Positions 1 to 64,000 of a DNA stretch of 64,000 bases are shown in pieces; position 1 is the stretch's first letter; each line of letters begins with the position of its first letter. The stretch comes from Actinomycetes bacterium (lineage in GTDB: Bacteria > Actinomycetota > Thermoleophilia > UBA2241): positions 66,737 to 130,736 of the forward strand of contig JAKPOQ010000004.1 in NCBI GenBank assembly GCA_029547745.1, read 5' to 3'. Below the pieces are notes generated by a model. That model searched no databases. It worked only from the letters and a program-made list of their open reading frames with translations, and was not told the DNA's origin. The position numbers and the translations under genes are program-made.

Positions 1-45
1 ATGAAGCTGAGCAAGTCGAAGGGCGCCGGTAAGCTGTTGAAGTAG
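1..45 (+). CDS. 3' tail of an upstream CDS (partial; ...MKLSKSKGAGKLLK*)
   Basis: Open frame from base 1 ending in TAG at 43-45; Lys-rich tail; too short to assign. Confidence 0.35.
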   Translation: MKLSKSKGAGKLLK

Positions 46-55
46 ACTGGCGAGC

Positions 56-3000
56 CTACGGGCGGCCGAGGCTGGCGGCGAGGTCTTCGGGCGCCGGCCG
101 CAGCCGCCGCAGGTGCGTGGCCACGACCGCCGGCACCTCGTCGGGGGCGGCGCACACGACGGGTATCGGCGGCAGGCTCTCGAGGAAGTCACGGCCGTAC
201 GGCTGCTGCGTGAGGCGATGGTCGAGGACGACCACGACGCCGACGTCCGTCTCGGTGCGGATGAGTCGCCCGAAGCCCTGTCTGAACCTGAGGACGGCCT
301 CGGGCAGGTAGAAGCTTCGGAACCAGTCGACGCCCGCCTCGACGCAGGCCTGGCGGCGGGCGTGGAAGAGCGGGCCTTGGGGCGGGAACGGCAGCTTGGC
401 GATGACGAGGCACACGAGCGTCTCGCCCGGAAAGTCCTGGCCGGTCCACAATGAGTCGACACCGAGGAGGATCGTCTCGGGGTGCGCGCGGAACTCCTCG
501 GCGAGCGCGGCTGCGCTCCCGTGGAGACCCTGGGCGAGCACGAGCACCCCATCGTCCTCGACGTGCGCGCCCACAGCGGCGGCGACCCGGTACATGTCAC
601 GCTTGTTGGTGAAGAGCGCCAGAGTGCGGCCTCCGGTGACCTCCGCGATGTGTTTGAGGCGCGCCGTCTGCCGGTCGGCGGCCTCGTCGGGCCGCCAATC
701 ACGTCCGGGGTCGTGTTCGAGGACGAGGACGGCCTGTCGGGTGAAGTCGAACGGCGAGGGGAAGACGCGTTCGTCGACCCCGAGGTCGTCCGCCAGGCCG
801 GTCGTCTCGCGGAAGTAGGTGAACGAGCCCCCGACCGTGAGCGTCGCGCTCGTCAGGACGGCGCCGCGCAAACGGTCCCAGAGGGCGGCGCGGCAGGAGG
901 CGGCGACCGAGAGCGGCGTCCTCGTGAGCGTCCAGCGCGGCCCCGGGGCGAACGCCGCCGGCTCGGGCGTCTCGGCCGGGGCCTCGATCTCGGCCCAGAG
1001 GACCGCGTCGGGGGAGCTCGTCTCGGGCAGCTCGGCGAGAAGGGTGGCCGCCCTGTCCGCATCGTCGACTAGCGCCAGCAGCGGCGACCGCTCACGGTGG
1101 TCGTCGGGAAGCGTCTCGGCTGCCTGCGCCGCCGCGCCGGCCAAGGCGGCGAGACGCTCGCTGAGGAGGCTCGTCGCCGTGGCCAGCGCATCCCAGGACG
1201 GCGCCTCGCGGAGTCCGGGTGTGAGCCAGGCGGCGAGGCCGTAGTCGGCGCTTGCGGGAGGGCCGGCCGGCGCGCGCGCCGCGCGGCCATGCGGCGCGCG
1301 GCGCGCGCGCCGGCCGGCCCCCGTGTCGCTCCCGACCGCCGTCTCGGCGACGGCGGCGAGGGCCTCGCCGACCGCGCGCGCCAAAGACGGGAGGTCGGCG
1401 AGCAGGCGCTCGGCGGCCTCGGCGCCGGCGCGGAGCGCCTGCGCCTGCTGAGGCGTGGCGTGGCGCGCCAAGGAGCGCAGGCGCGTCGCCAGGGGCCGCT
1501 GTCGCCCGTGGCCACGCAGGCTGTGACCGAGGACCTCGAGGGTCCGCCGGTCGATCTGGTCGCTGAACGCGGACGTGGCCTCGGCGGGGAGCAGGTGCGC
1601 CTCGTCGATGATCACATGCTCGTGTTCGGGGAGGATCTCGTGGCCGGTCAGGAGCAGGGCGTGATTGACGAGGACGAGGTGGGCGGCCTCGGCACGGCTG
1701 CGCGCGAGGCGCCAGGGACAGCGGCCGCGGGCCGGACAGTGGCGGCCCAGGCAGGTGGCTCGCGAGGAACGCAGCTCGTGCGCCAGGGCCGTCAGGGCCG
1801 GCAGTTCGCGTTGCGCGCGGAAGGGAAGGGCCGAGAGGTCGACCTCGCCCCAGCGCGTGCGACCGACCAGGTAGGCGAGCGCCAGCGCCCGATCGACGTC
1901 GGGCAGAGCGCCGGCCTCGCCCCGGACGGCGTCGTCGAGCCGGCGTCGGCAGAGGTAGTTCTCGCGGCCCATGAGCACGGCCCAGTTCCAGCCCGGCGGG
2001 AGGGCCGCCTGGACGAGGGGGAGCTCGTGGGCGGCGAGCTGACGCTGGAGGGCTTTGGTCTTGGTACTGACGACCACGCGTGTGCCCGACGCGGCGCCGG
2101 CGAAGGCCGCCGGCAGGAGGTAGGCGAGGCTCTTGCCCATGCCCGTCCCGGCCTCGAAGAGGCCGATGCCGCCTGTTTCGAGGATGCCGGCGACCGCCTC
2201 TGCCATCGTCACCTGTCCGGCGCGCGGGCAGTAGCCGGGGAGCCGCGCCGCCAGTCCGGCGGGAGACTGCGTGGCAGCGGACGTCGGCCGGCGAGCGTCG
2301 CTGCGACGGCGCGCCCGGTCGTCGGCGCCGGCGGCGTCGTCGGCCCCCGTCCGGTCACCGGGGTCGAACTCCGCGCGCCAACCGTCGGCCGCGCACGGGA
2401 GGGCGGTGAGGGCGGCGCCGCGGGCGGCCCGCTGCGGCTCGGCGGCGACCGGCGGCGTCGGGGCCGCCTCGGGCGCCGCCCTCACCGCGTCGAGGATCCT
2501 GAGCGGGCGCCAACGGACGGCCTCGAGCAGGCCGCGCTCCTCGGCGGCGAGGCCGGCCGCTCTCGCCGCCAGGCGGCGCAGCAGCTCGGAGGTGGCCACG
2601 GCGTCGGGGAGGGCGCGGTGCTGCGGCGGCGCGATGCCGAGGGCCTCTGCCAGGATGGACAGCGCATGACGGTCGTGTTCGGGGAAGAGGACGAGCGCGG
2701 CCTCGAGGGTGTCGAACCAGTCGCCGCCCAGCGGGGCGAGACCGGCGCGTCGGGCGGCTGCCTCGAGATGGGCGCGGTCGAAGGCGGCGTTATGGGCGAC
2801 GAGCAGCGCGCCCTCGGCGAAGCGTGAGAGCGCCGCGTAGGCTTCGGCCATCGTCGGGGCTGCGGCGAGGGCGGCCCCGTCGATGCCCGTCATGCGGGTG
2901 ACGGCGAGCGGCACGGGGACATCGGCGCGTACGAGCGTCGAGAGACGATCGGTCTCGCGCAGGCGGGCGTCGAGGCGGACGGCCCCGAGGTCGATGATGC

Positions 3001-3070
3001 GGTCGCGGGCGGGGTCGAGTCCGGTCGTCTCGGTGTCGACGACGACGAAGCTCAGCGGGACGTCGGGCAT
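56..3070 (-). CDS. dinG: DnaQ-type 3'-5' exonuclease fused to DinG/XPD-type Fe-S ATP-dependent helicase
   Basis: N-term VVVDTETTGLD...HNAAFD exonuclease motifs; FEAGTGMGKSLAYLLPA Walker A; VIIDEAHLLP DEAH box; Cys cluster ENYLC...CLGRHCPARGRC typical of Fe-S helicases. Confidence 0.88.
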   Translation of the reverse strand: MPDVPLSFVVVDTETTGLDPARDRIIDLGAVRLDARLRETDRLSTLVRADVPVPLAVTRMTGIDGAALAAAPTMAEAYAALSRFAEGALLVAHNAAFDRAHLEAAARRAGLAPLGGDWFDTLEAALVLFPEHDRHALSILAEALGIAPPQHRALPDAVATSELLRRLAARAAGLAAEERGLLEAVRWRPLRILDAVRAAPEAAPTPPVAAEPQRAARGAALTALPCAADGWRAEFDPGDRTGADDAAGADDRARRRSDARRPTSAATQSPAGLAARLPGYCPRAGQVTMAEAVAGILETGGIGLFEAGTGMGKSLAYLLPAAFAGAASGTRVVVSTKTKALQRQLAAHELPLVQAALPPGWNWAVLMGRENYLCRRRLDDAVRGEAGALPDVDRALALAYLVGRTRWGEVDLSALPFRAQRELPALTALAHELRSSRATCLGRHCPARGRCPWRLARSRAEAAHLVLVNHALLLTGHEILPEHEHVIIDEAHLLPAEATSAFSDQIDRRTLEVLGHSLRGHGRQRPLATRLRSLARHATPQQAQALRAGAEAAERLLADLPSLARAVGEALAAVAETAVGSDTGAGRRARRAPHGRAARAPAGPPASADYGLAAWLTPGLREAPSWDALATATSLLSERLAALAGAAAQAAETLPDDHRERSPLLALVDDADRAATLLAELPETSSPDAVLWAEIEAPAETPEPAAFAPGPRWTLTRTPLSVAASCRAALWDRLRGAVLTSATLTVGGSFTYFRETTGLADDLGVDERVFPSPFDFTRQAVLVLEHDPGRDWRPDEAADRQTARLKHIAEVTGGRTLALFTNKRDMYRVAAAVGAHVEDDGVLVLAQGLHGSAAALAEEFRAHPETILLGVDSLWTGQDFPGETLVCLVIAKLPFPPQGPLFHARRQACVEAGVDWFRSFYLPEAVLRFRQGFGRLIRTETDVGVVVVLDHRLTQQPYGRDFLESLPPIPVVCAAPDEVPAVVATHLRRLRPAPEDLAASLGRP
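1260..1320. repeat. 61-nt near-perfect inverted repeat (26-bp arms) inside the dinG CDS
   Basis: GGGCCGGCCGGCGCGCGCGCCGCGCG / CGCGCGGCGCGCGCGCCGGCCGGCCC with 9-nt centre. Confidence 0.85.
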
Positions 3071-3131
3071 GGCGCGAGCATAGCAGGGTGAGGGGACGGG
3101 GCCGCGCGCCCGGGTCGGGCGGCGGATAGGC

Positions 3132-4226
3132 TCAGGCAGAGTCGGCTTCGCGGCGCGCGAGCAGGCAGTCGAGAGCGCCGGCGGCGATCGTCGCGATGAG
3201 CGTGAGGAGCTCGGACCGGCCTTCGGTGCTCGCGCCCGCCAAGGTCAAGGTGAGGGTCAGCGGTCGATCACGGCAGGGAGCCGAGGCGACGAGCACGTGC
3301 GCCGGCTTGGTCTCGATCGCCCGCGACGCGGACGCGGCGGCGCCGGAGGCGCCGGCGCTCTCGTCGCCCCAGCTTGCCACGCACGAGAGCGCATGCAGGG
3401 CGTCGGCCGCGAGGGTCGCCGTCTCGTGGAGCAGGTCGGCGGGCGACGACCGCGCGTGAAGGGCGCCGTGCGCGGCCGAGACCGCCTCGACTGCGCGGCG
3501 CAGGTCGAGGACGTCCTGGTCGCTGCGCCGCAGTTGGGCGAACACGTGCGCGTTGTGGAGGGCGACGGCGGCCTGGCCGGCGATCGCCGTGGCGAGGCGC
3601 ATCTCCTGGCGCGTGAAGCGGCGTTCACGCGAGTGGTCGAGGACCTCGAGCAATCCGATCGCCTGGCCGCGGTGCACCATGGGCAGGACGAGAAGGCATT
3701 TGTCGCCGTCGCGACGCATGATCGCCACCTCGGCTGGGTCGGCGCGGGGATCGCTGACATTGACGACGACGGTCTCGTGTTCCTCGAGGGCGCGCTTGGC
3801 CATCGGGAACTGGTTGACGTTGTAGATCCACGAGTCGGGTCGCCGGTTGCCAAGGTCGTCGTAGTCGGCGAGGACGGTGACCGTGCGGGACTCGCGGTCG
3901 TAGTCCGAGATCACGCAGAAGTGGCAGTCGAGCAGGCTGGTCATCTGGCGGGCGACCTCACGCAGGAGGTCGGCGAGGTCGAGTTGACTCGTGACGGCGA
4001 TGGCCGTCTTCACCAGCGTCTCGAGCTCCCGTTCGCGGGCGAGGCGGGCGGCGAGATGGTTGCTCCCCCCGATCAGGGTGGCCAGTTCCTCGATGTCTTC
4101 CTGCTTGATGCGCCGGTGCCCGCCCGCCGTGCGTGTACAAGGGAGGAACCCGGACGCGGTCCAGCGACGGATCGTGTGCGTGGAGACGCCGAGGCGGCGC
4201 GCGGCGTGCTGGACGCTGAGGTACAT
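3132..4226 (-). CDS. MerR/excisionase-type HTH + GAF domain regulator (copy 1)
   Basis: MYLSVQHAARRLGVSTHTIRRWTASGFLPCTRTAGGHRRI HTH followed by GAF-like region (LLDCHFCVISDYD...GLLEVLD); start chosen by alignment with paralog (ORF track start is 4241). Confidence 0.8.
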   Translation of the reverse strand: MYLSVQHAARRLGVSTHTIRRWTASGFLPCTRTAGGHRRIKQEDIEELATLIGGSNHLAARLARERELETLVKTAIAVTSQLDLADLLREVARQMTSLLDCHFCVISDYDRESRTVTVLADYDDLGNRRPDSWIYNVNQFPMAKRALEEHETVVVNVSDPRADPAEVAIMRRDGDKCLLVLPMVHRGQAIGLLEVLDHSRERRFTRQEMRLATAIAGQAAVALHNAHVFAQLRRSDQDVLDLRRAVEAVSAAHGALHARSSPADLLHETATLAADALHALSCVASWGDESAGASGAAASASRAIETKPAHVLVASAPCRDRPLTLTLTLAGASTEGRSELLTLIATIAAGALDCLLARREADSA

Positions 4227-4443
4227 GGACGGAAGGTACATAGTCGCCGACGATCAAGTCAACTCCGGGGAAGTTCTGCGCTCCGCAGAGGCGAAGTTCC
4301 CCGTCCGGCGCGTCGAGCGTTCCTTCCCGCAAACGCGGCTGAGCCGTACCATCTCCGTTCCGGTCATGGGTGCGCCGCGTTCCGCTTCGTGCGCTACACG
4401 GCGGTCGGATCGAGCAGCCGCCGTGGACCATCGCGGCGGACGC

Positions 4444-5511
4444 TCAGCGTGCCATCAGGGCGCCGCCGGCGGCGGCGATGAGGTCCAGCAGCTCGGTCTG
4501 GCCTTCGCTCGGGGGTTCCACCAGCGTGACCGCCAGGGTCAGATCGCTGGCGCCGGACGGGTCGCGGGCGACGACGAGTGTCGCCTGCGTGCCGCGCTCG
4601 TCCCCGTCGTCGAAGGCTGCCGAAGCCTCGCCGAAGGCGCCGGCGCTGGCGCCGCCCGCGCTGGCCACGCATGAGACCGCTTCGAGCGCGTCGCAGGCGA
4701 CGCGGGCGACTTCGGCGAGCGCGGCGTCCGGCGCCGCCGCGACCACGGCCGGGACCCTGCCGGTGAGGCAGCGCAGGGCGGAACGCAGGCGCGAGATGTC
4801 GTGGTCGCTGCGCGTCTGGTCGGCGAACAGCTTGGCGTTGTGCAACGCCGCTGCAGCTTGGCCGGCGACCGCGCGGCACAGACGCAGCTCCTGTCGCGAG
4901 TACTGCCGCGAGCGCTTCTGGTCGACGACCTCGAGCAGGCCGATGACGTGATCCTGGTGGACGAGCGGCGCCATGAGGAGGCTCTTGTCCCCGTCGCGGC
5001 GCAGGACTGCGGCCTCCGCTTGGTCAACGTGCGGATCGTCGACGTTGACGACGGCCGTGACGCGTTCCTTGAGGACGCGACGGGTCAGAGGGTACTCGCT
5101 GAGCTTGTAGGGCCCGCTGTCGGGCAGCCGCTGACCGGAATGGTCGTAATCGGCCAGGACGTAGACGATGCCCGCGCGCTCGTCGAACTCGGAGATGGCG
5201 CAGAAGTGGCAGTCCAGAAGCGCCGTCATGCGGCGTGCGATCTCTGCCAGCAGCTCGGTGACGTCGAGCCTGCTGGCCAGGGCGATGGAGGTGTCGACGA
5301 GGACGTCGAGCTCGCGCTCGCGAGCGAGCTGGGCGGCCAGGTGGTTCGAGTCGCCGATCGCGCGCGCGAGGTCGTCGATGTCGCGCTCGTCGATCCGGCG
5401 GTGGCCCCCCGCGGTCCGCATGCAAGGGAGGAACCCGGTGGCCGTCCAGCGTCTGACGGTGACCGGTGAGACACCGAGGCGGCGTGCCGCCTGCTGCACG
5501 CTCAGGTACAT
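4444..5511 (-). CDS. MerR/excisionase-type HTH + GAF domain regulator (copy 2, tandem paralog)
   Basis: MYLSVQQAARRLGVSPVTVRRWTATGFLPCMRTAGGHRRI; LLDCHFCAISEFD; extensive similarity to the 3132-4226 product. Confidence 0.82.
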   Translation of the reverse strand: MYLSVQQAARRLGVSPVTVRRWTATGFLPCMRTAGGHRRIDERDIDDLARAIGDSNHLAAQLARERELDVLVDTSIALASRLDVTELLAEIARRMTALLDCHFCAISEFDERAGIVYVLADYDHSGQRLPDSGPYKLSEYPLTRRVLKERVTAVVNVDDPHVDQAEAAVLRRDGDKSLLMAPLVHQDHVIGLLEVVDQKRSRQYSRQELRLCRAVAGQAAAALHNAKLFADQTRSDHDISRLRSALRCLTGRVPAVVAAAPDAALAEVARVACDALEAVSCVASAGGASAGAFGEASAAFDDGDERGTQATLVVARDPSGASDLTLAVTLVEPPSEGQTELLDLIAAAGGALMAR

Positions 5512-5708
5512 GGCGCAAACCTACAACCGTTTCTGCCCGTGGTCAATGATGACTAAGTTGTGTTCCTTGGACTGATGAAGTTCGCTGACGAATGTTCGCT
5601 GGAAAGCGCCATGTTCTGCTGGGAGAATGTGATCGATCCTGACGGCCGTCGCCGCCGACCCATCGGAGGGTCGCACGGGCGACGGCCGGACCACGAAAGG
5701 GTGAGACC

Positions 5709-6896
5709 ATGAAGGTCCTGCAACTCGGTGTCGGCGCGGTCGGCGAAGTCAACGCCCGTGTCGCCGCGCAGGAACCGCACGTCTCGACGGTCGTATTGGC
5801 CGACATCGACGAAGCGCGCGTGCGCGCCGTGGCGGCGAAGCTGCCCCCCGGCAAGGCGCAGTGCCTCGTCCTCGACGCTTCGGACCGAGCGGCGCTGGTC
5901 GACGCCGCCAAAGATGCCGGCTTCGTCCTCAACGCCCTTGCGACGGCCTGGGACATCCCGGTGATGGAGGCGTGCCTCGAGGCCGGCGCGAACTACCTCG
6001 ACATGGGGACCGGTGGTCCGCGCGAGATCACCGGCACGGCCGATCTCGACGAGCAGCTCGCCCTGGACGGCGAGTTCAAGAGGCGTGGCCTGACGGCCAT
6101 GGTCTCGTTCGGCATCGACCCGGGGGCCAGCGACGTGTTCGCGCACGCCCTGTACGACGAGTTCGACGCGGTCACGGCCCTGACCGTGCTGGACGGCGAC
6201 AACGGCACCGCCGACGGCTACGAGTTCGTGTGTTCGTTCTCGCCCGAGACGATGATCGAGGAATGCCTGCTGCCGCCGTATGTCTTCCGCGACGGTCGCG
6301 AGTCTCGCAACGAGGCGCTTTCGGTCTCGCGGGAGTTCGAGTTCCCGGCGCCGGTAGGGCGCCTGCGGCTGTGGAACGTCGACCACGAAGAGGCGCAACT
6401 CATGCCGCAGTTTCTCGGCGGCAAGGGACTGCGCGACGCGGCGTTCTTCATCGCCCTGGACGACCGCTTCGTCGAGGCCCTGCGCGTCTTCCGGTACCTC
6501 GGCCTGAACCAACGCGCGCCGGTCGAGTTCCGCGGCGCCCGGTTCTCGCCCCTCCAGTTCGTCGCCTCGCGTCTGCCGCAGCCCGCCGAGCTCGCGGGCA
6601 AGATCCACGGGGCCGTCTGTGTGGGAGCGCTGTGCGAGGGCACGCTGGCCCGTCGGCCGGCGCGGCGTTTCATGTACCAGACAACGTCGCACGACGAGGC
6701 TTGGGAACGCCTGGGCGTGCAGGGCACGGCTTGGCAGACCGGGGCGTCGGCGGCCTGCGCCGTACGCCTGTTCGCGCGCGGAGAGGTCGCCCGCCGCGGC
6801 GTCGTGCCACCCGAGCTGCTCGACCCCGCGCCGTTCATCGCCGAGATGCGCGCCGTCGGCCTCGAGGTGGGGGTAGTGGACCTTCCGGTCGCCTGA
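5709..6896 (+). CDS. saccharopine dehydrogenase-like NAD(P)-binding oxidoreductase
   Basis: MKVLQLGVGAVGEVNARVA Rossmann start; DASDRAALVDAAKDAGFVLNAL...YLDMG typical of the family. Confidence 0.8.
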   Translation: MKVLQLGVGAVGEVNARVAAQEPHVSTVVLADIDEARVRAVAAKLPPGKAQCLVLDASDRAALVDAAKDAGFVLNALATAWDIPVMEACLEAGANYLDMGTGGPREITGTADLDEQLALDGEFKRRGLTAMVSFGIDPGASDVFAHALYDEFDAVTALTVLDGDNGTADGYEFVCSFSPETMIEECLLPPYVFRDGRESRNEALSVSREFEFPAPVGRLRLWNVDHEEAQLMPQFLGGKGLRDAAFFIALDDRFVEALRVFRYLGLNQRAPVEFRGARFSPLQFVASRLPQPAELAGKIHGAVCVGALCEGTLARRPARRFMYQTTSHDEAWERLGVQGTAWQTGASAACAVRLFARGEVARRGVVPPELLDPAPFIAEMRAVGLEVGVVDLPVA

Positions 6897-6902
6897 CGGG
6901 GA

Positions 6903-6955
6903 GCGTGGGGGCGGGCGGCGGGGCGGCTACGGCGCCCCGCCGCCCGCCCCCACGC
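6903..6955. terminator. GC hairpin, 23-bp perfect arms, 7-nt loop, no T-tract
   Basis: GCGTGGGGGCGGGCGGCGGGGCG gctacgg CGCCCCGCCGCCCGCCCCCACGC just after the 5709-6896 CDS. Confidence 0.6.
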
Positions 6956-7007
6956 AGGTGGGCCCTTCGGAGGCATGCCCGCTCGCGCTCCGATAGCATA
7001 GGCGCTG

Positions 7008-8255
7008 ATGCCTTCCCTGATGCAACGGCTGCGCCGCGGGTTCCAAGCCTATCCCGGCCAGTTCTGGCTCCTCGTCCTGTGCATCTTCGTCTTCACGGCG
7101 GCCTCGTCGCTCGGCTTCCCGTACGAAGCCATCTTCCTGAACCACGAGCTCGGGATCAGGATGACGGTCGTCGGCGTCGTTTTCGGCATCGTCCCCGCGT
7201 TGGTCATCCCCTTGCAGATGTGGGGCGGCCAGCTCACCGACCGGTTCGGCCGTCGCAGGATGACGATCCTCGCGCTCACGGTGGGGACGCTCTGGTACGT
7301 GGGGTTCGCTTTCGTCCGCGAGGTGTGGCAGGTCGCTCTGCTCGTCGGGATCGAGAGCGCGTTCGGCTGGCCGCTCTTCCAGACGGCGACCAACGCCATG
7401 GTCGCCGACATGGTGGGTCCGGCGCTGCGGCAGGAGGGGTTCAGCGTGACGCGCGTGGCGATGAACCTCGGCGTTGTCGTAGGACCGGCGGCGGCCGGCC
7501 TGGCGCGCGGCGCCGGCGTGAGCTTCCGCGACCTGTTCCTGGCTGCCGCCGCCGGTTGCGCCACCATGATCGTGCTGGCCATCGCCGGTCTTCGTGAGAG
7601 CCGTCCGGCCGTGGTCGAAGAAGCCGGGGACGAGAAGGGCGAGGGGCGGCGAGGCTACGCCGTGGTGATGCGCGACCGTCGCTTCCTCACGTTCCTGGCC
7701 GTGGCCCTGCCCCCGGTGTTCGTGATCGGGACGTTCGTCTCGATCTTCTCGGTTTACGTGACCGGCGAGATCGGCATCCCGGACGGGACGTGGGGTTGGC
7801 TGCTGGGATTGAACGCCCTCGTCGTCGCCACCGTCCAGTACCCGCTTGTGCGGGCGACGAAGTGGAAGAACCGCATGATCCTGCTCGCCTTCTCGAGCGC
7901 CCTGCTCGGGATCGGTATCGGCGGCTCGGCGTTCGCCGGTGGGCTCGCTTCACTGGTGGTCCTCGTGATCATCATGAGCTTGGGCGAGACCCTCCTGGCC
8001 CCGGTGGCGACGGCCGAGGTCGCCGACTTCGCCCCCGAGGAGTTGCGCGGCCGCTACATGGGCGCCTGGACGATCGTCTGGAACGGAGGCGCCGCGATGG
8101 GCCCGGCCTTCATGGGCTGGGCGATGGACACGCTGGGGGCGCGGGAGGCGTTCGTCGTCCTGCTCGTCGTCGGCCTCGTCGGGGCGGCGCTCTTCGTGTC
8201 GCGGGCGCCGGAGTGGCGGCGGCATCGGCGGGCGGTCACGGCGGGCGAAGCCTGA
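7008..8255 (+). CDS. MFS transporter
   Basis: Multi-TM protein, GGQLTDRFGRRRMTI loop 2-3 motif, about 12 hydrophobic segments. Confidence 0.85.
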   Translation: MPSLMQRLRRGFQAYPGQFWLLVLCIFVFTAASSLGFPYEAIFLNHELGIRMTVVGVVFGIVPALVIPLQMWGGQLTDRFGRRRMTILALTVGTLWYVGFAFVREVWQVALLVGIESAFGWPLFQTATNAMVADMVGPALRQEGFSVTRVAMNLGVVVGPAAAGLARGAGVSFRDLFLAAAAGCATMIVLAIAGLRESRPAVVEEAGDEKGEGRRGYAVVMRDRRFLTFLAVALPPVFVIGTFVSIFSVYVTGEIGIPDGTWGWLLGLNALVVATVQYPLVRATKWKNRMILLAFSSALLGIGIGGSAFAGGLASLVVLVIIMSLGETLLAPVATAEVADFAPEELRGRYMGAWTIVWNGGAAMGPAFMGWAMDTLGAREAFVVLLVVGLVGAALFVSRAPEWRRHRRAVTAGEA

Positions 8256-8342
8256 GACCGCCCGGGCGGCGTCCGCCGCCGCGTGGGTCCGGCGCCCACC
8301 GCCGCTGGCGTGGGTCCGGCGCCCTCCGCCCGCGCAGGCGGC

Positions 8343-9779
8343 TCACGATCCCGCGGATGCCCCTCTGACGATGTCCTCGAGCGCCTCCGCCTTGTCGGCG
8401 GCGAGCTTGGGACCTCGCGCCTCCGCCTCGGCCAGGATCGCCCGCACCTGGTCGGCGGCGTCGTCGGCTTCAGTGCGCCCTCGGGCGCGCCACGCCTCGA
8501 TGCTCAGCCGTGTGGCGATGGTGGGGAGGAACACCTCGCCGGCGCGCAGCCGGCGGGCCGTCTCCTTGTCGTTCAGGTAGCTTCCCGAAAAGCCGAGCCG
8601 CTCGATGGTCGCGGCCATGACTGTCGCCGGCGACACCTCTGCGCCGTCGACCAGGCGGAGGATCATCGCCGCGATCTCGGCGTCGATCACGATCTGCGGC
8701 AGGCTCATGAGATTGGCTCCGCTCAGGAGGCCGATTCCGCCGGTCACGAGGTCGGCCCCCGCCGAGACGGCGACGAGGCCCTTGAGCGCCTTCTCGTAGC
8801 CGGCCTGGATGCCGCCGTACTTGGCGTCGGTGGCGAGACCGGGACACAGCACGGGGACGCCGAGCTCGTGGGCGACCTCGGCGCAGGCGGCCGCCATGAG
8901 GGCCGATTCGAGCGCCCCGAAGGCGAACGTGCCGGCCCTCATGTCGAGCAGGCTGGCGCCGGCGCCCAGCATGACCGGCGTCCCCGGCGCGGCCGTCTCG
9001 ATCACCGTTGCGGCTCCGAGGAACTCGGCCACGTCCATGGCCACGGCTCCGGCCACCGTGATCGGCGCCGTCCCGCCGGCGATCGGCATCGGGTAGATGA
9101 CGATGGGAGTCCCATGGCGCGCCGCCTCGAGGTTGGCGTCGAGGAAGTCGCGGTCGATCGCGAGCGGCGAGGAGGTGCAGCAGACGACGCTGACACGCGG
9201 TCGGCGCCGGAACTCGTCCAGGTCGCCGCAGACGACCTCCATCATCCGCATCAGGACCTCGACCTGCCGCCGGTCGGTGACCTCGTCCTGGAGGTGCTTG
9301 TCGGACCAGCAGAGCCCGGTCTGGTACGCGCGGAAGGGGCGCTCAGTCTCTGCCGTGTCGGTCGCGGCGACGAGCATCCACATGACGTCGACCACCGACA
9401 TCGCGTCGGCGACGATGGTGGACTCACGCTGGTCGCGAAGGGTGCCGGGGCGGTAGTCGCCGCTGTCCATGTCGAGGACGTGGGTCGGGGCGCCCGAGGG
9501 CACGAAGTGCGTGCGGGCGCCGTCGAGGAGCACGTCCTCGGCAGGAGTCGCGCCGCCGAGCAGGACGTCGCGGGGACACGCGCGCAAGGCTTCGGCCACC
9601 AAGCTGCGTGGCAGGCGGGCTACGCCGGCGTCGCGGTCCACGTCGGCTCCGGCCGCGGCCAGGACGGCCAGGCCGCGGCCGGAGCCGAAGCGCATGCCGG
9701 TGCGTTCGAGCAGGCCGAACGCCTCCTCGACGATCAGGTGCCGTTCGTCTTCGCTCAGCCAGCTCGCGGTGAGCCGCAT
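8343..9779 (-). CDS. trimethylamine methyltransferase (MttB)-family protein, non-pyrrolysine type
   Basis: MRLTASWLSEDERHLIVEEAFGLLERTGMRFGS...; uninterrupted ORF; ATG at 9779 preceded by GGGAGGGATC RBS on the minus strand (ORF track extends to 9932). Confidence 0.78.
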   Translation of the reverse strand: MRLTASWLSEDERHLIVEEAFGLLERTGMRFGSGRGLAVLAAAGADVDRDAGVARLPRSLVAEALRACPRDVLLGGATPAEDVLLDGARTHFVPSGAPTHVLDMDSGDYRPGTLRDQRESTIVADAMSVVDVMWMLVAATDTAETERPFRAYQTGLCWSDKHLQDEVTDRRQVEVLMRMMEVVCGDLDEFRRRPRVSVVCCTSSPLAIDRDFLDANLEAARHGTPIVIYPMPIAGGTAPITVAGAVAMDVAEFLGAATVIETAAPGTPVMLGAGASLLDMRAGTFAFGALESALMAAACAEVAHELGVPVLCPGLATDAKYGGIQAGYEKALKGLVAVSAGADLVTGGIGLLSGANLMSLPQIVIDAEIAAMILRLVDGAEVSPATVMAATIERLGFSGSYLNDKETARRLRAGEVFLPTIATRLSIEAWRARGRTEADDAADQVRAILAEAEARGPKLAADKAEALEDIVRGASAGS

Positions 9780-9828
9780 GATCCCTCCCGGCTGTCGTCT
9801 GCAGGTGCGCCCGCCATGGTATCGGGGC

Positions 9829-9871
9829 GCGCCGGCGCTGTCGCGGGCCCGGCCCGCGACAGCGCCGGCGC
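9829..9871. repeat. perfect palindrome, 21-nt arms
   Basis: GCGCCGGCGCTGTCGCGGGCC c GGCCCGCGACAGCGCCGGCGC. Confidence 0.75.
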
Positions 9872-9894
9872 CGGCGGCGGGCGCCGCCGACGAG

Positions 9895-10753
9895 GGCGCG
9901 GCCTTCGCCCATGTCGCCTGGGTGATCCTCATCGCCGGTCTGATCGGCGTGACTTCGGCTCTCGCGCTCGGTGGCGACGCTCGTCAGGGAGGCTCGGGGA
10001 CAGGTCATCACCGACCACATCTCGGACCTCATCCACGCCAAGTCGATCGCTGTCGACTTCGAGTACTACGAGGACTCGCGGTACTACGCCGCCCTCCACC
10101 GCGCCCAGCAGGAGGCGTCCTACCGCCCAACGTGCATCGTCAACGATGTGACGATCATGGGGTAGAGCATCATCGCCCTGATGGTCATGGTCGGCATCAT
10201 CTTGACCGTCCGCTGGTTCGTAGGGGTGATCGTCGTCGGGTGACGCTGCCCAGCGCCCACAGGCGCCTCCGCTACTCGGCCCGCATGTGCGAGCGGCAGC
10301 GCCGGAGCACCGTCGAGGACCGCCGTTCCCCTGAGTTCAAGTTTGAAGTGCAACGCCTCCTCCGCTGACCGCTGACCGACGGCACCTGCGCCGAGGAGCT
10401 GCGCCTCTTCGACCGCGACGACACGTTCCGCGGCTGGCGCCACGCTCTGCGCGACGCCCTTCACGGTCAGCGCCTGGCGATTCGCCGGGCGGCGGTCCCT
10501 GGTCGGGCGTGCTGCGCGCAAGGCCGGCGCGCACGAAGTCCTCGAGAGCCTGCGCCCGGCTACGACACGATGCTGGGGAAGTGGTTCGAGGACGGCGAGG
10601 AGATCTCGATCGGCGGGTGGCGGAAAGTCGCCCGCGCCCGTCGCGCCGTCGTGCTGATCAACCACCGCTTCTCGACGGTGCGCAACGCCGACCGTGTCGA
10701 CATCCTCGACGAGGGGCGGATCGTCGAGAGCGGAACGCACTTCGCCCTCATGC
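9895..10753 (+). pseudogene. decayed ABC transporter (fused permease/ATPase, subfamily B-like) with frameshifts, stops and deletions
   Basis: Fragments in several frames in collinear order: VAWVILIAGLIGVTSALALGG; ATLVREARGQVITDHISDLIHAKSIAVDFEYYEDSRYYAALHRAQQEASYRPT*; YSARMCERQRRSTVEDRRSPEF; CAEELRLFDRDDTFRGW; YDTMLGKWFEDGEEISIGGWRKVARAR; AVVLINHRFSTVRNADRVDILDEGRIVESGTH. Confidence 0.78.
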
Positions 10754-10766
10754 CGGTCGCGCCCTC

Positions 10767-11057
10767 CTACCGGTTGAGGGCGCTCTGCAGGTCGCGCGCG
10801 TGCTCCTCCTCGATGGACAGGATGTCCTCGAGGGCCTGGCGCGGGTCCGTACTCCTGAAGCATCTCGGCCTGGGCGATACGCTCGCGGTGCCGCCCGATG
10901 CCGTCGAGTCTACCCTCGAGGTCCCGCTCGAGCATCGTCTTCGCGTCGGGCGCGACATGGATGGCGGTGACGTCGACCGCCGGCACGCCGCCGAGGAAGT
11001 CGATCTGGCTCGACAGAGTGATCGCGTGCTGGTGTTCCTCGTTGGAGTGCCGGCCTT
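10767..11057 (-). pseudogene. 3' remnant of a ferritin-like/bacterioferritin-type gene, frameshifted
   Basis: Minus strand: ALEGRHSNEEHQHAITLSSQIDFLGGVPAVDVTAIHVAPDAKTMLERDLEGRLDGIGRHRERIAQAEMLQEYG then frameshift to RQALEDILSIEEEHARDLQSAL*. Confidence 0.65.
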
Positions 11058-11101
11058 CGAGGGCACGTACACGTCTCGGCCGGGCGGCCCCTCAGCCGGC
11101 T

Positions 11102-14100
11102 TCAGTCACTGAGGGTCGTCCCGATGGTCCAGTCCTCCTCGGGGCCGCGACGGCGAAGCTTGTCGAGCGCGAGATACAGGACCGGCACGAGGATCAGGGT
11201 CAGGATGGTGGACGTGAAGAGGCCTCCGATCACGACCACGGCCAGGGGCGTGGACAGGAAGGCACTCTCCCCGAGCCCGAGCGACATCGGCAGAAGGGCG
11301 AGGATCGTGGCGACGGCGGTCATCAGGATGGGACGCAGTCGGCGCCGGCCGCCCTCGATCACCGCCGTCCGTGCGTCCATGCCGCGGCGCCGGAACTGCT
11401 CGACGAGGTCGAGCAGGACGATCGCGTTCGTCACCACGATGCCGATGAGCATAAGGGCGCCTACGAGGCTCGGCATGCCCAGGCTGGTCCCAGTGACGAG
11501 CATGAGGATGACGGCGCCGACCACGGCGAACGGGATACTGACGAGGAGGATGAGCGGGTTCAGCAGGCTGCGGAACGTCACCACCATGATCACGTAGACG
11601 ATGAGCACGGCGATGACCATGGCGATACCGAGGGTACGGAAAGCCTCGTCCATGACGGTCTTGGCGCCGGCGATCTCCCAAGTGGCGCCGTCGGGCAGGT
11701 CGACCTTGGCGAGGGCCGCCTCGGTGTCGGTCGAAGCGGCCCCGATGTTGTTGTTGGTCGGGGCGCCGGTGATGGTCGCCGTGCGGGCGGAGTCGACGCG
11801 CGTGACCTGCACGGGGGTCATGGTCTCCTCGACCGTGGCGATGTCGCCCAGGCCGACCATGCCTTGTGCCGCGGGGACGCTCAGGCGCTCGAGCATCGCC
11901 GTGACCGCGCCGGGGATCGGCGGCAGGGTGATCTCGCCGACGCTGAGTTGCGCAGGCAGCACGCCTTCCTCGGTCGGGACGGAGCCGAGCGGGAACCCGT
12001 TCAGGATGAGGGTCGAGAAGCGACTCAACGTGGTGACGTCGACGCCCGCCGCCGCCGCCTTGGCCTGGTCCACGGTGACCGTCGCCGACGGCTGTCCCTC
12101 GCTGAGGTTCGAGGACACGTCGGCGAGCACCGGGACGCTCTTGACGGCCGCGAGGGCGATGTCGTTCGCCTTCTTGAGGACGGCGGGGTCCGTGGCGGTG
12201 ACACGGACCTCGATCGCCGTCATGTCGCCCATGGACGCGTCCTCGCCTCTGACGGTCACCTCGCCGATGCCCTGAAGGTCTGCGACGCGGGTGCGGAGGT
12301 CTTCGATGACGGCCAGCTTGTCGGCCTCGGGGTCGAGCTGCACCGTGAAGACGGCGCTGCTGGCCGAGGCGCCGATTCCTCCGCCGGCGCCGAACAGGCT
12401 TCCGGTGCTGCCGGCCGTCATCTGGTAGATGTCGATGCCTCGAGTGTCGGCGAGCACGTCCTCGACCTTCGTCGCCGCGGCGAGCGTGGCGTCCAAGCTG
12501 GTGCCGGGGGGCATCTTCTGGTCGATCGACATGGTCGGCGCCGCCGAGGTGTCGAACAGGTTCGTCTTGAGCAGCGTGGTCCCCGCCATGGTCGCGACGA
12601 AGATGGCGACGGCGGCGACGAGGGTCATGGCCTTGTGGTCGATGGCGAGTTTGAGGACCGGCAGGTACAAGCGTTGCAGTCGTGTGACCTCGGCCGGGTC
12701 GCGATGGCCGACGTGGCCCTTGGAGAGGACGAACGTGGCGACGACCGGCACGACGGTCAGCGCGACCAGCAGGCTGGCGAGCAGAGCGAAGGTCACGGTG
12801 ATCGCGAACGGGCGGAAGAACTCCGAGGCGAGGCCGTGGAGGAACCCGAGGGGCAGGAAGACGGCGACCGTCGTGAGGGTGCTCGCCGTGATCGCGCGGG
12901 CGACCTCGCGCGTCGCGCCGTAGGCGGCGGCATGGACGTCGTCGCCCTCCTGTAAGTGACGATGGGCGTTCTCGATGACGACGATGGAGTCGTCGATGAC
13001 GCGGCCGATGGCGATGGTGAGGCCGCCCAGGGTGAGCACGTTGAGTGACTCGCCGCGCCACCACAGGAGGGCGAGGGCGGCGATGATGCTGAGCGGGATC
13101 GACAGACCGGCGATGAGCGTCGAACGCCAACTGTGCAGGAACAGCCAGATGACGAGCACGGCGAAGACGGCGCCGATGAGACCCTCGCGCCACAGCGAGG
13201 CGATGCTCTCTTCGATGAAGGTCGACTGGTCGAGGACGGTGGTGAGGGTGACCTTGTCGCCGAGCTTCTGGTCGAGGTCGGCGATGGTGTCCGTCACGGC
13301 GTTGGCGACGTCGACGGTGTTCGCGTCCGAGGTCTTGACCACGGAGACGCCCACCGACTCGGCGCCGTTCGTGCGGGTCACGGCGGTGGGCTTCTTGGCC
13401 AGGATGCGCACATCGGCGATGTCGCCGAGCTTGACGTTGCCGTCGTCCGTGGCGACGACCAGGTCCCTGAAGGCGGCCACGGTGGTCGCCTCGGCGCGGA
13501 CCGTCACGGGGTAGACGAGGCTGCCCGAGGTCACCGTGCCGGCGCCGGTCGTGAGGTTCGCCGTCGTGATGGCGGTGGTGATGCCCTCCAGTGGCACTCC
13601 CAGTCGCAGCACCTTGGCCGGGTCGAGACGGATCTGCAACTGCCGCTCCTGGGCGCCCGACACGGTCACCGCCTGCACGCCGTCGATCTCCTGCAGGCGG
13701 GGGACGACGGCGGTGGTCAGGAGTTCGGCGAGCTCGCGGGGCGGAAGGTCCGAGCTGACGGCGAGTTGCACCACGGGGAGCGAGTTGATGTTGAGGGCGG
13801 CGACCTTCGACTCGAGGGCGTTCTCGGGAAGCGCCGACTGGACCGCAGCGACGGCCGCCTGGACGTCCGCCTGCTTGGCGGCCATGTCGGTGCCGAACTC
13901 GTACTCGATGGTGGTGATGCTCATGCCCTCGTTCGAGTACGACGTGTACTCCTTGATGTCGCTGGTCGCCCGGATCGCCTGTTCGATGGGTGTCGTGACC
14001 GTCGCGTCGACGTCGCTGGCGGAGGCGCCGGGGACGACGGTGACCACCGTGAGGTAGGGGAAGGTCAGGTCCGGGATGAGCTCCTCTTTGAGCGACCTGA

Positions 14101-14188
14101 TGCCGTACACGCCGAGCAGGACGACGGCGACGACGATGAGGGCGACGATCGAACGGTTGCGCAGTGAGAGCTTGGTCAGCCAGCTCAA
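11102..14188 (-). CDS. RND-family (HAE1/SwrC-like) efflux transporter
   Basis: 1028 aa; MSWLTKLSLRNRSIVALIVVAVVLLGVYGIRSLKEELIPDLTFPYLTVVTVVPGAS; GGLTIAIGRVIDDSIVVIENAHR; two-fold repeat of TM segments. Confidence 0.88.
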   Translation of the reverse strand: MSWLTKLSLRNRSIVALIVVAVVLLGVYGIRSLKEELIPDLTFPYLTVVTVVPGASASDVDATVTTPIEQAIRATSDIKEYTSYSNEGMSITTIEYEFGTDMAAKQADVQAAVAAVQSALPENALESKVAALNINSLPVVQLAVSSDLPPRELAELLTTAVVPRLQEIDGVQAVTVSGAQERQLQIRLDPAKVLRLGVPLEGITTAITTANLTTGAGTVTSGSLVYPVTVRAEATTVAAFRDLVVATDDGNVKLGDIADVRILAKKPTAVTRTNGAESVGVSVVKTSDANTVDVANAVTDTIADLDQKLGDKVTLTTVLDQSTFIEESIASLWREGLIGAVFAVLVIWLFLHSWRSTLIAGLSIPLSIIAALALLWWRGESLNVLTLGGLTIAIGRVIDDSIVVIENAHRHLQEGDDVHAAAYGATREVARAITASTLTTVAVFLPLGFLHGLASEFFRPFAITVTFALLASLLVALTVVPVVATFVLSKGHVGHRDPAEVTRLQRLYLPVLKLAIDHKAMTLVAAVAIFVATMAGTTLLKTNLFDTSAAPTMSIDQKMPPGTSLDATLAAATKVEDVLADTRGIDIYQMTAGSTGSLFGAGGGIGASASSAVFTVQLDPEADKLAVIEDLRTRVADLQGIGEVTVRGEDASMGDMTAIEVRVTATDPAVLKKANDIALAAVKSVPVLADVSSNLSEGQPSATVTVDQAKAAAAGVDVTTLSRFSTLILNGFPLGSVPTEEGVLPAQLSVGEITLPPIPGAVTAMLERLSVPAAQGMVGLGDIATVEETMTPVQVTRVDSARTATITGAPTNNNIGAASTDTEAALAKVDLPDGATWEIAGAKTVMDEAFRTLGIAMVIAVLIVYVIMVVTFRSLLNPLILLVSIPFAVVGAVILMLVTGTSLGMPSLVGALMLIGIVVTNAIVLLDLVEQFRRRGMDARTAVIEGGRRRLRPILMTAVATILALLPMSLGLGESAFLSTPLAVVVIGGLFTSTILTLILVPVLYLALDKLRRRGPEEDWTIGTTLSD

Positions 14189-14256
14189 GGAAGGCCTCCT
14201 CCGGCACGGACGACGTCCCGCAGCCGCGCGACGTCAGCGACGTATCTTACAGAGTG

Positions 14257-14309
14257 GCGCGCGGGCCGCGCGACCCGCCGCGGGGCGGCGGGTCGCGCGG
14301 CCCGCGCGC
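14257..14309. terminator. GC hairpin, 24-bp perfect arms
   Basis: GCGCGCGGGCCGCGCGACCCGCCG cgggg CGGCGGGTCGCGCGGCCCGCGCGC, between the RND and ADP-ribosylglycohydrolase genes. Confidence 0.6.
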
Positions 14310-14312
14310 TCG

Positions 14313-15236
14313 TCACACGCCGGCGAGGGCGGCGAGGCGGTCGGCCACGGCGCGCAGGGGCTCGCGGAGCTGCAGCACCGCGAGCCAGCGCGCCGGGATG
14401 CCCGCCTCGCCATGCACAGCGCCGGCGAGGGCGCCGGTGATGGCGCCCACGGTGTCGGCGTCGTCGCCGAGGTTCACGACGGTGCAGAGGGCCTCCTCGA
14501 AGGTGGCGGCGCGGAGGTTCGCCCAGACCGCGGTACGCAGGCTGTCGACGACGAAGGCCGAGTTCTGGACCTCTTCCGGCTCGGCCGTCTCGGCCTCGAG
14601 CAACGCGGCGCTGATCCGGCGGTCCTCCTCCTCGAGGGACGCGGCGACCGCCGGCAGCCGCTCGCGCAGCCCGTCCTGCATGGCCGCCACGAGCAGATCG
14701 TTGAGGGCGACGCAGGCCCAGCCGGCGAGCGGGTCGAAGTGCGTCAGCATCGACTCGTCGAGGGAAGCTTTGCGGCGGCGTCCGGCGTCGCCGTAGTACA
14801 GGAGGGCCAGCGGCGCGCAGCGCATCAGGCTGCCGTTCGCGGCCACCGGATGGCCGAGGATCTCCCAGGCGCGCCGTGAGGCGAGGTCCCAGGGCGTGCC
14901 GGCCCGGTAGCTGAGGAGCACCGTGCGCACGGTGAGGCTGACGTCGCGCGGCCGCTGCTCGAACCAGTCGCGGTACCGGCGCATGACGTCCTCGGGATCG
15001 TGGGCCCCGTGTTCGGCCAGGCTCTCGGCCAGGCGCAGCGCCATGTCGGTCGCGTCGGTCGTCTGCCCTGGGGTGAGCTCGTGGCAGCCGCCGCCCACCA
15101 TGTCGACGATGACGCCGTACCGCTCGACCACTTGCGCCGCTGAAAGGAACTCGGCCGGCGCGCCCAGGGCCTCGCCGACGGCGAGGCCGATGAGCGCGCC
15201 GCGAAAGCGGTCGCGAAGGTCAGGCGAGGAGGTCAC
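14313..15236 (-). CDS. ADP-ribosylglycohydrolase (DraG/ARH-like) family protein
   Basis: RFRGALIGLAVGEALGAPAEF; TTDATDMALRLAESL; DDADTVGAITGALAGAVHG metal-site motifs. Confidence 0.82.
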   Translation of the reverse strand: MTSSPDLRDRFRGALIGLAVGEALGAPAEFLSAAQVVERYGVIVDMVGGGCHELTPGQTTDATDMALRLAESLAEHGAHDPEDVMRRYRDWFEQRPRDVSLTVRTVLLSYRAGTPWDLASRRAWEILGHPVAANGSLMRCAPLALLYYGDAGRRRKASLDESMLTHFDPLAGWACVALNDLLVAAMQDGLRERLPAVAASLEEEDRRISAALLEAETAEPEEVQNSAFVVDSLRTAVWANLRAATFEEALCTVVNLGDDADTVGAITGALAGAVHGEAGIPARWLAVLQLREPLRAVADRLAALAGV

Positions 15237-16581
15237 GGGCGACGCGCTCGAAGAAGAGCGCCTGGTAGGTCACGTCCCCGACGGCGATGCGTTCGTCCGG
15301 CATGTGGTCGCGGCCGCCCTGCATGGCGCGCAGGCTCTCTCCCGGGAAGGGGGCGAACCCGTACGCCACGCATCCCGGGAACGCCTCGCGGACCCAGCGT
15401 GAGTCGGTGAAGCTCGCCGACCACATGGGGGCGAGGACGGCGTCGGGCAGGTCGCGGCACAGCACGCGGGCGATGCTCTCGCTGAGCGCCGTCGGCGCCG
15501 GCGAGGCGTTAGGCTCGGTCACGTCGATCCACTCGAACCGCCAGTCGATGCCCAGGGGGTCCAGGACCTCCGCTACGAGGGCCCGCGTCTGTTCGAGGCT
15601 CATCCCCGGGAGGATGCGACAGTCGACGCCGGCCTCGGCGTGGGTGGGGATGACGTTGACGGCCTTGCTGGCCTCGAGGATGGTGGGAGTGAAGGTGACG
15701 CCTAGGAGCGGCTCGATGAGCCCGGCGACCTCGGGGTCGGCGCGCCGCAGGTCGCGCGCCGCCTCCCGCGCCGTCGCCGGGTCCTTGAGCCGCTCGCGCA
15801 GACCGTCTTCGACGAGAGCGTCGATCAACGCGGCGGTCATGGGCGACACGCTCGCGGGTGGGTCGTACAGCCCCAGGGCGACGACCGCCTTCGCCAGGTC
15901 GATGACCGCGCTGCGCTCCTTCTCGGGCACCGACCCGTGCCCGCCGGCCCCGCGGGTGCGGATGCGGAACTGCGCGAACGCCTTCTCGCCCACGGCGAGC
16001 AAGACCACCTTGCGCCCGTCGACCGGCAGCCACAGGCCGCCCATGCCCTCGTTGAGCAGGTAGTTGCACCGGATGAGCTCGGGGCGGTGCTCGCAGAGCC
16101 AGCGCACGCCGCAGTGCGTCCCGACCTCTTCGTCCACGCTGGCGATGTACACGACCGTCCCGGCGAAGTCGGCGCCCGAACGCGCCAGGTGGGCGACGGC
16201 GACCGCCTCGGCGGCCACCTGGTTCTTCATGTCGGTCGCGCCGCAGCCCCAGACGTAACCGTCCTTCACGACGCCGGCGAACGGGGGCACCGACCACTCG
16301 CCCTCGTCGGCGGGGACGACGTCCATGTGCCCCATGAGGACGAGCGTGGGGCCCGGGCGGGAGCCCTCCAGCCTGGCGACGAGGTTCTGGCGCTCGGGCA
16401 GCTCGCCCGTGAGCGTGGACGGTACGCCGTTCGCCGCCAGATAGTCCCTGAGGACGAGGGCGCAGGCGGTCTCGTCGCCGGGCGGGTTCGTGGTGTCGAC
16501 GCGCAGGATGGAGGTGAACAGCTCGAGGACTTCGTCCTCGAGCCCCTTCCATTCCCGGTCGTCGAGTCCGTACGGGCTCAT
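15220..16581 (-). CDS. M20-family metallopeptidase (ArgE/DapE/dipeptidase-like)
   Basis: LVLMGHMDVVPADEGEW...GCGATDMKNQVAAEAVAV...SVDEEVGTHCG; internal ATG at 16581 (ORF track extends to 16689). Confidence 0.83.
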   Translation of the reverse strand: MSPYGLDDREWKGLEDEVLELFTSILRVDTTNPPGDETACALVLRDYLAANGVPSTLTGELPERQNLVARLEGSRPGPTLVLMGHMDVVPADEGEWSVPPFAGVVKDGYVWGCGATDMKNQVAAEAVAVAHLARSGADFAGTVVYIASVDEEVGTHCGVRWLCEHRPELIRCNYLLNEGMGGLWLPVDGRKVVLLAVGEKAFAQFRIRTRGAGGHGSVPEKERSAVIDLAKAVVALGLYDPPASVSPMTAALIDALVEDGLRERLKDPATAREAARDLRRADPEVAGLIEPLLGVTFTPTILEASKAVNVIPTHAEAGVDCRILPGMSLEQTRALVAEVLDPLGIDWRFEWIDVTEPNASPAPTALSESIARVLCRDLPDAVLAPMWSASFTDSRWVREAFPGCVAYGFAPFPGESLRAMQGGRDHMPDERIAVGDVTYQALFFERVARDLLA

Positions 16582-16712
16582 GGACAGCGTGCTCTGGGGA
16601 GGTGGCTGCACATCGTCTCTGCATGATAACGGCCTGTACGCACGGCTGCGAACCTCGTAGGCTTGTTCGGCAATGACGCGCGCGAGCACGATGCGAGACC
16701 GGAGGACGAGCC

Positions 16713-17903
16713 ATGCGGATCGCCGTCATCGGAGCAGGGGCCATGGGGCGCTGGGCGGTCAAGGAGCTGGGGGTCAGCCCACGCGTCGATGAGGTCGTCG
16801 TCGGCGACATCAATCCGGAGCAAGCTCGCGCCGTCGCCACCGTCCAGGGCGGCGACAAGGCGCGGCCCGTGACGGTCGACGCGAGCGACCAGGGGAGCGT
16901 CCAGGCCGTCATCGCGGGCTGCGACGCGGTCGTGAACGCGACGCAGCACTTCTGGAACATCACCGTCATGCATGCCGCCGCCGGCGCCGGGGTCCACTAC
17001 ACCGACATGGGCGGGCTGTTCTACGTCACGAAGAGACAGCTCGAGCTGGACGACGAGTTCAGGAAGGCCGGCGTCACGGCCGTCATCGCCATGGGCGGCG
17101 CTCCCGGGGTGACCAATATCCTGGCGCGCTACGGCGCCGAGAGGCTCGACACGGTGGAGGAGGCGCACGCCTACTGCGGCAACGTCGACCACACCGACTG
17201 GAGCGGCTACAAGGGCTGGGTCGTGCCGTATTCGTTGGAGACGCTCTGCGACGAGTTCAGCGTCCCGGCGCCGCAGTTCGTCGACGGCGAGTGGGACGAG
17301 AGCGTCATCGGCGGTGAAGGCGTCGCCGCGGTCGACTTCGGCGAGCCCGCCGGCACCCTCGAGGCCCATCACACGATCCATTCCGAGCCGGCCACGTTCT
17401 GGCACGCGTGGAAGGACAAAGGCCTGAAGAGCGCCACGTTCCGTCTGTCGCTTCCCGAGGAGTTCACGGCTCAGATGCGCTTTCTGAACCGTATCGGCAT
17501 GACGCGGACGGACGAGATCGAGGTCAAGGGCGGCAAGGTGCGGCCCCGCGACGTCCTTCTGAAGGTCGTCGCCGAGATCCCCAAGCCGGTGGGCGTCGTG
17601 CTCGACGACGTCGACTACCTGATGAGCGTCGTGCGCGGGACGAAGGACGGGCGCCGGCTCGAATGGCGCGTCCGCGCCATCGTGCCGGCGCACAAGGAGC
17701 ACGGCGCCGGCGGGGGTGACGTCGACACCGGCATCCCGCCGGCGATCGTCGCCCAGATGATGGCCGCCGGCGAGATCGCCGGCCCGGGAGTCTACGTGCC
17801 TGAGCAGATCGTGCCCTGCGAGCGCTTCTTCGCCGAGTTCGCACGCTGGGGCGCGACCGTCGACGCGCAGAGGCGCGAGATCGTCGCCGCGCCGGGAGTC
17901 TGA
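16713..17903 (+). CDS. saccharopine dehydrogenase-like oxidoreductase (second paralog)
   Basis: MRIAVIGAGAMGRWAVKELG; VDASDQGSVQAVIAGCDAVVNATQHFWNITVMHAAAGAGVHYTDMGG. Confidence 0.8.
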   Translation: MRIAVIGAGAMGRWAVKELGVSPRVDEVVVGDINPEQARAVATVQGGDKARPVTVDASDQGSVQAVIAGCDAVVNATQHFWNITVMHAAAGAGVHYTDMGGLFYVTKRQLELDDEFRKAGVTAVIAMGGAPGVTNILARYGAERLDTVEEAHAYCGNVDHTDWSGYKGWVVPYSLETLCDEFSVPAPQFVDGEWDESVIGGEGVAAVDFGEPAGTLEAHHTIHSEPATFWHAWKDKGLKSATFRLSLPEEFTAQMRFLNRIGMTRTDEIEVKGGKVRPRDVLLKVVAEIPKPVGVVLDDVDYLMSVVRGTKDGRRLEWRVRAIVPAHKEHGAGGGDVDTGIPPAIVAQMMAAGEIAGPGVYVPEQIVPCERFFAEFARWGATVDAQRREIVAAPGV

Positions 17904-17955
17904 GGGCGGCGCGCCGCCCGGGACGCGCTTCGGCCTGCGGCCGCGGGTGACGGAC

Positions 17956-17996
17956 GGTCGGGGCGGGCGGCGCCCCAGGCGCCGCCCGCCCCGACC
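17956..17996. terminator. GC hairpin, 19-bp perfect arms
   Basis: GGTCGGGGCGGGCGGCGCC cca GGCGCCGCCCGCCCCGACC between convergent genes. Confidence 0.6.
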
Positions 17997-18011
17997 CCGC
18001 ATTCGTCGCCG

Positions 18012-19013
18012 TCAGGCTGGGAGGAGGGTGCCCTGGGCGGCGTCGGCGGGCTCGCCACCCTCGCCGCCGGCCGGCGACCGCACGGCGTCTCCTGCGTCCT
18101 GCGGGACGGCGGTCGGTCTGGGGGCGCCGAGTAACTGGGTCATGCGCCGTGCGTTGCGTATGCCCCAGTCCTCGTAGTTGTTGTTGAACAGCACGTGGAC
18201 GGTCCCGGCGCGGGCTTCGAGCTCGCGCACGCGCGGCACCCACTCCATGAGCTGCGCGTCGCTGTACAGGTACTTGAAGCGGTCCGAGGCGACGGTCGTG
18301 CGTGCCGCCCAGGTCGCCGCGTTGCGTCCGTGGAAGCGTACGTAGGCGAGGGGCGCCGTCGCGGCGACGACGGGCGGCGTGCTCGAGCGGAAGCCCTGGG
18401 GCTCGTCGACGGAGACGTACGCGAGCCCCTCGTCCTCGAGCAGCCGCAGCGTCGCCGCCGCGACGGCGCCGTCCATCCAGCCGCCGCCACGGAACTCGAC
18501 CGCGACGGTGATGCCCGGGAGCCGCTCCGGTATCTCGCGCAGGTAGCGTTCGTTGGCCGGACCGCGCACGAACCATGGAGGGAACTGGAACAGGACGGCG
18601 CCGAGGCGTCCGGCCGCGCGCAGGGGCTCGAGCGCGACACGGTGGATCTCCCAAAGGCGCTCCATGGCGTCGTCGGCGAGGTCCCTGCGATACACGCTGC
18701 GCTTCGCGCGCGCTTCGGGCCGGACGGCGGTGCGGAGCCAGCCGGGGAGCCGCTGCGCCTGCGCCGGGTGGCCCGTCAGCAGACCGTGCGCCTTGACGTC
18801 GAACACGAAACCATCGGGGGTCCGCTCCACCCACAGGCGGCTGTTGCGCTCGCTCGGGGGGGCGTAGTACGTCGCGTCCACCTCGACCAGCGGGAACTGC
18901 GTGGCGTAGTAGCGCAGACGGTCCGCGGCGCTGGTGACGCCGGTGGGGTAGAAGCGCCTGCAGGCGATCAGTGTCGGATCGGTCCAGGAACAACTGCCGA
19001 CCAGGGTCGTCAT
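18012..19013 (-). CDS. DUF72 family protein
   Basis: MTTLVGSCSWTDPTLIACRRFYPTGVTSAADRLRYYATQFPLVEVDATYYAPPS...VLFNNNYEDWGIRNA; start inferred at 19013 (track ORF extends to 19151). Confidence 0.8.
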   Translation of the reverse strand: MTTLVGSCSWTDPTLIACRRFYPTGVTSAADRLRYYATQFPLVEVDATYYAPPSERNSRLWVERTPDGFVFDVKAHGLLTGHPAQAQRLPGWLRTAVRPEARAKRSVYRRDLADDAMERLWEIHRVALEPLRAAGRLGAVLFQFPPWFVRGPANERYLREIPERLPGITVAVEFRGGGWMDGAVAAATLRLLEDEGLAYVSVDEPQGFRSSTPPVVAATAPLAYVRFHGRNAATWAARTTVASDRFKYLYSDAQLMEWVPRVRELEARAGTVHVLFNNNYEDWGIRNARRMTQLLGAPRPTAVPQDAGDAVRSPAGGEGGEPADAAQGTLLPA

Positions 19014-19304
19014 GGAAGAACCCCGCCTCCTCCGCCGGGGGTCGTCATGGAGGAACCCCGCCTCTTCCGCCGGGGACACGCTCAGCCGGCCCGTCTCGCC
19101 CGCGCGTAGTGTCAGAGACGTTCCCTTGCGGCCTTGTACTCCGGGCGACATCGTGACTATACTCGGTCGGCAAAGCTTAGTCGGCGCCAGGGTCTCTGAA
19201 GACCATGTCCTCTTGTCCGACGCGGCAGAGAGGTACCGAAGGGGGCGCCGCCGGTGGGCGGGCTGTCGAGTGTAGGGCCCGCCCTCCGTTCGTCCGCCGT
19301 CGCG

Positions 19305-19333
19305 TTGACCGTCCCCGAGCCGTTCCCTATACT
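19305..19333 (+). promoter_or_regulatory. sigma70-type promoter of tRNA-Leu (TTGACC-N17-TATACT)
   Basis: -35 TTGACC 19305-19310, -10 TATACT 19328-19333, 17-nt spacer, 12 nt before the tRNA. Confidence 0.75.
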
Positions 19334-19345
19334 CTGCCTGCCTGT

Positions 19346-19434
19346 GTCGGAATGGCGGAATTGGTAGACGCGCTAGGTTGAGGGCCTAGTGAGGGCATAA
19401 CCTCATGGGGGTTCAAGTCCCCCTTCCGACACCA
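19346..19434 (+). tRNA. tRNA-Leu(GAG), CCA encoded
   Basis: Acceptor GTCGGAA/TTCCGAC, discriminator A + CCA; GGCGGAATTGGTAGACGCGCTAGGTTGAGGGCCTAG with anticodon GAG at 19380-19382; variable arm; GGGGGTTCAAGTCCCCC T-arm. Confidence 0.95.
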
Positions 19435-19446
19435 CCCTCCCCGCGC

Positions 19447-19899
19447 TCACCCTTCACGGTCCGTTCGGACGTTGCGCCAGAGTGAGAGCCCCGTCTCGTC
19501 GTCGAAGGCGCGCTCGAGCGGCTCGCCGCCGGTCAGTTCGTCGAGGAACACCTCGCCCGCGAACACTGTGCACCCCTCGACGACGTGGCCGCCGAAGCAC
19601 CGGCCGTCTTCGCCCGCGACGGCGGCGTGCGCGTGGACCGCGGTCGCCCCGTCGCGGCGCGACACGTTCCCCAGCAGGGAGACGAGTTCCAGTCGCTGGT
19701 CGAAGTCCCGCTCGCGGTACACGTGCGCGACCTGGTCGTACCACGCCAGTCGGGCGCGCTGCAGGGCGCCGACGGCGCGGACCTCGCCGACGAGCACGCG
19801 GTGCTCGTCGGCGAGGTCCGCGATCGCCGCGAGCAGATCGGCGCCGAAGGGCAGGCGGGCGACGAAACGCCGGCCGCCGCTGGACTCGCGAGAAGGCAT
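19447..19899 (-). CDS. PPC/DUF296 domain protein
   Basis: RFVARLPFGADLLAAIADLADEHRVLVGEVRAVGALQRARLAWYDQ...GNVSRRDGATAVHAHAAVAGEDGRCFGGHVVEG; start at internal ATG 19899. Confidence 0.72.
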   Translation of the reverse strand: MPSRESSGGRRFVARLPFGADLLAAIADLADEHRVLVGEVRAVGALQRARLAWYDQVAHVYRERDFDQRLELVSLLGNVSRRDGATAVHAHAAVAGEDGRCFGGHVVEGCTVFAGEVFLDELTGGEPLERAFDDETGLSLWRNVRTDREG

Positions 19900-20048
19900 C
19901 GTGCATCCTCCTGTCATGTCGATCCATGCGGTCGGCGGCAGTCTATCGCGCGGCGCGGTTGTCAAGAGGCGGGCGTGGGTATGAGCGCTGTGGACGGCGG
20001 GTGGCGCCCGCGCGAGGCGGTGCGCCGCCGCAGACCGACGGAGGGGCC

Positions 20049-20351
20049 ATGAGCGAGACCCGTAACTTGCGTCATCCGGAGCCCGGCGAGAAGGAGGCTT
20101 GGCGGGAGGCGTTCGACGAGCTCGAGCTGCGCATGGACGCCCTGCGCCAGGCGTTTCTCGACGGGGCGCGCTCGTTCAACATGACCGACGAGATCGTGGA
20201 GCGCATCCACGCGCGGTTCGACGACCTGGGTGAGCAGGTCCACGCCATGCATTGCACGTACCCGTTCGGTGGCTGGCCGGGTCAGGAAGCCTGCCGGTTC
20301 GAGCCGCCGGTCGCATACGAGAGCGAGGCCGGCAGACCTGCCGGGGACTGA
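20049..20351 (+). CDS. small conserved-looking hypothetical protein (100 aa)
   Basis: MSETRNLRHPEPGEKEAWREAFDELELRMDALRQAFLDGARSFNMTDEIVERIHARFDDL; located just before the STAS-HATPase gene. Confidence 0.55.
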   Translation: MSETRNLRHPEPGEKEAWREAFDELELRMDALRQAFLDGARSFNMTDEIVERIHARFDDLGEQVHAMHCTYPFGGWPGQEACRFEPPVAYESEAGRPAGD

Positions 20352-20386
20352 GTGGGCTTTGCCCGCGACCTTCGACAGCGAGGACG

Positions 20387-21142
20387 ATGGCCGCCAACGT
20401 CGAGGCTGAGATCCGTGGCGGGGTGTGCATCGTGCGCTGTGCCGGCGACGACGGCGACGAGCTCGTGCGTTCGCTCGACGACGAGCTTACACGCTGCCGC
20501 TCCGCCGGGGCGCACGACGTGGTCGTCGACCTGCAGCCCGCGGCAGGGATCGACGCGGGTGCGGTCGCCGTCCTGAGCAGGGCGGCACATGCCTTCCATG
20601 ACGCCGGCGGCGAGTTCGTCGTCATCTGCGAGGACCGTGATCTGCGCGAGCGCCTCGCCGCGGCGGGGCTCAGCGGCGCCCCTTCCGGGGCGTCGGCCGG
20701 CCCCGCCCTCGAGGGCGCCGAACATGTGGCGCTGCCGGACCGACCGCGCTGGCAGTTCGAGTTCAGCTTTCCCGCAGACTGCCACGAGCTGCCGAACGCG
20801 CGCCGTCGCATCGTCGCCCTGGCCGAGATCTGCGGCATGGAGGGAACGCCGCTCTTCGAGCTCCACGTCGCCGCGGGGGAGGCGCTCGCGAACGCGTTCC
20901 GACACGGTTCGCCGCAGGGCGCCGACGACGACATCACGGTGCGCTTTTTCTGCTATCCGGACGAGGTGGCCGTCGAGGTGGGCGACCGCGGCGCCGGCAT
21001 GGATGCGGCGCCGATCTGCGCGCCCGAGCCGACGCAGGCAGCGGGGCGCGGCATCCACTTCATGCGCACCATGGCCGACGACGTCCTCTTCGCCTGCGGC
21101 CCGACGGGGACCCGGGTCCTGCTCACGAAGAAGCTTCGCTGA
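20387..21142 (+). CDS. STAS domain fused to RsbW-like HATPase_c (anti-sigma/antagonist fusion)
   Basis: N-term STAS-like GVCIVRCAG...DVVVDLQPAAGIDAGAVAVLSRA; C-term N-box GEALANAFRHG, G1 DRGAGMD, G2 GRGIHFMRTMADD. Confidence 0.75.
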   Translation: MAANVEAEIRGGVCIVRCAGDDGDELVRSLDDELTRCRSAGAHDVVVDLQPAAGIDAGAVAVLSRAAHAFHDAGGEFVVICEDRDLRERLAAAGLSGAPSGASAGPALEGAEHVALPDRPRWQFEFSFPADCHELPNARRRIVALAEICGMEGTPLFELHVAAGEALANAFRHGSPQGADDDITVRFFCYPDEVAVEVGDRGAGMDAAPICAPEPTQAAGRGIHFMRTMADDVLFACGPTGTRVLLTKKLR

Positions 21143-21261
21143 CGGTCGTCGCGTCGTGTGTGCCGAACGGGCCCGCGCGGCATCCTGTGGGAAGGGCGCC
21201 GCGGCGGGGTCCTGACGGGACGGTCTACGGCGGCCGCGGGACGGAAGGGTAGAATCGGGGC

Positions 21262-24036
21262 ATGACCGCGGACGACCTCAGCCGGCGCCTCTACCTCCTC
21301 GACGGTTCGAGTCTCGCCTTCCGCGCCTTCTTTGCTCTGCCCGACACCATCACCACGGCCGACGGCTTCCCGACGAACGCCCTGTTCGGCCTCAGCCAGA
21401 TGTTCCTCAAGATCGTCGCCGAATACCGGCCCGCGAACGTGGTCGTCGCCTGGGACGGGCCGGAGAAGACGTTTCGCCACGAGGAGTACGTCGAGTACAA
21501 GGCACAGCGCCCGGAGATGCCCGACCTGCTCGCGGAACAGTGGCCGCACCTCCCCGAGGTCGTCGAGGCTTTCGGTTTCGTCGATCTCGTGCAGCCGGGC
21601 TACGAAGCCGACGACATCCTCGGCACGCTCGCGCAGGCGGCCAAGCGCGCCGGCGTCGGCGCCGTCGTCGTGACCGGCGACCGCGATGCCCTGCAGCTCG
21701 TCGACGACGACGTCTGGGTCATGGCCACGGGGCGCGGTGTCACCGACGTCAAGGTCTACACGCCGGCCGCGGTCGTCGAGCGCTTCGGCGTGCCGCCGGA
21801 GCGTGTCCCCGACTTCATCGGCTTCAAGGGCGATGCGTCGGACAACATCCCCGGCGTGCCGGGCATCGGAGAGAAGACGGCCGCCCTCCTCGTACAGCAG
21901 TTCGGCAGTCTCGAGGCCGTGTACGAACGCATCGACGAGGTCGCCTCCGAGAAGCGGCGCGCCCTGCTCCTTGAGCACGAAGAGACGGCGCGCCTGTCGA
22001 AGCGCCTCGCCACCATCGTGCTCGATGTGCCGCTCGAGATCGATGTCGCGGAGCTCGTGAGCCGGCGCGACTATCGTCTGCCGGTCGACAGAGTCGAGCA
22101 GGTGTTCCGACGCTACGAGTTCCGCAGCCTCATCCGTCGTCTGCATGAGGTGGCGCGAAAGCTCGAGGAAGGGGCCGCGGGGACGGCCGCCGAGCCCGAC
22201 GCCGACGCCGCCTCTGTCGCTTCCGGCGTCGTGCCCGGCGCGTCGGGGGCGTCTCCGGCGGCTGCTGCCCGCGGCCCGAAGCTCGTCATCGAACATGGGG
22301 CGGGGCCGCTGGCGGCGATGCTCGAACAGCGCGAGGCGGCGCTCGCCCTGGAGCCCGCCGGCGACGGCGTCGCCGCTGCGGTCGGCGACGACGCCGTCGC
22401 CGTCGCCGCCCTTCTTCCCGCCGACGAGCTGCCGGCCTTGTGGCGCCTGGGCGGGCACGTCGTGGTGCACGACGCCAAGGCCCAGCCCGGCTACCGGAGC
22501 GCGGCCGCCGAGTCGGCCTTCGACACGGCGATCGCGCCGGCCTTCGACACGGCGATCGCCGCCTATCTCCTGGCGCCCGAGGCGCCCGAGAAGGAGCGCA
22601 CCCTGGAGGCGCTCGGCGCTCGGGCGGCGGTCACGGCGACCGACCCGGCGAGCCCCGCGGGAGCGGCGGCCGCGGCGGGTGAGACGGCGGGCGAGGCGCA
22701 GGACGGCGCCCGCGCCGCGGCCGCCGCCCGCGCCGCCCTCGCCGCGGCCGCCGCCCGCGCCGCCCTGACATGGCAGGTGGCGGCGGACCAGCGGCCTCGA
22801 CTGGCCGAGCTGGGCCTGGAACGTCTCTTCCGCGAGATAGAGCTTCCGCTCGTCCGCGTGCTGGCGCGCATGGAGGCCGTCGGCGTGCGCATGGACCCCT
22901 ACCGGCTGGGCGAGATCACGGCCCGTGTGCGCGAGCGCGTCGACGAGGTGACCGATCGCATCTACAAGCTCGCCGGGCGGCCCTTCACCATCGGCTCGCC
23001 GCAGCAGCTCGCGGAGGTCCTCTTCCACGACCTCGGCCTGGAGCCGGTGCGCAAGGGGAAGACCGGGTACTCGACCGACGCCCGCGTCCTGCGGGCGCTG
23101 CGCGACCGGCACCCGATCGTCCCCGCCGTTGAGGAGTGGCGCGAGCTCACGAAGCTCCTCAACACGTACCTCGAGCCGCTGCCCACGTACATCGACCCGA
23201 CCACGGGCAGGCTCCACACCACGTTCAAGCAGACGGTGACCGCCACGGGACGACTCTCGAGCGTGAACCCCAACCTGCAGAACATCCCGGTGCGCACGGA
23301 GCTCGGGGCCGAGATCCGTTCCTGCTTCGTCGCCGAGGAGGGCCGTCTGCTCGTCGTCGCCGACTACTCGCAGATCGAGCTGCGCCTCATGGCGTATCTT
23401 TCCGGCGAGGAGGCGCTCATCGAGGCGTACCACCGCGGCGAGGACGTCCATCGCGTGACCGCCGCCGCCGTCGCCGGCATCCCGGTCTCCGAGGTCACGA
23501 AGCAACAACGCGAGCGCGCCAAGGCGGTCAACTTCGGCATCATGTACGGCCTGTCCGCCTATGGGCTTTCTGAACAGCTCGGGATCCCCGTGGAGGAGGC
23601 GCGCGCCTTCATCGACGCGTACTTCGCGCGCTACCCGAAGGTCATGGAGTTCCGCGAGCGCGTGATCGCCCAGGCGAGGCGGGACGGGTATGTGACCACA
23701 CTCTTCGGACGCCGCAGGGCCGTGCCCGAGCTGCGCTCCGGCGTGCACAGCGTGCGCTCCCTCGGCGAGCGTCTCGCCGTCAACACGGTCCTCCAGGGCA
23801 CGGCGGCCGACATCATCAAGGTGGCCATGGTCGGCGTCGACCGCACGATCGAGGGGCGCGGGCTGACGGCGCGCCTCGTCCTTCAGGTCCACGACGAGCT
23901 CGTGGTCGAGGCGCCGCGGGACGAGGTCGCAGCCGTCGAAGACGTGCTGCGGGCCGAGATGTGCGGCGCCTGCGAGATCGACCCGCCGCTCGAGGTCGAG
24001 ATCGGCTCCGGGCCGGACTGGTTCACGGCGAAGTAG
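21262..24036 (+). CDS. polA: DNA polymerase I
   Basis: 5' nuclease domain LYLLDGSSLAFRAFFAL...GVPGIGEKTA; polymerase motifs TGRLSSVNPNLQNIPVRTELG, DYSQIELRLMAYLSG, RAKAVNFGIMYGLS, QVHDELVVEAP. Confidence 0.95.
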   Translation: MTADDLSRRLYLLDGSSLAFRAFFALPDTITTADGFPTNALFGLSQMFLKIVAEYRPANVVVAWDGPEKTFRHEEYVEYKAQRPEMPDLLAEQWPHLPEVVEAFGFVDLVQPGYEADDILGTLAQAAKRAGVGAVVVTGDRDALQLVDDDVWVMATGRGVTDVKVYTPAAVVERFGVPPERVPDFIGFKGDASDNIPGVPGIGEKTAALLVQQFGSLEAVYERIDEVASEKRRALLLEHEETARLSKRLATIVLDVPLEIDVAELVSRRDYRLPVDRVEQVFRRYEFRSLIRRLHEVARKLEEGAAGTAAEPDADAASVASGVVPGASGASPAAAARGPKLVIEHGAGPLAAMLEQREAALALEPAGDGVAAAVGDDAVAVAALLPADELPALWRLGGHVVVHDAKAQPGYRSAAAESAFDTAIAPAFDTAIAAYLLAPEAPEKERTLEALGARAAVTATDPASPAGAAAAAGETAGEAQDGARAAAAARAALAAAAARAALTWQVAADQRPRLAELGLERLFREIELPLVRVLARMEAVGVRMDPYRLGEITARVRERVDEVTDRIYKLAGRPFTIGSPQQLAEVLFHDLGLEPVRKGKTGYSTDARVLRALRDRHPIVPAVEEWRELTKLLNTYLEPLPTYIDPTTGRLHTTFKQTVTATGRLSSVNPNLQNIPVRTELGAEIRSCFVAEEGRLLVVADYSQIELRLMAYLSGEEALIEAYHRGEDVHRVTAAAVAGIPVSEVTKQQRERAKAVNFGIMYGLSAYGLSEQLGIPVEEARAFIDAYFARYPKVMEFRERVIAQARRDGYVTTLFGRRRAVPELRSGVHSVRSLGERLAVNTVLQGTAADIIKVAMVGVDRTIEGRGLTARLVLQVHDELVVEAPRDEVAAVEDVLRAEMCGACEIDPPLEVEIGSGPDWFTAK

Positions 24037-24106
24037 GGCGCCGGTCTCGGGCTTCGCGCCCTATGCGCGGGCGCCGGGCGCCCTTCGCGCGGGCGCCCGC
24101 GCATGG

Positions 24107-24112
24107 TATAAT
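24107..24112 (+). promoter_or_regulatory. extended -10 box (TGG TATAAT) upstream of rpsA
   Basis: ggTATAATc at 24107-24112, weak -35 TTCGCG 17 nt upstream, immediately 3' of a GC hairpin (24063-24104). Confidence 0.5.
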
Positions 24113-24199
24113 CCCCCGGTTTGCGGCCCGGTCGCGGTTCCCGGGCCGTTCCCATCCCGACAAACGACGGACCGCAGCGACCGGGAGGAAGACCGACCG

Positions 24200-25807
24200 A
24201 TGACCGACGAAGCGACCGAGACCACCGCCCCGACCACCGCCCCGACCGTGAGTGCCTCCGCCGAGGCGCCTTCCGCCGAGGCCACCTCCGCCGAGGCGTC
24301 CGCCGCCGCGCCGGCGGCGCTGCCCAGCGACGGACCCAAGGTCGTCGAGGGCAGCGAAGGCTACCTCATCGAGGTCGACGGCGAGATCGTGCCGAACTAC
24401 GACGCGACCATCACGGTCTTTACCGAAGGCGACATCGTCACCGGAAAGGTCGTGCGCATCGACAAGGACGAGGTCCTCGTCGACATCGGATACAAGAGCG
24501 AAGGCGTCATCCCCGTCAACGAGCTCTCCATCCGCAAGAACGTCAACACCGCGGACGAGGTGCAGCTCGGCGAAGAGATCGACGCGCTCGTCATGCAGAA
24601 AGAAGACGCCGACGGGCGTCTCATCCTCAGCAAGAAGCGGGCGCGCTTCGAGAAGGCCTGGAAGCGTATCGAGGAGGCCCACGAGACGGGCACTCCGGTG
24701 CAGGGCACCGTGATCGAGGTCGTCAAGGGCGGCCTCATCCTCGACCTCGGCGTCCGCGGCTTCCTCCCTGCCTCGCTGGTCGACATCCGCCGCGTGCAGG
24801 ATCTTTCCGAATACGTCGGGCAGCAGCTCAACTGCCGTGTCATCGAGATGAACCGCAACCGCAACAACGTCGTGCTCTCGCGGCGCGCGGTCCTCGAGGA
24901 GGAGCGCAAGGAGGTCCGCCAGCAGATCATCGACGAGCTCAACGTCGGCGACATCGTCGAGGGCACCATCTCGAACATCGTCGACTTCGGGGCGTTCGTC
25001 GACCTCGACGGCATCGACGGTCTCATCCACATCAGCGAGCTCAGTTGGACGCACATCAACCATCCGTCCGAGGTGCTGCAGGTCAACCAGAAGGTCAAGG
25101 TCAAGGTGCTCGACATCGACCGCGACCGCCAGCGCATCTCCCTGGGTCTCAAGCAGACCCAGGAGGACCCGTGGCAGAAGATCGTCGCCCGCCACAAGGT
25201 CGGCGACATCGTCGACGGCCGCGTCACCAAGATCGTCGCCTTCGGCGCCTTCGTCGAGATCTACGAGGGCATCGAGGGCCTCGTCCACATCAGCGAGCTC
25301 GCCAACCGCCACGTCGAGCGCCCGGACGAGATCGTCGCCGTGGGCCAGCAGGTCCGCGTCAAGATCATCGAGGTCGACTCCGAACGTCGCCGGCTCAGCT
25401 TGAGTATCAAGCGCGTCGACGGCGAGAACGTGCGCCCGATGCGACCGGTTCAGGAGGCGGCGCCGGCCGCCCCGCCCGCGGGCGGGGCGGAGGCGGCGGC
25501 CGAGGCCGAGCCCGAGGCAGCCGTCGAAGCCGGAGCGACTCCGGAGGCCGAGGCCGAGGTCGTGCCTGAGGGCGGGCCCGAGGCCGCCGTGAGCGAGACG
25601 GCGGCCGCCGCGGAATCGGCCGAGGCCGAGACCGCGGACGAAGGGCCGGTCGAAGGCGCGCCGCCGGCGGTCCCGGAGCACGAGCCCACGCTGGGGCTGA
25701 GCGACGAGGTGTTCCCCCAGGGCGCGGCGTCGGCGATCGAGGACGAAGTGCCGGGCACGAGCACGGACGACGCCGCGTCGCAGGACGCTCCGGGGCCAGA
25801 GGCCTGA
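24200..25807 (+). CDS. rpsA: 30S ribosomal protein S1 with low-complexity N- and C-terminal tails
   Basis: Four S1 repeats (GDIVTGKVVRIDKDEVLVDIGYKSEG...; GTPVQGTVIEVVKGGLILDLGVRGFLPASL; GDIVEGTISNIVDFGAFVDLDGIDGLIHISELSW; GDIVDGRVTKIVAFGAFVEIYEGIEGLVHISELA). Confidence 0.92.
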   Translation: MTDEATETTAPTTAPTVSASAEAPSAEATSAEASAAAPAALPSDGPKVVEGSEGYLIEVDGEIVPNYDATITVFTEGDIVTGKVVRIDKDEVLVDIGYKSEGVIPVNELSIRKNVNTADEVQLGEEIDALVMQKEDADGRLILSKKRARFEKAWKRIEEAHETGTPVQGTVIEVVKGGLILDLGVRGFLPASLVDIRRVQDLSEYVGQQLNCRVIEMNRNRNNVVLSRRAVLEEERKEVRQQIIDELNVGDIVEGTISNIVDFGAFVDLDGIDGLIHISELSWTHINHPSEVLQVNQKVKVKVLDIDRDRQRISLGLKQTQEDPWQKIVARHKVGDIVDGRVTKIVAFGAFVEIYEGIEGLVHISELANRHVERPDEIVAVGQQVRVKIIEVDSERRRLSLSIKRVDGENVRPMRPVQEAAPAAPPAGGAEAAAEAEPEAAVEAGATPEAEAEVVPEGGPEAAVSETAAAAESAEAETADEGPVEGAPPAVPEHEPTLGLSDEVFPQGAASAIEDEVPGTSTDDAASQDAPGPEA

Positions 25808-25865
25808 TCGACGACCTCGGCGGGCGGCGCGCGTATGGGGCGCCGCCCGCGCGGAGCGATGCGTC

Positions 25866-26510
25866 ATGAGCAGACGAAAGCGACTCCCGCGCCTGGGCGT
25901 CACCGGAGGCATCGGCTCCGGCAAGTCGACGGCTCTCGCGTACCTGCGCCAGCTCGGCGCCGCCGTTATCTCGAGTGACGACGTCGTGCACGACCTCCTG
26001 GAGGAGGACGAGATCGTCGCCGCGATCAGGGAGCGGTTCGGCGACGAGGTCGTGGTCGACGGGGTCGTCAGCAGGCCCGCCCTCGCCCACGTCGTCTTCG
26101 AGGACCGCGAGGCCCTCGACTGGCTCGAGGCTCTGTTGCACCCGAACGTGCGCCGCAGGGTCGAGCAGTGGGCGCGCGAGCAGGAGGAGGCCCGGCCCCG
26201 TCCGGCGCTGGTCGTCGTCGAGGTGCCGCTGCTGTTCGAGACGGGCTGGAACGAGTCGTTCGACCACACGATGCTCATCACGGCGCCGGCCGACGTGCGG
26301 CGCAAACGGGTCAGCGGGAAGCTCACCGAGAGCGAGTTCCAGCGTCGCCTCGAGCAACAGATGCCGGAGGAAGAGAAGATCGCCCGGGCCGAGTTCGTGT
26401 GCCGGAACACGGGTACGCGCCACGAACTCAGGGACGCGGTGCGCGAGGCGTTCGCGACCATCATCGCCGCGGCTACCGGGCGCCACGAGACTCCGGCATC
26501 GGGGCGATGA
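25866..26510 (+). CDS. coaE: dephospho-CoA kinase
   Basis: RLGVTGGIGSGKSTALAYLRQLGAAVISSDDVVHDL P-loop and DxD context. Confidence 0.9.
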   Translation: MSRRKRLPRLGVTGGIGSGKSTALAYLRQLGAAVISSDDVVHDLLEEDEIVAAIRERFGDEVVVDGVVSRPALAHVVFEDREALDWLEALLHPNVRRRVEQWAREQEEARPRPALVVVEVPLLFETGWNESFDHTMLITAPADVRRKRVSGKLTESEFQRRLEQQMPEEEKIARAEFVCRNTGTRHELRDAVREAFATIIAAATGRHETPASGR

Positions 26511-27103
26511 GACGCGCGATCCTCGTGGCCGCCACCGTGGTCGCGGTGGCGGCCACGCTGTTCGCGCTGCACCGTATGCCGACCGACCGGTACGCGCGGT
26601 GGTTGCCTGTCCCGCTTGCCAGGGCTGTGTACCCGCTCGAGCACGACGGCCTGATCCGCGAGGCGGCGCGCCGCAACGACGTCGACCCGGCGCTCGTCGC
26701 CGCCGTCATCTACGCCGAGAGCGGCTTTCGCGAAGATGCCGTGTCGTCGCGCGGGGCTGTCGGTCTCATGCAGCTCCTGCCCTCGACGGCGACCGAGATC
26801 GCGCGTCGCACAGGAGGGGAGCGCTTCGTGGTCGACGACCTTCGCGACGCAGCCGTCAACATCCGCTACGGTACGCACTACCTCGCCGCCCTCCTCGAAC
26901 GCTATGACGGGTCACTCGTCGAAGCCCTTGCCGCCTATCAGGCGGGAGCCCGGGTCGTCGACCGGTGCGTGGCGCGGGGCGCTGGCGCTGTCCGCATCGG
27001 CGATATCCCCTACGCGGACACGCGTGACTACGTGCACGAGGTGATCGGCATGACGCGCATCTACCGGCGGGCGTACGCCGCCGAGCTCGGGGGCCAGGAG
27101 TGA
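26507..27103 (+). CDS. lytic transglycosylase (Slt/MltE-like)
   Basis: [59 protein letters not shown] overlap with coaE stop. Confidence 0.87.
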
Positions 27104-27135
27104 CGGGCGGGAGCGCGACGGCGAGCGGGTCTCGT

Positions 27136-27192
27136 CGCGTGCGGGGCCGCGCCCGCCGGGCGAGACGCCCGCCGGGCGCGGCCCCGCACGCG
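27136..27192. terminator. GC hairpin, 27-bp perfect arms, 3-nt loop
   Basis: CGCGTGCGGGGCCGCGCCCGCCGGGCG aga CGCCCGCCGGGCGCGGCCCCGCACGCG between the transglycosylase gene and uvrB. Confidence 0.65.
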
Positions 27193-27198
27193 GTGTTG

Positions 27199-27212
27199 CG
27201 AACATGTGTTCG
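27199..27212. promoter_or_regulatory. LexA/SOS-box-like operator in the uvrB promoter
   Basis: CGAACATGTGTTCG perfect palindrome (GAAC-N4-GTTC), overlapping the candidate -35 (TTGCGA 27196-27201) and preceding a -10-like TACAGT at 27219-27224. Confidence 0.75.
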
Positions 27213-27320
27213 CCTTGGTACAGTCGGGCAAGATGGGAGACAGTGGACGACATCGACCGATGCGCGAGTCCCGCCTCCGATGAGCGCGTCCGGGGGTTCG
27301 ATGGACCAGTCCGGTGTCCG

Positions 27321-29333
27321 ATGAGCGAGTTCAAGATCCAATCGAGCTACGGCCTCACCGGCGACCAGCCCGAGGCGGTCGCCGCGCTCTCCGAAGGTGT
27401 GCGGCGCGGCGACCGCCACCAGACGCTGCTCGGCGTCACCGGCTCGGGCAAGACGTTCACCATGGCCAACGTCATCGAGCGCGTGCAGAAGCCCACGCTC
27501 GTCATCGCCCACAACAAGACCCTGGCGGCGCAGCTCTGCAACGAGTTCCGCGAGTTCCTGCCCGACAATGCCGTCGAGTACTTCGTGAGCTACTACGACT
27601 ACTACCAGCCCGAAGCTTACGTGCCGGCTCAGGACCTCTACATCGAGAAGGACTCGTCCATCAACGATGAGATCGACCGCCTGCGACACTCGGCGACGAC
27701 GTCGCTGTTGCTACGCCGCGACGTCGTCATCGTCGCCTCGGTGAGCTGCATCTACGGTCTCGGCTCGCCGGAGGAGTACCTCGAGAGCGTCGTCCTCTTG
27801 CAGGTCGGCGAGACCGTCGACCGCGACGACGTCCTGCGCAAGCTCGTCGCCAACCAGTACGCGCGCAACGACTTCGAGCCCGCGCGCGGCAAGTTCCGCG
27901 TCCGCGGCGACTCCGTCGAGATCTGGCCCGCCGACGAAGACGCGGCCGTGCGGGTGCTCTTCTGGGGCGACGAGGTCGAGGAGATCGTCCGCTTCGACCC
28001 GGTCGGCGGCGAGGTGCTCGAGAGGCCGCGCCACGTCGCCATCTACCCGGCGACGCACTTCATCACCAGCGGGCCGGCGATCGAGCGTGCCCTCGTCGAG
28101 ATCCAGCGCGAGCTCGACGAGCGCTGCGCCTGGTTCGAGGAGCACGGCAAGATCCTCGAGGCCCATCGTCTTCGTCAGCGCACGCTCTACGACATGGAGA
28201 TGCTGCGCGAGATGGGCTTCTGCAACGGCATCGAGAACTACTCGCGCATCCTGCTCGGCAAGGAGCCGGGGGCGACCCCCAACTGCCTGCTCGACTACTT
28301 CCCCGACGACTGGCTGTGCTTCATCGACGAGTCGCACATGACGCTGCCCCAGATCGCCGGCATGTACGAGGGCGACCGTTCGCGCAAGACCACCCTCGTC
28401 GACTACGGGTTCCGCCTGCCGAGCGCGCTCGACAATCGGCCGCTCCGCATCGACGAGTTCCTCGCCAAGGTGCCGCAGGTCGTCTTTGTGAGCGCGACGC
28501 CGGGCGAGTTCGAGCTTGCCAACAGCGTCAACATCGCCGAGCAGCTCATCCGGCCGACCGGGCTGGTCGACCCCGAGATCGAGGTGCGGCCCATCGAGGG
28601 CCAGATCGACGACCTCATGAACGAGATCGCGGCGCGCGTCGAGAAGGACCAGCGCGTGCTGGTCACGACGCTCACGAAGCGCATGGCCGAGGACCTCACC
28701 GACTACCTCGTCGAGAACGGACTGCGGGTCCGCTACCTGCACAGCGAGATCGACACCATCGAGCGCATCCAGATCGTGCGCCAGCTCCGCCTCGGCGAGT
28801 TCGACGTCCTCGTGGGCATCAACCTGCTGCGCGAGGGTCTCGACCTGCCCGAGGTCACGCTGGTGGCGATCCTCGACGCCGATAAGGAAGGCTTCCTGCG
28901 CGGCCAGACGAGCCTCATCCAGACCATCGGGCGCGCGGCGCGCAACGTCGACGGCAAGGTCATCATGTACGCCGACAGGACGACGGCGGCGATGCGCGCC
29001 GCCATCGACGAGACCAACCGGCGGCGCGCCAGGCAGATCGCCTACAACGAGGCCCACGGCATCACGCCGCGCAGCATCGTCAAGGCGGTGAGCGACATCG
29101 CCCAGATGGTCAGCGACCAGGCGGGCGTGCCGACGAAGGGCCGCCGAGCGGCCAAGGCCGTGGCCCGGCGGCTGGCCATGCCCACCGCCGATCTGGAACG
29201 CCTCATCGCCGACCTCGAGGCCGAGATGTTCCAGGCGGCGGACGAGCTCAAGTTCGAATATGCGGCGAAGCTCAGGGACGAGGTCAAGGAACTGAGCCGC
29301 GAGCTGAGCCGGCGAGGGGCTGCGGCAGGCTGA
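27321..29333 (+). CDS. uvrB: excinuclease ABC subunit B
   Basis: [23 protein letters not shown]...[17 protein letters not shown]...[12 protein letters not shown]...[30 protein letters not shown]. Confidence 0.96.
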
Positions 29334-29436
29334 GCGCGCGCCGAGCGGCGCAGCCGACTCGGCGTGCGCCTCGGGCGCGGCGTCCCCGTCCCCGCGTCGG
29401 CCGACGTCGGCCGGCCCTCTGTGGCACACTGAAGAC

Positions 29437-32292
<2,856 letters not shown>

Positions 32293-32602
32293 TATTGTGC
32301 CGGTCCGAGAAGCATCCCCGGCTCATCGGCTTGGTTTCGTCGACACCGGCCTGAACGGCCCCTGACGATCGGTCCGCCAACGGACGAGGGGGCCGCCGTA
32401 AGGGGGGCGATAAGTGGCTGCCGGGTGCTCGGCCAGCCGGGGGGCAGAGTGGCGCCTGGCGCCGTTCGCGTAGTCGGTGCTCGCCGAAGGAGCGCGGACG
32501 GCTGCGGTCTGGGCTGTCGCGGACGTAAGCCCACACCGATCTCCATCCCTGGGTCACAGGCAGATCGAGGGAATCCTGTCAGCGAGGAAAGGAGAAATAT
32601 CG

Positions 32603-34141
32603 GTGTTCGACTTCGATGAGATCGTCGTCCACCTGGGGGCTTTCGACTGGGTCATCGTCGTGGTGTACATCGCGACGATGCTATATATCGGCTTCTACTT
32701 CCAGAAGCGGTCCAAGGGCTTCGACGACTACTTCATGGCGGGGCGCGGCCTGACGGCGCCCCTCCTGGTCGGGACCCTGGTCTCGACCTTCTACGGCCTC
32801 GACACGCTCTTCGGCACCTCCGAGGTCGGCTACTACGAGGGGATCTCGGCTTTCTTTGCCTACTCGCTGCCCTATACGGCGACTTACGTCGCCATGGCCT
32901 TCCTCGCTCCGCAGTTCAAGGGCCGCTTCCCCGAGAACTCGACCATGCAGGACATCGCCTTCAAGAAGTACGGCACGCCCGCCGGGGTCGTGACCTCGAT
33001 CGCCTCCTTCGTGTACTCGACGAACACGATGGAGATGATGGGCATCGGCTTCTTGCTCCACCTCGTCCTCGGGATGCCGTTCTGGATGGGGGTGCTGATT
33101 GGAGCGATCGTCGTTCTCGTCTACACCCTGACCGGCGGCCTCTGGGCGGTCACGATCACTGACTTCGTGCAGTTCTTCGTCATGCTGTTCACCGTGGGCC
33201 TCGCCCTGATCATCGCCTGGTACGAGCTCGGCGGCTATGACAGGGTCTGGGACGGGCTCAAGGCTTTCGCCGGCGAAGACCCCGGTTACTACTTCAGCCC
33301 CGGGGCCGGCTACCTGACGCCGTGGACGCTGGTCGCCTACTCCGTCACTGCATTGGCCGTGTTCTGTGACCCGGCCTTCTTCCAGCGCATGTTCGCCTCG
33401 GCGGGCCCGAACGAGATCAAGAAGGCGTTCGCCGCCGGCGTGCCCATGTGGCTGTCCTTCGACTGGGCGGTCACCTTTCTCGGCATGGCGGGGGCGGCGG
33501 CCATCGGCCTCGGTATCATCCCCGAGGTCGAGCCGAACGAGGCGCTCTTCGCCATCCAGGGCGAGTACCTGCCCGCCGGCCTCATGGGCCTGGCCTTCGT
33601 CGGCGCCCTTGCGGCGGCGATGTCGACCTCTGACTCATACTTCCTCGCCAGCGGCGGGGTCATCGGCTACGACCTCTACAAGGTCGTGCGGCCGCAGTCG
33701 ACCGACAGCCAGAGAGTACGGATGACGAAGATCGGCATCCTCATCTCGGCCGTCCTCTCGATCTCGCTGGCGTTCGTCTTCGAGCGGATCATGACCGTCT
33801 GGGTCTTCCAGGCGACGGTCATCGTCTGCACCGCCCTCGTGCCCGTCTACATGGGGACGTTCGCCAAGCGGCGGCCGAAGAAGATCGCCGGCACGGTGAC
33901 GACCGCCGCCGGACTGATCCTCTCGCTCGGCTACTACCTCGCGGTGCAGCTCCTGGGCCACTGGGACTCCGACATGGAGGTGCAGGTGCTGGAGCTCGAC
34001 TTGCCCGGTCTGGGCTCGGTGTCCCTGTGGATGGAGTACGGGATCCTCATCATCACCCCGATCGTCCTCGTGATCTTCCTGATCGCCAACGCCCTGGGTA
34101 AGGAAGTCCATACCGAGGAGGCCGAGGAGGTGGCGTCATGA
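32603..34141 (+). CDS. sodium:solute symporter (SSS) family protein
   Basis: About 13 hydrophobic segments; KRSKGFDDYFMAGRGLTAPLLVGTLVSTFYG; GTG start at 32603 preceded by AGGAAAGGAG. Confidence 0.85.
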   Translation: MFDFDEIVVHLGAFDWVIVVVYIATMLYIGFYFQKRSKGFDDYFMAGRGLTAPLLVGTLVSTFYGLDTLFGTSEVGYYEGISAFFAYSLPYTATYVAMAFLAPQFKGRFPENSTMQDIAFKKYGTPAGVVTSIASFVYSTNTMEMMGIGFLLHLVLGMPFWMGVLIGAIVVLVYTLTGGLWAVTITDFVQFFVMLFTVGLALIIAWYELGGYDRVWDGLKAFAGEDPGYYFSPGAGYLTPWTLVAYSVTALAVFCDPAFFQRMFASAGPNEIKKAFAAGVPMWLSFDWAVTFLGMAGAAAIGLGIIPEVEPNEALFAIQGEYLPAGLMGLAFVGALAAAMSTSDSYFLASGGVIGYDLYKVVRPQSTDSQRVRMTKIGILISAVLSISLAFVFERIMTVWVFQATVIVCTALVPVYMGTFAKRRPKKIAGTVTTAAGLILSLGYYLAVQLLGHWDSDMEVQVLELDLPGLGSVSLWMEYGILIITPIVLVIFLIANALGKEVHTEEAEEVAS

Positions 34142-34293
34142 TGGTCGCGGCGACGAGCGGCTGGGACATCGCCAACTACATCTTTGGGGCGATAGCCATG
34201 ATCGGGCCGTTCACCATCCTCTGGTGGTTCCTGAGAGCGGCCGGGCGGCGGTTCAAGGATCTGGACGAGCAAGCTCGTCAGCGGGACGAGTAG
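34138..34293 (+). CDS. 51-aa small membrane protein coupled to the symporter
   Basis: MMVAATSGWDIANYIFGAIAMIGPFTILWWFLRAAGRRFKDLDEQARQRDE; ATGA overlap with the symporter stop codon; one TM segment; below the ORF-track length cutoff. Confidence 0.65.
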   Translation: MMVAATSGWDIANYIFGAIAMIGPFTILWWFLRAAGRRFKDLDEQARQRDE

Positions 34294-34299
34294 TCCTTG

Positions 34300-34363
34300 G
34301 GCGGCGCGACCGGGGCGCCTTGGCGCCCCGGTCGCGCCGCCTTGACGCCCCGGTCGCGCCGCC
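34300..34363. terminator. GC hairpin (20-bp perfect arms) followed by a second copy of the 3' arm
   Basis: GGCGGCGCGACCGGGGCGCC tt GGCGCCCCGGTCGCGCCGCC then ttga CGCCCCGGTCGCGCCGCC. Confidence 0.6.
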
Positions 34364-34401
34364 TTCCCGGCCCCTCTCGTTCGCAGGGTACAATCGCTCC
34401 T

Positions 34402-36264
34402 GTGAACGAGAGTCCGAGGCGTGACCGGGAGGAGTGGCGGGCGCTGGTAAAGCGGCTGCCGCGTGAGCCCGGCGTCTATCGCTTTCGCGGCGAAGGCGGC
34501 GAGGTGCTCTACGTCGGCAAGGCGAAGGACCTCCGTGTGCGTGTGAGGTCGTACTTCCGCGCCGGGACGGTGCTGCACGGCCGGGTGGCGGAGATGCTGC
34601 GCCAGGCCCGCGACCTCGACTGGGTGGTCTGTTCGTCCGAAGCCGAGGCGCTGCTGCTCGAGGACAATTTCGTCAAAGAGGCGCGGCCGCCGTTCAACGT
34701 GCGCCTGCGCGACGACAAGAGCTATCCGTCGATCGAGGTCACGCTGAGCGAGGAATGGCCGCGCCTGCGCTTCTATCGCGGGCCGCGCAAGCCGGGCAAC
34801 TTGTACTTCGGGCCTTATCCCAATGCGCGCGCCGTGCGCGAGACCCTGGACCTCGTCGGCCGCATCTTCCCCTACCGCAAGTGCCGCGGCGCAAAGCCGG
34901 GGCGGTCAAGCGGCGCCCCCTGTCTGCAGTACTCCATCAAGCGGTCGCTGGCGCCCTGTGACGGACGCGTGGACCGTGAGACCTACCTCGGGGTCGTCGC
35001 GCAGGCGACCGACTTTCTCCGCGGCCGTCTGGGCGCGGTCGAACGGCAGCTCGAGGAAGAGATGGAGAGGGCGGCGGGCGAGCGCCGCTACGAGGTGGCG
35101 GCGGCCCTGCGTGACCGCCTCGCCGCAGTCCGCCAGGTGCGCGAACGACAGGCTATCCGGGTCGCCGACGAGACCGCCTTCGATGTGGTCGGCCTCAGCC
35201 GGCGGGAGCCGGGAGCGAACGTGCAGCTCTTCCGCGTCCGGGAGGGCAACGTCGTCGACCGGCAGAGCTTCTTCCTGGAGAACGCGGCCGGACGGGAGAG
35301 CGACGAGGTCCTCGAAGAGTTCCTCCTCGACTACTACTGGGAGGGAGCCGCGATCCCGGCCGAGATCATCGCCCCGCTCAGCGGCGATGCGGCGGGGCTC
35401 GCGCAGGTGCTGAGCGAGCGGCGCGGGGCCCAGGTGGATCTGCGCCCCGCGCGCCGGGGGGCCAAGCTGCGCCTGCTCGAAATGGCCGCCCACAACGCTG
35501 ATTTGGCGGCGGCGGAAGAGGCCGAGCGGCTCGCCCGTCGCGAGCCCGAGCGCCAGGCGGCGCTCGCTCGCCTGGGCGAGGCTCTCGGCCTGCCGCGCCT
35601 GCCGCTGCGGATCGAAGGCTACGACATCTCCAATCTCGGCGAGGAGGACGCGGTCGGGGCGATGGTGGTGTTCGAAGGCGGACGGCCGCGGCGCAGCCAC
35701 TATAGGCGGTTCGCGATCCGTACCGTGGCGGGGCAGGACGACTTCGCGATGTTGGCCGAAGTCGTGGCGCGCCGTTTCGAGCGTCAGGCTCACTCTCAGG
35801 GAGAGGCGGACGACGAGAGCTTCGCCGCCACGCCGGACCTGATCGTCGTCGACGGCGGCAAGGGGCAGCTCGCCGCCGTGAGCGGGGTCCTTCGGGAGCG
35901 GGCCGTCGGCGTGCCGGCCGTCGCCCTCGCCAAACAGCAGGAGGAGGTCTTCGCGAGCGCTCACGGGAATGCCCTCGCGCTGGCGGCGGACGACCCGGCC
36001 GTGCTCTTGCTCCGTCGTCTGCGCGACGAGGCGCATCGGTTTGCGATCACCTATCACCGTCGTCGCCGGCAGGCCGAGCTGCACGCGTCGCCCGCCCTGG
36101 CCAGTCTGCCCCAGGTCGGACCCGTCCGGCGTCGGCGCCTCCTCCAGTACTTCGGCAGCCCCGAACGGGTGCTCAATGCCAGTCGGGAGGAGCTCGAACG
36201 AGTGCCGGGGGTGCCGCGCAAGGTCGCTCGGGAGGTCTACGCCCATCTTCACAAGACCGGTTGA
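34402..36264 (+). CDS. uvrC: excinuclease ABC subunit C
   Basis: LPREPGVYRFRGEGGEVLYVGKAKDLRVRVRSYF GIY-YIG; LIVVDGGKGQLAAVSGVL; C-terminal HhH. GTG start 34402 preceded by a -10-like TACAAT. Confidence 0.95.
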   Translation: MNESPRRDREEWRALVKRLPREPGVYRFRGEGGEVLYVGKAKDLRVRVRSYFRAGTVLHGRVAEMLRQARDLDWVVCSSEAEALLLEDNFVKEARPPFNVRLRDDKSYPSIEVTLSEEWPRLRFYRGPRKPGNLYFGPYPNARAVRETLDLVGRIFPYRKCRGAKPGRSSGAPCLQYSIKRSLAPCDGRVDRETYLGVVAQATDFLRGRLGAVERQLEEEMERAAGERRYEVAAALRDRLAAVRQVRERQAIRVADETAFDVVGLSRREPGANVQLFRVREGNVVDRQSFFLENAAGRESDEVLEEFLLDYYWEGAAIPAEIIAPLSGDAAGLAQVLSERRGAQVDLRPARRGAKLRLLEMAAHNADLAAAEEAERLARREPERQAALARLGEALGLPRLPLRIEGYDISNLGEEDAVGAMVVFEGGRPRRSHYRRFAIRTVAGQDDFAMLAEVVARRFERQAHSQGEADDESFAATPDLIVVDGGKGQLAAVSGVLRERAVGVPAVALAKQQEEVFASAHGNALALAADDPAVLLLRRLRDEAHRFAITYHRRRRQAELHASPALASLPQVGPVRRRRLLQYFGSPERVLNASREELERVPGVPRKVAREVYAHLHKTG

Positions 36265-36274
36265 TCTGCGGACC

Positions 36275-36778
36275 TTGGACCTGCCTGAGCTCACCTGGGA
36301 GGGTTACGTGACCCCGTACGGGATCGGCCTGCTGGCTCGGGCCGACGACCTGCCGCTGTGCCTCGAGTTGCCGGCGGCAGGCCGTCGGCCGATCCCGTCG
36401 CCGGCAGGGGCGAGCGCCTGGCGATCACGCCTGGAGCGGTACTTCGCGGGGCAGCCGGTCGATTTCGAGCTCGACCTCGGCGCTTTCGCCGCCGCCTGGC
36501 GGCTGACACCGTTCCAGACGGCCGTGTACGCAGCCCTCGCCCGTCTGCCTTACGGTGTGGCGGTGAGCTATCGGGACCTCGCGACTGCAGCCGGCCGCCC
36601 TCGCGCCTGGCGAGCCGTCGGCACGGCCCTGGCGGCGAATCCGCTGCCCATAATCCTCCCCTGTCACCGGGTGGTGCGGAACGACGGTCGGCTGGGTGAG
36701 TACGGCGGCCGGCCTGAGTGGAAGGCCCGCCTGCTGCGCCTCGAGGGCCTGACTGTCGGCGACGGGAGGCTGTCTTGA
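36275..36778 (+). CDS. ogt: methylated-DNA--protein-cysteine methyltransferase family protein
   Basis: TPFQTAVYAALARLPYGVAVSYRDLATAAGRPRAWRAVGTALAANPLPIILPCHRVVRNDGRLGEYGG (PCHRV active site); start codon uncertain (TTG 36275 or GTG 36308). Confidence 0.85.
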   Translation: MDLPELTWEGYVTPYGIGLLARADDLPLCLELPAAGRRPIPSPAGASAWRSRLERYFAGQPVDFELDLGAFAAAWRLTPFQTAVYAALARLPYGVAVSYRDLATAAGRPRAWRAVGTALAANPLPIILPCHRVVRNDGRLGEYGGRPEWKARLLRLEGLTVGDGRLS

Positions 36779-36786
36779 ACGGAGCC

Positions 36787-37647
36787 ATGCAGTTCGTGAT
36801 CATCACCGGCCTCTCGGGCGCGGGCAAGTCCCAGGCCATCGACTCGTTCGAGGACGCCGGCTATTTCTGCGTCGACAACCTTCCGCCCGAGCTGGTGCCG
36901 ACGCTCGTCGACCTCTTCCGTCGCGAGGGCAGCAAGGTAGACCGTGTGGCCATCGTCAGCGACGTGCGCGGCGGCGAGTACTTCGGTCGTCTGGAGCATG
37001 TGCTCGACGAGCTTCACGAGCGCGGCGTCGAGCACACCATCGTCTTCCTCGAAGCCTCGAACGAAGCTCTCGTACGGCGCTTCAAGGAGACACGGCGAAG
37101 GCATCCGGCCGCCGAGGGCGGCAGAGTGATCGACGGCATCCGCCGCGAGCGTCGGCTGCTGGCGCCGCTGCGCGAACGCGCCACCCTCGTGATCGACACG
37201 AGCGACATCTCGATCCACGAGCTCAAGGCGCGGCTCAACCGGGACATCATCCAGCACTCGCGGCGCACCAACATCGTCTTCGCCGTCGTGTCGTTCGGGT
37301 ACAAGTACGGCATCCCCATAGATGCGGACCTGCTCTTCGACGTGCGCTTCCTGCCCAACCCTCACTACCGACTGCGCCTGCGACCGCTGACAGGCCTGGA
37401 CGACGAGGTGCGCGAGTTCGTCATGCGCTCGCCGGAGACATCCGAGTACCTTGAGCGACTGTTCGGTCTGCTCGACTTCCTGTTCCCGCGTTACGCGGCC
37501 GAGGGCAAGGCGCACCTGACCATCGGCGTCGGGTGCACGGGGGGTCGTCACCGCTCGGTGACCGTCGCCCAGCTCATCGGCGAGCGCTACGAGAAGCAGG
37601 GCTACTACACCATCGTACGGCACCGCGACATCGCCAGGGACGCGTGA
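36787..37647 (+). CDS. rapZ: RapZ-family nucleotide-binding protein
   Basis: MQFVIITGLSGAGKSQAIDSFEDAGYFCVDNLPPELVPTLVDL; conserved rapZ-yvcK-whiA synteny. Confidence 0.94.
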   Translation: MQFVIITGLSGAGKSQAIDSFEDAGYFCVDNLPPELVPTLVDLFRREGSKVDRVAIVSDVRGGEYFGRLEHVLDELHERGVEHTIVFLEASNEALVRRFKETRRRHPAAEGGRVIDGIRRERRLLAPLRERATLVIDTSDISIHELKARLNRDIIQHSRRTNIVFAVVSFGYKYGIPIDADLLFDVRFLPNPHYRLRLRPLTGLDDEVREFVMRSPETSEYLERLFGLLDFLFPRYAAEGKAHLTIGVGCTGGRHRSVTVAQLIGERYEKQGYYTIVRHRDIARDA

Positions 37648-37681
37648 ACGGCGCTGTCGCCGCCACCGCACCAGAGGCCCG

Positions 37682-38932
37682 ATGACGTTCCGTCACGTTG
37701 ACTGGCTATATCCCGGGATCGGCCTCAAGCGGTGGCTGGCGCTGGCCACCGGTGGCGGCCTGGCGCTCGTCTATTCGCTCGCCGTCCTGGCCGGCGTGGC
37801 GTGGTCGGACGATCTGATGCGTGGACTCGGCTGGGGCGCCATGACCGACCGCCGCCTGGCCGCCGCGGTGCTGGCCCTCGACGGCGTCGTCGTGGGGACG
37901 GCCGCGCTGGCCGTCGGGGCGCGCCGCGTCTGGCTCTGGCGGCGCACGAACCCAGAGACGGCGAGCGAGATCCGCGCCAGTACGAGGCTCGCCCGCGGTC
38001 CCCGCATCGCCGCCGTGGGCGGCGGCAACGGCCTCGCAGCGCTCCTGTCCGGTCTCAAGGCCCGGACCAGCAACATCACCGCCGTCGTGACGATGGCCGA
38101 CGACGGCGGCAGCTCCGGGCGCCTGCGGCGCGACATGGGGTTGCCGCCGCCCGGCGACATCCGCAACTGCCTCGTCGCCCTGGCCGACGACGAGTCGCTC
38201 ATGTCACGGCTGTTCCAGTATCGCTTCGCCGACGGCGGCCTCGAAGGCCACAGCTTCGGCAACCTGTTCGTCGCCGCGCTCGCCGAGGTGACGGGCGACT
38301 TCGAGCGCGCCGTGCAGGAGTCGACCCGGGTGCTCAAGGTCCGCGGCCGCGTCTTGCCCTCGACCCTGGACGACGTCGTGCTGCATGCGCAACTCGAGGA
38401 CGGCGGCCTGGTCAGCGGCGAGAGTACGATCACGGCGTGCGACCGCCTTCCGCGCCGCGTCTGGCTGACGCCCGAGGAGCCGCATGCCCTGCCCCAGGCG
38501 GTCGATGCCGTGCTGCGCGCCGACATGGTCGTCCTTGGCCCTGGGAGTCTCTACACGAGCGTCGTGCCGAACGTCCTCATCCCGGTCGTCCGCGATGCGC
38601 TCGCGCGCACGCGGGGCTGGGTCGTGTACGTATGCAACGTGATGACCGAACCTGGTGAGACCGACGGTTACACGGCCGGCGACCACCTCGAGGCGCTCTA
38701 TCGTCACGGCCTCGCCGGCATGGTCGACATCGTGATGGTCAACGACGGTCCGGTGACGGGGGACTCGGCGGCGGCCTACGAGCGCGCCGGGGCCACCCCC
38801 GTCGCCGTCGACGAGGAGCGCCTCGCGACGATGGGTGTGCGCGTCGTGCGCGGGGACTTCGCCCAGATGGGGCAGGCGGTGCGTCACGACCCCGTGCGGC
38901 TCAGCGACGCCCTCCTCCGGATCCTGCGCTAG
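37682..38932 (+). CDS. yvcK: YvcK/CofD-like protein (gluconeogenesis factor) with N-terminal TM segments
   Basis: RIAAVGGGNGLAALLSGLKARTSNITAVVTMADDGGSSGRLRRDMGLPPPGDIRNCLVAL. Confidence 0.92.
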   Translation: MTFRHVDWLYPGIGLKRWLALATGGGLALVYSLAVLAGVAWSDDLMRGLGWGAMTDRRLAAAVLALDGVVVGTAALAVGARRVWLWRRTNPETASEIRASTRLARGPRIAAVGGGNGLAALLSGLKARTSNITAVVTMADDGGSSGRLRRDMGLPPPGDIRNCLVALADDESLMSRLFQYRFADGGLEGHSFGNLFVAALAEVTGDFERAVQESTRVLKVRGRVLPSTLDDVVLHAQLEDGGLVSGESTITACDRLPRRVWLTPEEPHALPQAVDAVLRADMVVLGPGSLYTSVVPNVLIPVVRDALARTRGWVVYVCNVMTEPGETDGYTAGDHLEALYRHGLAGMVDIVMVNDGPVTGDSAAAYERAGATPVAVDEERLATMGVRVVRGDFAQMGQAVRHDPVRLSDALLRILR

Positions 38933-38939
38933 ACGGGAC

Positions 38940-39866
38940 GTGGCCTTCAGCCGGGACGTGAAGCGCGAACTGGCGGCGATCGTGCCGTCGGAGGGGCACT
39001 GTCGGCGCGCCCAGCTCTCGGGCCTGCTGTTCGGCGCCGGCACCTTCTCGATGGGCGCTGGCGGCCGCATCGCGGTGCGCGTCACGGTCTCTCTGCCGGC
39101 CGTCGCTCGCAACGCTCTCGCCTTGCTCAGGCCGTACGAGGCCGAGGCTGAGTTGCGCACGGTGAGCTCGTCGCCCGGCGGCCGCCGCTACGAGGTCGTG
39201 CTCGGCGGCGAGCCGGACCTCCAGCTCCTGAACGAGGCCGGCGTGCTTTCCGACGCGATGCAGCTTCACCTGGCGGCGCCGGGGCGGATCGTCGAGCGCC
39301 GCTGCTGCGTCGTCGCCTTTGTGCGCGGCCTCTTCCAGGGCTGCGGCACGCTGTCGTCGCCGGGGGCCCCCGTCCATGTCGAGTTCACCCTGGCCGGCGA
39401 GGAGCTGGCGGCGCAGACGCAGACCCTGCTCGCCCGTGTCGGTCTCGACTTCAGGCTGGCGCGCAGGGGACGGAACGTCGCCTGCTACAGCAAGCGCTCG
39501 GACACCGCCGCCGACCTTCTCGCCGTGCTCGGCGCGCATGATGCCCGCTTGCGCTGGGAGGAGCAGGCGGTGGTGGGTGAGATGCGCGGCCGTGCGAACC
39601 GGCTGGCGAACTGCGACGAGGCCAACGCGCGCCGCGCGGCGGCGGCCGGCGAACGCCAGGCCGCCGCCGCGCGGCGCCTGAGGGCCTCGTCCGTCTGGGA
39701 GACCATGCCGGCCGCGCTGCGGCAGGCGGCGGACCTGCGCCTCGAGCACCCCTACCTGAGTCTCGGCGAGCTCGCCGCCGCCGCCGACCCGCCGTTGAGC
39801 AGGTCGGCCCTGAACCGTCGCCTTCGCCGCGTCGTGGAGCTCGGCGAGGCCGTCGCCCCGCCCTGA
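38940..39866 (+). CDS. whiA: WhiA-family DNA-binding protein
   Basis: MAFSRDVKRELAAIVPSEGHCRRAQLSGLLFGAG; C-terminal NRLANCDEANARRAAAAGERQ...LRLEHPYLSLGELA; synteny. Confidence 0.93.
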   Translation: MAFSRDVKRELAAIVPSEGHCRRAQLSGLLFGAGTFSMGAGGRIAVRVTVSLPAVARNALALLRPYEAEAELRTVSSSPGGRRYEVVLGGEPDLQLLNEAGVLSDAMQLHLAAPGRIVERRCCVVAFVRGLFQGCGTLSSPGAPVHVEFTLAGEELAAQTQTLLARVGLDFRLARRGRNVACYSKRSDTAADLLAVLGAHDARLRWEEQAVVGEMRGRANRLANCDEANARRAAAAGERQAAAARRLRASSVWETMPAALRQAADLRLEHPYLSLGELAAAADPPLSRSALNRRLRRVVELGEAVAPP

Positions 39867-39955
39867 TGTGCGCGAGGCGCGCCGCCGCCCTGATGCGCGC
39901 CACCGCCCTGGTGTTACGCGTAAGCCGTGCCGCCGCCTCTGCCTGAGGTCGACCG

Positions 39956-39993
39956 GTCAACCGGGGACGGTGGGCGGGCCGTCCCCGGTTGAC
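39956..39993. terminator. hairpin between convergent whiA and the GAPDH paralog
   Basis: GTCAACCGGGGACGG tgggcggg CCGTCCCCGGTTGAC. Confidence 0.6.
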
Positions 39994-40002
39994 GGCCGCG
40001 CG

Positions 40003-41232
40003 TCACATGCTCCTGGCGACGTGCGTGGTCAGCTCGCCCAGGCGGTGCGTGTAGCTTCCCATCTCGTTGTCGTACCAGCCGAAGATCTTGACGTGCGTGA
40101 GCGGGATGCGGACCGTGTCGCCCTTGGCGCCGCTGGCGCAGGCCGACGGGAGGGTGAGGTCCATGAACCCCGTCCGCGAATGCGTCTCGGCGGCCTCGAT
40201 CACCACGGCGGCGTCCTCGGCGAGCATGTCGGCGGAAACGTTCTGCTCCTCCGTGTACTTGAGCAGGCCCTTGGCCTCGCCCTCCGCCGCCTCCCTGTAG
40301 ATGGCGTTGACGGCGTCACGGCCGAGCGTGACCGTGCCATCCGGCAGGGCCTCGCTCTGGAAAGTGACGTTGAGGATGATGAGGCTGACGGTGTTCGTCG
40401 GGATACGCACCGAATCGGCCATGAAGCCGATGCGGGCGATCTCGGGCATGACGAGCTCGAGGGCCGCGGCGGCGTTGGTCGAGGTCAGGATGACGTTGCC
40501 CATGGCGCCGCGACTCTTGCGCAGGTCGGTGGCGCCGGCCTTGGGTACCGCGTCGAGCACCGGCTGCGATGGGGTCACGGCGTGGACGGTGCTCATGCCC
40601 GCCGTGATCATGCGTCGCGTCGGCTCGCGCTCGAGGAGCGGCCGCATCATGTGGGCCAGCGCCGTCGTCGTGCAGGACGCGGCCGACACCAGCTTGTGTC
40701 GCGCCGGGTCGAAGTCGAACTCGTTGATGCCGTTGATGAAGAGGCCGGCGTCGTCGGGCAGGGGAGCGCCCTTCTTGGCCTTGAAGGCCGAGCTGTTCAG
40801 GACGACCCGCGCGCCGGCGGCGAGATGGCCGCGGATCGACCCTTTGGGGTCGTCGGCCTCCGCGTGCGGGTCGCGGAACTTGCCCGTGCAGTCCACGACC
40901 ACCGCGACCTCCTGCTCGCGCCAGGCGATGTCCTTCGGGTCGCGCGCCTCGCGCAGGATGACGAGCTCCTTGCCGTAGGCCGTGATGAGGCCGCCCTCCT
41001 CGTCGACCACGCGGACGTCCGGCCTGCCGGATTGGCCGTAGAGGAAACGGTGCAGGGCGCCGTAGGTCGAGTCCTTGGCGATGTACTGGGCGAGCGCGTC
41101 GAGGGACGTGCCCACCTGACGACCGACGTTGATCACGATGCGGTCGAAGTCGTCGTGTCCGAGGTGATGCCACAGCGTCAGCTTGCCGATGCGGCCGAGC
41201 CCGTTGATGCCGAGTGTCCGTTGCCCACCCAT
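40003..41232 (-). CDS. divergent glyceraldehyde-3-phosphate dehydrogenase-like protein (409 aa)
   Basis: LGINGLGRIGKLTLW; catalytic SAASCTTTALAH (Cys kept); STVHAVTPSQPVLD (His kept); GWYDNEMGSYTHRLGEL; insertions relative to canonical gap at 45823. Confidence 0.82.
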   Translation of the reverse strand: MGGQRTLGINGLGRIGKLTLWHHLGHDDFDRIVINVGRQVGTSLDALAQYIAKDSTYGALHRFLYGQSGRPDVRVVDEEGGLITAYGKELVILREARDPKDIAWREQEVAVVVDCTGKFRDPHAEADDPKGSIRGHLAAGARVVLNSSAFKAKKGAPLPDDAGLFINGINEFDFDPARHKLVSAASCTTTALAHMMRPLLEREPTRRMITAGMSTVHAVTPSQPVLDAVPKAGATDLRKSRGAMGNVILTSTNAAAALELVMPEIARIGFMADSVRIPTNTVSLIILNVTFQSEALPDGTVTLGRDAVNAIYREAAEGEAKGLLKYTEEQNVSADMLAEDAAVVIEAAETHSRTGFMDLTLPSACASGAKGDTVRIPLTHVKIFGWYDNEMGSYTHRLGELTTHVARSM

Positions 41233-41289
41233 CGCTCTCGATCCCCTCTCTGGTCGACTTGTGGCGCGCGATCGCTGCGCCCCGCGGCA

Positions 41290-41327
41290 GGTCCGCGTCG
41301 CCGGCTGTGCAGCCGGCGACGCGGACC
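41290..41327. repeat. 38-nt perfect inverted repeat in the divergent promoter region
   Basis: GGTCCGCGTCGCCGGCT gtgc AGCCGGCGACGCGGACC. Confidence 0.7.
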
Positions 41328-41434
41328 ATGGTAGCGCAGCCCCCGCGCGCCCGGCCATGCCGGAACGGCGCACCTGCGCAGCGAGCATGGGCCCGTCCGG
41401 CGGGCGTCGCCACCGGGGTATCATTGACGGTATC

Positions 41435-44400
41435 GTGAGGACATCACAGCTGCCTTTCGAGTCCGACGCCCTGCGCGCCAACATCGCCACCACGGCGCAG
41501 GAGGTGGTGATCCCCGAGCGCTATGCGCCGCTCGTGGAGGCCGTCGCCGGCCTGCACGGTGTGCGCGCGACGCTCGTCGACACTCTGAGCGAGTACTTCC
41601 ACGGCTTCCGCAACGTCGATCTGCTGGTCGACGGGTTCCAGACCATCGTCCTTCGCAACTGGCCCTACTTCGAGCGCTCGCCGGACCGTGCTCTGCTCTT
41701 CGGCCTGCTCGGCGAGCTCATGGTGCAGCTCCTCGACGAGGACCTGACGGAGGAGCAGGCGTCGCCCCTGCTGCGCGCCCTGCTGCTCTGGGCGACGGAA
41801 GCGCTGAAGGGGAGCCACGGCGAGGCCTACGAAGAGACGCTGCGCGGCCTGGCCCCGGACCTGTCGCGATTGCTCGACCGGTACCGGCGGTCCTTCCTCG
41901 AGCGGGACGTCCTTGTACGCAACCTTGTCGAGCAGGCCGTGCCACGGGCCGCCCTGGCGGCCCCGTTCCTCGAGCTGTATCGGAAGGTCCTCGTCGCCGC
42001 CTACGGCGTCGTCCGTGACCGCCTCGACGTTCCCGGCTGGGTCGACACCCAGGGCGGAGGGCTCACCGACCCGGGCGCCGTGGCCCGGCGGTTCTCATGG
42101 CTCGCGCGGCGGCGCACGACCGACCTCGTCCGCGCCGCCGAACGGGCTCCGGCGGAGACCCTGCTCTCGCCCCGGTTCCCCCTGTTCTCCGAGATCGCGC
42201 AACGGGCGATCGACGAGCTTTTCCACATCGAGAACCTGGAGGACCGGTTCGCGGTATGCCTCTTCTTCCTCAAGGACCAGACTCTCGGCTACCGCCAGAA
42301 GGAGGTCATGGCCGACCTCCTCGACGTCGTGCGGCAGTTGATGCGCCCCGACCGGCACACCGACGCCGAGACCATCCTCACGCGCCTCACGGCTTTCTTC
42401 CGTGGTCGCGAGGACGAGTTCCTCCTCGCGCGGTTCCAGTGTTACGAGGCCATCGGCGTGGCCATCGGCGAGGCGGGCAACGTGCGCGCCGCCGACCACC
42501 TCATCGAGGACATCCTGTACTGGCAGTTCCAATACCCGGACATCCGCGGCGCGACCGACGAGTGGGAGACCGTGGTCAACCCCTACCACCTGCCGAAGAT
42601 CCGCTGCTGGATGCACATCATCGAATCGAACCCGGCGCTCTTCGAGCGGCTCGCCGCGGCGCTCAACGTCCAGCTCCGCCTCGGCGGCGTCTACATCGCC
42701 GACACCGACCTCTTCCAGCGCGACGTGACCCGCTTCCTCAACGCGGACATCAGGCCGATCTACTTCGTCGCCAAGCAGCTCCTGCGGGCGTTCCCGGTGT
42801 ACTTCAGCGAGGTGGGCGCCGAGGGCGAGCTGCGTTCCGTCTCGACCGAGATCGACGAGGTCTGCGGGCGCCACGACTCGCTCATGCACTTCCTGCGCAA
42901 ACAGGTGCACGCCGAGTCGTCGAACCGGCTCGTCGCGTTCAGTCGCGCCGTCCTCGTGTACTGGCTCAGCCTCGACCCGTCGGGGCTCGAGCCGTTCGTC
43001 TCGGAGAGCACGATGGCTGCCGTGCGCCGCGAGCTCGACTGGGCGCGCGGCCCGCACGCCACGCTGCACGCCCTGCGGCGACGGCTCATGCCGCGCATCG
43101 GCGTCGCCGACGGCGGTCGCCCCGACGACGGCGGTCGCTCCGACGGCGGCGGGCGGGGGGACGGGGCGGGGCGCGGCGGCCACCGCGCCCGGGCGCGCGC
43201 GGACGCGGAGCAGGAGGTCGACGCGTTCCTCGACCGGCTCCTTGCGCTGACGCCGGACGAGCTCGCCGCCGAGCTGTCGCAGATAGGGGACGGGCAGGGC
43301 GACGACGGCGGCGCGATCGACGACGTCCAGCGCCGCCGCGTCGCCCTGCTCGTGCGTACATACCAGCTCCTCGCCCGCAAGTACTCCTTCACGGCCGACG
43401 ACGTCGGTCCCGCGGTGGCTCGTCACACTCAGCTCGAGGCGAAGGTGCGCGAGCGCTTCGCCGACGCGCTCGCGGCCTGGCAGAGGCGCCCGACGGCCTA
43501 CGCGCGGGACAGGCTGCTCGACGCCGCGCTCTCCGTCCTCGAGGCGCTCAAGGCCATCATCTTGAGCGCCGAGGTCTCGACCCCGACCGAGAACATCTAC
43601 CAGAAGCGCCACATCGCCGCCGGCATCCCGTCGATCTACGGGAACTACAGCGAGCCCAAGTTCGACGCCCTTGGCCTCTCGTTTCGCGTCGAGAACCTGG
43701 CCGGGCGCCTGCTCGAGGACCTTGTCGCCGAGGGCGTCGAACAGTACGTGACGCGCGACTCGCTGCGGCGCATGAGCCGGGCGATCCGGCGCTTCGAACG
43801 TGCGCTGGCCGTCGACGGCGTCGACTCGCGCGCCCTCGACGCCAACCTGAGCATGCTCGAGGCGAGCTTCGCGAGTCGCAACTTCACCTTCCACCAGTAC
43901 CAGAACGTCTTCCAGTTCCTCGCCCAGAGCGTCACCGAGCTCTCCACGCGGTCGGTGCTCAGCCACGAGCAGGTCCTGCACGCCGTGCTCGTCAACGACC
44001 CCCGGCAGTGCGAGGCGCGGGGCATGTCGGTCGACGCCGTCGCCGAGATGGTCCTGCGCGAGGTGCTGGTGTCGGCGCTCGGCATGCAGACGCTCGACCG
44101 CTACGTCGGGGCGGCCTTGCGCCAGATCTCGATGCTCAACGGACGGCTTGACAACCGCGCCCTGACGCGCATGATGAACTACGACCCCGAACGTCTGATG
44201 TCGCCGCTGCACCGCCCCCGGCCGGCGACCGACGATCAGCGCACGCTGGGCTTCAAGGGACTGGGCCTCAAGCAGATGGCGGCCTACGGCCATCGCGTCC
44301 CCGAGGGGTTCGTCGTCACCACGGAGCTCTTCCAGGCGATGCCGGCGATGTCGTACGCGCCGCTCTACGACGAGACCATCGAGCGCATCCGTCACGCCGT

Positions 44401-45733
44401 GAGCGCGCTCGAGCGGCGGACGAAGCGGCGTCTCGGTGATGCGCGGCGCCCGCTGTTGCTCTCCGTCCGGTCGGGCGCCGCCATCTCGATGCCCGGCCTC
44501 ATGGCGACCTTCGTCAACGCCGGTCTCAACGACGTCCTCACCGAGGCTCTCGCCCGCGCCCCCGGGTTCGCGTGGGCGGCGTGGGACAGCTACCGGCGTC
44601 TGCTGCAGTCGTGGGCGATGTCGGACGGCCTCGAGCGCGATTTCTTCGACGCGATCATGACCGAGTTCAAGGCGCGCTACGGGGTCGAGCAGAAGCTCGA
44701 CTTCAGCGCCGCGCAGATGCGCGAGATCGCCATCCAGTACAAGGCGCGCGCCCTTGACCTCGGGGTACGTTTCGTCGACGACCCGTGGGAGCAGGTCGTC
44801 GTCTGCGTCCGCAAGGTGCTCGATTCCTGGGGATCGCCACAGGCGCGGCTGTATCGCCAGTACGTGGGCATCGCCGAGGAGTGGGGTACCGCGGTGGTCG
44901 TCCAGCGGATGGTGTTCGGGAACCTGAACCGGCAGTCGGGCTCGGGGGTGACCTTCACGAGCAACCCGCTCGAGCCGCACAGCCGGCAGGTGCGTCTCTT
45001 CGGCGACTTCGCCGTACAGAGTCAGGGCGAGGACCTCGTCGGCGGTCTCGTGTTCCCCTTGCCGATCTCAGAGGCGCAACGTCTCGGGAGTCCCGCGTAC
45101 CGGGGCACGGAGCACTCGCTCGAACGCGACTACCCAGCGATCTACGCCGAGCTGCTGGCCGTGGCCCGCGACCTCGTGGAGTACCGGGAGTTCGACCCCC
45201 AGGAGATCGAGTTCACCTTCGAGTCGCCGGCGGCCCACGACCTCTACGTGCTGCAGAAGCGGGCCGTGGTGCAGGGACAGGACATGGACGCCCCTTACTT
45301 CGACACGTCGTCACCGAGCTACGGCCCGCCGGTGGCCGTAGGCATGGGGGTGTCGGGCGGCGCCTACTCGGGGCGCGCCGCTGTCGATGCCGGGCAGATC
45401 GACCGCCTGCTCAAAGAGGCTCCTGACGAGGGCATCGTGCTCCTGCGCCCCGACACCGTCCCGGAAGACATCGCCATGATCACCAGGGTCGACGGCATCC
45501 TGACGGCGCGTGGCGGCGCGACGTCCCATGCCGCGGTGACCGCCAAGCGTCTGGGCAAGACGGCGGTCGTCGAGTGCGCCGACCTCGAAGTCGTCGAGCA
45601 CGAGGGCATCGTCCGCTTGGCGGGGCACGAGCTGCATGCCGGCGACTGGTTGTCGATCGACGGCCGGACCGGCAACATCTTCCTCGGCCGCATCCCGACG
45701 CAGAGCCGGCCGCCGGCGACGAAGGGTCGGTGA
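41435..45733 (+). CDS. giant PPDK-like protein: unassigned ~900-aa N-terminal region + PPDK-type ATP-grasp + phosphohistidine swivel domain, no PEP/pyruvate barrel
   Basis: TLGFKGLGLKQMAAYGHRVPEGFVVTTEL; LSVRSGAAISMPGLMATFVNAGLND; SGSGVTFTSNPLEPHSRQVRLFGDFAVQSQGEDLVGG; EIEFTFE...LYVLQKR; ILTARGGATSHAAVTAKRLGKTAVVE; ends about 60 aa after the His motif. GTG start at 41435. Confidence 0.8.
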   Translation: MRTSQLPFESDALRANIATTAQEVVIPERYAPLVEAVAGLHGVRATLVDTLSEYFHGFRNVDLLVDGFQTIVLRNWPYFERSPDRALLFGLLGELMVQLLDEDLTEEQASPLLRALLLWATEALKGSHGEAYEETLRGLAPDLSRLLDRYRRSFLERDVLVRNLVEQAVPRAALAAPFLELYRKVLVAAYGVVRDRLDVPGWVDTQGGGLTDPGAVARRFSWLARRRTTDLVRAAERAPAETLLSPRFPLFSEIAQRAIDELFHIENLEDRFAVCLFFLKDQTLGYRQKEVMADLLDVVRQLMRPDRHTDAETILTRLTAFFRGREDEFLLARFQCYEAIGVAIGEAGNVRAADHLIEDILYWQFQYPDIRGATDEWETVVNPYHLPKIRCWMHIIESNPALFERLAAALNVQLRLGGVYIADTDLFQRDVTRFLNADIRPIYFVAKQLLRAFPVYFSEVGAEGELRSVSTEIDEVCGRHDSLMHFLRKQVHAESSNRLVAFSRAVLVYWLSLDPSGLEPFVSESTMAAVRRELDWARGPHATLHALRRRLMPRIGVADGGRPDDGGRSDGGGRGDGAGRGGHRARARADAEQEVDAFLDRLLALTPDELAAELSQIGDGQGDDGGAIDDVQRRRVALLVRTYQLLARKYSFTADDVGPAVARHTQLEAKVRERFADALAAWQRRPTAYARDRLLDAALSVLEALKAIILSAEVSTPTENIYQKRHIAAGIPSIYGNYSEPKFDALGLSFRVENLAGRLLEDLVAEGVEQYVTRDSLRRMSRAIRRFERALAVDGVDSRALDANLSMLEASFASRNFTFHQYQNVFQFLAQSVTELSTRSVLSHEQVLHAVLVNDPRQCEARGMSVDAVAEMVLREVLVSALGMQTLDRYVGAALRQISMLNGRLDNRALTRMMNYDPERLMSPLHRPRPATDDQRTLGFKGLGLKQMAAYGHRVPEGFVVTTELFQAMPAMSYAPLYDETIERIRHAVSALERRTKRRLGDARRPLLLSVRSGAAISMPGLMATFVNAGLNDVLTEALARAPGFAWAAWDSYRRLLQSWAMSDGLERDFFDAIMTEFKARYGVEQKLDFSAAQMREIAIQYKARALDLGVRFVDDPWEQVVVCVRKVLDSWGSPQARLYRQYVGIAEEWGTAVVVQRMVFGNLNRQSGSGVTFTSNPLEPHSRQVRLFGDFAVQSQGEDLVGGLVFPLPISEAQRLGSPAYRGTEHSLERDYPAIYAELLAVARDLVEYREFDPQEIEFTFESPAAHDLYVLQKRAVVQGQDMDAPYFDTSSPSYGPPVAVGMGVSGGAYSGRAAVDAGQIDRLLKEAPDEGIVLLRPDTVPEDIAMITRVDGILTARGGATSHAAVTAKRLGKTAVVECADLEVVEHEGIVRLAGHELHAGDWLSIDGRTGNIFLGRIPTQSRPPATKGR

Positions 45734-45792
45734 CCGGTCGCGACGGAGGAGTGCGCGCGAGACGCGGTTTGGCCGCTGCCGCGAAGCGGTAG

Positions 45793-46821
<1,029 letters not shown>

Positions 46822-46899
46822 GGGACGGGCGTGCGGCGCCGCTCTCATGCCGCCAGGACGCCGCAGGCAACGGACATCACGATCGAGGGAGGCCGCCCC

Positions 46900-48084
46900 G
46901 TGCGCAAGCGTTCAGTGACCGACTACCCGCTCGCCGGCAAGCGCGTGCTCGTGCGGGTCGACTTCAACGTACCGCTCGAGGGCGGTCGCGTGGCCGACGA
47001 CACACGCATCCGCGCCGCGCTGCCGACCATCGAGTACCTGCTCGGCCAGCGGTGCGCCGTCGTCCTCGCCTCGCACCTCGGCCGCCCCAAGGGCAAGGTC
47101 GTCGAAGAGCTGCGCATGGCGCCGGTCGCGGCGCGGCTCGCGGAGCTGCTCGGGCGGCCCGTGAAGACGGCGAGGGACTGTGTGGGACCGGAGGTCGAGG
47201 CCGCAGCCCGCGCCCTCGCTCCGGGCGAGGTCCTGCTGCTCGAGAACCTGCGTTTCCATGCCGGGGAGACGGCGAACGACCCGGCGTTCGCAGCGCAGCT
47301 CGCCGCCCTGGCGGACGTCTACGTCAACGACGCCTTCGGCGCCGCCCACCGGGCGCACGCCTCGACCGAGGGTGTCGCCCACCTGCTCCCGGCGGTCGCC
47401 GGGCTGTTGCTGACGCGTGAGCTCGAGATGCTCGGCAAGCTGCTGACCGACCCCCAGCGGCCGTTCGTCGTCGTGCTCGGCGGCGCCAAGGTCTCGGACA
47501 AGATCGGCGTCATCGAGAGGATGCTCGACACGGCCGACGCGGTCCTCGTCGGCGGCGCCATGTGTTTCGCCTTCTTCAAGGCGGACGGGCGCGAGGTGGG
47601 CACGTCCCTGGTCGACGAGGAGGGGCTTGACGCCGCGGCGGCGATCGCCGCCAAGGCGCAGCGCGAAGACCGCGTGTTCGAGCTGCCCGTCGACATCGTC
47701 GTCGCTCCGGCCGCCGAGGCCGGCGCGCCGAGCACGGTCGTGGCGGCCGACGCCATGCCGGTCGACCAGATGGGGCTGGACATCGGGCCGGCGACGGCGG
47801 CGGCGTTCGCCGCCCGCATCGCCGGCGCCCGGACGGTCTTCTGGAACGGCCCCATGGGGCTCTTTGAGATCGAGGACTTCGCTGCGGGAACGCGGACCGT
47901 CGGCGAGGCGGTCGCCGCCGGGGACGCCGTCTCGGTGGTCGGCGGCGGCGACACGGTGCGGGCCGTCCGGCGCTTCGGGTTGGAGGGTCGCATCACGCAC
48001 GTGTCGACCGGCGGCGGGGCCGCTCTGGAGTTCCTCGAGGGCAAGGCGCTGCCCGGCGTCGTCGTCCTGATGGACCGGGAGTGA
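46900..48084 (+). CDS. pgk: phosphoglycerate kinase
   Basis: GKRVLVRVDFNVPLEGG; SHLGRPKGK; VVVLGGAKVSDKIGVIE; GGGDTVRA. Confidence 0.96.
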   Translation: MRKRSVTDYPLAGKRVLVRVDFNVPLEGGRVADDTRIRAALPTIEYLLGQRCAVVLASHLGRPKGKVVEELRMAPVAARLAELLGRPVKTARDCVGPEVEAAARALAPGEVLLLENLRFHAGETANDPAFAAQLAALADVYVNDAFGAAHRAHASTEGVAHLLPAVAGLLLTRELEMLGKLLTDPQRPFVVVLGGAKVSDKIGVIERMLDTADAVLVGGAMCFAFFKADGREVGTSLVDEEGLDAAAAIAAKAQREDRVFELPVDIVVAPAAEAGAPSTVVAADAMPVDQMGLDIGPATAAAFAARIAGARTVFWNGPMGLFEIEDFAAGTRTVGEAVAAGDAVSVVGGGDTVRAVRRFGLEGRITHVSTGGGAALEFLEGKALPGVVVLMDRE

Positions 48085-48854
48085 CGGTGGCTCCCGAGCG
48101 CCGCCCGCTCATCGCGGGCAACTGGAAGATGTACAAGACGCGGCCCGAGACGGCGGCCTTCTGCGCCGCGTTCCTGCCCCTTGTGGCCGGCGTCGAGGGC
48201 CGCGACGTGGTGCTCTGCCCGCCGGCGGTGTGCCTCGAGACGGCCCTCGCCGCGACGCGCGGCGCCGGGGTCGGCGTCGGCGCCCAGACCATGCACTTCG
48301 CCGCCGAGGGCGCCTACACCGGCGAGATCGCGCCGCGCATGCTGGCCGAGCTCGGCGTCTCGCATGTGATCCTCGGCCACTCGGAGCGGCGGCAGTACTT
48401 CGCCGAGAACGACGCCGACCTCGCGCGCAAGGTCCGCGCGGCGCTCGATGCGGGGTTCACCCCGATCCTGTGCTGCGGCGAGACGCTTGAAGAGCGTGAG
48501 GCGGGGCGGACCGAAGCCAAGGTCGGCGGGCAGCTCGACGCCGACCTCGCCGAGGTCGACCCAGCAGAGCTGCCCGCCGTGACCGTCGCCTATGAGCCGA
48601 TCTGGGCGATCGGCACGGGTAGGACGGCGACCCCCGAGACGGCGCAAGAGACGGTGGCGTTCATCCGGCGGCGCCTGCGCGAGCGCTTCGGCGCCGCCGC
48701 CGACCGGGTGCGCATCCTGTACGGCGGCAGCGTCAAGGCGGCGAACATCGATGCCCTCATGGTGCAGCCCGACATCGACGGCGTGCTCGTCGGCGGGGCG
48801 AGCCTCGAGGCGCAGGAGTTCGCGCGCATCGTGCGCTTCGTGGAGCCCGCGTGA
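48081..48854 (+). CDS. tpiA: triosephosphate isomerase
   Basis: RRPLIAGNWKMYKT; ILGHSERRQYF; VAYEPIWAIGTGRTATPE; overlaps pgk stop. Confidence 0.96.
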   Translation: MTVAPERRPLIAGNWKMYKTRPETAAFCAAFLPLVAGVEGRDVVLCPPAVCLETALAATRGAGVGVGAQTMHFAAEGAYTGEIAPRMLAELGVSHVILGHSERRQYFAENDADLARKVRAALDAGFTPILCCGETLEEREAGRTEAKVGGQLDADLAEVDPAELPAVTVAYEPIWAIGTGRTATPETAQETVAFIRRRLRERFGAAADRVRILYGGSVKAANIDALMVQPDIDGVLVGGASLEAQEFARIVRFVEPA

Positions 48855-50422
48855 GCGGCGCACGCGGGGCGTCGCTCTCGCCGACAGGACGGATCTTCCG
48901 CCCCGTCGTCCTCGTGGTGATGGACGGGTGGGGCTACGCGCCGGCCGGCCCCGGCAATGCCGTCGCCCTGGCGCGCACGCCCGTGTTCGACGCGCTCTGG
49001 GGGGCGTACCCTCACACGACGCTCGCAGCGTCCGGTGAGGCGGTCGGTCTGCCTCCGGGCCAGATGGGCAACTCCGAGGTCGGGCACCTCAACATCGGCG
49101 CCGGACGCGTGGTCTACCAGGACCTCACCCGCATCACGAAGGCGATCGAGGACGGCTCGTTCTTCAGGAACCGCGTCCTTGTACAGGCGATGGCGAAGGC
49201 CGCCGGCCGCGCCTCCAGGCTCCACCTCATGGGCCTGGTGTCGGACGGCGGCGTGCACAGCGACCTCGGCCACCTCGAGGCCTGTCTCGAGCTCGCCCGT
49301 CGCGAGGGTGTCCGGGACGTCGTCGTCCACGCCTTCCTCGACGGTCGCGACACGCCGCCGAAGAGCGCCCCGGGGTACCTGGCCCGGGTCCAGAAGACGA
49401 TGGACCGGCTCGGCGTCGGCCGCTACGGTGTGGTCAGCGGCCGTTACTACGCCATGGACCGCGACGGGCGCTGGGAGCGCACCAAGCTCGTGTACGACGC
49501 CCTCGTCTACGGCGATGGTCTCTTCGCCGCCGATGCCCAGGCCGCGGTGCGGGCGGCCTACGAGCGCGGCGAGACGGACGAGTTCGTGCGCCCGACCGTG
49601 GTCGCCCCCGAGGTCGAGGCGCGCGTGCGTGCGGGCGACGTCTGCCTGTTCTTCAACTTCCGGCCCGACCGCGCCCGCCAGCTCACGCGCGCCTTCTTCG
49701 AGAGGGAGTTCGACGGCTTCGACCGGGGTCCGACCCCGCCGGCGGTCGACTTCGTGACGATGACGCGTTACAAGAAGGAGTTCCCGCTGCCGGTGGCCTT
49801 CGAGCCGGAGCACCTGACGAACGTCCTGGCCGAGGTCCTTTCCGCCGCCGGCCTGCGTCAGCTCCACATCGCCGAGACCGAGAAGTACGCTCATGTGACG
49901 TTCTTCTTCAACGGCGGCGTCGAGGCCGAGTACCCCGGGGAGTCACGGATCCTTGTCCCCAGTCCGCGCGACGTGCCGACGTACGACAAGAAGCCCGAGA
50001 TGAGCGCCTTCGCCGTCACCGACGCGCTCGTGCACCGGCTCGGCGCCGGCGTCTGCGACTTCGTCGTCGTGAACTTCGCCAACGCCGATATGGTGGGGCA
50101 CAGCGGCGTCATCCCCGCCACCGTCAAGGCGGTCGAGACGGTCGACGCCTGCGTCGGCAGGGTTGTCGACGCCGTCGCCGCCCTCGGCGGCGCCTGTCTC
50201 GTGACCGCCGACCATGGCAACGCCGAGGAGATGCTGCAACCCGACGGGAGTCCGAACACCGCCCACAGTACGAACCCTGTGCCGTTTCTGGCCACGGCGA
50301 CCGGCGTGAAGAGCTGCGACGGCGGGCGGCTGTGCGACCTCGCGCCGACCATCCTCGGGCTGCTCGGTGTCGCGCCGCCCGCCGAGATGACCGGTACGCC
50401 GCTGCTCGAGCCCGTGGCATGA
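48851..50422 (+). CDS. gpmI: 2,3-bisphosphoglycerate-independent phosphoglycerate mutase
   Basis: VVLVVMDGWGYAPAGPGNAVALARTPVFDALW; GQMGNSEVGHLNIGAGRVVYQDLTRI; HAFLDGRDTPPKSA; VTADHGNAEEM. Confidence 0.95.
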   Translation: MSGARGASLSPTGRIFRPVVLVVMDGWGYAPAGPGNAVALARTPVFDALWGAYPHTTLAASGEAVGLPPGQMGNSEVGHLNIGAGRVVYQDLTRITKAIEDGSFFRNRVLVQAMAKAAGRASRLHLMGLVSDGGVHSDLGHLEACLELARREGVRDVVVHAFLDGRDTPPKSAPGYLARVQKTMDRLGVGRYGVVSGRYYAMDRDGRWERTKLVYDALVYGDGLFAADAQAAVRAAYERGETDEFVRPTVVAPEVEARVRAGDVCLFFNFRPDRARQLTRAFFEREFDGFDRGPTPPAVDFVTMTRYKKEFPLPVAFEPEHLTNVLAEVLSAAGLRQLHIAETEKYAHVTFFFNGGVEAEYPGESRILVPSPRDVPTYDKKPEMSAFAVTDALVHRLGAGVCDFVVVNFANADMVGHSGVIPATVKAVETVDACVGRVVDAVAALGGACLVTADHGNAEEMLQPDGSPNTAHSTNPVPFLATATGVKSCDGGRLCDLAPTILGLLGVAPPAEMTGTPLLEPVA

Positions 50423-50583
50423 GCACGTCGCCCGTTCGTGCTTGCGCGCCGTCCGCCGCTTCGTGGACCGCCTCCTCCGGCTCGGCGGCTCCGCCCGTTG
50501 TGGAATGTGGACGGAGATGCAACAATACTATGCTCGCATACGAAACTCAGGGCCGACCGGCCTGATACCAAGGAGAGAGTCGC

Positions 50584-50805
50584 GTGCTGACCGCCATCCT
50601 CGTCGTCGTCCATATCGTGGTGAGCCTCGTGCTCCTCGTGCTCATCCTCATGCACTCCGGCAAGGACGCCGGCATGGCGAGCTCGACCGGCTTCTCGTTC
50701 GCCTCGCAGGCGAGCGTCATGGAGCGCAACCTCACGCGCTACACCATCATCGCCGGCGTCGTCTTCTTCATCACGACGTTCCTGCTCGCGTGGAGGCTCG
50801 CCTGA
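50584..50805 (+). CDS. secG: preprotein translocase subunit SecG
   Basis: 73 aa, two TM segments with LMHSGKDAGMASSTG; gpmI-secG synteny. Confidence 0.88.
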   Translation: MLTAILVVVHIVVSLVLLVLILMHSGKDAGMASSTGFSFASQASVMERNLTRYTIIAGVVFFITTFLLAWRLA

Positions 50806-51014
50806 CGTCGCGACACCGGTAGTGTGTGGGGCGGGTGCGCCTCCTCGACGAGCAGGCGCGGCCGCCTTAGGACATCAAAGGGGACCAAAGCCCACAGGGG
50901 GCGTGTTCACGGGAGGTGCTGGACGGCTGGGGACAGGGAGGGGCCTGCGACCTGCGACGGACACCCGCGCGGTGGGCCCCGGAAAGGGACCGATGACTCT
51001 CGAAGGAGGTCACT

Positions 51015-52700
51015 TTGATCAATCTCAGGAAGAACTGGCGCAGCCTGATGCTTCTTGCCGTGCTGCTCGTGGCCGTCAGCCTCGTGTTCGCCGCCTGCGG
51101 CGAGGAGGAAGAGGCGGCGCCTGAGGGTGAAGAAGGCACCCCGAAGCCCGGCGGTGTGTACAACTACGTCCTCTCAGCGAACCCGACGGCGATCGACGCT
51201 GTCGGCGTGCAAGAGAGCGAGGGCTGGCAGATCGCCCACAACACACTCGAGGGGCTCGTCACGTACGTCCAGGACGAGAGCGGCGGCATGGTGGCCGAGC
51301 CGAAGATCGCCGAGAGCTGGGAGTCCAACGACGACGCGACCGTCTGGACCTTCCATCTCAAGAAGGGCGTCATGTTCCAGGCCCCGGTGAGTCGCGAGGT
51401 CGTGGCTCAGGACTTCGTCGATTCGTGGAACCGGGCGACCGACCCCGCCAACGGATCGTACACGTCCTACGTCCTTGCCCCGATCAAGGGCTGCACCGAC
51501 AGCGGCTACTGGGAGGGCAAGAAGGGCCTCACGGGAGTCAGGGCGGTCGACGACTCCACGCTCGAGGTCACCTTGCGCTACCCGTTCGCCGAGTTCGCGC
51601 AGACTCTCGGCCACCCGGTCGCTTCGGTCACGCCGGTCGACTACATCGAGAAGATCGGCGCCAAGGCGTACAACCGCAAGCCGGTCGGCACAGGGCCTTT
51701 CATGGTCAAGGAGTGGAAGAACAACCGCTACATCGATCTGGTGAAGAACCCCGACTACTGGGACAAGGAGAACGCGGCGTATCTGGACGAGGTACATTGC
51801 GCGATCATCACTGAGTCGTCGACCCAGTGGCTCGAGTTCCAGAAGGGCAAGCTCGACTACTCCACGGTGCCTCCGGGGCAGGTCAAGACCGTGGAGGGCA
51901 TGCCCGAGGTGAAGAACGGCGAGTGGACGGCGAAGGCGTGGCCGACGCTGTCGACGTATTTCTACGGCTTCAACATGAACAACCCGGTCGTTGGCGCTCC
52001 CGCCGGCGACAAGGGGCTCCAGATCCGCAAAGCCATGGCTCTCTCGGCCGACACGCAGCATGTCATCAGCATCGTCGGCGAGGGCGTGCCGCTTCCTGCC
52101 ACGGGCATCGTCCCCGAGGGCATCCCGGGATACAAGGCCGGTCAGTCGCCTTATGCGTACGACCCGGAGGCGGCCAAGGAGACCGTCGCCGGTCTGGGCA
52201 AGCTTCCGACGCTGCGTGTCTGGTACAACACCGACGAGGGCCATCAGAAGATCGCCGAGGTCCTGCAAGCCGGCTGGAAGGCCGCCGGCCTGAACGTCGA
52301 GCTCGAGAACTTCGAGTGGGGCGCCTATCTCGACAAGCTGGCCAAGAGCCAGAAGGGCGACGAGTCGAGCGCCCAGATCTTCCGCATGGGCTGGATCGCC
52401 GACTACCCGTCGCTCGACAACTTCCTCTACCCGCTGTTCCACAGCTCGCAGTCGGCGACGATGTACACGTTCTACAACAACCCTGAGTTCGACGACCTCG
52501 TCGTCCAGGCTCGCCAGACGACGGACGCGACGCAGCGCACCAATCTGTACCTGCAGGCCGAGAAGCTGATGCTTCAGGATGCTCCCATCATCCCCATTTA
52601 CTACTACCGGGACTTCCGCGTCACCAACAACAGGATCGGCGGCTTCGTCCACGACCCGATGTATCAGACGCACTTCTGGGAGCTGTGGGTGAAGGAGTGA
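51015..52700 (+). CDS. peptide/oligopeptide ABC transporter substrate-binding lipoprotein
   Basis: Lipobox FAAC; GGVYNYVLSANPTAIDAV...DSWNRATDPANGSYTSYVLAPIKGC...GTGPFMVKEWKNNRYIDLVKNPDYWD; TTG start with AAGGAGG RBS. Confidence 0.88.
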   Translation: MINLRKNWRSLMLLAVLLVAVSLVFAACGEEEEAAPEGEEGTPKPGGVYNYVLSANPTAIDAVGVQESEGWQIAHNTLEGLVTYVQDESGGMVAEPKIAESWESNDDATVWTFHLKKGVMFQAPVSREVVAQDFVDSWNRATDPANGSYTSYVLAPIKGCTDSGYWEGKKGLTGVRAVDDSTLEVTLRYPFAEFAQTLGHPVASVTPVDYIEKIGAKAYNRKPVGTGPFMVKEWKNNRYIDLVKNPDYWDKENAAYLDEVHCAIITESSTQWLEFQKGKLDYSTVPPGQVKTVEGMPEVKNGEWTAKAWPTLSTYFYGFNMNNPVVGAPAGDKGLQIRKAMALSADTQHVISIVGEGVPLPATGIVPEGIPGYKAGQSPYAYDPEAAKETVAGLGKLPTLRVWYNTDEGHQKIAEVLQAGWKAAGLNVELENFEWGAYLDKLAKSQKGDESSAQIFRMGWIADYPSLDNFLYPLFHSSQSATMYTFYNNPEFDDLVVQARQTTDATQRTNLYLQAEKLMLQDAPIIPIYYYRDFRVTNNRIGGFVHDPMYQTHFWELWVKE

Positions 52701-52766
52701 TGCTGGAGGCGCCTTTCGGCTTGCGTATGCAGTGGTGAATACCTAGACTGCACGCGGCCTTTTCAG

Positions 52767-52803
52767 TGGTGGCCCGCCGCTGGGCGCCAGCGGCGGGCCA
52801 CCA
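52767..52803. terminator. hairpin between the substrate-binding protein gene and first permease gene
   Basis: TGGTGGCCCGCCGCTGG gcg CCAGCGGCGGGCCACCA (17-bp perfect arms). Confidence 0.6.
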
Positions 52804-52890
52804 TCACTCGTACGCCGAACGGGCGCCTGGGCCCGATCGCGAGCGCCAGTCCAGGCCATCGTCGAGGCAGGTCGAGGGAACGCACGAACG

Positions 52891-53865
52891 ATGCTGACCT
52901 ACATCGTCAGACGTCTTCTGCAACTGTTCATCGTGCTGTTCGGGGTCAGCATCATCACGTTCGTGATGCTGTACGTCATCCCCGGCGATCCGGCGCGCAT
53001 GCTGGCCGGCAAGAACGCGACCGAAGAGAAGATCCAGGAGATCCGCGTCCAGAAGGGCCTCGACAAGCCCATCTACATCCAGTACGGCAAATGGCTGGGC
53101 GGCGTCCTGCAGGGCGACCTCGGCGAGTCCTACTACCTGCAACAGAGCGTCGGCAGCATGATCGTCGAGAACGCGCCGAACACCATCCAGTTGGCGCTGG
53201 CGGCGGTCCTGATCGAACTGCTGGGCGTACCTCTGGGCATCTACTCCGCCCTGCGTCAGTACTCGTTCTGGGACACGACGCTGACGACGGCGGCCCTCAT
53301 CGTCTGGGGCATCCCCGTCTTCGTCCTCGGCGTGTTCATGCAGTGGTTCTTCGGCCTCAAGCTCGATCAGTGGCTCGGGGTCGACATCTTCCCGCTCACG
53401 GGCGCCGGCGACAACGTCCTCTGGGTCATCCCGGCGTCGTGGGAGAGCCTCATGAGTCTGGTCCTCCCGGCGGTGACGCTGGGCGTGATCGAGGTCGCCT
53501 ACATCTCCTACATGCAGCGCGCCTCGATGCTCGAGGTCATCCGCAGTGACTACATCCGCACGGCCCGCGCCAAGGGCCTTTCCGAGCGCGTGGTCGTCGG
53601 CAAGCATGCCCTGAAGAACGCCGTCATCCCCGTGATGACGATCGCCGGCATCGACCTCGGCGCCCTGCTGGGCGGGGCGATCCTCACCGAGACGGTGTTC
53701 GCGCGCCCCGGCATAGGGCTCATGATCTACGAGGCGATCGGACGGCGCGACGCACCGGTCATCGCCGGGGGCGTGCTCTTCGCCACCGTCGTGTACGTGT
53801 TCGCCAACCTGTTCGTCGACCTCGGCTACGCCGCCGTCGACCCGCGGATCAGGCTGGAGGAGTAG
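52891..53865 (+). CDS. Opp/Dpp-type ABC transporter permease (DppB-like)
   Basis: MLTYIVRRLLQLFIVLFGVSIITFVMLYVIPGDPARMLAG; EAA loop DYIRTARAKGLSERVVVGKHALKNAVIPV. Confidence 0.92.
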   Translation: MLTYIVRRLLQLFIVLFGVSIITFVMLYVIPGDPARMLAGKNATEEKIQEIRVQKGLDKPIYIQYGKWLGGVLQGDLGESYYLQQSVGSMIVENAPNTIQLALAAVLIELLGVPLGIYSALRQYSFWDTTLTTAALIVWGIPVFVLGVFMQWFFGLKLDQWLGVDIFPLTGAGDNVLWVIPASWESLMSLVLPAVTLGVIEVAYISYMQRASMLEVIRSDYIRTARAKGLSERVVVGKHALKNAVIPVMTIAGIDLGALLGGAILTETVFARPGIGLMIYEAIGRRDAPVIAGGVLFATVVYVFANLFVDLGYAAVDPRIRLEE

Positions 53866-53866
53866 G

Positions 53867-54862
53867 GTGGCGAGCGACGAGCATGATCGCGGGCGCGAGC
53901 CGGTGACGGGCCTGACGGAGGTGGAAGGGGCGGCGGCCGGCGCCGCCGTCGCGGCGGCGCCGGCCGCCGCCCCCAAGGTCCTCAGCCCGTGGTCCGACAC
54001 CTGGCGGCGGCTCAAGAAGAACAAGCTCGCCCTCATCGGGTTGGGCATCATCGCCGTGTTCATCGTCGTGGGGATCGTCCAGGTGATCGCCTACCCGCTC
54101 ACGGACGGACGCGGGCTGACGCCCTACGACCCCAACGCCGAGAACTACAGCCTGTCGCCGACCGGCCACGGTTCGTCGCCGAGCCTGTCGCATCCCATGG
54201 GCACCGACTACCTCGGCCGCGACATCCTGTCGCGGGCCCTCGTCGCGACCCGCATCTCGCTGCTCGTCGGCGTCATCGCCGTGGCCATCGGCCTCATCAT
54301 CGGCCTCATCCTGGGCCCGATCTCGGGCTACTACGGCGGGTTCGTCGACACCGTCATCATGCGGCTCGCCGACATCTTCTTCGCCTACCCGTACATCCTC
54401 TTCGTGCTGCTGATCATGACCGTCCTCGGGCCCGGTTTCGTGAACGTGTTCCTGGCGATCGGCATCTTGGGGTGGGCATCCTTCGCACGCATCGTGCGCG
54501 GCCAGGTGTTGAGCGTGAAGAGCATGGAGTACGTCGAGGCGGCCCGTGCCCAGGGCGCGAGCGACCTGCGCATCATCTTCCGCCATGTGCTGCCGAACAG
54601 CATGGCGCCCGTCTACGTGACGATCGCCATGTCCGTCGGCGGGGCGATCGTCACCGAGGCGGCCATGAGCTTTCTCGGCATCGGCGTGCAACCCCCGAAC
54701 GCGAGCTGGGGCAAGATGATCTCCGACTACCTCAACTACCTCTTCGCGGGGAGCTGGTGGATGGTGCTGTTCCCCAGCGTGCTCCTCACCGTCACCGTCT
54801 TCGGCTTCATCTCGTTCGGCAATGGCCTGCGCGACGCCACCGACCCGAGGCTCAAGGAGTAG
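53867..54862 (+). CDS. Opp/Dpp-type ABC transporter permease (DppC-like)
   Basis: SHPMGTDYLGRDILSRALVATRISLLVG; YVEAARAQGASDLRIIFRHVLPNSMAPV. Confidence 0.92.
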   Translation: MASDEHDRGREPVTGLTEVEGAAAGAAVAAAPAAAPKVLSPWSDTWRRLKKNKLALIGLGIIAVFIVVGIVQVIAYPLTDGRGLTPYDPNAENYSLSPTGHGSSPSLSHPMGTDYLGRDILSRALVATRISLLVGVIAVAIGLIIGLILGPISGYYGGFVDTVIMRLADIFFAYPYILFVLLIMTVLGPGFVNVFLAIGILGWASFARIVRGQVLSVKSMEYVEAARAQGASDLRIIFRHVLPNSMAPVYVTIAMSVGGAIVTEAAMSFLGIGVQPPNASWGKMISDYLNYLFAGSWWMVLFPSVLLTVTVFGFISFGNGLRDATDPRLKE

Positions 54863-54864
54863 CA

Positions 54865-55890
54865 GTGGGGGAACGTCTGCTCGAAGTCAAGGACCTCTCC
54901 ACCCACTTCTTCACCCATGTCGGAGTGGTCAAGGCCGTGAACGGGGTGAGCTTCACGCTCGACCGCGAAGAGACGATCGGCATCGTCGGTGAGTCCGGCT
55001 CGGGCAAGACCGTGGCCGCCCTGTCGGTGATGCGCCTCGTCCCCGACCCGCCGGGCAAGATCGTCGCCGGCGACGTGAGGCTCGCGGGCCGCGACCTGCT
55101 CGCCCTGACCGAGGACGAGATGCGCGCGGTGCGGGGCAACGACATCGCGATGATCTTCCAGGACCCGATGACGAGCCTGAACCCGGTGTTCAAGGTCGGC
55201 GACCAGATCGCCGAGGCGATCATGCTGCACCAGGACAAGAAGAAGGACGAGGCTTGGGAGATGGCCGCCGCCCTGCTCGAGCGGGTGGGCATCCCCGACG
55301 CGAAGAAGCGCGTGAACCAGTACCCGTTCGAGTTCTCTGGCGGCATGCGGCAACGCGCCATGATCGCCATGGCGATCAGTTGCAACCCCGACATCCTCAT
55401 CGCCGACGAGCCCACGACGGCCCTCGACGTCACGATCCAGGCGCAGATCATGGACGTGATCCGCGAGATGCAGACGCAGTTCCGCTCCGGCGTCATCATG
55501 ATCACGCACGACCTCGGCGTCGTGGCCGAGATCGCCGACAAGGTGATGGTCATGTACGGCGGCCGGACGGTCGAGTACGGACCGGTCGACGCCATCTACT
55601 ACGACCCGCACCACCCGTACACTTGGGGTCTGCTGGGGTCGTTGCCGCGGCTCGACCTCGCCGAGAAGCACCGTCTGCAACCGATCAAGGGACAGCCGCC
55701 GGACCTCCTGCTCCTTCCGCCGGGCTGCCCGTTCGTGGGGCGCTGCGCCTACGAGGTTCCGCGCTGCCGCGGTGAATGGCCGCCCCTCGAGCTCGTCGGG
55801 CCCGACCATGGCGTGCACTGCTGGATCCCCGTCGAGCGGCGCCTCGAGATGCGCGCCGGCCTTCCGCGCTTCAAGGAGTGGGTCGCGTGA
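54865..55890 (+). CDS. Opp/Dpp-type ABC transporter ATPase (DppD-like)
   Basis: [62 protein letters not shown] start 54865. Confidence 0.93.
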
Positions 55891-56954
55891 GCCTGCTCGA
55901 GGTCAAGAACCTGAAGAAGTACTTTCCGATCAAGACGGGAGTGCTCAAGCGGACCACAGGCCAGGTCTATGCGGTCGACGACGTCAGCTTCTCGGTCGAC
56001 AAGGGCGAGACCCTGGGCCTCGTCGGCGAGAGCGGCTGCGGCAAGTCGACGACCGGCCGCACGGTGCTGCGTCTCATCGAGGCGACCGGCGGCAGCGTCA
56101 CGTTCGACGGCGTCGACGTCATGGCCGCCTCGCGCGCCGAGGTGCAGAAGCTGCGCCGCGACATGCAGATCATCTTCCAGGACCCGTACGCCTCGTTGAA
56201 CCCGCGCAAGCGCGTCAAGCACATCATCGGCGAGCCCCTCGACATCCACGGCATCGGCACCGAGCAGGAACGCAGGCGTCGCGTGTTCGAGCTCATGGAG
56301 ACGGTGGGCCTGAGCGCCGAGCACGCCGAGCGCTACCCGCACGAGTTCTCGGGCGGGCAGCGCCAGCGCATCGGCGTCGCCCGGGCGCTGGCGCTGCGTC
56401 CGCGACTCATCATCTGCGACGAACCGGTCAGCGCCCTCGACGTGTCCATCCGCGCCCAGATCATCAATCTGCTCGAGGACCTCCAGGACGAGCTGGGGCT
56501 CACGTATGTGTTCATCGCCCACGACCTCTCGGTCGTCAAGCATCTCTCGGACCGCGTCGCGGTGATGTACCTCGGCAAGATCGTCGAGATCTCTGACAGC
56601 GATCTGCTCTACGACCATCCTCAGCATCCGTACACCGAGGCCCTGCTCTCGGCCGTGCCGATCCCCGATCCGGCGACCGAGCGCGCCCGCCGGCGCATCA
56701 TCCTCGAGGGCGACGTGCCCAGCCCGGCGAACCCGCCCAAGGGGTGCGTCTTCCATCCGCGCTGTCCGCGGGCCCAGGAGGTCTGCACCTCGGCGATGCC
56801 GGCGCTCGCCGTCACCGGAGAGGCCGGCGAGCGCCACCAGGTCGCCTGCTACTTCCCGACCCGCTACGAGGGCGGTCGGCGCTCCGTGTCCGAGTCGTCG
56901 TTCGCCGGCGCCCAGCCCGGCGCGGCCGGCCCGGCGGGGGCCGCGGACGCCTGA
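55887..56954 (+). CDS. Opp/Dpp-type ABC transporter ATPase (DppF-like)
   Basis: [66 protein letters not shown] start overlapping upstream TGA. Confidence 0.93.
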
Positions 56955-57045
56955 GCGCCAGGCCTCGCGCCGGGGCGTCGCCTGTCCGATGGGTGTGTCT
57001 CGTCATCGCCGTCGTCACGAGGGTCGCGTCTGTGAGGGTCGCGCC

Positions 57046-57981
57046 ATGCGTGTCGCGGGTCGCCGCGGGCCGGCTGTCGTTCTCACACTGGTCCTGCTGG
57101 GTCTGTCGGTGTTCGGCCTCGGGGCCTGTGGCGGCTCCGGTAACGCGACCGACACGGGCGACGCCGTCCTCGCGCGTGTCAACGGCGAGTCGGTCACGCG
57201 CGCGGACGTCGAGGACGTCCGCGCCGAGGCGCGGCTGGCGGGGGACGAGAAGGACGCCGACGCGGCGCTCGAGGACGCCATCGGCCGCGCACTCGTTCGT
57301 CAGGAAGCGGAGCGCCTCGGTGTCGTCGTGAGTCCGGCGGACGTGGATGAGCGGATCGCCGCCGTGACCAGGCGCCTGGGCGGGGAAGAGGCCCTCGCCC
57401 AGGCGCTCGACGACGCGGACATGAGCGCCGAACAGCTTCGTCGCGGCGCTGAGTATGGGCTGCTGCGCGGCCAGGTGCGGGACGCGCGCTTCGGCGACCT
57501 CGGCGTGAGCGACGCCGCGGCGCGCGCGTTCTACCGCCGCAACCTCGACGACCTCTTCACCGAGCCGGCGGCCGTCGACCTCAGCATGATCGTCGTGCGC
57601 ACCAAGAGGCTGGGCGAGAAGGTGATCGACGAGCTGGCCGCGGGAGCGTCGTTCGCCCGCGTGGCGAAGACGTACACGCGTGACCCGGCGTCCAGGGAGA
57701 CGGGGGGACGGTTGGGCTGGATCGCGTCGGCGTCTCTTCCCGACCCGCTGCGCGTCGCGGTCGAGCGCATGACGAAGGGGGCCGTCACGGGACCCGTCGA
57801 AGGACCGATGGGCTGGTACGTGCTCAAGCTGCACGGGCGGCGCAGCGCCTCGGTCGAGACGTTCGCGGAGGTCGAGAAAGCCGTGCGCGGCGAGCTCCTC
57901 TTGCGCAAGCGGACGCGGGCGCTGGACCGCTGGATCGCGGCCGAACGCAAGCGCGCCGAGGTGGTCCTGAGCTCGCCCTGA
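57046..57981 (+). CDS. PpiC/SurA-type peptidylprolyl isomerase lipoprotein
   Basis: Signal peptide with LGAC lipobox; VNGESVTRADVEDV; AVDLSMIVVRTK...ARVAKTYTRDPASRETGGRLGWIASASLPDPLRVAVERMTKGAVTGPVEGPMGWYVLKL. Confidence 0.82.
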   Translation: MRVAGRRGPAVVLTLVLLGLSVFGLGACGGSGNATDTGDAVLARVNGESVTRADVEDVRAEARLAGDEKDADAALEDAIGRALVRQEAERLGVVVSPADVDERIAAVTRRLGGEEALAQALDDADMSAEQLRRGAEYGLLRGQVRDARFGDLGVSDAAARAFYRRNLDDLFTEPAAVDLSMIVVRTKRLGEKVIDELAAGASFARVAKTYTRDPASRETGGRLGWIASASLPDPLRVAVERMTKGAVTGPVEGPMGWYVLKLHGRRSASVETFAEVEKAVRGELLLRKRTRALDRWIAAERKRAEVVLSSP

Positions 57982-58124
57982 GGCGCCGGGCGGCGCCACG
58001 GCCGCCGTGCCGGAGGCAGGGATGGAGGCGGCGCCACGGCCGCCGTGCCGAAGGGCACGGACCCGGGCGCCGCCCTGCTATACTGCCCCGCGACGCGCGC
58101 GGCCCGGCCGCTGCGGACGACCCC

Positions 58125-58520
58125 ATGAAGATCGTGCTGTGGATACTCGGCGTCCTCGCCCTTCTCCTCGTGCTCCTCGGGGCCGTCAATCGCGCCACGC
58201 TCGTCTCGCTCGACTACGTCGTGGGGACCACGGGTCCCGTCTCCCTCTTCTGGGTCGCGCTCGTCGGCGCGGCGGCCGTCCTCGTGGCAGGTCTCGCTGG
58301 ATGGGCGGCGGGCGCCGCTCGCGCCGGCGGGGCGCGCGCCAAGCTCGAGCGCGAGCTCGAGGCGACCTATCGGCGGCTGCGTGAGAGCCAGGCGCGCGCG
58401 GCGGCCACGCCTGCCGGCGGGACGGCCGTGGCGGACGCGGACGCTGCGACCGCCGCGGCGCCGAACGCAGTGATGCCGGAGGCGGGGTCGGCGCCCGGCG
58501 GGCGCGACGCGCCGGCTTGA
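58125..58520 (+). CDS. two-TM LapA/DUF1049-like membrane protein
   Basis: Two hydrophobic helices, then KLERELEATYRRLRES coiled region and low-complexity tail. Confidence 0.6.
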   Translation: MKIVLWILGVLALLLVLLGAVNRATLVSLDYVVGTTGPVSLFWVALVGAAAVLVAGLAGWAAGAARAGGARAKLERELEATYRRLRESQARAAATPAGGTAVADADAATAAAPNAVMPEAGSAPGGRDAPA

Positions 58521-58586
58521 CGCCTGCGGGGCGCCGTCCCGCTATCCGTCGCCGCACGGCGATACACTGAGCGCCGTGATGCAGCC

Positions 58587-61253
58587 TTGATCGACGACGG
58601 TTCCTGGCGCATCGCGCCGGTCGACTACGGCGCCGCCCGGCGGCTGGCCGGCGAGCTCGGCGTGAGCGACACGTTCGCCCAGGTCCTCGTGCGCCGCGGG
58701 TTCGCCCAGCCCGAGGAGGCGTACGCCTTCCTGCACCCTGACGACCTGGTGTCCGACCCCTACCTGGTGCCGGGGGTGTCGGAGGCGCGGCGTCGTATCG
58801 ACCGGGCGCTCAAGCGTGGCGAGCCGATCGCCGTGCACGGCGACTACGACACCGACGGCATCACTGCGACCTTCCTCCTCGTGAGCGTCCTCGAAGAGCT
58901 TGGCGCCGATGTGCGCTGGCGCCTCCCGAACCGCTTCACCGAGGGTTACGGCGTGGCCATGAGCACCGTCGAGGAGCTCGCCGCCGAGGGCGTCAAGCTG
59001 CTCGTGACGGTCGACTGCGGCGTCAGCGCCGGCGACGAAGTCGAACGGGCGCACGAATTGGGGATGGACGTCGTGGTCACCGACCACCACGAGATCGAGG
59101 GCCCCCTGCCCTCGTGCGTCGTCGTCTCGCCGAAGCTCCCGGGGGCGCCGTTCCCCCACCTGGCCGGTGTGGGGGTCGCCTTCAAGCTCACCCATGCGCT
59201 GCTGCAGGACGAGGGCGCGGCTCGCGTCGAGGTCCCGCTCGCCCTGCGACCGTTCACCGATCTCGTCGCCCTGGGGACGATCGCCGACCTCGTGCCGCTG
59301 GTCGACGAGAACCGGACCTTGGTCAGGATGGGCCTCGGGCGGCTGCGCAGCGCGTCGCGCCCCGGTCTCGCGGCGCTCATGGAGGTCGCGGACGTAAGGC
59401 CCGGCGCGCTCACCGCGGGCGGCGTCGGCTTCCGCCTCGCCCCCCGCCTCAACGCCGCCGGGCGTCTCGAAGACGCGACCATCGCTCTCGAGCTGCTGGC
59501 GTGCGCCGACCGCGAGGCGGCCCTTCCGCTCGCCCTCCGCCTCGACGGCCTCAACCGCGAGCGCCAGGAGATCGAGCGCGGCATCTTCGCCGCCGCCGTC
59601 GCCCAGGTCAGTGAACCCTTGCCCCCCGCGCTCGTCCTCTCGTCTCCCGACTGGCACGAGGGCGTCGTCGGCATCGTCGCCTCCCGGGTGGCCGAACGGT
59701 TCCACCGCCCCACTATCCTGCTCTGCGAGGACGGCGAGCTCGCCAAGGGGTCGGGCAGGAGCATCGCGGCGTACGACCTGCTCGCCGGCGTCCACGCCGC
59801 GTCCTCGCACCTCATCGCCTACGGCGGGCACCGCGCGGCGTGCGGACTGCGTCTCGCACGCCGCGCCATCCCCGCCTTCCGCGAGGCCTTCACCGCCCAT
59901 GCGGCGGCGACACTGAGCGCAAGCGACCTCGAGCGCACACGCGTCGCCGACGCCCTGGTGTGCGGCGACGAGCTCAACCTTCAGCTCGCCGACGAGCTTG
60001 AGCTGCTCGCGCCGCACGGGACGGGCAACCCGCGCGTCACCCTTGTGCTGCACGGCGCCGAGGTCGTCGCGCCGCGGCTCACCCGCGACCGCCGGCACCT
60101 TCAGTACCGGGTGCGTCGCGACGGCGCGTCGTGCGGCGCCGTGCACTTCAACTTCGACGGCCTGGGCGAGGTCAGCGCGCCCGGTCGCTACGACGTCGTG
60201 CTCGCGCTGGGCAAGAACGCCTACAACGCCAGCGTCACGGCCCAGGTCGAGGTCAAGGCGCTGCATCGCCTGGCCGCCGGCGACGACGACCTCTGCCCGA
60301 CGCCCTGCGACACGACGTGTGCGGCGCGTCTGCGCGGCGACGAGCTCTGGCGCAGTCTGCTGGACGGCGCCCAGCTTGAGGTGTGGCGGCCGCGGGCCGA
60401 GGCGGCCGACGCCGTCGACCGCGCACGCCGTGAGGGTCGCCTTCTCGACAAGCGCGGCCGCCCGGCCGTCTCGACCGTCGCCGCCCTCGCGGCCACCGGT
60501 GAGCGCGTCCTCGTACTGGTCGCCGACGTTGCCCGCCGGCGCCCGTTGCTCACCCGTGACGCCCTGCCTCCGGCCCTCGCCCGGCGCGCCCTGTACGTAC
60601 AGACGGCGTGCGCCCAGCGCCTGCGGCTTGCCGTCGGTGCAGGCGGCGAAAGGGACGGGTGCCCGGTCGCAGGCGTGGGCACGATCGGCGAAGCGGGCGT
60701 CGGGCCAGGCGCGGTCGTGTCGACAGGTCGCGGGGCCGACGGCCCGCCCGACGTGGTCATGGCCGGCGTCGACCTCGCCGCCGCGCATCCCGGGCTGGTG
60801 GGCGCGTTCCGTCACATCGTGTTCGTCGATCCGCCGTTCGGCGCGGCCCTGCACGACGATGTCGTCGCAGCGGCCGCGCCCGACGCCTACATCCATGCGC
60901 TGTGGGGACCCGCTGACGTACACTTCACGGAGCAGGTGCTGGACGCGGGGTACGACCTCGACGCGACGCTGCGCCGCGTGTGGCGCGCGCTCGCCGCGGG
61001 CGGCGGCCGGTTTGACGACCGGCTCGAGCAGGAACTTCTTGTACAAGGGCCGTTCCTCGCGCCGGTCGCGACCGTGGCCGCCGCCCTGCGCGTGCTGAGC
61101 GCGGCCGGGTTGCTGCGGACGGACGGGGCGGCCTACGAGCTCAAGCGGCCGCTACACAAGGCCGACATGACGACCATCGAGGCGTACCGCGCATGGCGCA
61201 GACGGTTCCACACTCGAGCGTACCTCGCGAGCTGCCTGAGGCGGCGGCGCTAG
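58587..61253 (+). CDS. recJ: single-stranded-DNA-specific exonuclease RecJ
   Basis: IAVHGDYDTDGITATFLLVSVL; VVVTDHHEIEG; LGTIADLVPLVDENRTLV; GRLEDATIALELL; DHH/DHHA1 architecture. Confidence 0.93.
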   Translation: MIDDGSWRIAPVDYGAARRLAGELGVSDTFAQVLVRRGFAQPEEAYAFLHPDDLVSDPYLVPGVSEARRRIDRALKRGEPIAVHGDYDTDGITATFLLVSVLEELGADVRWRLPNRFTEGYGVAMSTVEELAAEGVKLLVTVDCGVSAGDEVERAHELGMDVVVTDHHEIEGPLPSCVVVSPKLPGAPFPHLAGVGVAFKLTHALLQDEGAARVEVPLALRPFTDLVALGTIADLVPLVDENRTLVRMGLGRLRSASRPGLAALMEVADVRPGALTAGGVGFRLAPRLNAAGRLEDATIALELLACADREAALPLALRLDGLNRERQEIERGIFAAAVAQVSEPLPPALVLSSPDWHEGVVGIVASRVAERFHRPTILLCEDGELAKGSGRSIAAYDLLAGVHAASSHLIAYGGHRAACGLRLARRAIPAFREAFTAHAAATLSASDLERTRVADALVCGDELNLQLADELELLAPHGTGNPRVTLVLHGAEVVAPRLTRDRRHLQYRVRRDGASCGAVHFNFDGLGEVSAPGRYDVVLALGKNAYNASVTAQVEVKALHRLAAGDDDLCPTPCDTTCAARLRGDELWRSLLDGAQLEVWRPRAEAADAVDRARREGRLLDKRGRPAVSTVAALAATGERVLVLVADVARRRPLLTRDALPPALARRALYVQTACAQRLRLAVGAGGERDGCPVAGVGTIGEAGVGPGAVVSTGRGADGPPDVVMAGVDLAAAHPGLVGAFRHIVFVDPPFGAALHDDVVAAAAPDAYIHALWGPADVHFTEQVLDAGYDLDATLRRVWRALAAGGGRFDDRLEQELLVQGPFLAPVATVAAALRVLSAAGLLRTDGAAYELKRPLHKADMTTIEAYRAWRRRFHTRAYLASCLRRRR

Positions 61254-63442
61254 CGCGCGTCCCCGAGCAGTACCAGCCGCTGCTCGACGAGCTCTTCGCT
61301 GCGATCGAACGCTACGATCCCGACCCCGACCGCGAGCTCATCGTGCGCGCCTTCGCCGCCGCCTGTCTGCTGCACGGCGGTCAGGAGCGTAAGAGCGGCG
61401 AGGCCTACATCCACCATCCTGTCGGCACGGCGCTGAACGCCGCCGAGCTCAACCTCGACTCGGTCACGATCGCCGCGGCGCTCCTGCACGACGTGGTCGA
61501 AGACACGGGCACGCCGATCACGTGGATCGAGGAGCAGTTCGGCGCCGAGATCGCCATGCTGGTCGACGGCGTCACCAAGCTCACCAAGATGCACTTCACC
61601 TCGCAGGAGGAGGAGCAGGCCGAGAACTACCGCAAGATGATCGTCGCGATGTCGACCGACATCCGCGTCATCCTCATCAAGCTCTGCGACCGTCTCCACA
61701 ACATGCACACGCTCGGCTACCTGAGCAAGCAGAAGCAGATCCAGAAGGCGAAGGAGACGCTCGAGGTCTACGCGCCCCTGGCGCACCGGCTCGGCATCCA
61801 CAACGTGAAGTGGCAGCTCGAGGACCTCGCCTTCGCGACCCTGCACCCGCGCAAGTACCAGGAGATCCAGAGGTGGGTCTCGCAGCGTCGCGCCGACCGC
61901 GAGGACTTCGTCGACGAGGCGGCCGAGTTCCTGCGCGTCGAGCTCGAACGCGCCGGGATCGAAGCCGAGATCACCGGTCGCGCCAAGCACTTCTACTCCA
62001 TCTACGTGAAGATGAGCCGGCGCGGCAAGGAGTTCAACGAGATCTTCGACCTGACGGGCCTGCGCGTGCTCGTCGACTCCGTCAAGGACTGCTACGGCGC
62101 GGTCGGCATCATCCACTCCATCTGGAAGCCGATCCCCGGGCGCTTCAAGGACTACATCGCGATGCCCAAGTTCAACATGTACCAGTCGCTGCACACGACG
62201 GTGATCGGCCCCGGCGGCAAGCCTCTCGAGATCCAGATCCGCACCTCCGACATGCACCAGACGGCTGAGTTCGGGGTGGCCGCGCACTGGCTCTACAAAG
62301 AGAAGGGCGAGCGCGACCCCGACAAGCTGGCCTGGTTACACCAGATGATGGAGTGGCAGTCCGAGACCGCCGGCGACGCGCGCGAGTTCATGGACACGCT
62401 GAAGATCGACCTCTTCGAGGACGAGGTCTTCGTCTTCACGCCCAAGGGCGACGTCAAGAGTCTCGCCGCGGGCTCGACGCCGATCGACTTCGCCTACGCC
62501 GTGCACACCGACGTCGGCAACCACACCGTCGGCGCGAAGGTCAACGGCCGCATCGTCCCGCTGCACCACAAGCTGCACTCCGGCGACATCGTCGAGGTCA
62601 TCACTTCGAAGTCGTCGCAGGGGCCGTCGCGCGACTGGCTCGACATCGTCGTCACGTCGCGGGCGCGGCAGAAGATCCGCCAGCACTTCCGCCGCGAGCA
62701 GCGCGAAGACTCCGAGCACTCGGGCCGCGAGCTGCTCCAGGACACACTCCGCCGCGACGGGCTGCCGGCGACCAAGATCCTCTCGGCCAAGGTCTTTTCG
62801 CAGATCGCCAGGGAGATGGGGTTCGCCAAGCCCGACGACCTGTTCGCGGCGATCGGCTCGGGCCGGGTGGCCGTAAAGACCGTCGCGACGAAGGTCATGC
62901 AACGCGCCGGGACGATGAGGGAGGCGACGCCCCCGCCCGAGATGCTGCCGCATCGCGAAGAGCAGGGGCGCGAAGAGCCCCAGGCCCTGTCCGGCGAGTT
63001 CGGCATCGTCGTCGAGGGCATGAACGACATCATGGTCCGTATGGCGAAGTGCTGTAAGCCCATCCCGGGCGACGACATCGTCGGCTACATCTCCCTCGGC
63101 AAGGGCGTCACCATCCACCGCAGCGACTGCAAGAACGCGCGCGCCCTCATGAAGAATCCCGAGCGCTTCAGCAAGGTGGCGTGGCAGGGCAGGGGCGGCA
63201 TGGCCTTCAGGGTCGAGATCCAGGTCGAGGCTCTCGACCGCAACCACCTGCTCGAGGACGTCGCCCGTACCTTGGGCGATTCCGGCGTGAACATCATCTC
63301 GGGGCAGGTGCAGACGCTGCCCGACGGCGCCGTGCGCGACCGCTTCACCATCGAGGTGGGCGACGTGCGGCAGCTCGACAACATCCTCGCCAACATCCGC
63401 GCCATCGACACCGTGTACGACGCCTACCGCATCGTGGCCTGA
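61193..63442 (+). CDS. relA: RelA/SpoT-family (p)ppGpp synthetase/hydrolase
   Basis: HD region YIHHPVGTALNAAELNLDSVTIAAALLHDVVEDT; synthetase GRAKHFYSIYVKMSRRGKEFNEIFDLTGLRVLVDSVKDCYGAVGIIHSIWKPIPGRFKDYIAMPKFNMYQSLHTTV; TGS and ACT domains. Confidence 0.96.
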   Translation: MAQTVPHSSVPRELPEAAALARVPEQYQPLLDELFAAIERYDPDPDRELIVRAFAAACLLHGGQERKSGEAYIHHPVGTALNAAELNLDSVTIAAALLHDVVEDTGTPITWIEEQFGAEIAMLVDGVTKLTKMHFTSQEEEQAENYRKMIVAMSTDIRVILIKLCDRLHNMHTLGYLSKQKQIQKAKETLEVYAPLAHRLGIHNVKWQLEDLAFATLHPRKYQEIQRWVSQRRADREDFVDEAAEFLRVELERAGIEAEITGRAKHFYSIYVKMSRRGKEFNEIFDLTGLRVLVDSVKDCYGAVGIIHSIWKPIPGRFKDYIAMPKFNMYQSLHTTVIGPGGKPLEIQIRTSDMHQTAEFGVAAHWLYKEKGERDPDKLAWLHQMMEWQSETAGDAREFMDTLKIDLFEDEVFVFTPKGDVKSLAAGSTPIDFAYAVHTDVGNHTVGAKVNGRIVPLHHKLHSGDIVEVITSKSSQGPSRDWLDIVVTSRARQKIRQHFRREQREDSEHSGRELLQDTLRRDGLPATKILSAKVFSQIAREMGFAKPDDLFAAIGSGRVAVKTVATKVMQRAGTMREATPPPEMLPHREEQGREEPQALSGEFGIVVEGMNDIMVRMAKCCKPIPGDDIVGYISLGKGVTIHRSDCKNARALMKNPERFSKVAWQGRGGMAFRVEIQVEALDRNHLLEDVARTLGDSGVNIISGQVQTLPDGAVRDRFTIEVGDVRQLDNILANIRAIDTVYDAYRIVA

Positions 63443-63492
63443 GGCGCGGGGCGGGCCGCCGCAGGGCGGCCCGCCCCGCGCCTCAGGCCACG
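63433..63492. terminator. 28-bp perfect hairpin containing the relA stop codon
   Basis: CGTGGCCTGAGGCGCGGGGCGGGCCGCC gcag GGCGGCCCGCCCCGCGCCTCAGGCCACG; TGA at 63440-63442 lies in the 5' arm. Confidence 0.7.
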
Positions 63493-63554
63493 TGCCGAGG
63501 ATCGACGCAGGGCCGGCAGCGGCGGTCGACGCTTCGACGGACCGTCTGGTAGGG

Positions 63555-63608
63555 TAAGCGGCCGAACGCCGTCCTCCAAGATAAGCGCCCGAACGCCGTC
63601 CCCCAAGA
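63555..63608. repeat. 27-nt direct tandem repeat (2 copies)
   Basis: taagcggccgaacgccgtcctccaaga / taagcgcccgaacgccgtcccccaaga. Confidence 0.8.
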
Positions 63609-63615
63609 GGAAGCC

Positions 63616-64000
63616 ATGTCCGAACCGTTCGACGTCTTCTCGGTCCCGCTCGGCCCGCTCCAGGCGAACTGCTTCATGGTGGTAGGCGCCGACGCCGGCC
63701 TCGTCGTCGACCCCGGCGACGAGGCGCCGATCGTGATCGACGCCTTCGGCGAGCTCGGTTTCGGCCCGTCGGCGATCCTTCTCACCCACGGGCACTTCGA
63801 CCATTTCGGCGCCGTGGCGCCGCTGGCGAGGCACTTCTCGATCCCCGTGTACGTAGGCGCCGACGACGCCGGCCAGATGGCCGACGGCGGCCTCGATGCC
63901 ATGGCGGGCTTCGCCATCGAGCCCTTCAAGGACCCGGTGCTGCTGAGCGGCGAGCAGGCGCTCGACCTGCCGTTCTCGCCGCTCGCCATCCCGACGCCGG
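63616..64000 (+). CDS. MBL-fold metallo-hydrolase (glyoxalase II-like), truncated by window end
   Basis: MSEPFDVFSVPLGPLQANCFMVVGADAGLVVDPGDE...ILLTHGHFDHFGAV. Confidence 0.88.
   Translation, partial: MSEPFDVFSVPLGPLQANCFMVVGADAGLVVDPGDEAPIVIDAFGELGFGPSAILLTHGHFDHFGAVAPLARHFSIPVYVGADDAGQMADGGLDAMAGFAIEPFKDPVLLSGEQALDLPFSPLAIPTP

Follow-up and report, generated by a model that had tools for sequence, protein, structure and literature searches.

The window analysed here, a 64,000-nucleotide stretch of an Actinomycetes bacterium genome, contains an open reading frame of 1,432 aa (41435-45733, +, GTG start, TGA stop) whose product, judging from its sequence and predicted structure, may be a phosphotransferase of the dikinase type that serves specifically the GAPDH step, a reading which we prefer and rate at somewhat less than an even chance. 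The giant PPDK-like frame described in an earlier note was confirmed, and its GTG start is backed by relatives with similar N-termini (V/M-RT-x-PF-D/E-SDALRAN in L021, L026 and L031). As 48 N-terminal positions are invariant across 61 full-length relatives, the frame is not a chance one. What is new relative to the known barrel-less PPDKs is the N-terminal domain and the link to GAPDH: in the open-access literature searched, nothing relevant turned up on a GAPDH-linked protein resembling PPDK or on a phosphoglycerate dikinase, and the N-terminal domain was not found there either.

The C-terminal part (residues 936-1432) resembles PPDK (TIGR01828; 1kbl) in having an ATP-grasp followed by a phosphohistidine domain with the same catalytic residues. 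The PPDK-type ATP-grasp nucleotide-binding region covers residues ~937-1322 (44243..45400, +) according to phmmer, Foldseek and the conserved catalytic residues, and the phosphohistidine (swivel) domain with the catalytic His1365 extends from there to the protein end (45401..45730, +). The only Pfam families matched by the whole protein are PPDK_N, with E 8.6e-24 for its best stretch at residues 983-1208, and PEP-utilizers, with E 3.4e-18 at residues 1331-1413. The phmmer comparison with PPDK structures gave E ~1e-75, and the modelled residues 936-1432 matched PPDK 1kbl in Foldseek with E 3.5e-34 and an rmsd of 3.0 Å, the identity in the structural alignment being about 32%. All the motifs quoted in the earlier note were found, among them TARGGATSHAAV, whose His at residue 1365 is the catalytic one, and its claim of an intact phosphotransfer module holds, since all the catalytic residues checked are kept with one D-to-E change. 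The window protein has the PPDK positions K22, R92, E279, D280, E323, Q335 and R337; D321 is changed to E in it and in all relatives. Apart from D321, every ATP and His catalytic position checked is kept by 59-61 of the 61 relatives, and this includes the acids and arginines at the triphosphate/phosphate site. The PPDK TSH motif (T453, H455) is also present, with H1365 found in 61/61 relatives and T1363 in 60/61. The ATP and His half thus appears intact, as far as sequence and model can tell.

Unlike PPDK, the protein lacks the PEP/pyruvate TIM barrel, as had been noticed before: neither Pfam nor NCBIfam detected one, the protein ends ~67 aa past His1365, and a barrel is lacking in every relative read full-length. 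It further differs from PPDK in possessing 936 new N-terminal residues, in scoring far under the family cut-off (348.7 bits vs 843.45 for TIGR01828, which is matched over its N-terminal half only) and in belonging to a separate clade. The architecture was confirmed in 378 stretches of the genome contig collection representing about eight phyla, and in the NBD+His tree these proteins form a single clade apart from PPDK with a support of 100/100. The five stand-alone truncated PPDKs other than VadK (Rv1127c) that were sampled for the same tree, from Rhodococcus, Streptomyces, Azospirillum, Methylocella and Aquabacterium, lie outside this clade.

The N-terminal region (residues 1-936; 41435..44242, +) is all-alpha and has conserved blocks at ~385-494 and 719-751, as seen from the AlphaFold2 model and the alignment of relatives. 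It was proposed earlier to be a new module, and this is borne out by its conservation among relatives and by the failure of both sequence and fold comparisons to place it in a known family. Residues 1-936 of the window protein match nothing in Pfam or NCBIfam and no PDB sequence, and no Pfam family was matched by the N-terminal regions of 10 diverse relatives. The AlphaFold2 model (pLDDT 88.4, pTM 0.83) is all-helical and solenoid-like, and Foldseek found nothing in PDB and BFVD at E<=0.001. Homology to known families is ruled out within the sensitivity of Pfam (window protein and 10 relatives), a PDB profile search and Foldseek on PDB and BFVD, and the DUF47/PhoU-like protein that partners other truncated PPDKs shows no homology to the region either. 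The 48 invariant positions are shared by about 61-62 relatives with an overall identity of about 27-30%, and ten of the invariant residues in the two blocks are basic: H385, R467, R479, R488, K489, H492, K724, R725, H726 and R751. Three of them belong to an invariant mobile loop (residues 723-735, QKRHIAAGIPSIY; 43601..43639, +), in which K724, R725, H726, A728, I731, P732 and S733 do not vary and pLDDT is below 50 in both models. Docking of this loop onto the ATP/His module was considered and found unsupported, its pLDDT staying below 50. In G382 the N-terminal domain appears to be split, with two overlapping reading frames that look like a frameshift, and this split was excluded from use.

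The survey of homologue neighbourhoods suggested earlier revealed a link which the earlier note had not seen. A GAPDH gene was present in 74 of the 84 fetched loci, within 0.6 kb in 68, and GAPDH was the sole neighbour conserved over all lineages, the linkage recurring in several phyla with differing gene orders and strands. Altogether the association with GAPDH extends to at least eight bacterial phyla. In the window, the dikinase-like gene stands first in a dikinase-gap-pgk-tpi-gpmI cluster. It is followed after an 89-bp gap by a canonical NAD-type GAPDH gene (45823..46821, +; TIGR01534 448.5 bits, over the cut-off), then by pgk for phosphoglycerate kinase (PGK; 46885..48084, +, start approximate; PGK part of NF010569 554.9 bits, PF00162), tpi for triose-phosphate isomerase (48081..48854, +; TIGR00419 above cut-off) and gpmI for cofactor-independent phosphoglycerate mutase (48851..50422, +; TIGR01307 above cut-off). 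Divergently upstream, at a distance of 202 bp, lies a gene coding for GAPDH2, a 409-aa divergent paralogue of type I GAPDH (40003..41232, -). A palindrome located between these two divergent genes was not found in four relatives.

An orthologue of GAPDH2 adjoins the dikinase-like gene in most relatives. The gene next to it in most Bacteroidales codes for a canonical GAPDH, whose identity to GAPDH2 is only about a third. GAPDH2 scores below the TIGR01534 cut-off of 367.2 (278.7 bits in the window, 327.3 in L055), is ~70 residues longer than canonical type I GAPDH with an identity of only about a third, and lacks the NAD-specific Asp, having 'NxGRxxG' in place of 'xINDL'. Like type I GAPDH, it retains both catalytic residues (Cys and His) as well as the phosphate-site Arg of the SVRIPT motif (SCTTT, HA.T..Q and SVRiPt are conserved in 38 aligned GAPDH2 sequences). 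G345 and G382 have no other GAPDH, so GAPDH2 does a real GAPDH job. Of 298 Actinomycetota genomes, the 5 that have GAPDH2 are also the 5 that have the dikinase-like protein (Fisher p 5e-11; phylogeny ignored), and among 198 Desulfobacterota genomes GAPDH2 is present in 50 of the 51 carriers of the dikinase-like protein, with 1 and 3 exceptions (p 5e-42; phylogeny ignored), 12 of the 50 pairs not being neighbours.

Taken in this setting, the dikinase-like protein would bind ATP with its PPDK-type ATP-grasp and transfer a phosphoryl group to His1365, releasing AMP together with PPi (or Pi), after which the swivel domain would carry the phosphoryl to an acceptor held in the N-terminal helical module. 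This reading draws on the kept PPDK catalytic positions and the match of residues 936-1432 to 1kbl, on GAPDH being the only neighbour conserved over lineages, on the co-occurrence of GAPDH2 with the protein even when unlinked and on the real GAPDH job of GAPDH2. The ten invariant basic residues are what one would expect where a ligand with several negative charges binds, and a small-molecule acceptor is favoured because nearly all characterised dikinases (PPDK, PEP synthase, RPH, GWD, PpsAB/HpeHI) phosphorylate small molecules (general knowledge; PMC12167813, PMC4844700). On this reading the acceptor would be a small metabolite of the GAPDH node, with 3-phosphoglycerate/1,3-bisphosphoglycerate as the first candidate; the other candidate acceptor would be GAPDH itself. 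If the first candidate is correct, the protein would be to phosphoglycerate kinase what PPDK is to pyruvate kinase, either driving formation of the 1,3-bisphosphoglycerate used by GAPDH2 or the adjacent GAPDH or, in reverse, drawing ATP from 1,3-bisphosphoglycerate. Such a phosphoglycerate dikinase with a dedicated GAPDH isoform and a new kind of acceptor domain in at least eight phyla is rather unlikely; if real, it would add a hitherto unknown enzyme to central carbon metabolism. PGK was found in 24 of the 25 genome entries checked, so the protein is rejected as a stand-in for an absent PGK, and no pathway gap demands a second 1,3-bisphosphoglycerate enzyme, which counts against the dikinase reading. 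Solenoid-like helical folds bind proteins more often than metabolites, which also counts against it. Being all-alpha and solenoid-like, the modelled N-terminal module is equally compatible with acceptor binding and with the role of a protein-binding scaffold, and if the protein is paired almost strictly with a single GAPDH subfamily in two phyla, a protein partner explains this no less well than a metabolite in common.

A protein partner is what would be expected of a regulator resembling VadK (Rv1127c), an NBD+His protein without a barrel published in 2025-26, which autophosphorylates on His422, modulates the methylcitrate cycle and interacts with enzymes of the pathway encoded near it (PMC13400623). 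VadK bears on the earlier suggestion that the window protein is undescribed, which stands for the N-terminal module and fails for the barrel-less PPDK module, VadK being a precedent (PMC13400623). Further stand-alone NBD+His proteins exist besides VadK. The dikinase-like protein shares with VadK the NBD+His arrangement, central carbon enzymes encoded nearby and, by its sequence, probable ATP-dependent His autophosphorylation. It does not fit the VadK type in size, since truncated PPDKs of that type have about 500-570 aa and no further large domain (VadK is ~50 kDa), whereas the 936-aa module is conserved in all its relatives; it scores 267 vs a cut-off of 456 with NF004531 (PRK05878, VadK/Rv1127c-type), and its genetic partner is GAPDH instead of methylcitrate enzymes. 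In a VadK-like scheme the His1365-phosphorylated form would use the helical N-terminal scaffold to bind or phosphorylate GAPDH2 (or the GAPDH encoded next to it), and ATP/AMP/PPi status would thereby set which way the GAPDH step runs or how active it is. We rate this scheme only slightly below the preferred reading. The solenoid-like model, the near-strict GAPDH pairing including unlinked cases and the invariant loop, of low confidence in both models as if folding on an external partner, speak for it. However, 48 invariant positions at such low overall identity resemble an enzyme site more than a protein interface, the canonical GAPDH neighbour in most Bacteroidales makes a single conserved interface less likely, and the mechanism of VadK itself is backed only by pull-downs and low-confidence complex predictions (PMC13400623). 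A phosphorylation-based regulator of central carbon flux, as proposed before, is possible, and the GAPDH link adds weight to it.

Lower glycolysis passes for fully mapped, and a large ATP-using phosphotransferase genetically bound to GAPDH over many phyla would point either to an unrecognised reaction or to an equally unrecognised phosphohistidine switch at this step. The barrel-less PPDKs, so far represented by VadK, would gain a second, much wider branch with a specific, testable partner, and the dikinase superfamily a new acceptor or effector module.

Known dikinases act on varied acceptors, and the putative acceptor module matches no known family, so the acceptor could also be an unrelated glycan, lipid or cofactor, the protein being tied to gap genes by operon history only. 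We regard this as improbable, since operon history hardly explains a GAPDH linkage that spans several phyla with varied gene orders and strands or the co-occurrence with GAPDH2 when unlinked. The combination of ATP-grasp, swivel His and a candidate acceptor module is shared with rifampin phosphotransferase (RPH), HpeHI and PpsAB. In RPH, too, the domain for the acceptor consists mostly of helices; the RPH order (ATP, acceptor, His) differs, and no similarity of residues 1-936 to RPH was detectable by sequence or Foldseek. Glucan and phosphoglucan water dikinases have the ATP to His to acceptor logic in common with the protein, possess starch-binding domains and carry the His domain before the ATP domain. 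Here Pfam found no starch-binding domains and placed the His domain after the ATP domain, in agreement with the difference in order noted earlier.

That the protein is an ordinary PPDK in two pieces, with the barrel supplied by another polypeptide, is very improbable: two-component dikinases such as PpsAB and HpeHI are known (PMC12167813), but no barrel gene occurs among the conserved neighbours, the 930-aa N-terminal module conserved in every relative would still need a role, and the same genome encodes elsewhere a separate canonical PPDK, which by its ATP-grasp and His region falls among the canonical PPDKs.

The ORF at window positions 41435-45733 (+) is real and codes for a 1,432-aa protein, the C-terminal third of which consists of a PPDK-type ATP-grasp followed by a phosphohistidine domain (Pfam PPDK_N and PEP-utilizers), as the earlier note had proposed. 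Residues 931-1432 match PPDK chains with an E-value of about 1e-75, and the chain stops about 67 residues past the catalytic His1365 and lacks a PEP/pyruvate barrel, also as proposed. The equivalents of PPDK K22, R92, R135, E279, D280, E323, Q335, R337, T453 and H455 are conserved in 59-61 of the 61 full-length relatives, and D321 is replaced by E in all 61; the functions of the aligned positions (K22 to H455) we take to be those established for the Clostridium symbiosum PPDK. In a model of residues 578-1432 the C-terminal part recovers the PPDK fold (PDB 1kbl, E 3.5e-34, rmsd 3.0 Å), and the rest has no structural match. Conservation and the predicted structure both indicate that the ATP-to-His phosphotransfer half is intact.

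Residues 1-936 belong to no Pfam family, and the same holds for 10 diverse relatives; a profile built from 62 sequences found no natural homologue among known structures. The AlphaFold2 model of the region (62 sequences) is confident and all-helical (pLDDT 88.4, pTM 0.83), and Foldseek returned no matches for it at E<=0.001, the top matches being HEAT-type solenoids with TM of only 0.11-0.19. The suggestion that the N-terminus falls in no recognised family is borne out by all these searches. Across 62 relatives 48 of its positions are invariant, including a block at about 385-494 (D423, T424, Q428, G461, E463, G464, R467, T471, D474, R479, D481, R488, K489, Q490, H492, E494) and another at about 719-751 (E719, K724, R725, H726, A728, I731, P732, S733, G736, Y738, E740, F743, G747, R751). 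Loop 723-735 of the second block is invariant, yet both models give it a pLDDT below 50, suggesting that it becomes ordered upon binding a ligand or partner. Alignment and model describe a new, predicted helical module rich in invariant positions.

A single scan of genome_contigs, using the N-terminal alignment as pattern, gave 378 confirmed stretches, from which 78 loci were retained, labelled in their records as Actinomycetota (mainly Thermoleophilia), Desulfobacterota/Thermodesulfobacteriota, Bacteroidota, Chlorobiota, Acidobacteriota, Fermentibacterota, Planctomycetota and Bacillota. Intact relatives share the layout and are about 1,360-1,440 aa long. The gene in the single-contig genome G382 (locus L142:2933-7100) is broken into two overlapping reading frames, probably by a frameshift. 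A maximum-likelihood phylogeny of the ATP+His module unites the family in a single clade (100/100) that excludes the whole comparison set, which comprised six canonical PPDKs and five truncated stand-alone ones; the latter five split into two groups. The window genome also encodes a separate PPDK, which groups with the canonical ones.

The protein differs from PPDK in barrel, family score and clade. The earlier note's suggestion of an undescribed dikinase stands in part: a barrel-less PPDK was already known, namely VadK (Rv1127c), which phosphorylates itself at His422 and has methylcitrate-cycle enzymes as interaction partners (PMC13400623), but no description of the present protein was found in the open-access literature searched. 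It differs from VadK-type proteins in size and in carrying the additional module. Other acceptor modules occur in the small-molecule dikinases RPH (PMC4844700), HpeHI and PpsAB (PMC12167813), and the N-terminal module shows no homology to the RPH and GWD acceptor domains. We class the protein as a dikinase partnered with GAPDH and equipped with a new module, either acceptor or effector. Separately, stand-alone barrel-less PPDK modules of 526-539 aa on plasmids of Methylocella tundrae (L134:3053-6521) and Aquabacterium olei (L140:1963-5530) are immediately preceded by a 631-648 aa DUF47 / "phosphate transport regulator" gene, apparently a further undescribed case in which an NBD+His protein is paired with a helical one.

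The neighbourhood survey of homologs found a GAPDH gene within the stretch in 74 of 84 fetched loci (<=0.6 kb away in 68), counts which are descriptive because the set holds near-duplicates and is skewed toward best matches. Of the 10 loci without one, seven or eight are stretches truncated by the end of a contig; L050 clearly departs from the rule, and L062 probably does. Apart from GAPDH, clustering of all neighbouring ORFs found no gene family conserved across lineages. The neighbour can be GAPDH2, a divergent type I subfamily, usually immediately downstream on the same strand, and divergent and upstream in the window (40003..41232, -) and its nearest relatives. Canonical GAPDH lies head-to-head in Bacteroidales and upstream in several Desulfobacterota, and some loci, including the window, have both. 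Between the divergent genes the window carries a perfect 18-bp inverted repeat with a 2-bp centre (41290-41327, GGTCCGCGTCGCCGGCTG/CAGCCGGCGACGCGGACC), found in the equivalent interval of none of four relatives.

The N-terminal module and GAPDH2 were detected in the identical five of 298 Actinomycetota genomes, and among 198 Desulfobacterota genomes in 51 and 53, respectively, with 50 sharing both (Fisher p = 5e-11 and 5e-42, both ignoring phylogeny); in two of the three GAPDH2-only genomes the GAPDH2 match is only partial. Among 247 Bacteroidota genomes the seed genome was the only one in which the module was detected, and none gave a match to GAPDH2, the latter an empty result without a positive control; Bacteroidales carriers with a canonical GAPDH neighbour have no GAPDH2. 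By gene order and co-occurrence the dikinase-like gene is genetically coupled to GAPDH.

GAPDH2 is longer than canonical GAPDH (identity about 33%) and retains the catalytic Cys, His and the Arg of SVRiPT. It has NxGRxxG in place of the NAD-specific Asp motif, which suggests a possible preference for NADP(H). In genomes G345 and G382 it is the sole GAPDH.

We infer that the dikinase-like protein works on the GAPDH step. Our tentative first choice is that the N-terminal module would hold a small-molecule acceptor from the GAPDH node, the natural candidate being 3-phosphoglycerate/1,3-bisphosphoglycerate, in which case the protein would be a counterpart of PGK, as PPDK is of pyruvate kinase. In favour of this reading are ten invariant basic residues and the superfamily's record; against it speak the solenoid-like fold and the occurrence of PGK itself, which 24 of the 25 genome entries examined contain. 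Slightly less probable, though a serious possibility, is that the protein regulates GAPDH in the manner of VadK, as it pairs with one GAPDH subfamily even when the genes are unlinked: 38 of the 50 Desulfobacterota pairs are linked within 6 kb, the other 12 are not, and in G331 the two genes are 2.4 Mb apart, with GAPDH2 in a GAPDH2-pgk-tpi cluster. Such a role fits less well with the deep invariance of the N-terminal module and with the change of partner to canonical GAPDH in Bacteroidales.

The window's assembly (G000) has two further PGK genes adjoining weakly matching GAPDH genes (C78:17210-19042 and C154:9578-11392), possibly MAG contamination or divergent additional copies. About 11 Bacteroidales loci have a lepA-like gene on the downstream side of the dikinase-like one (e.g. 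L080:7245-9074). Directly upstream of the GAPDH/dikinase region in the window lies rapZ-yvcK-whiA (36718-39866); rapZ likewise occurs in the vicinity of family members at some loci from Desulfobacterota (L049, L054-L056 and L085), and its association with the family may be wider than the window.
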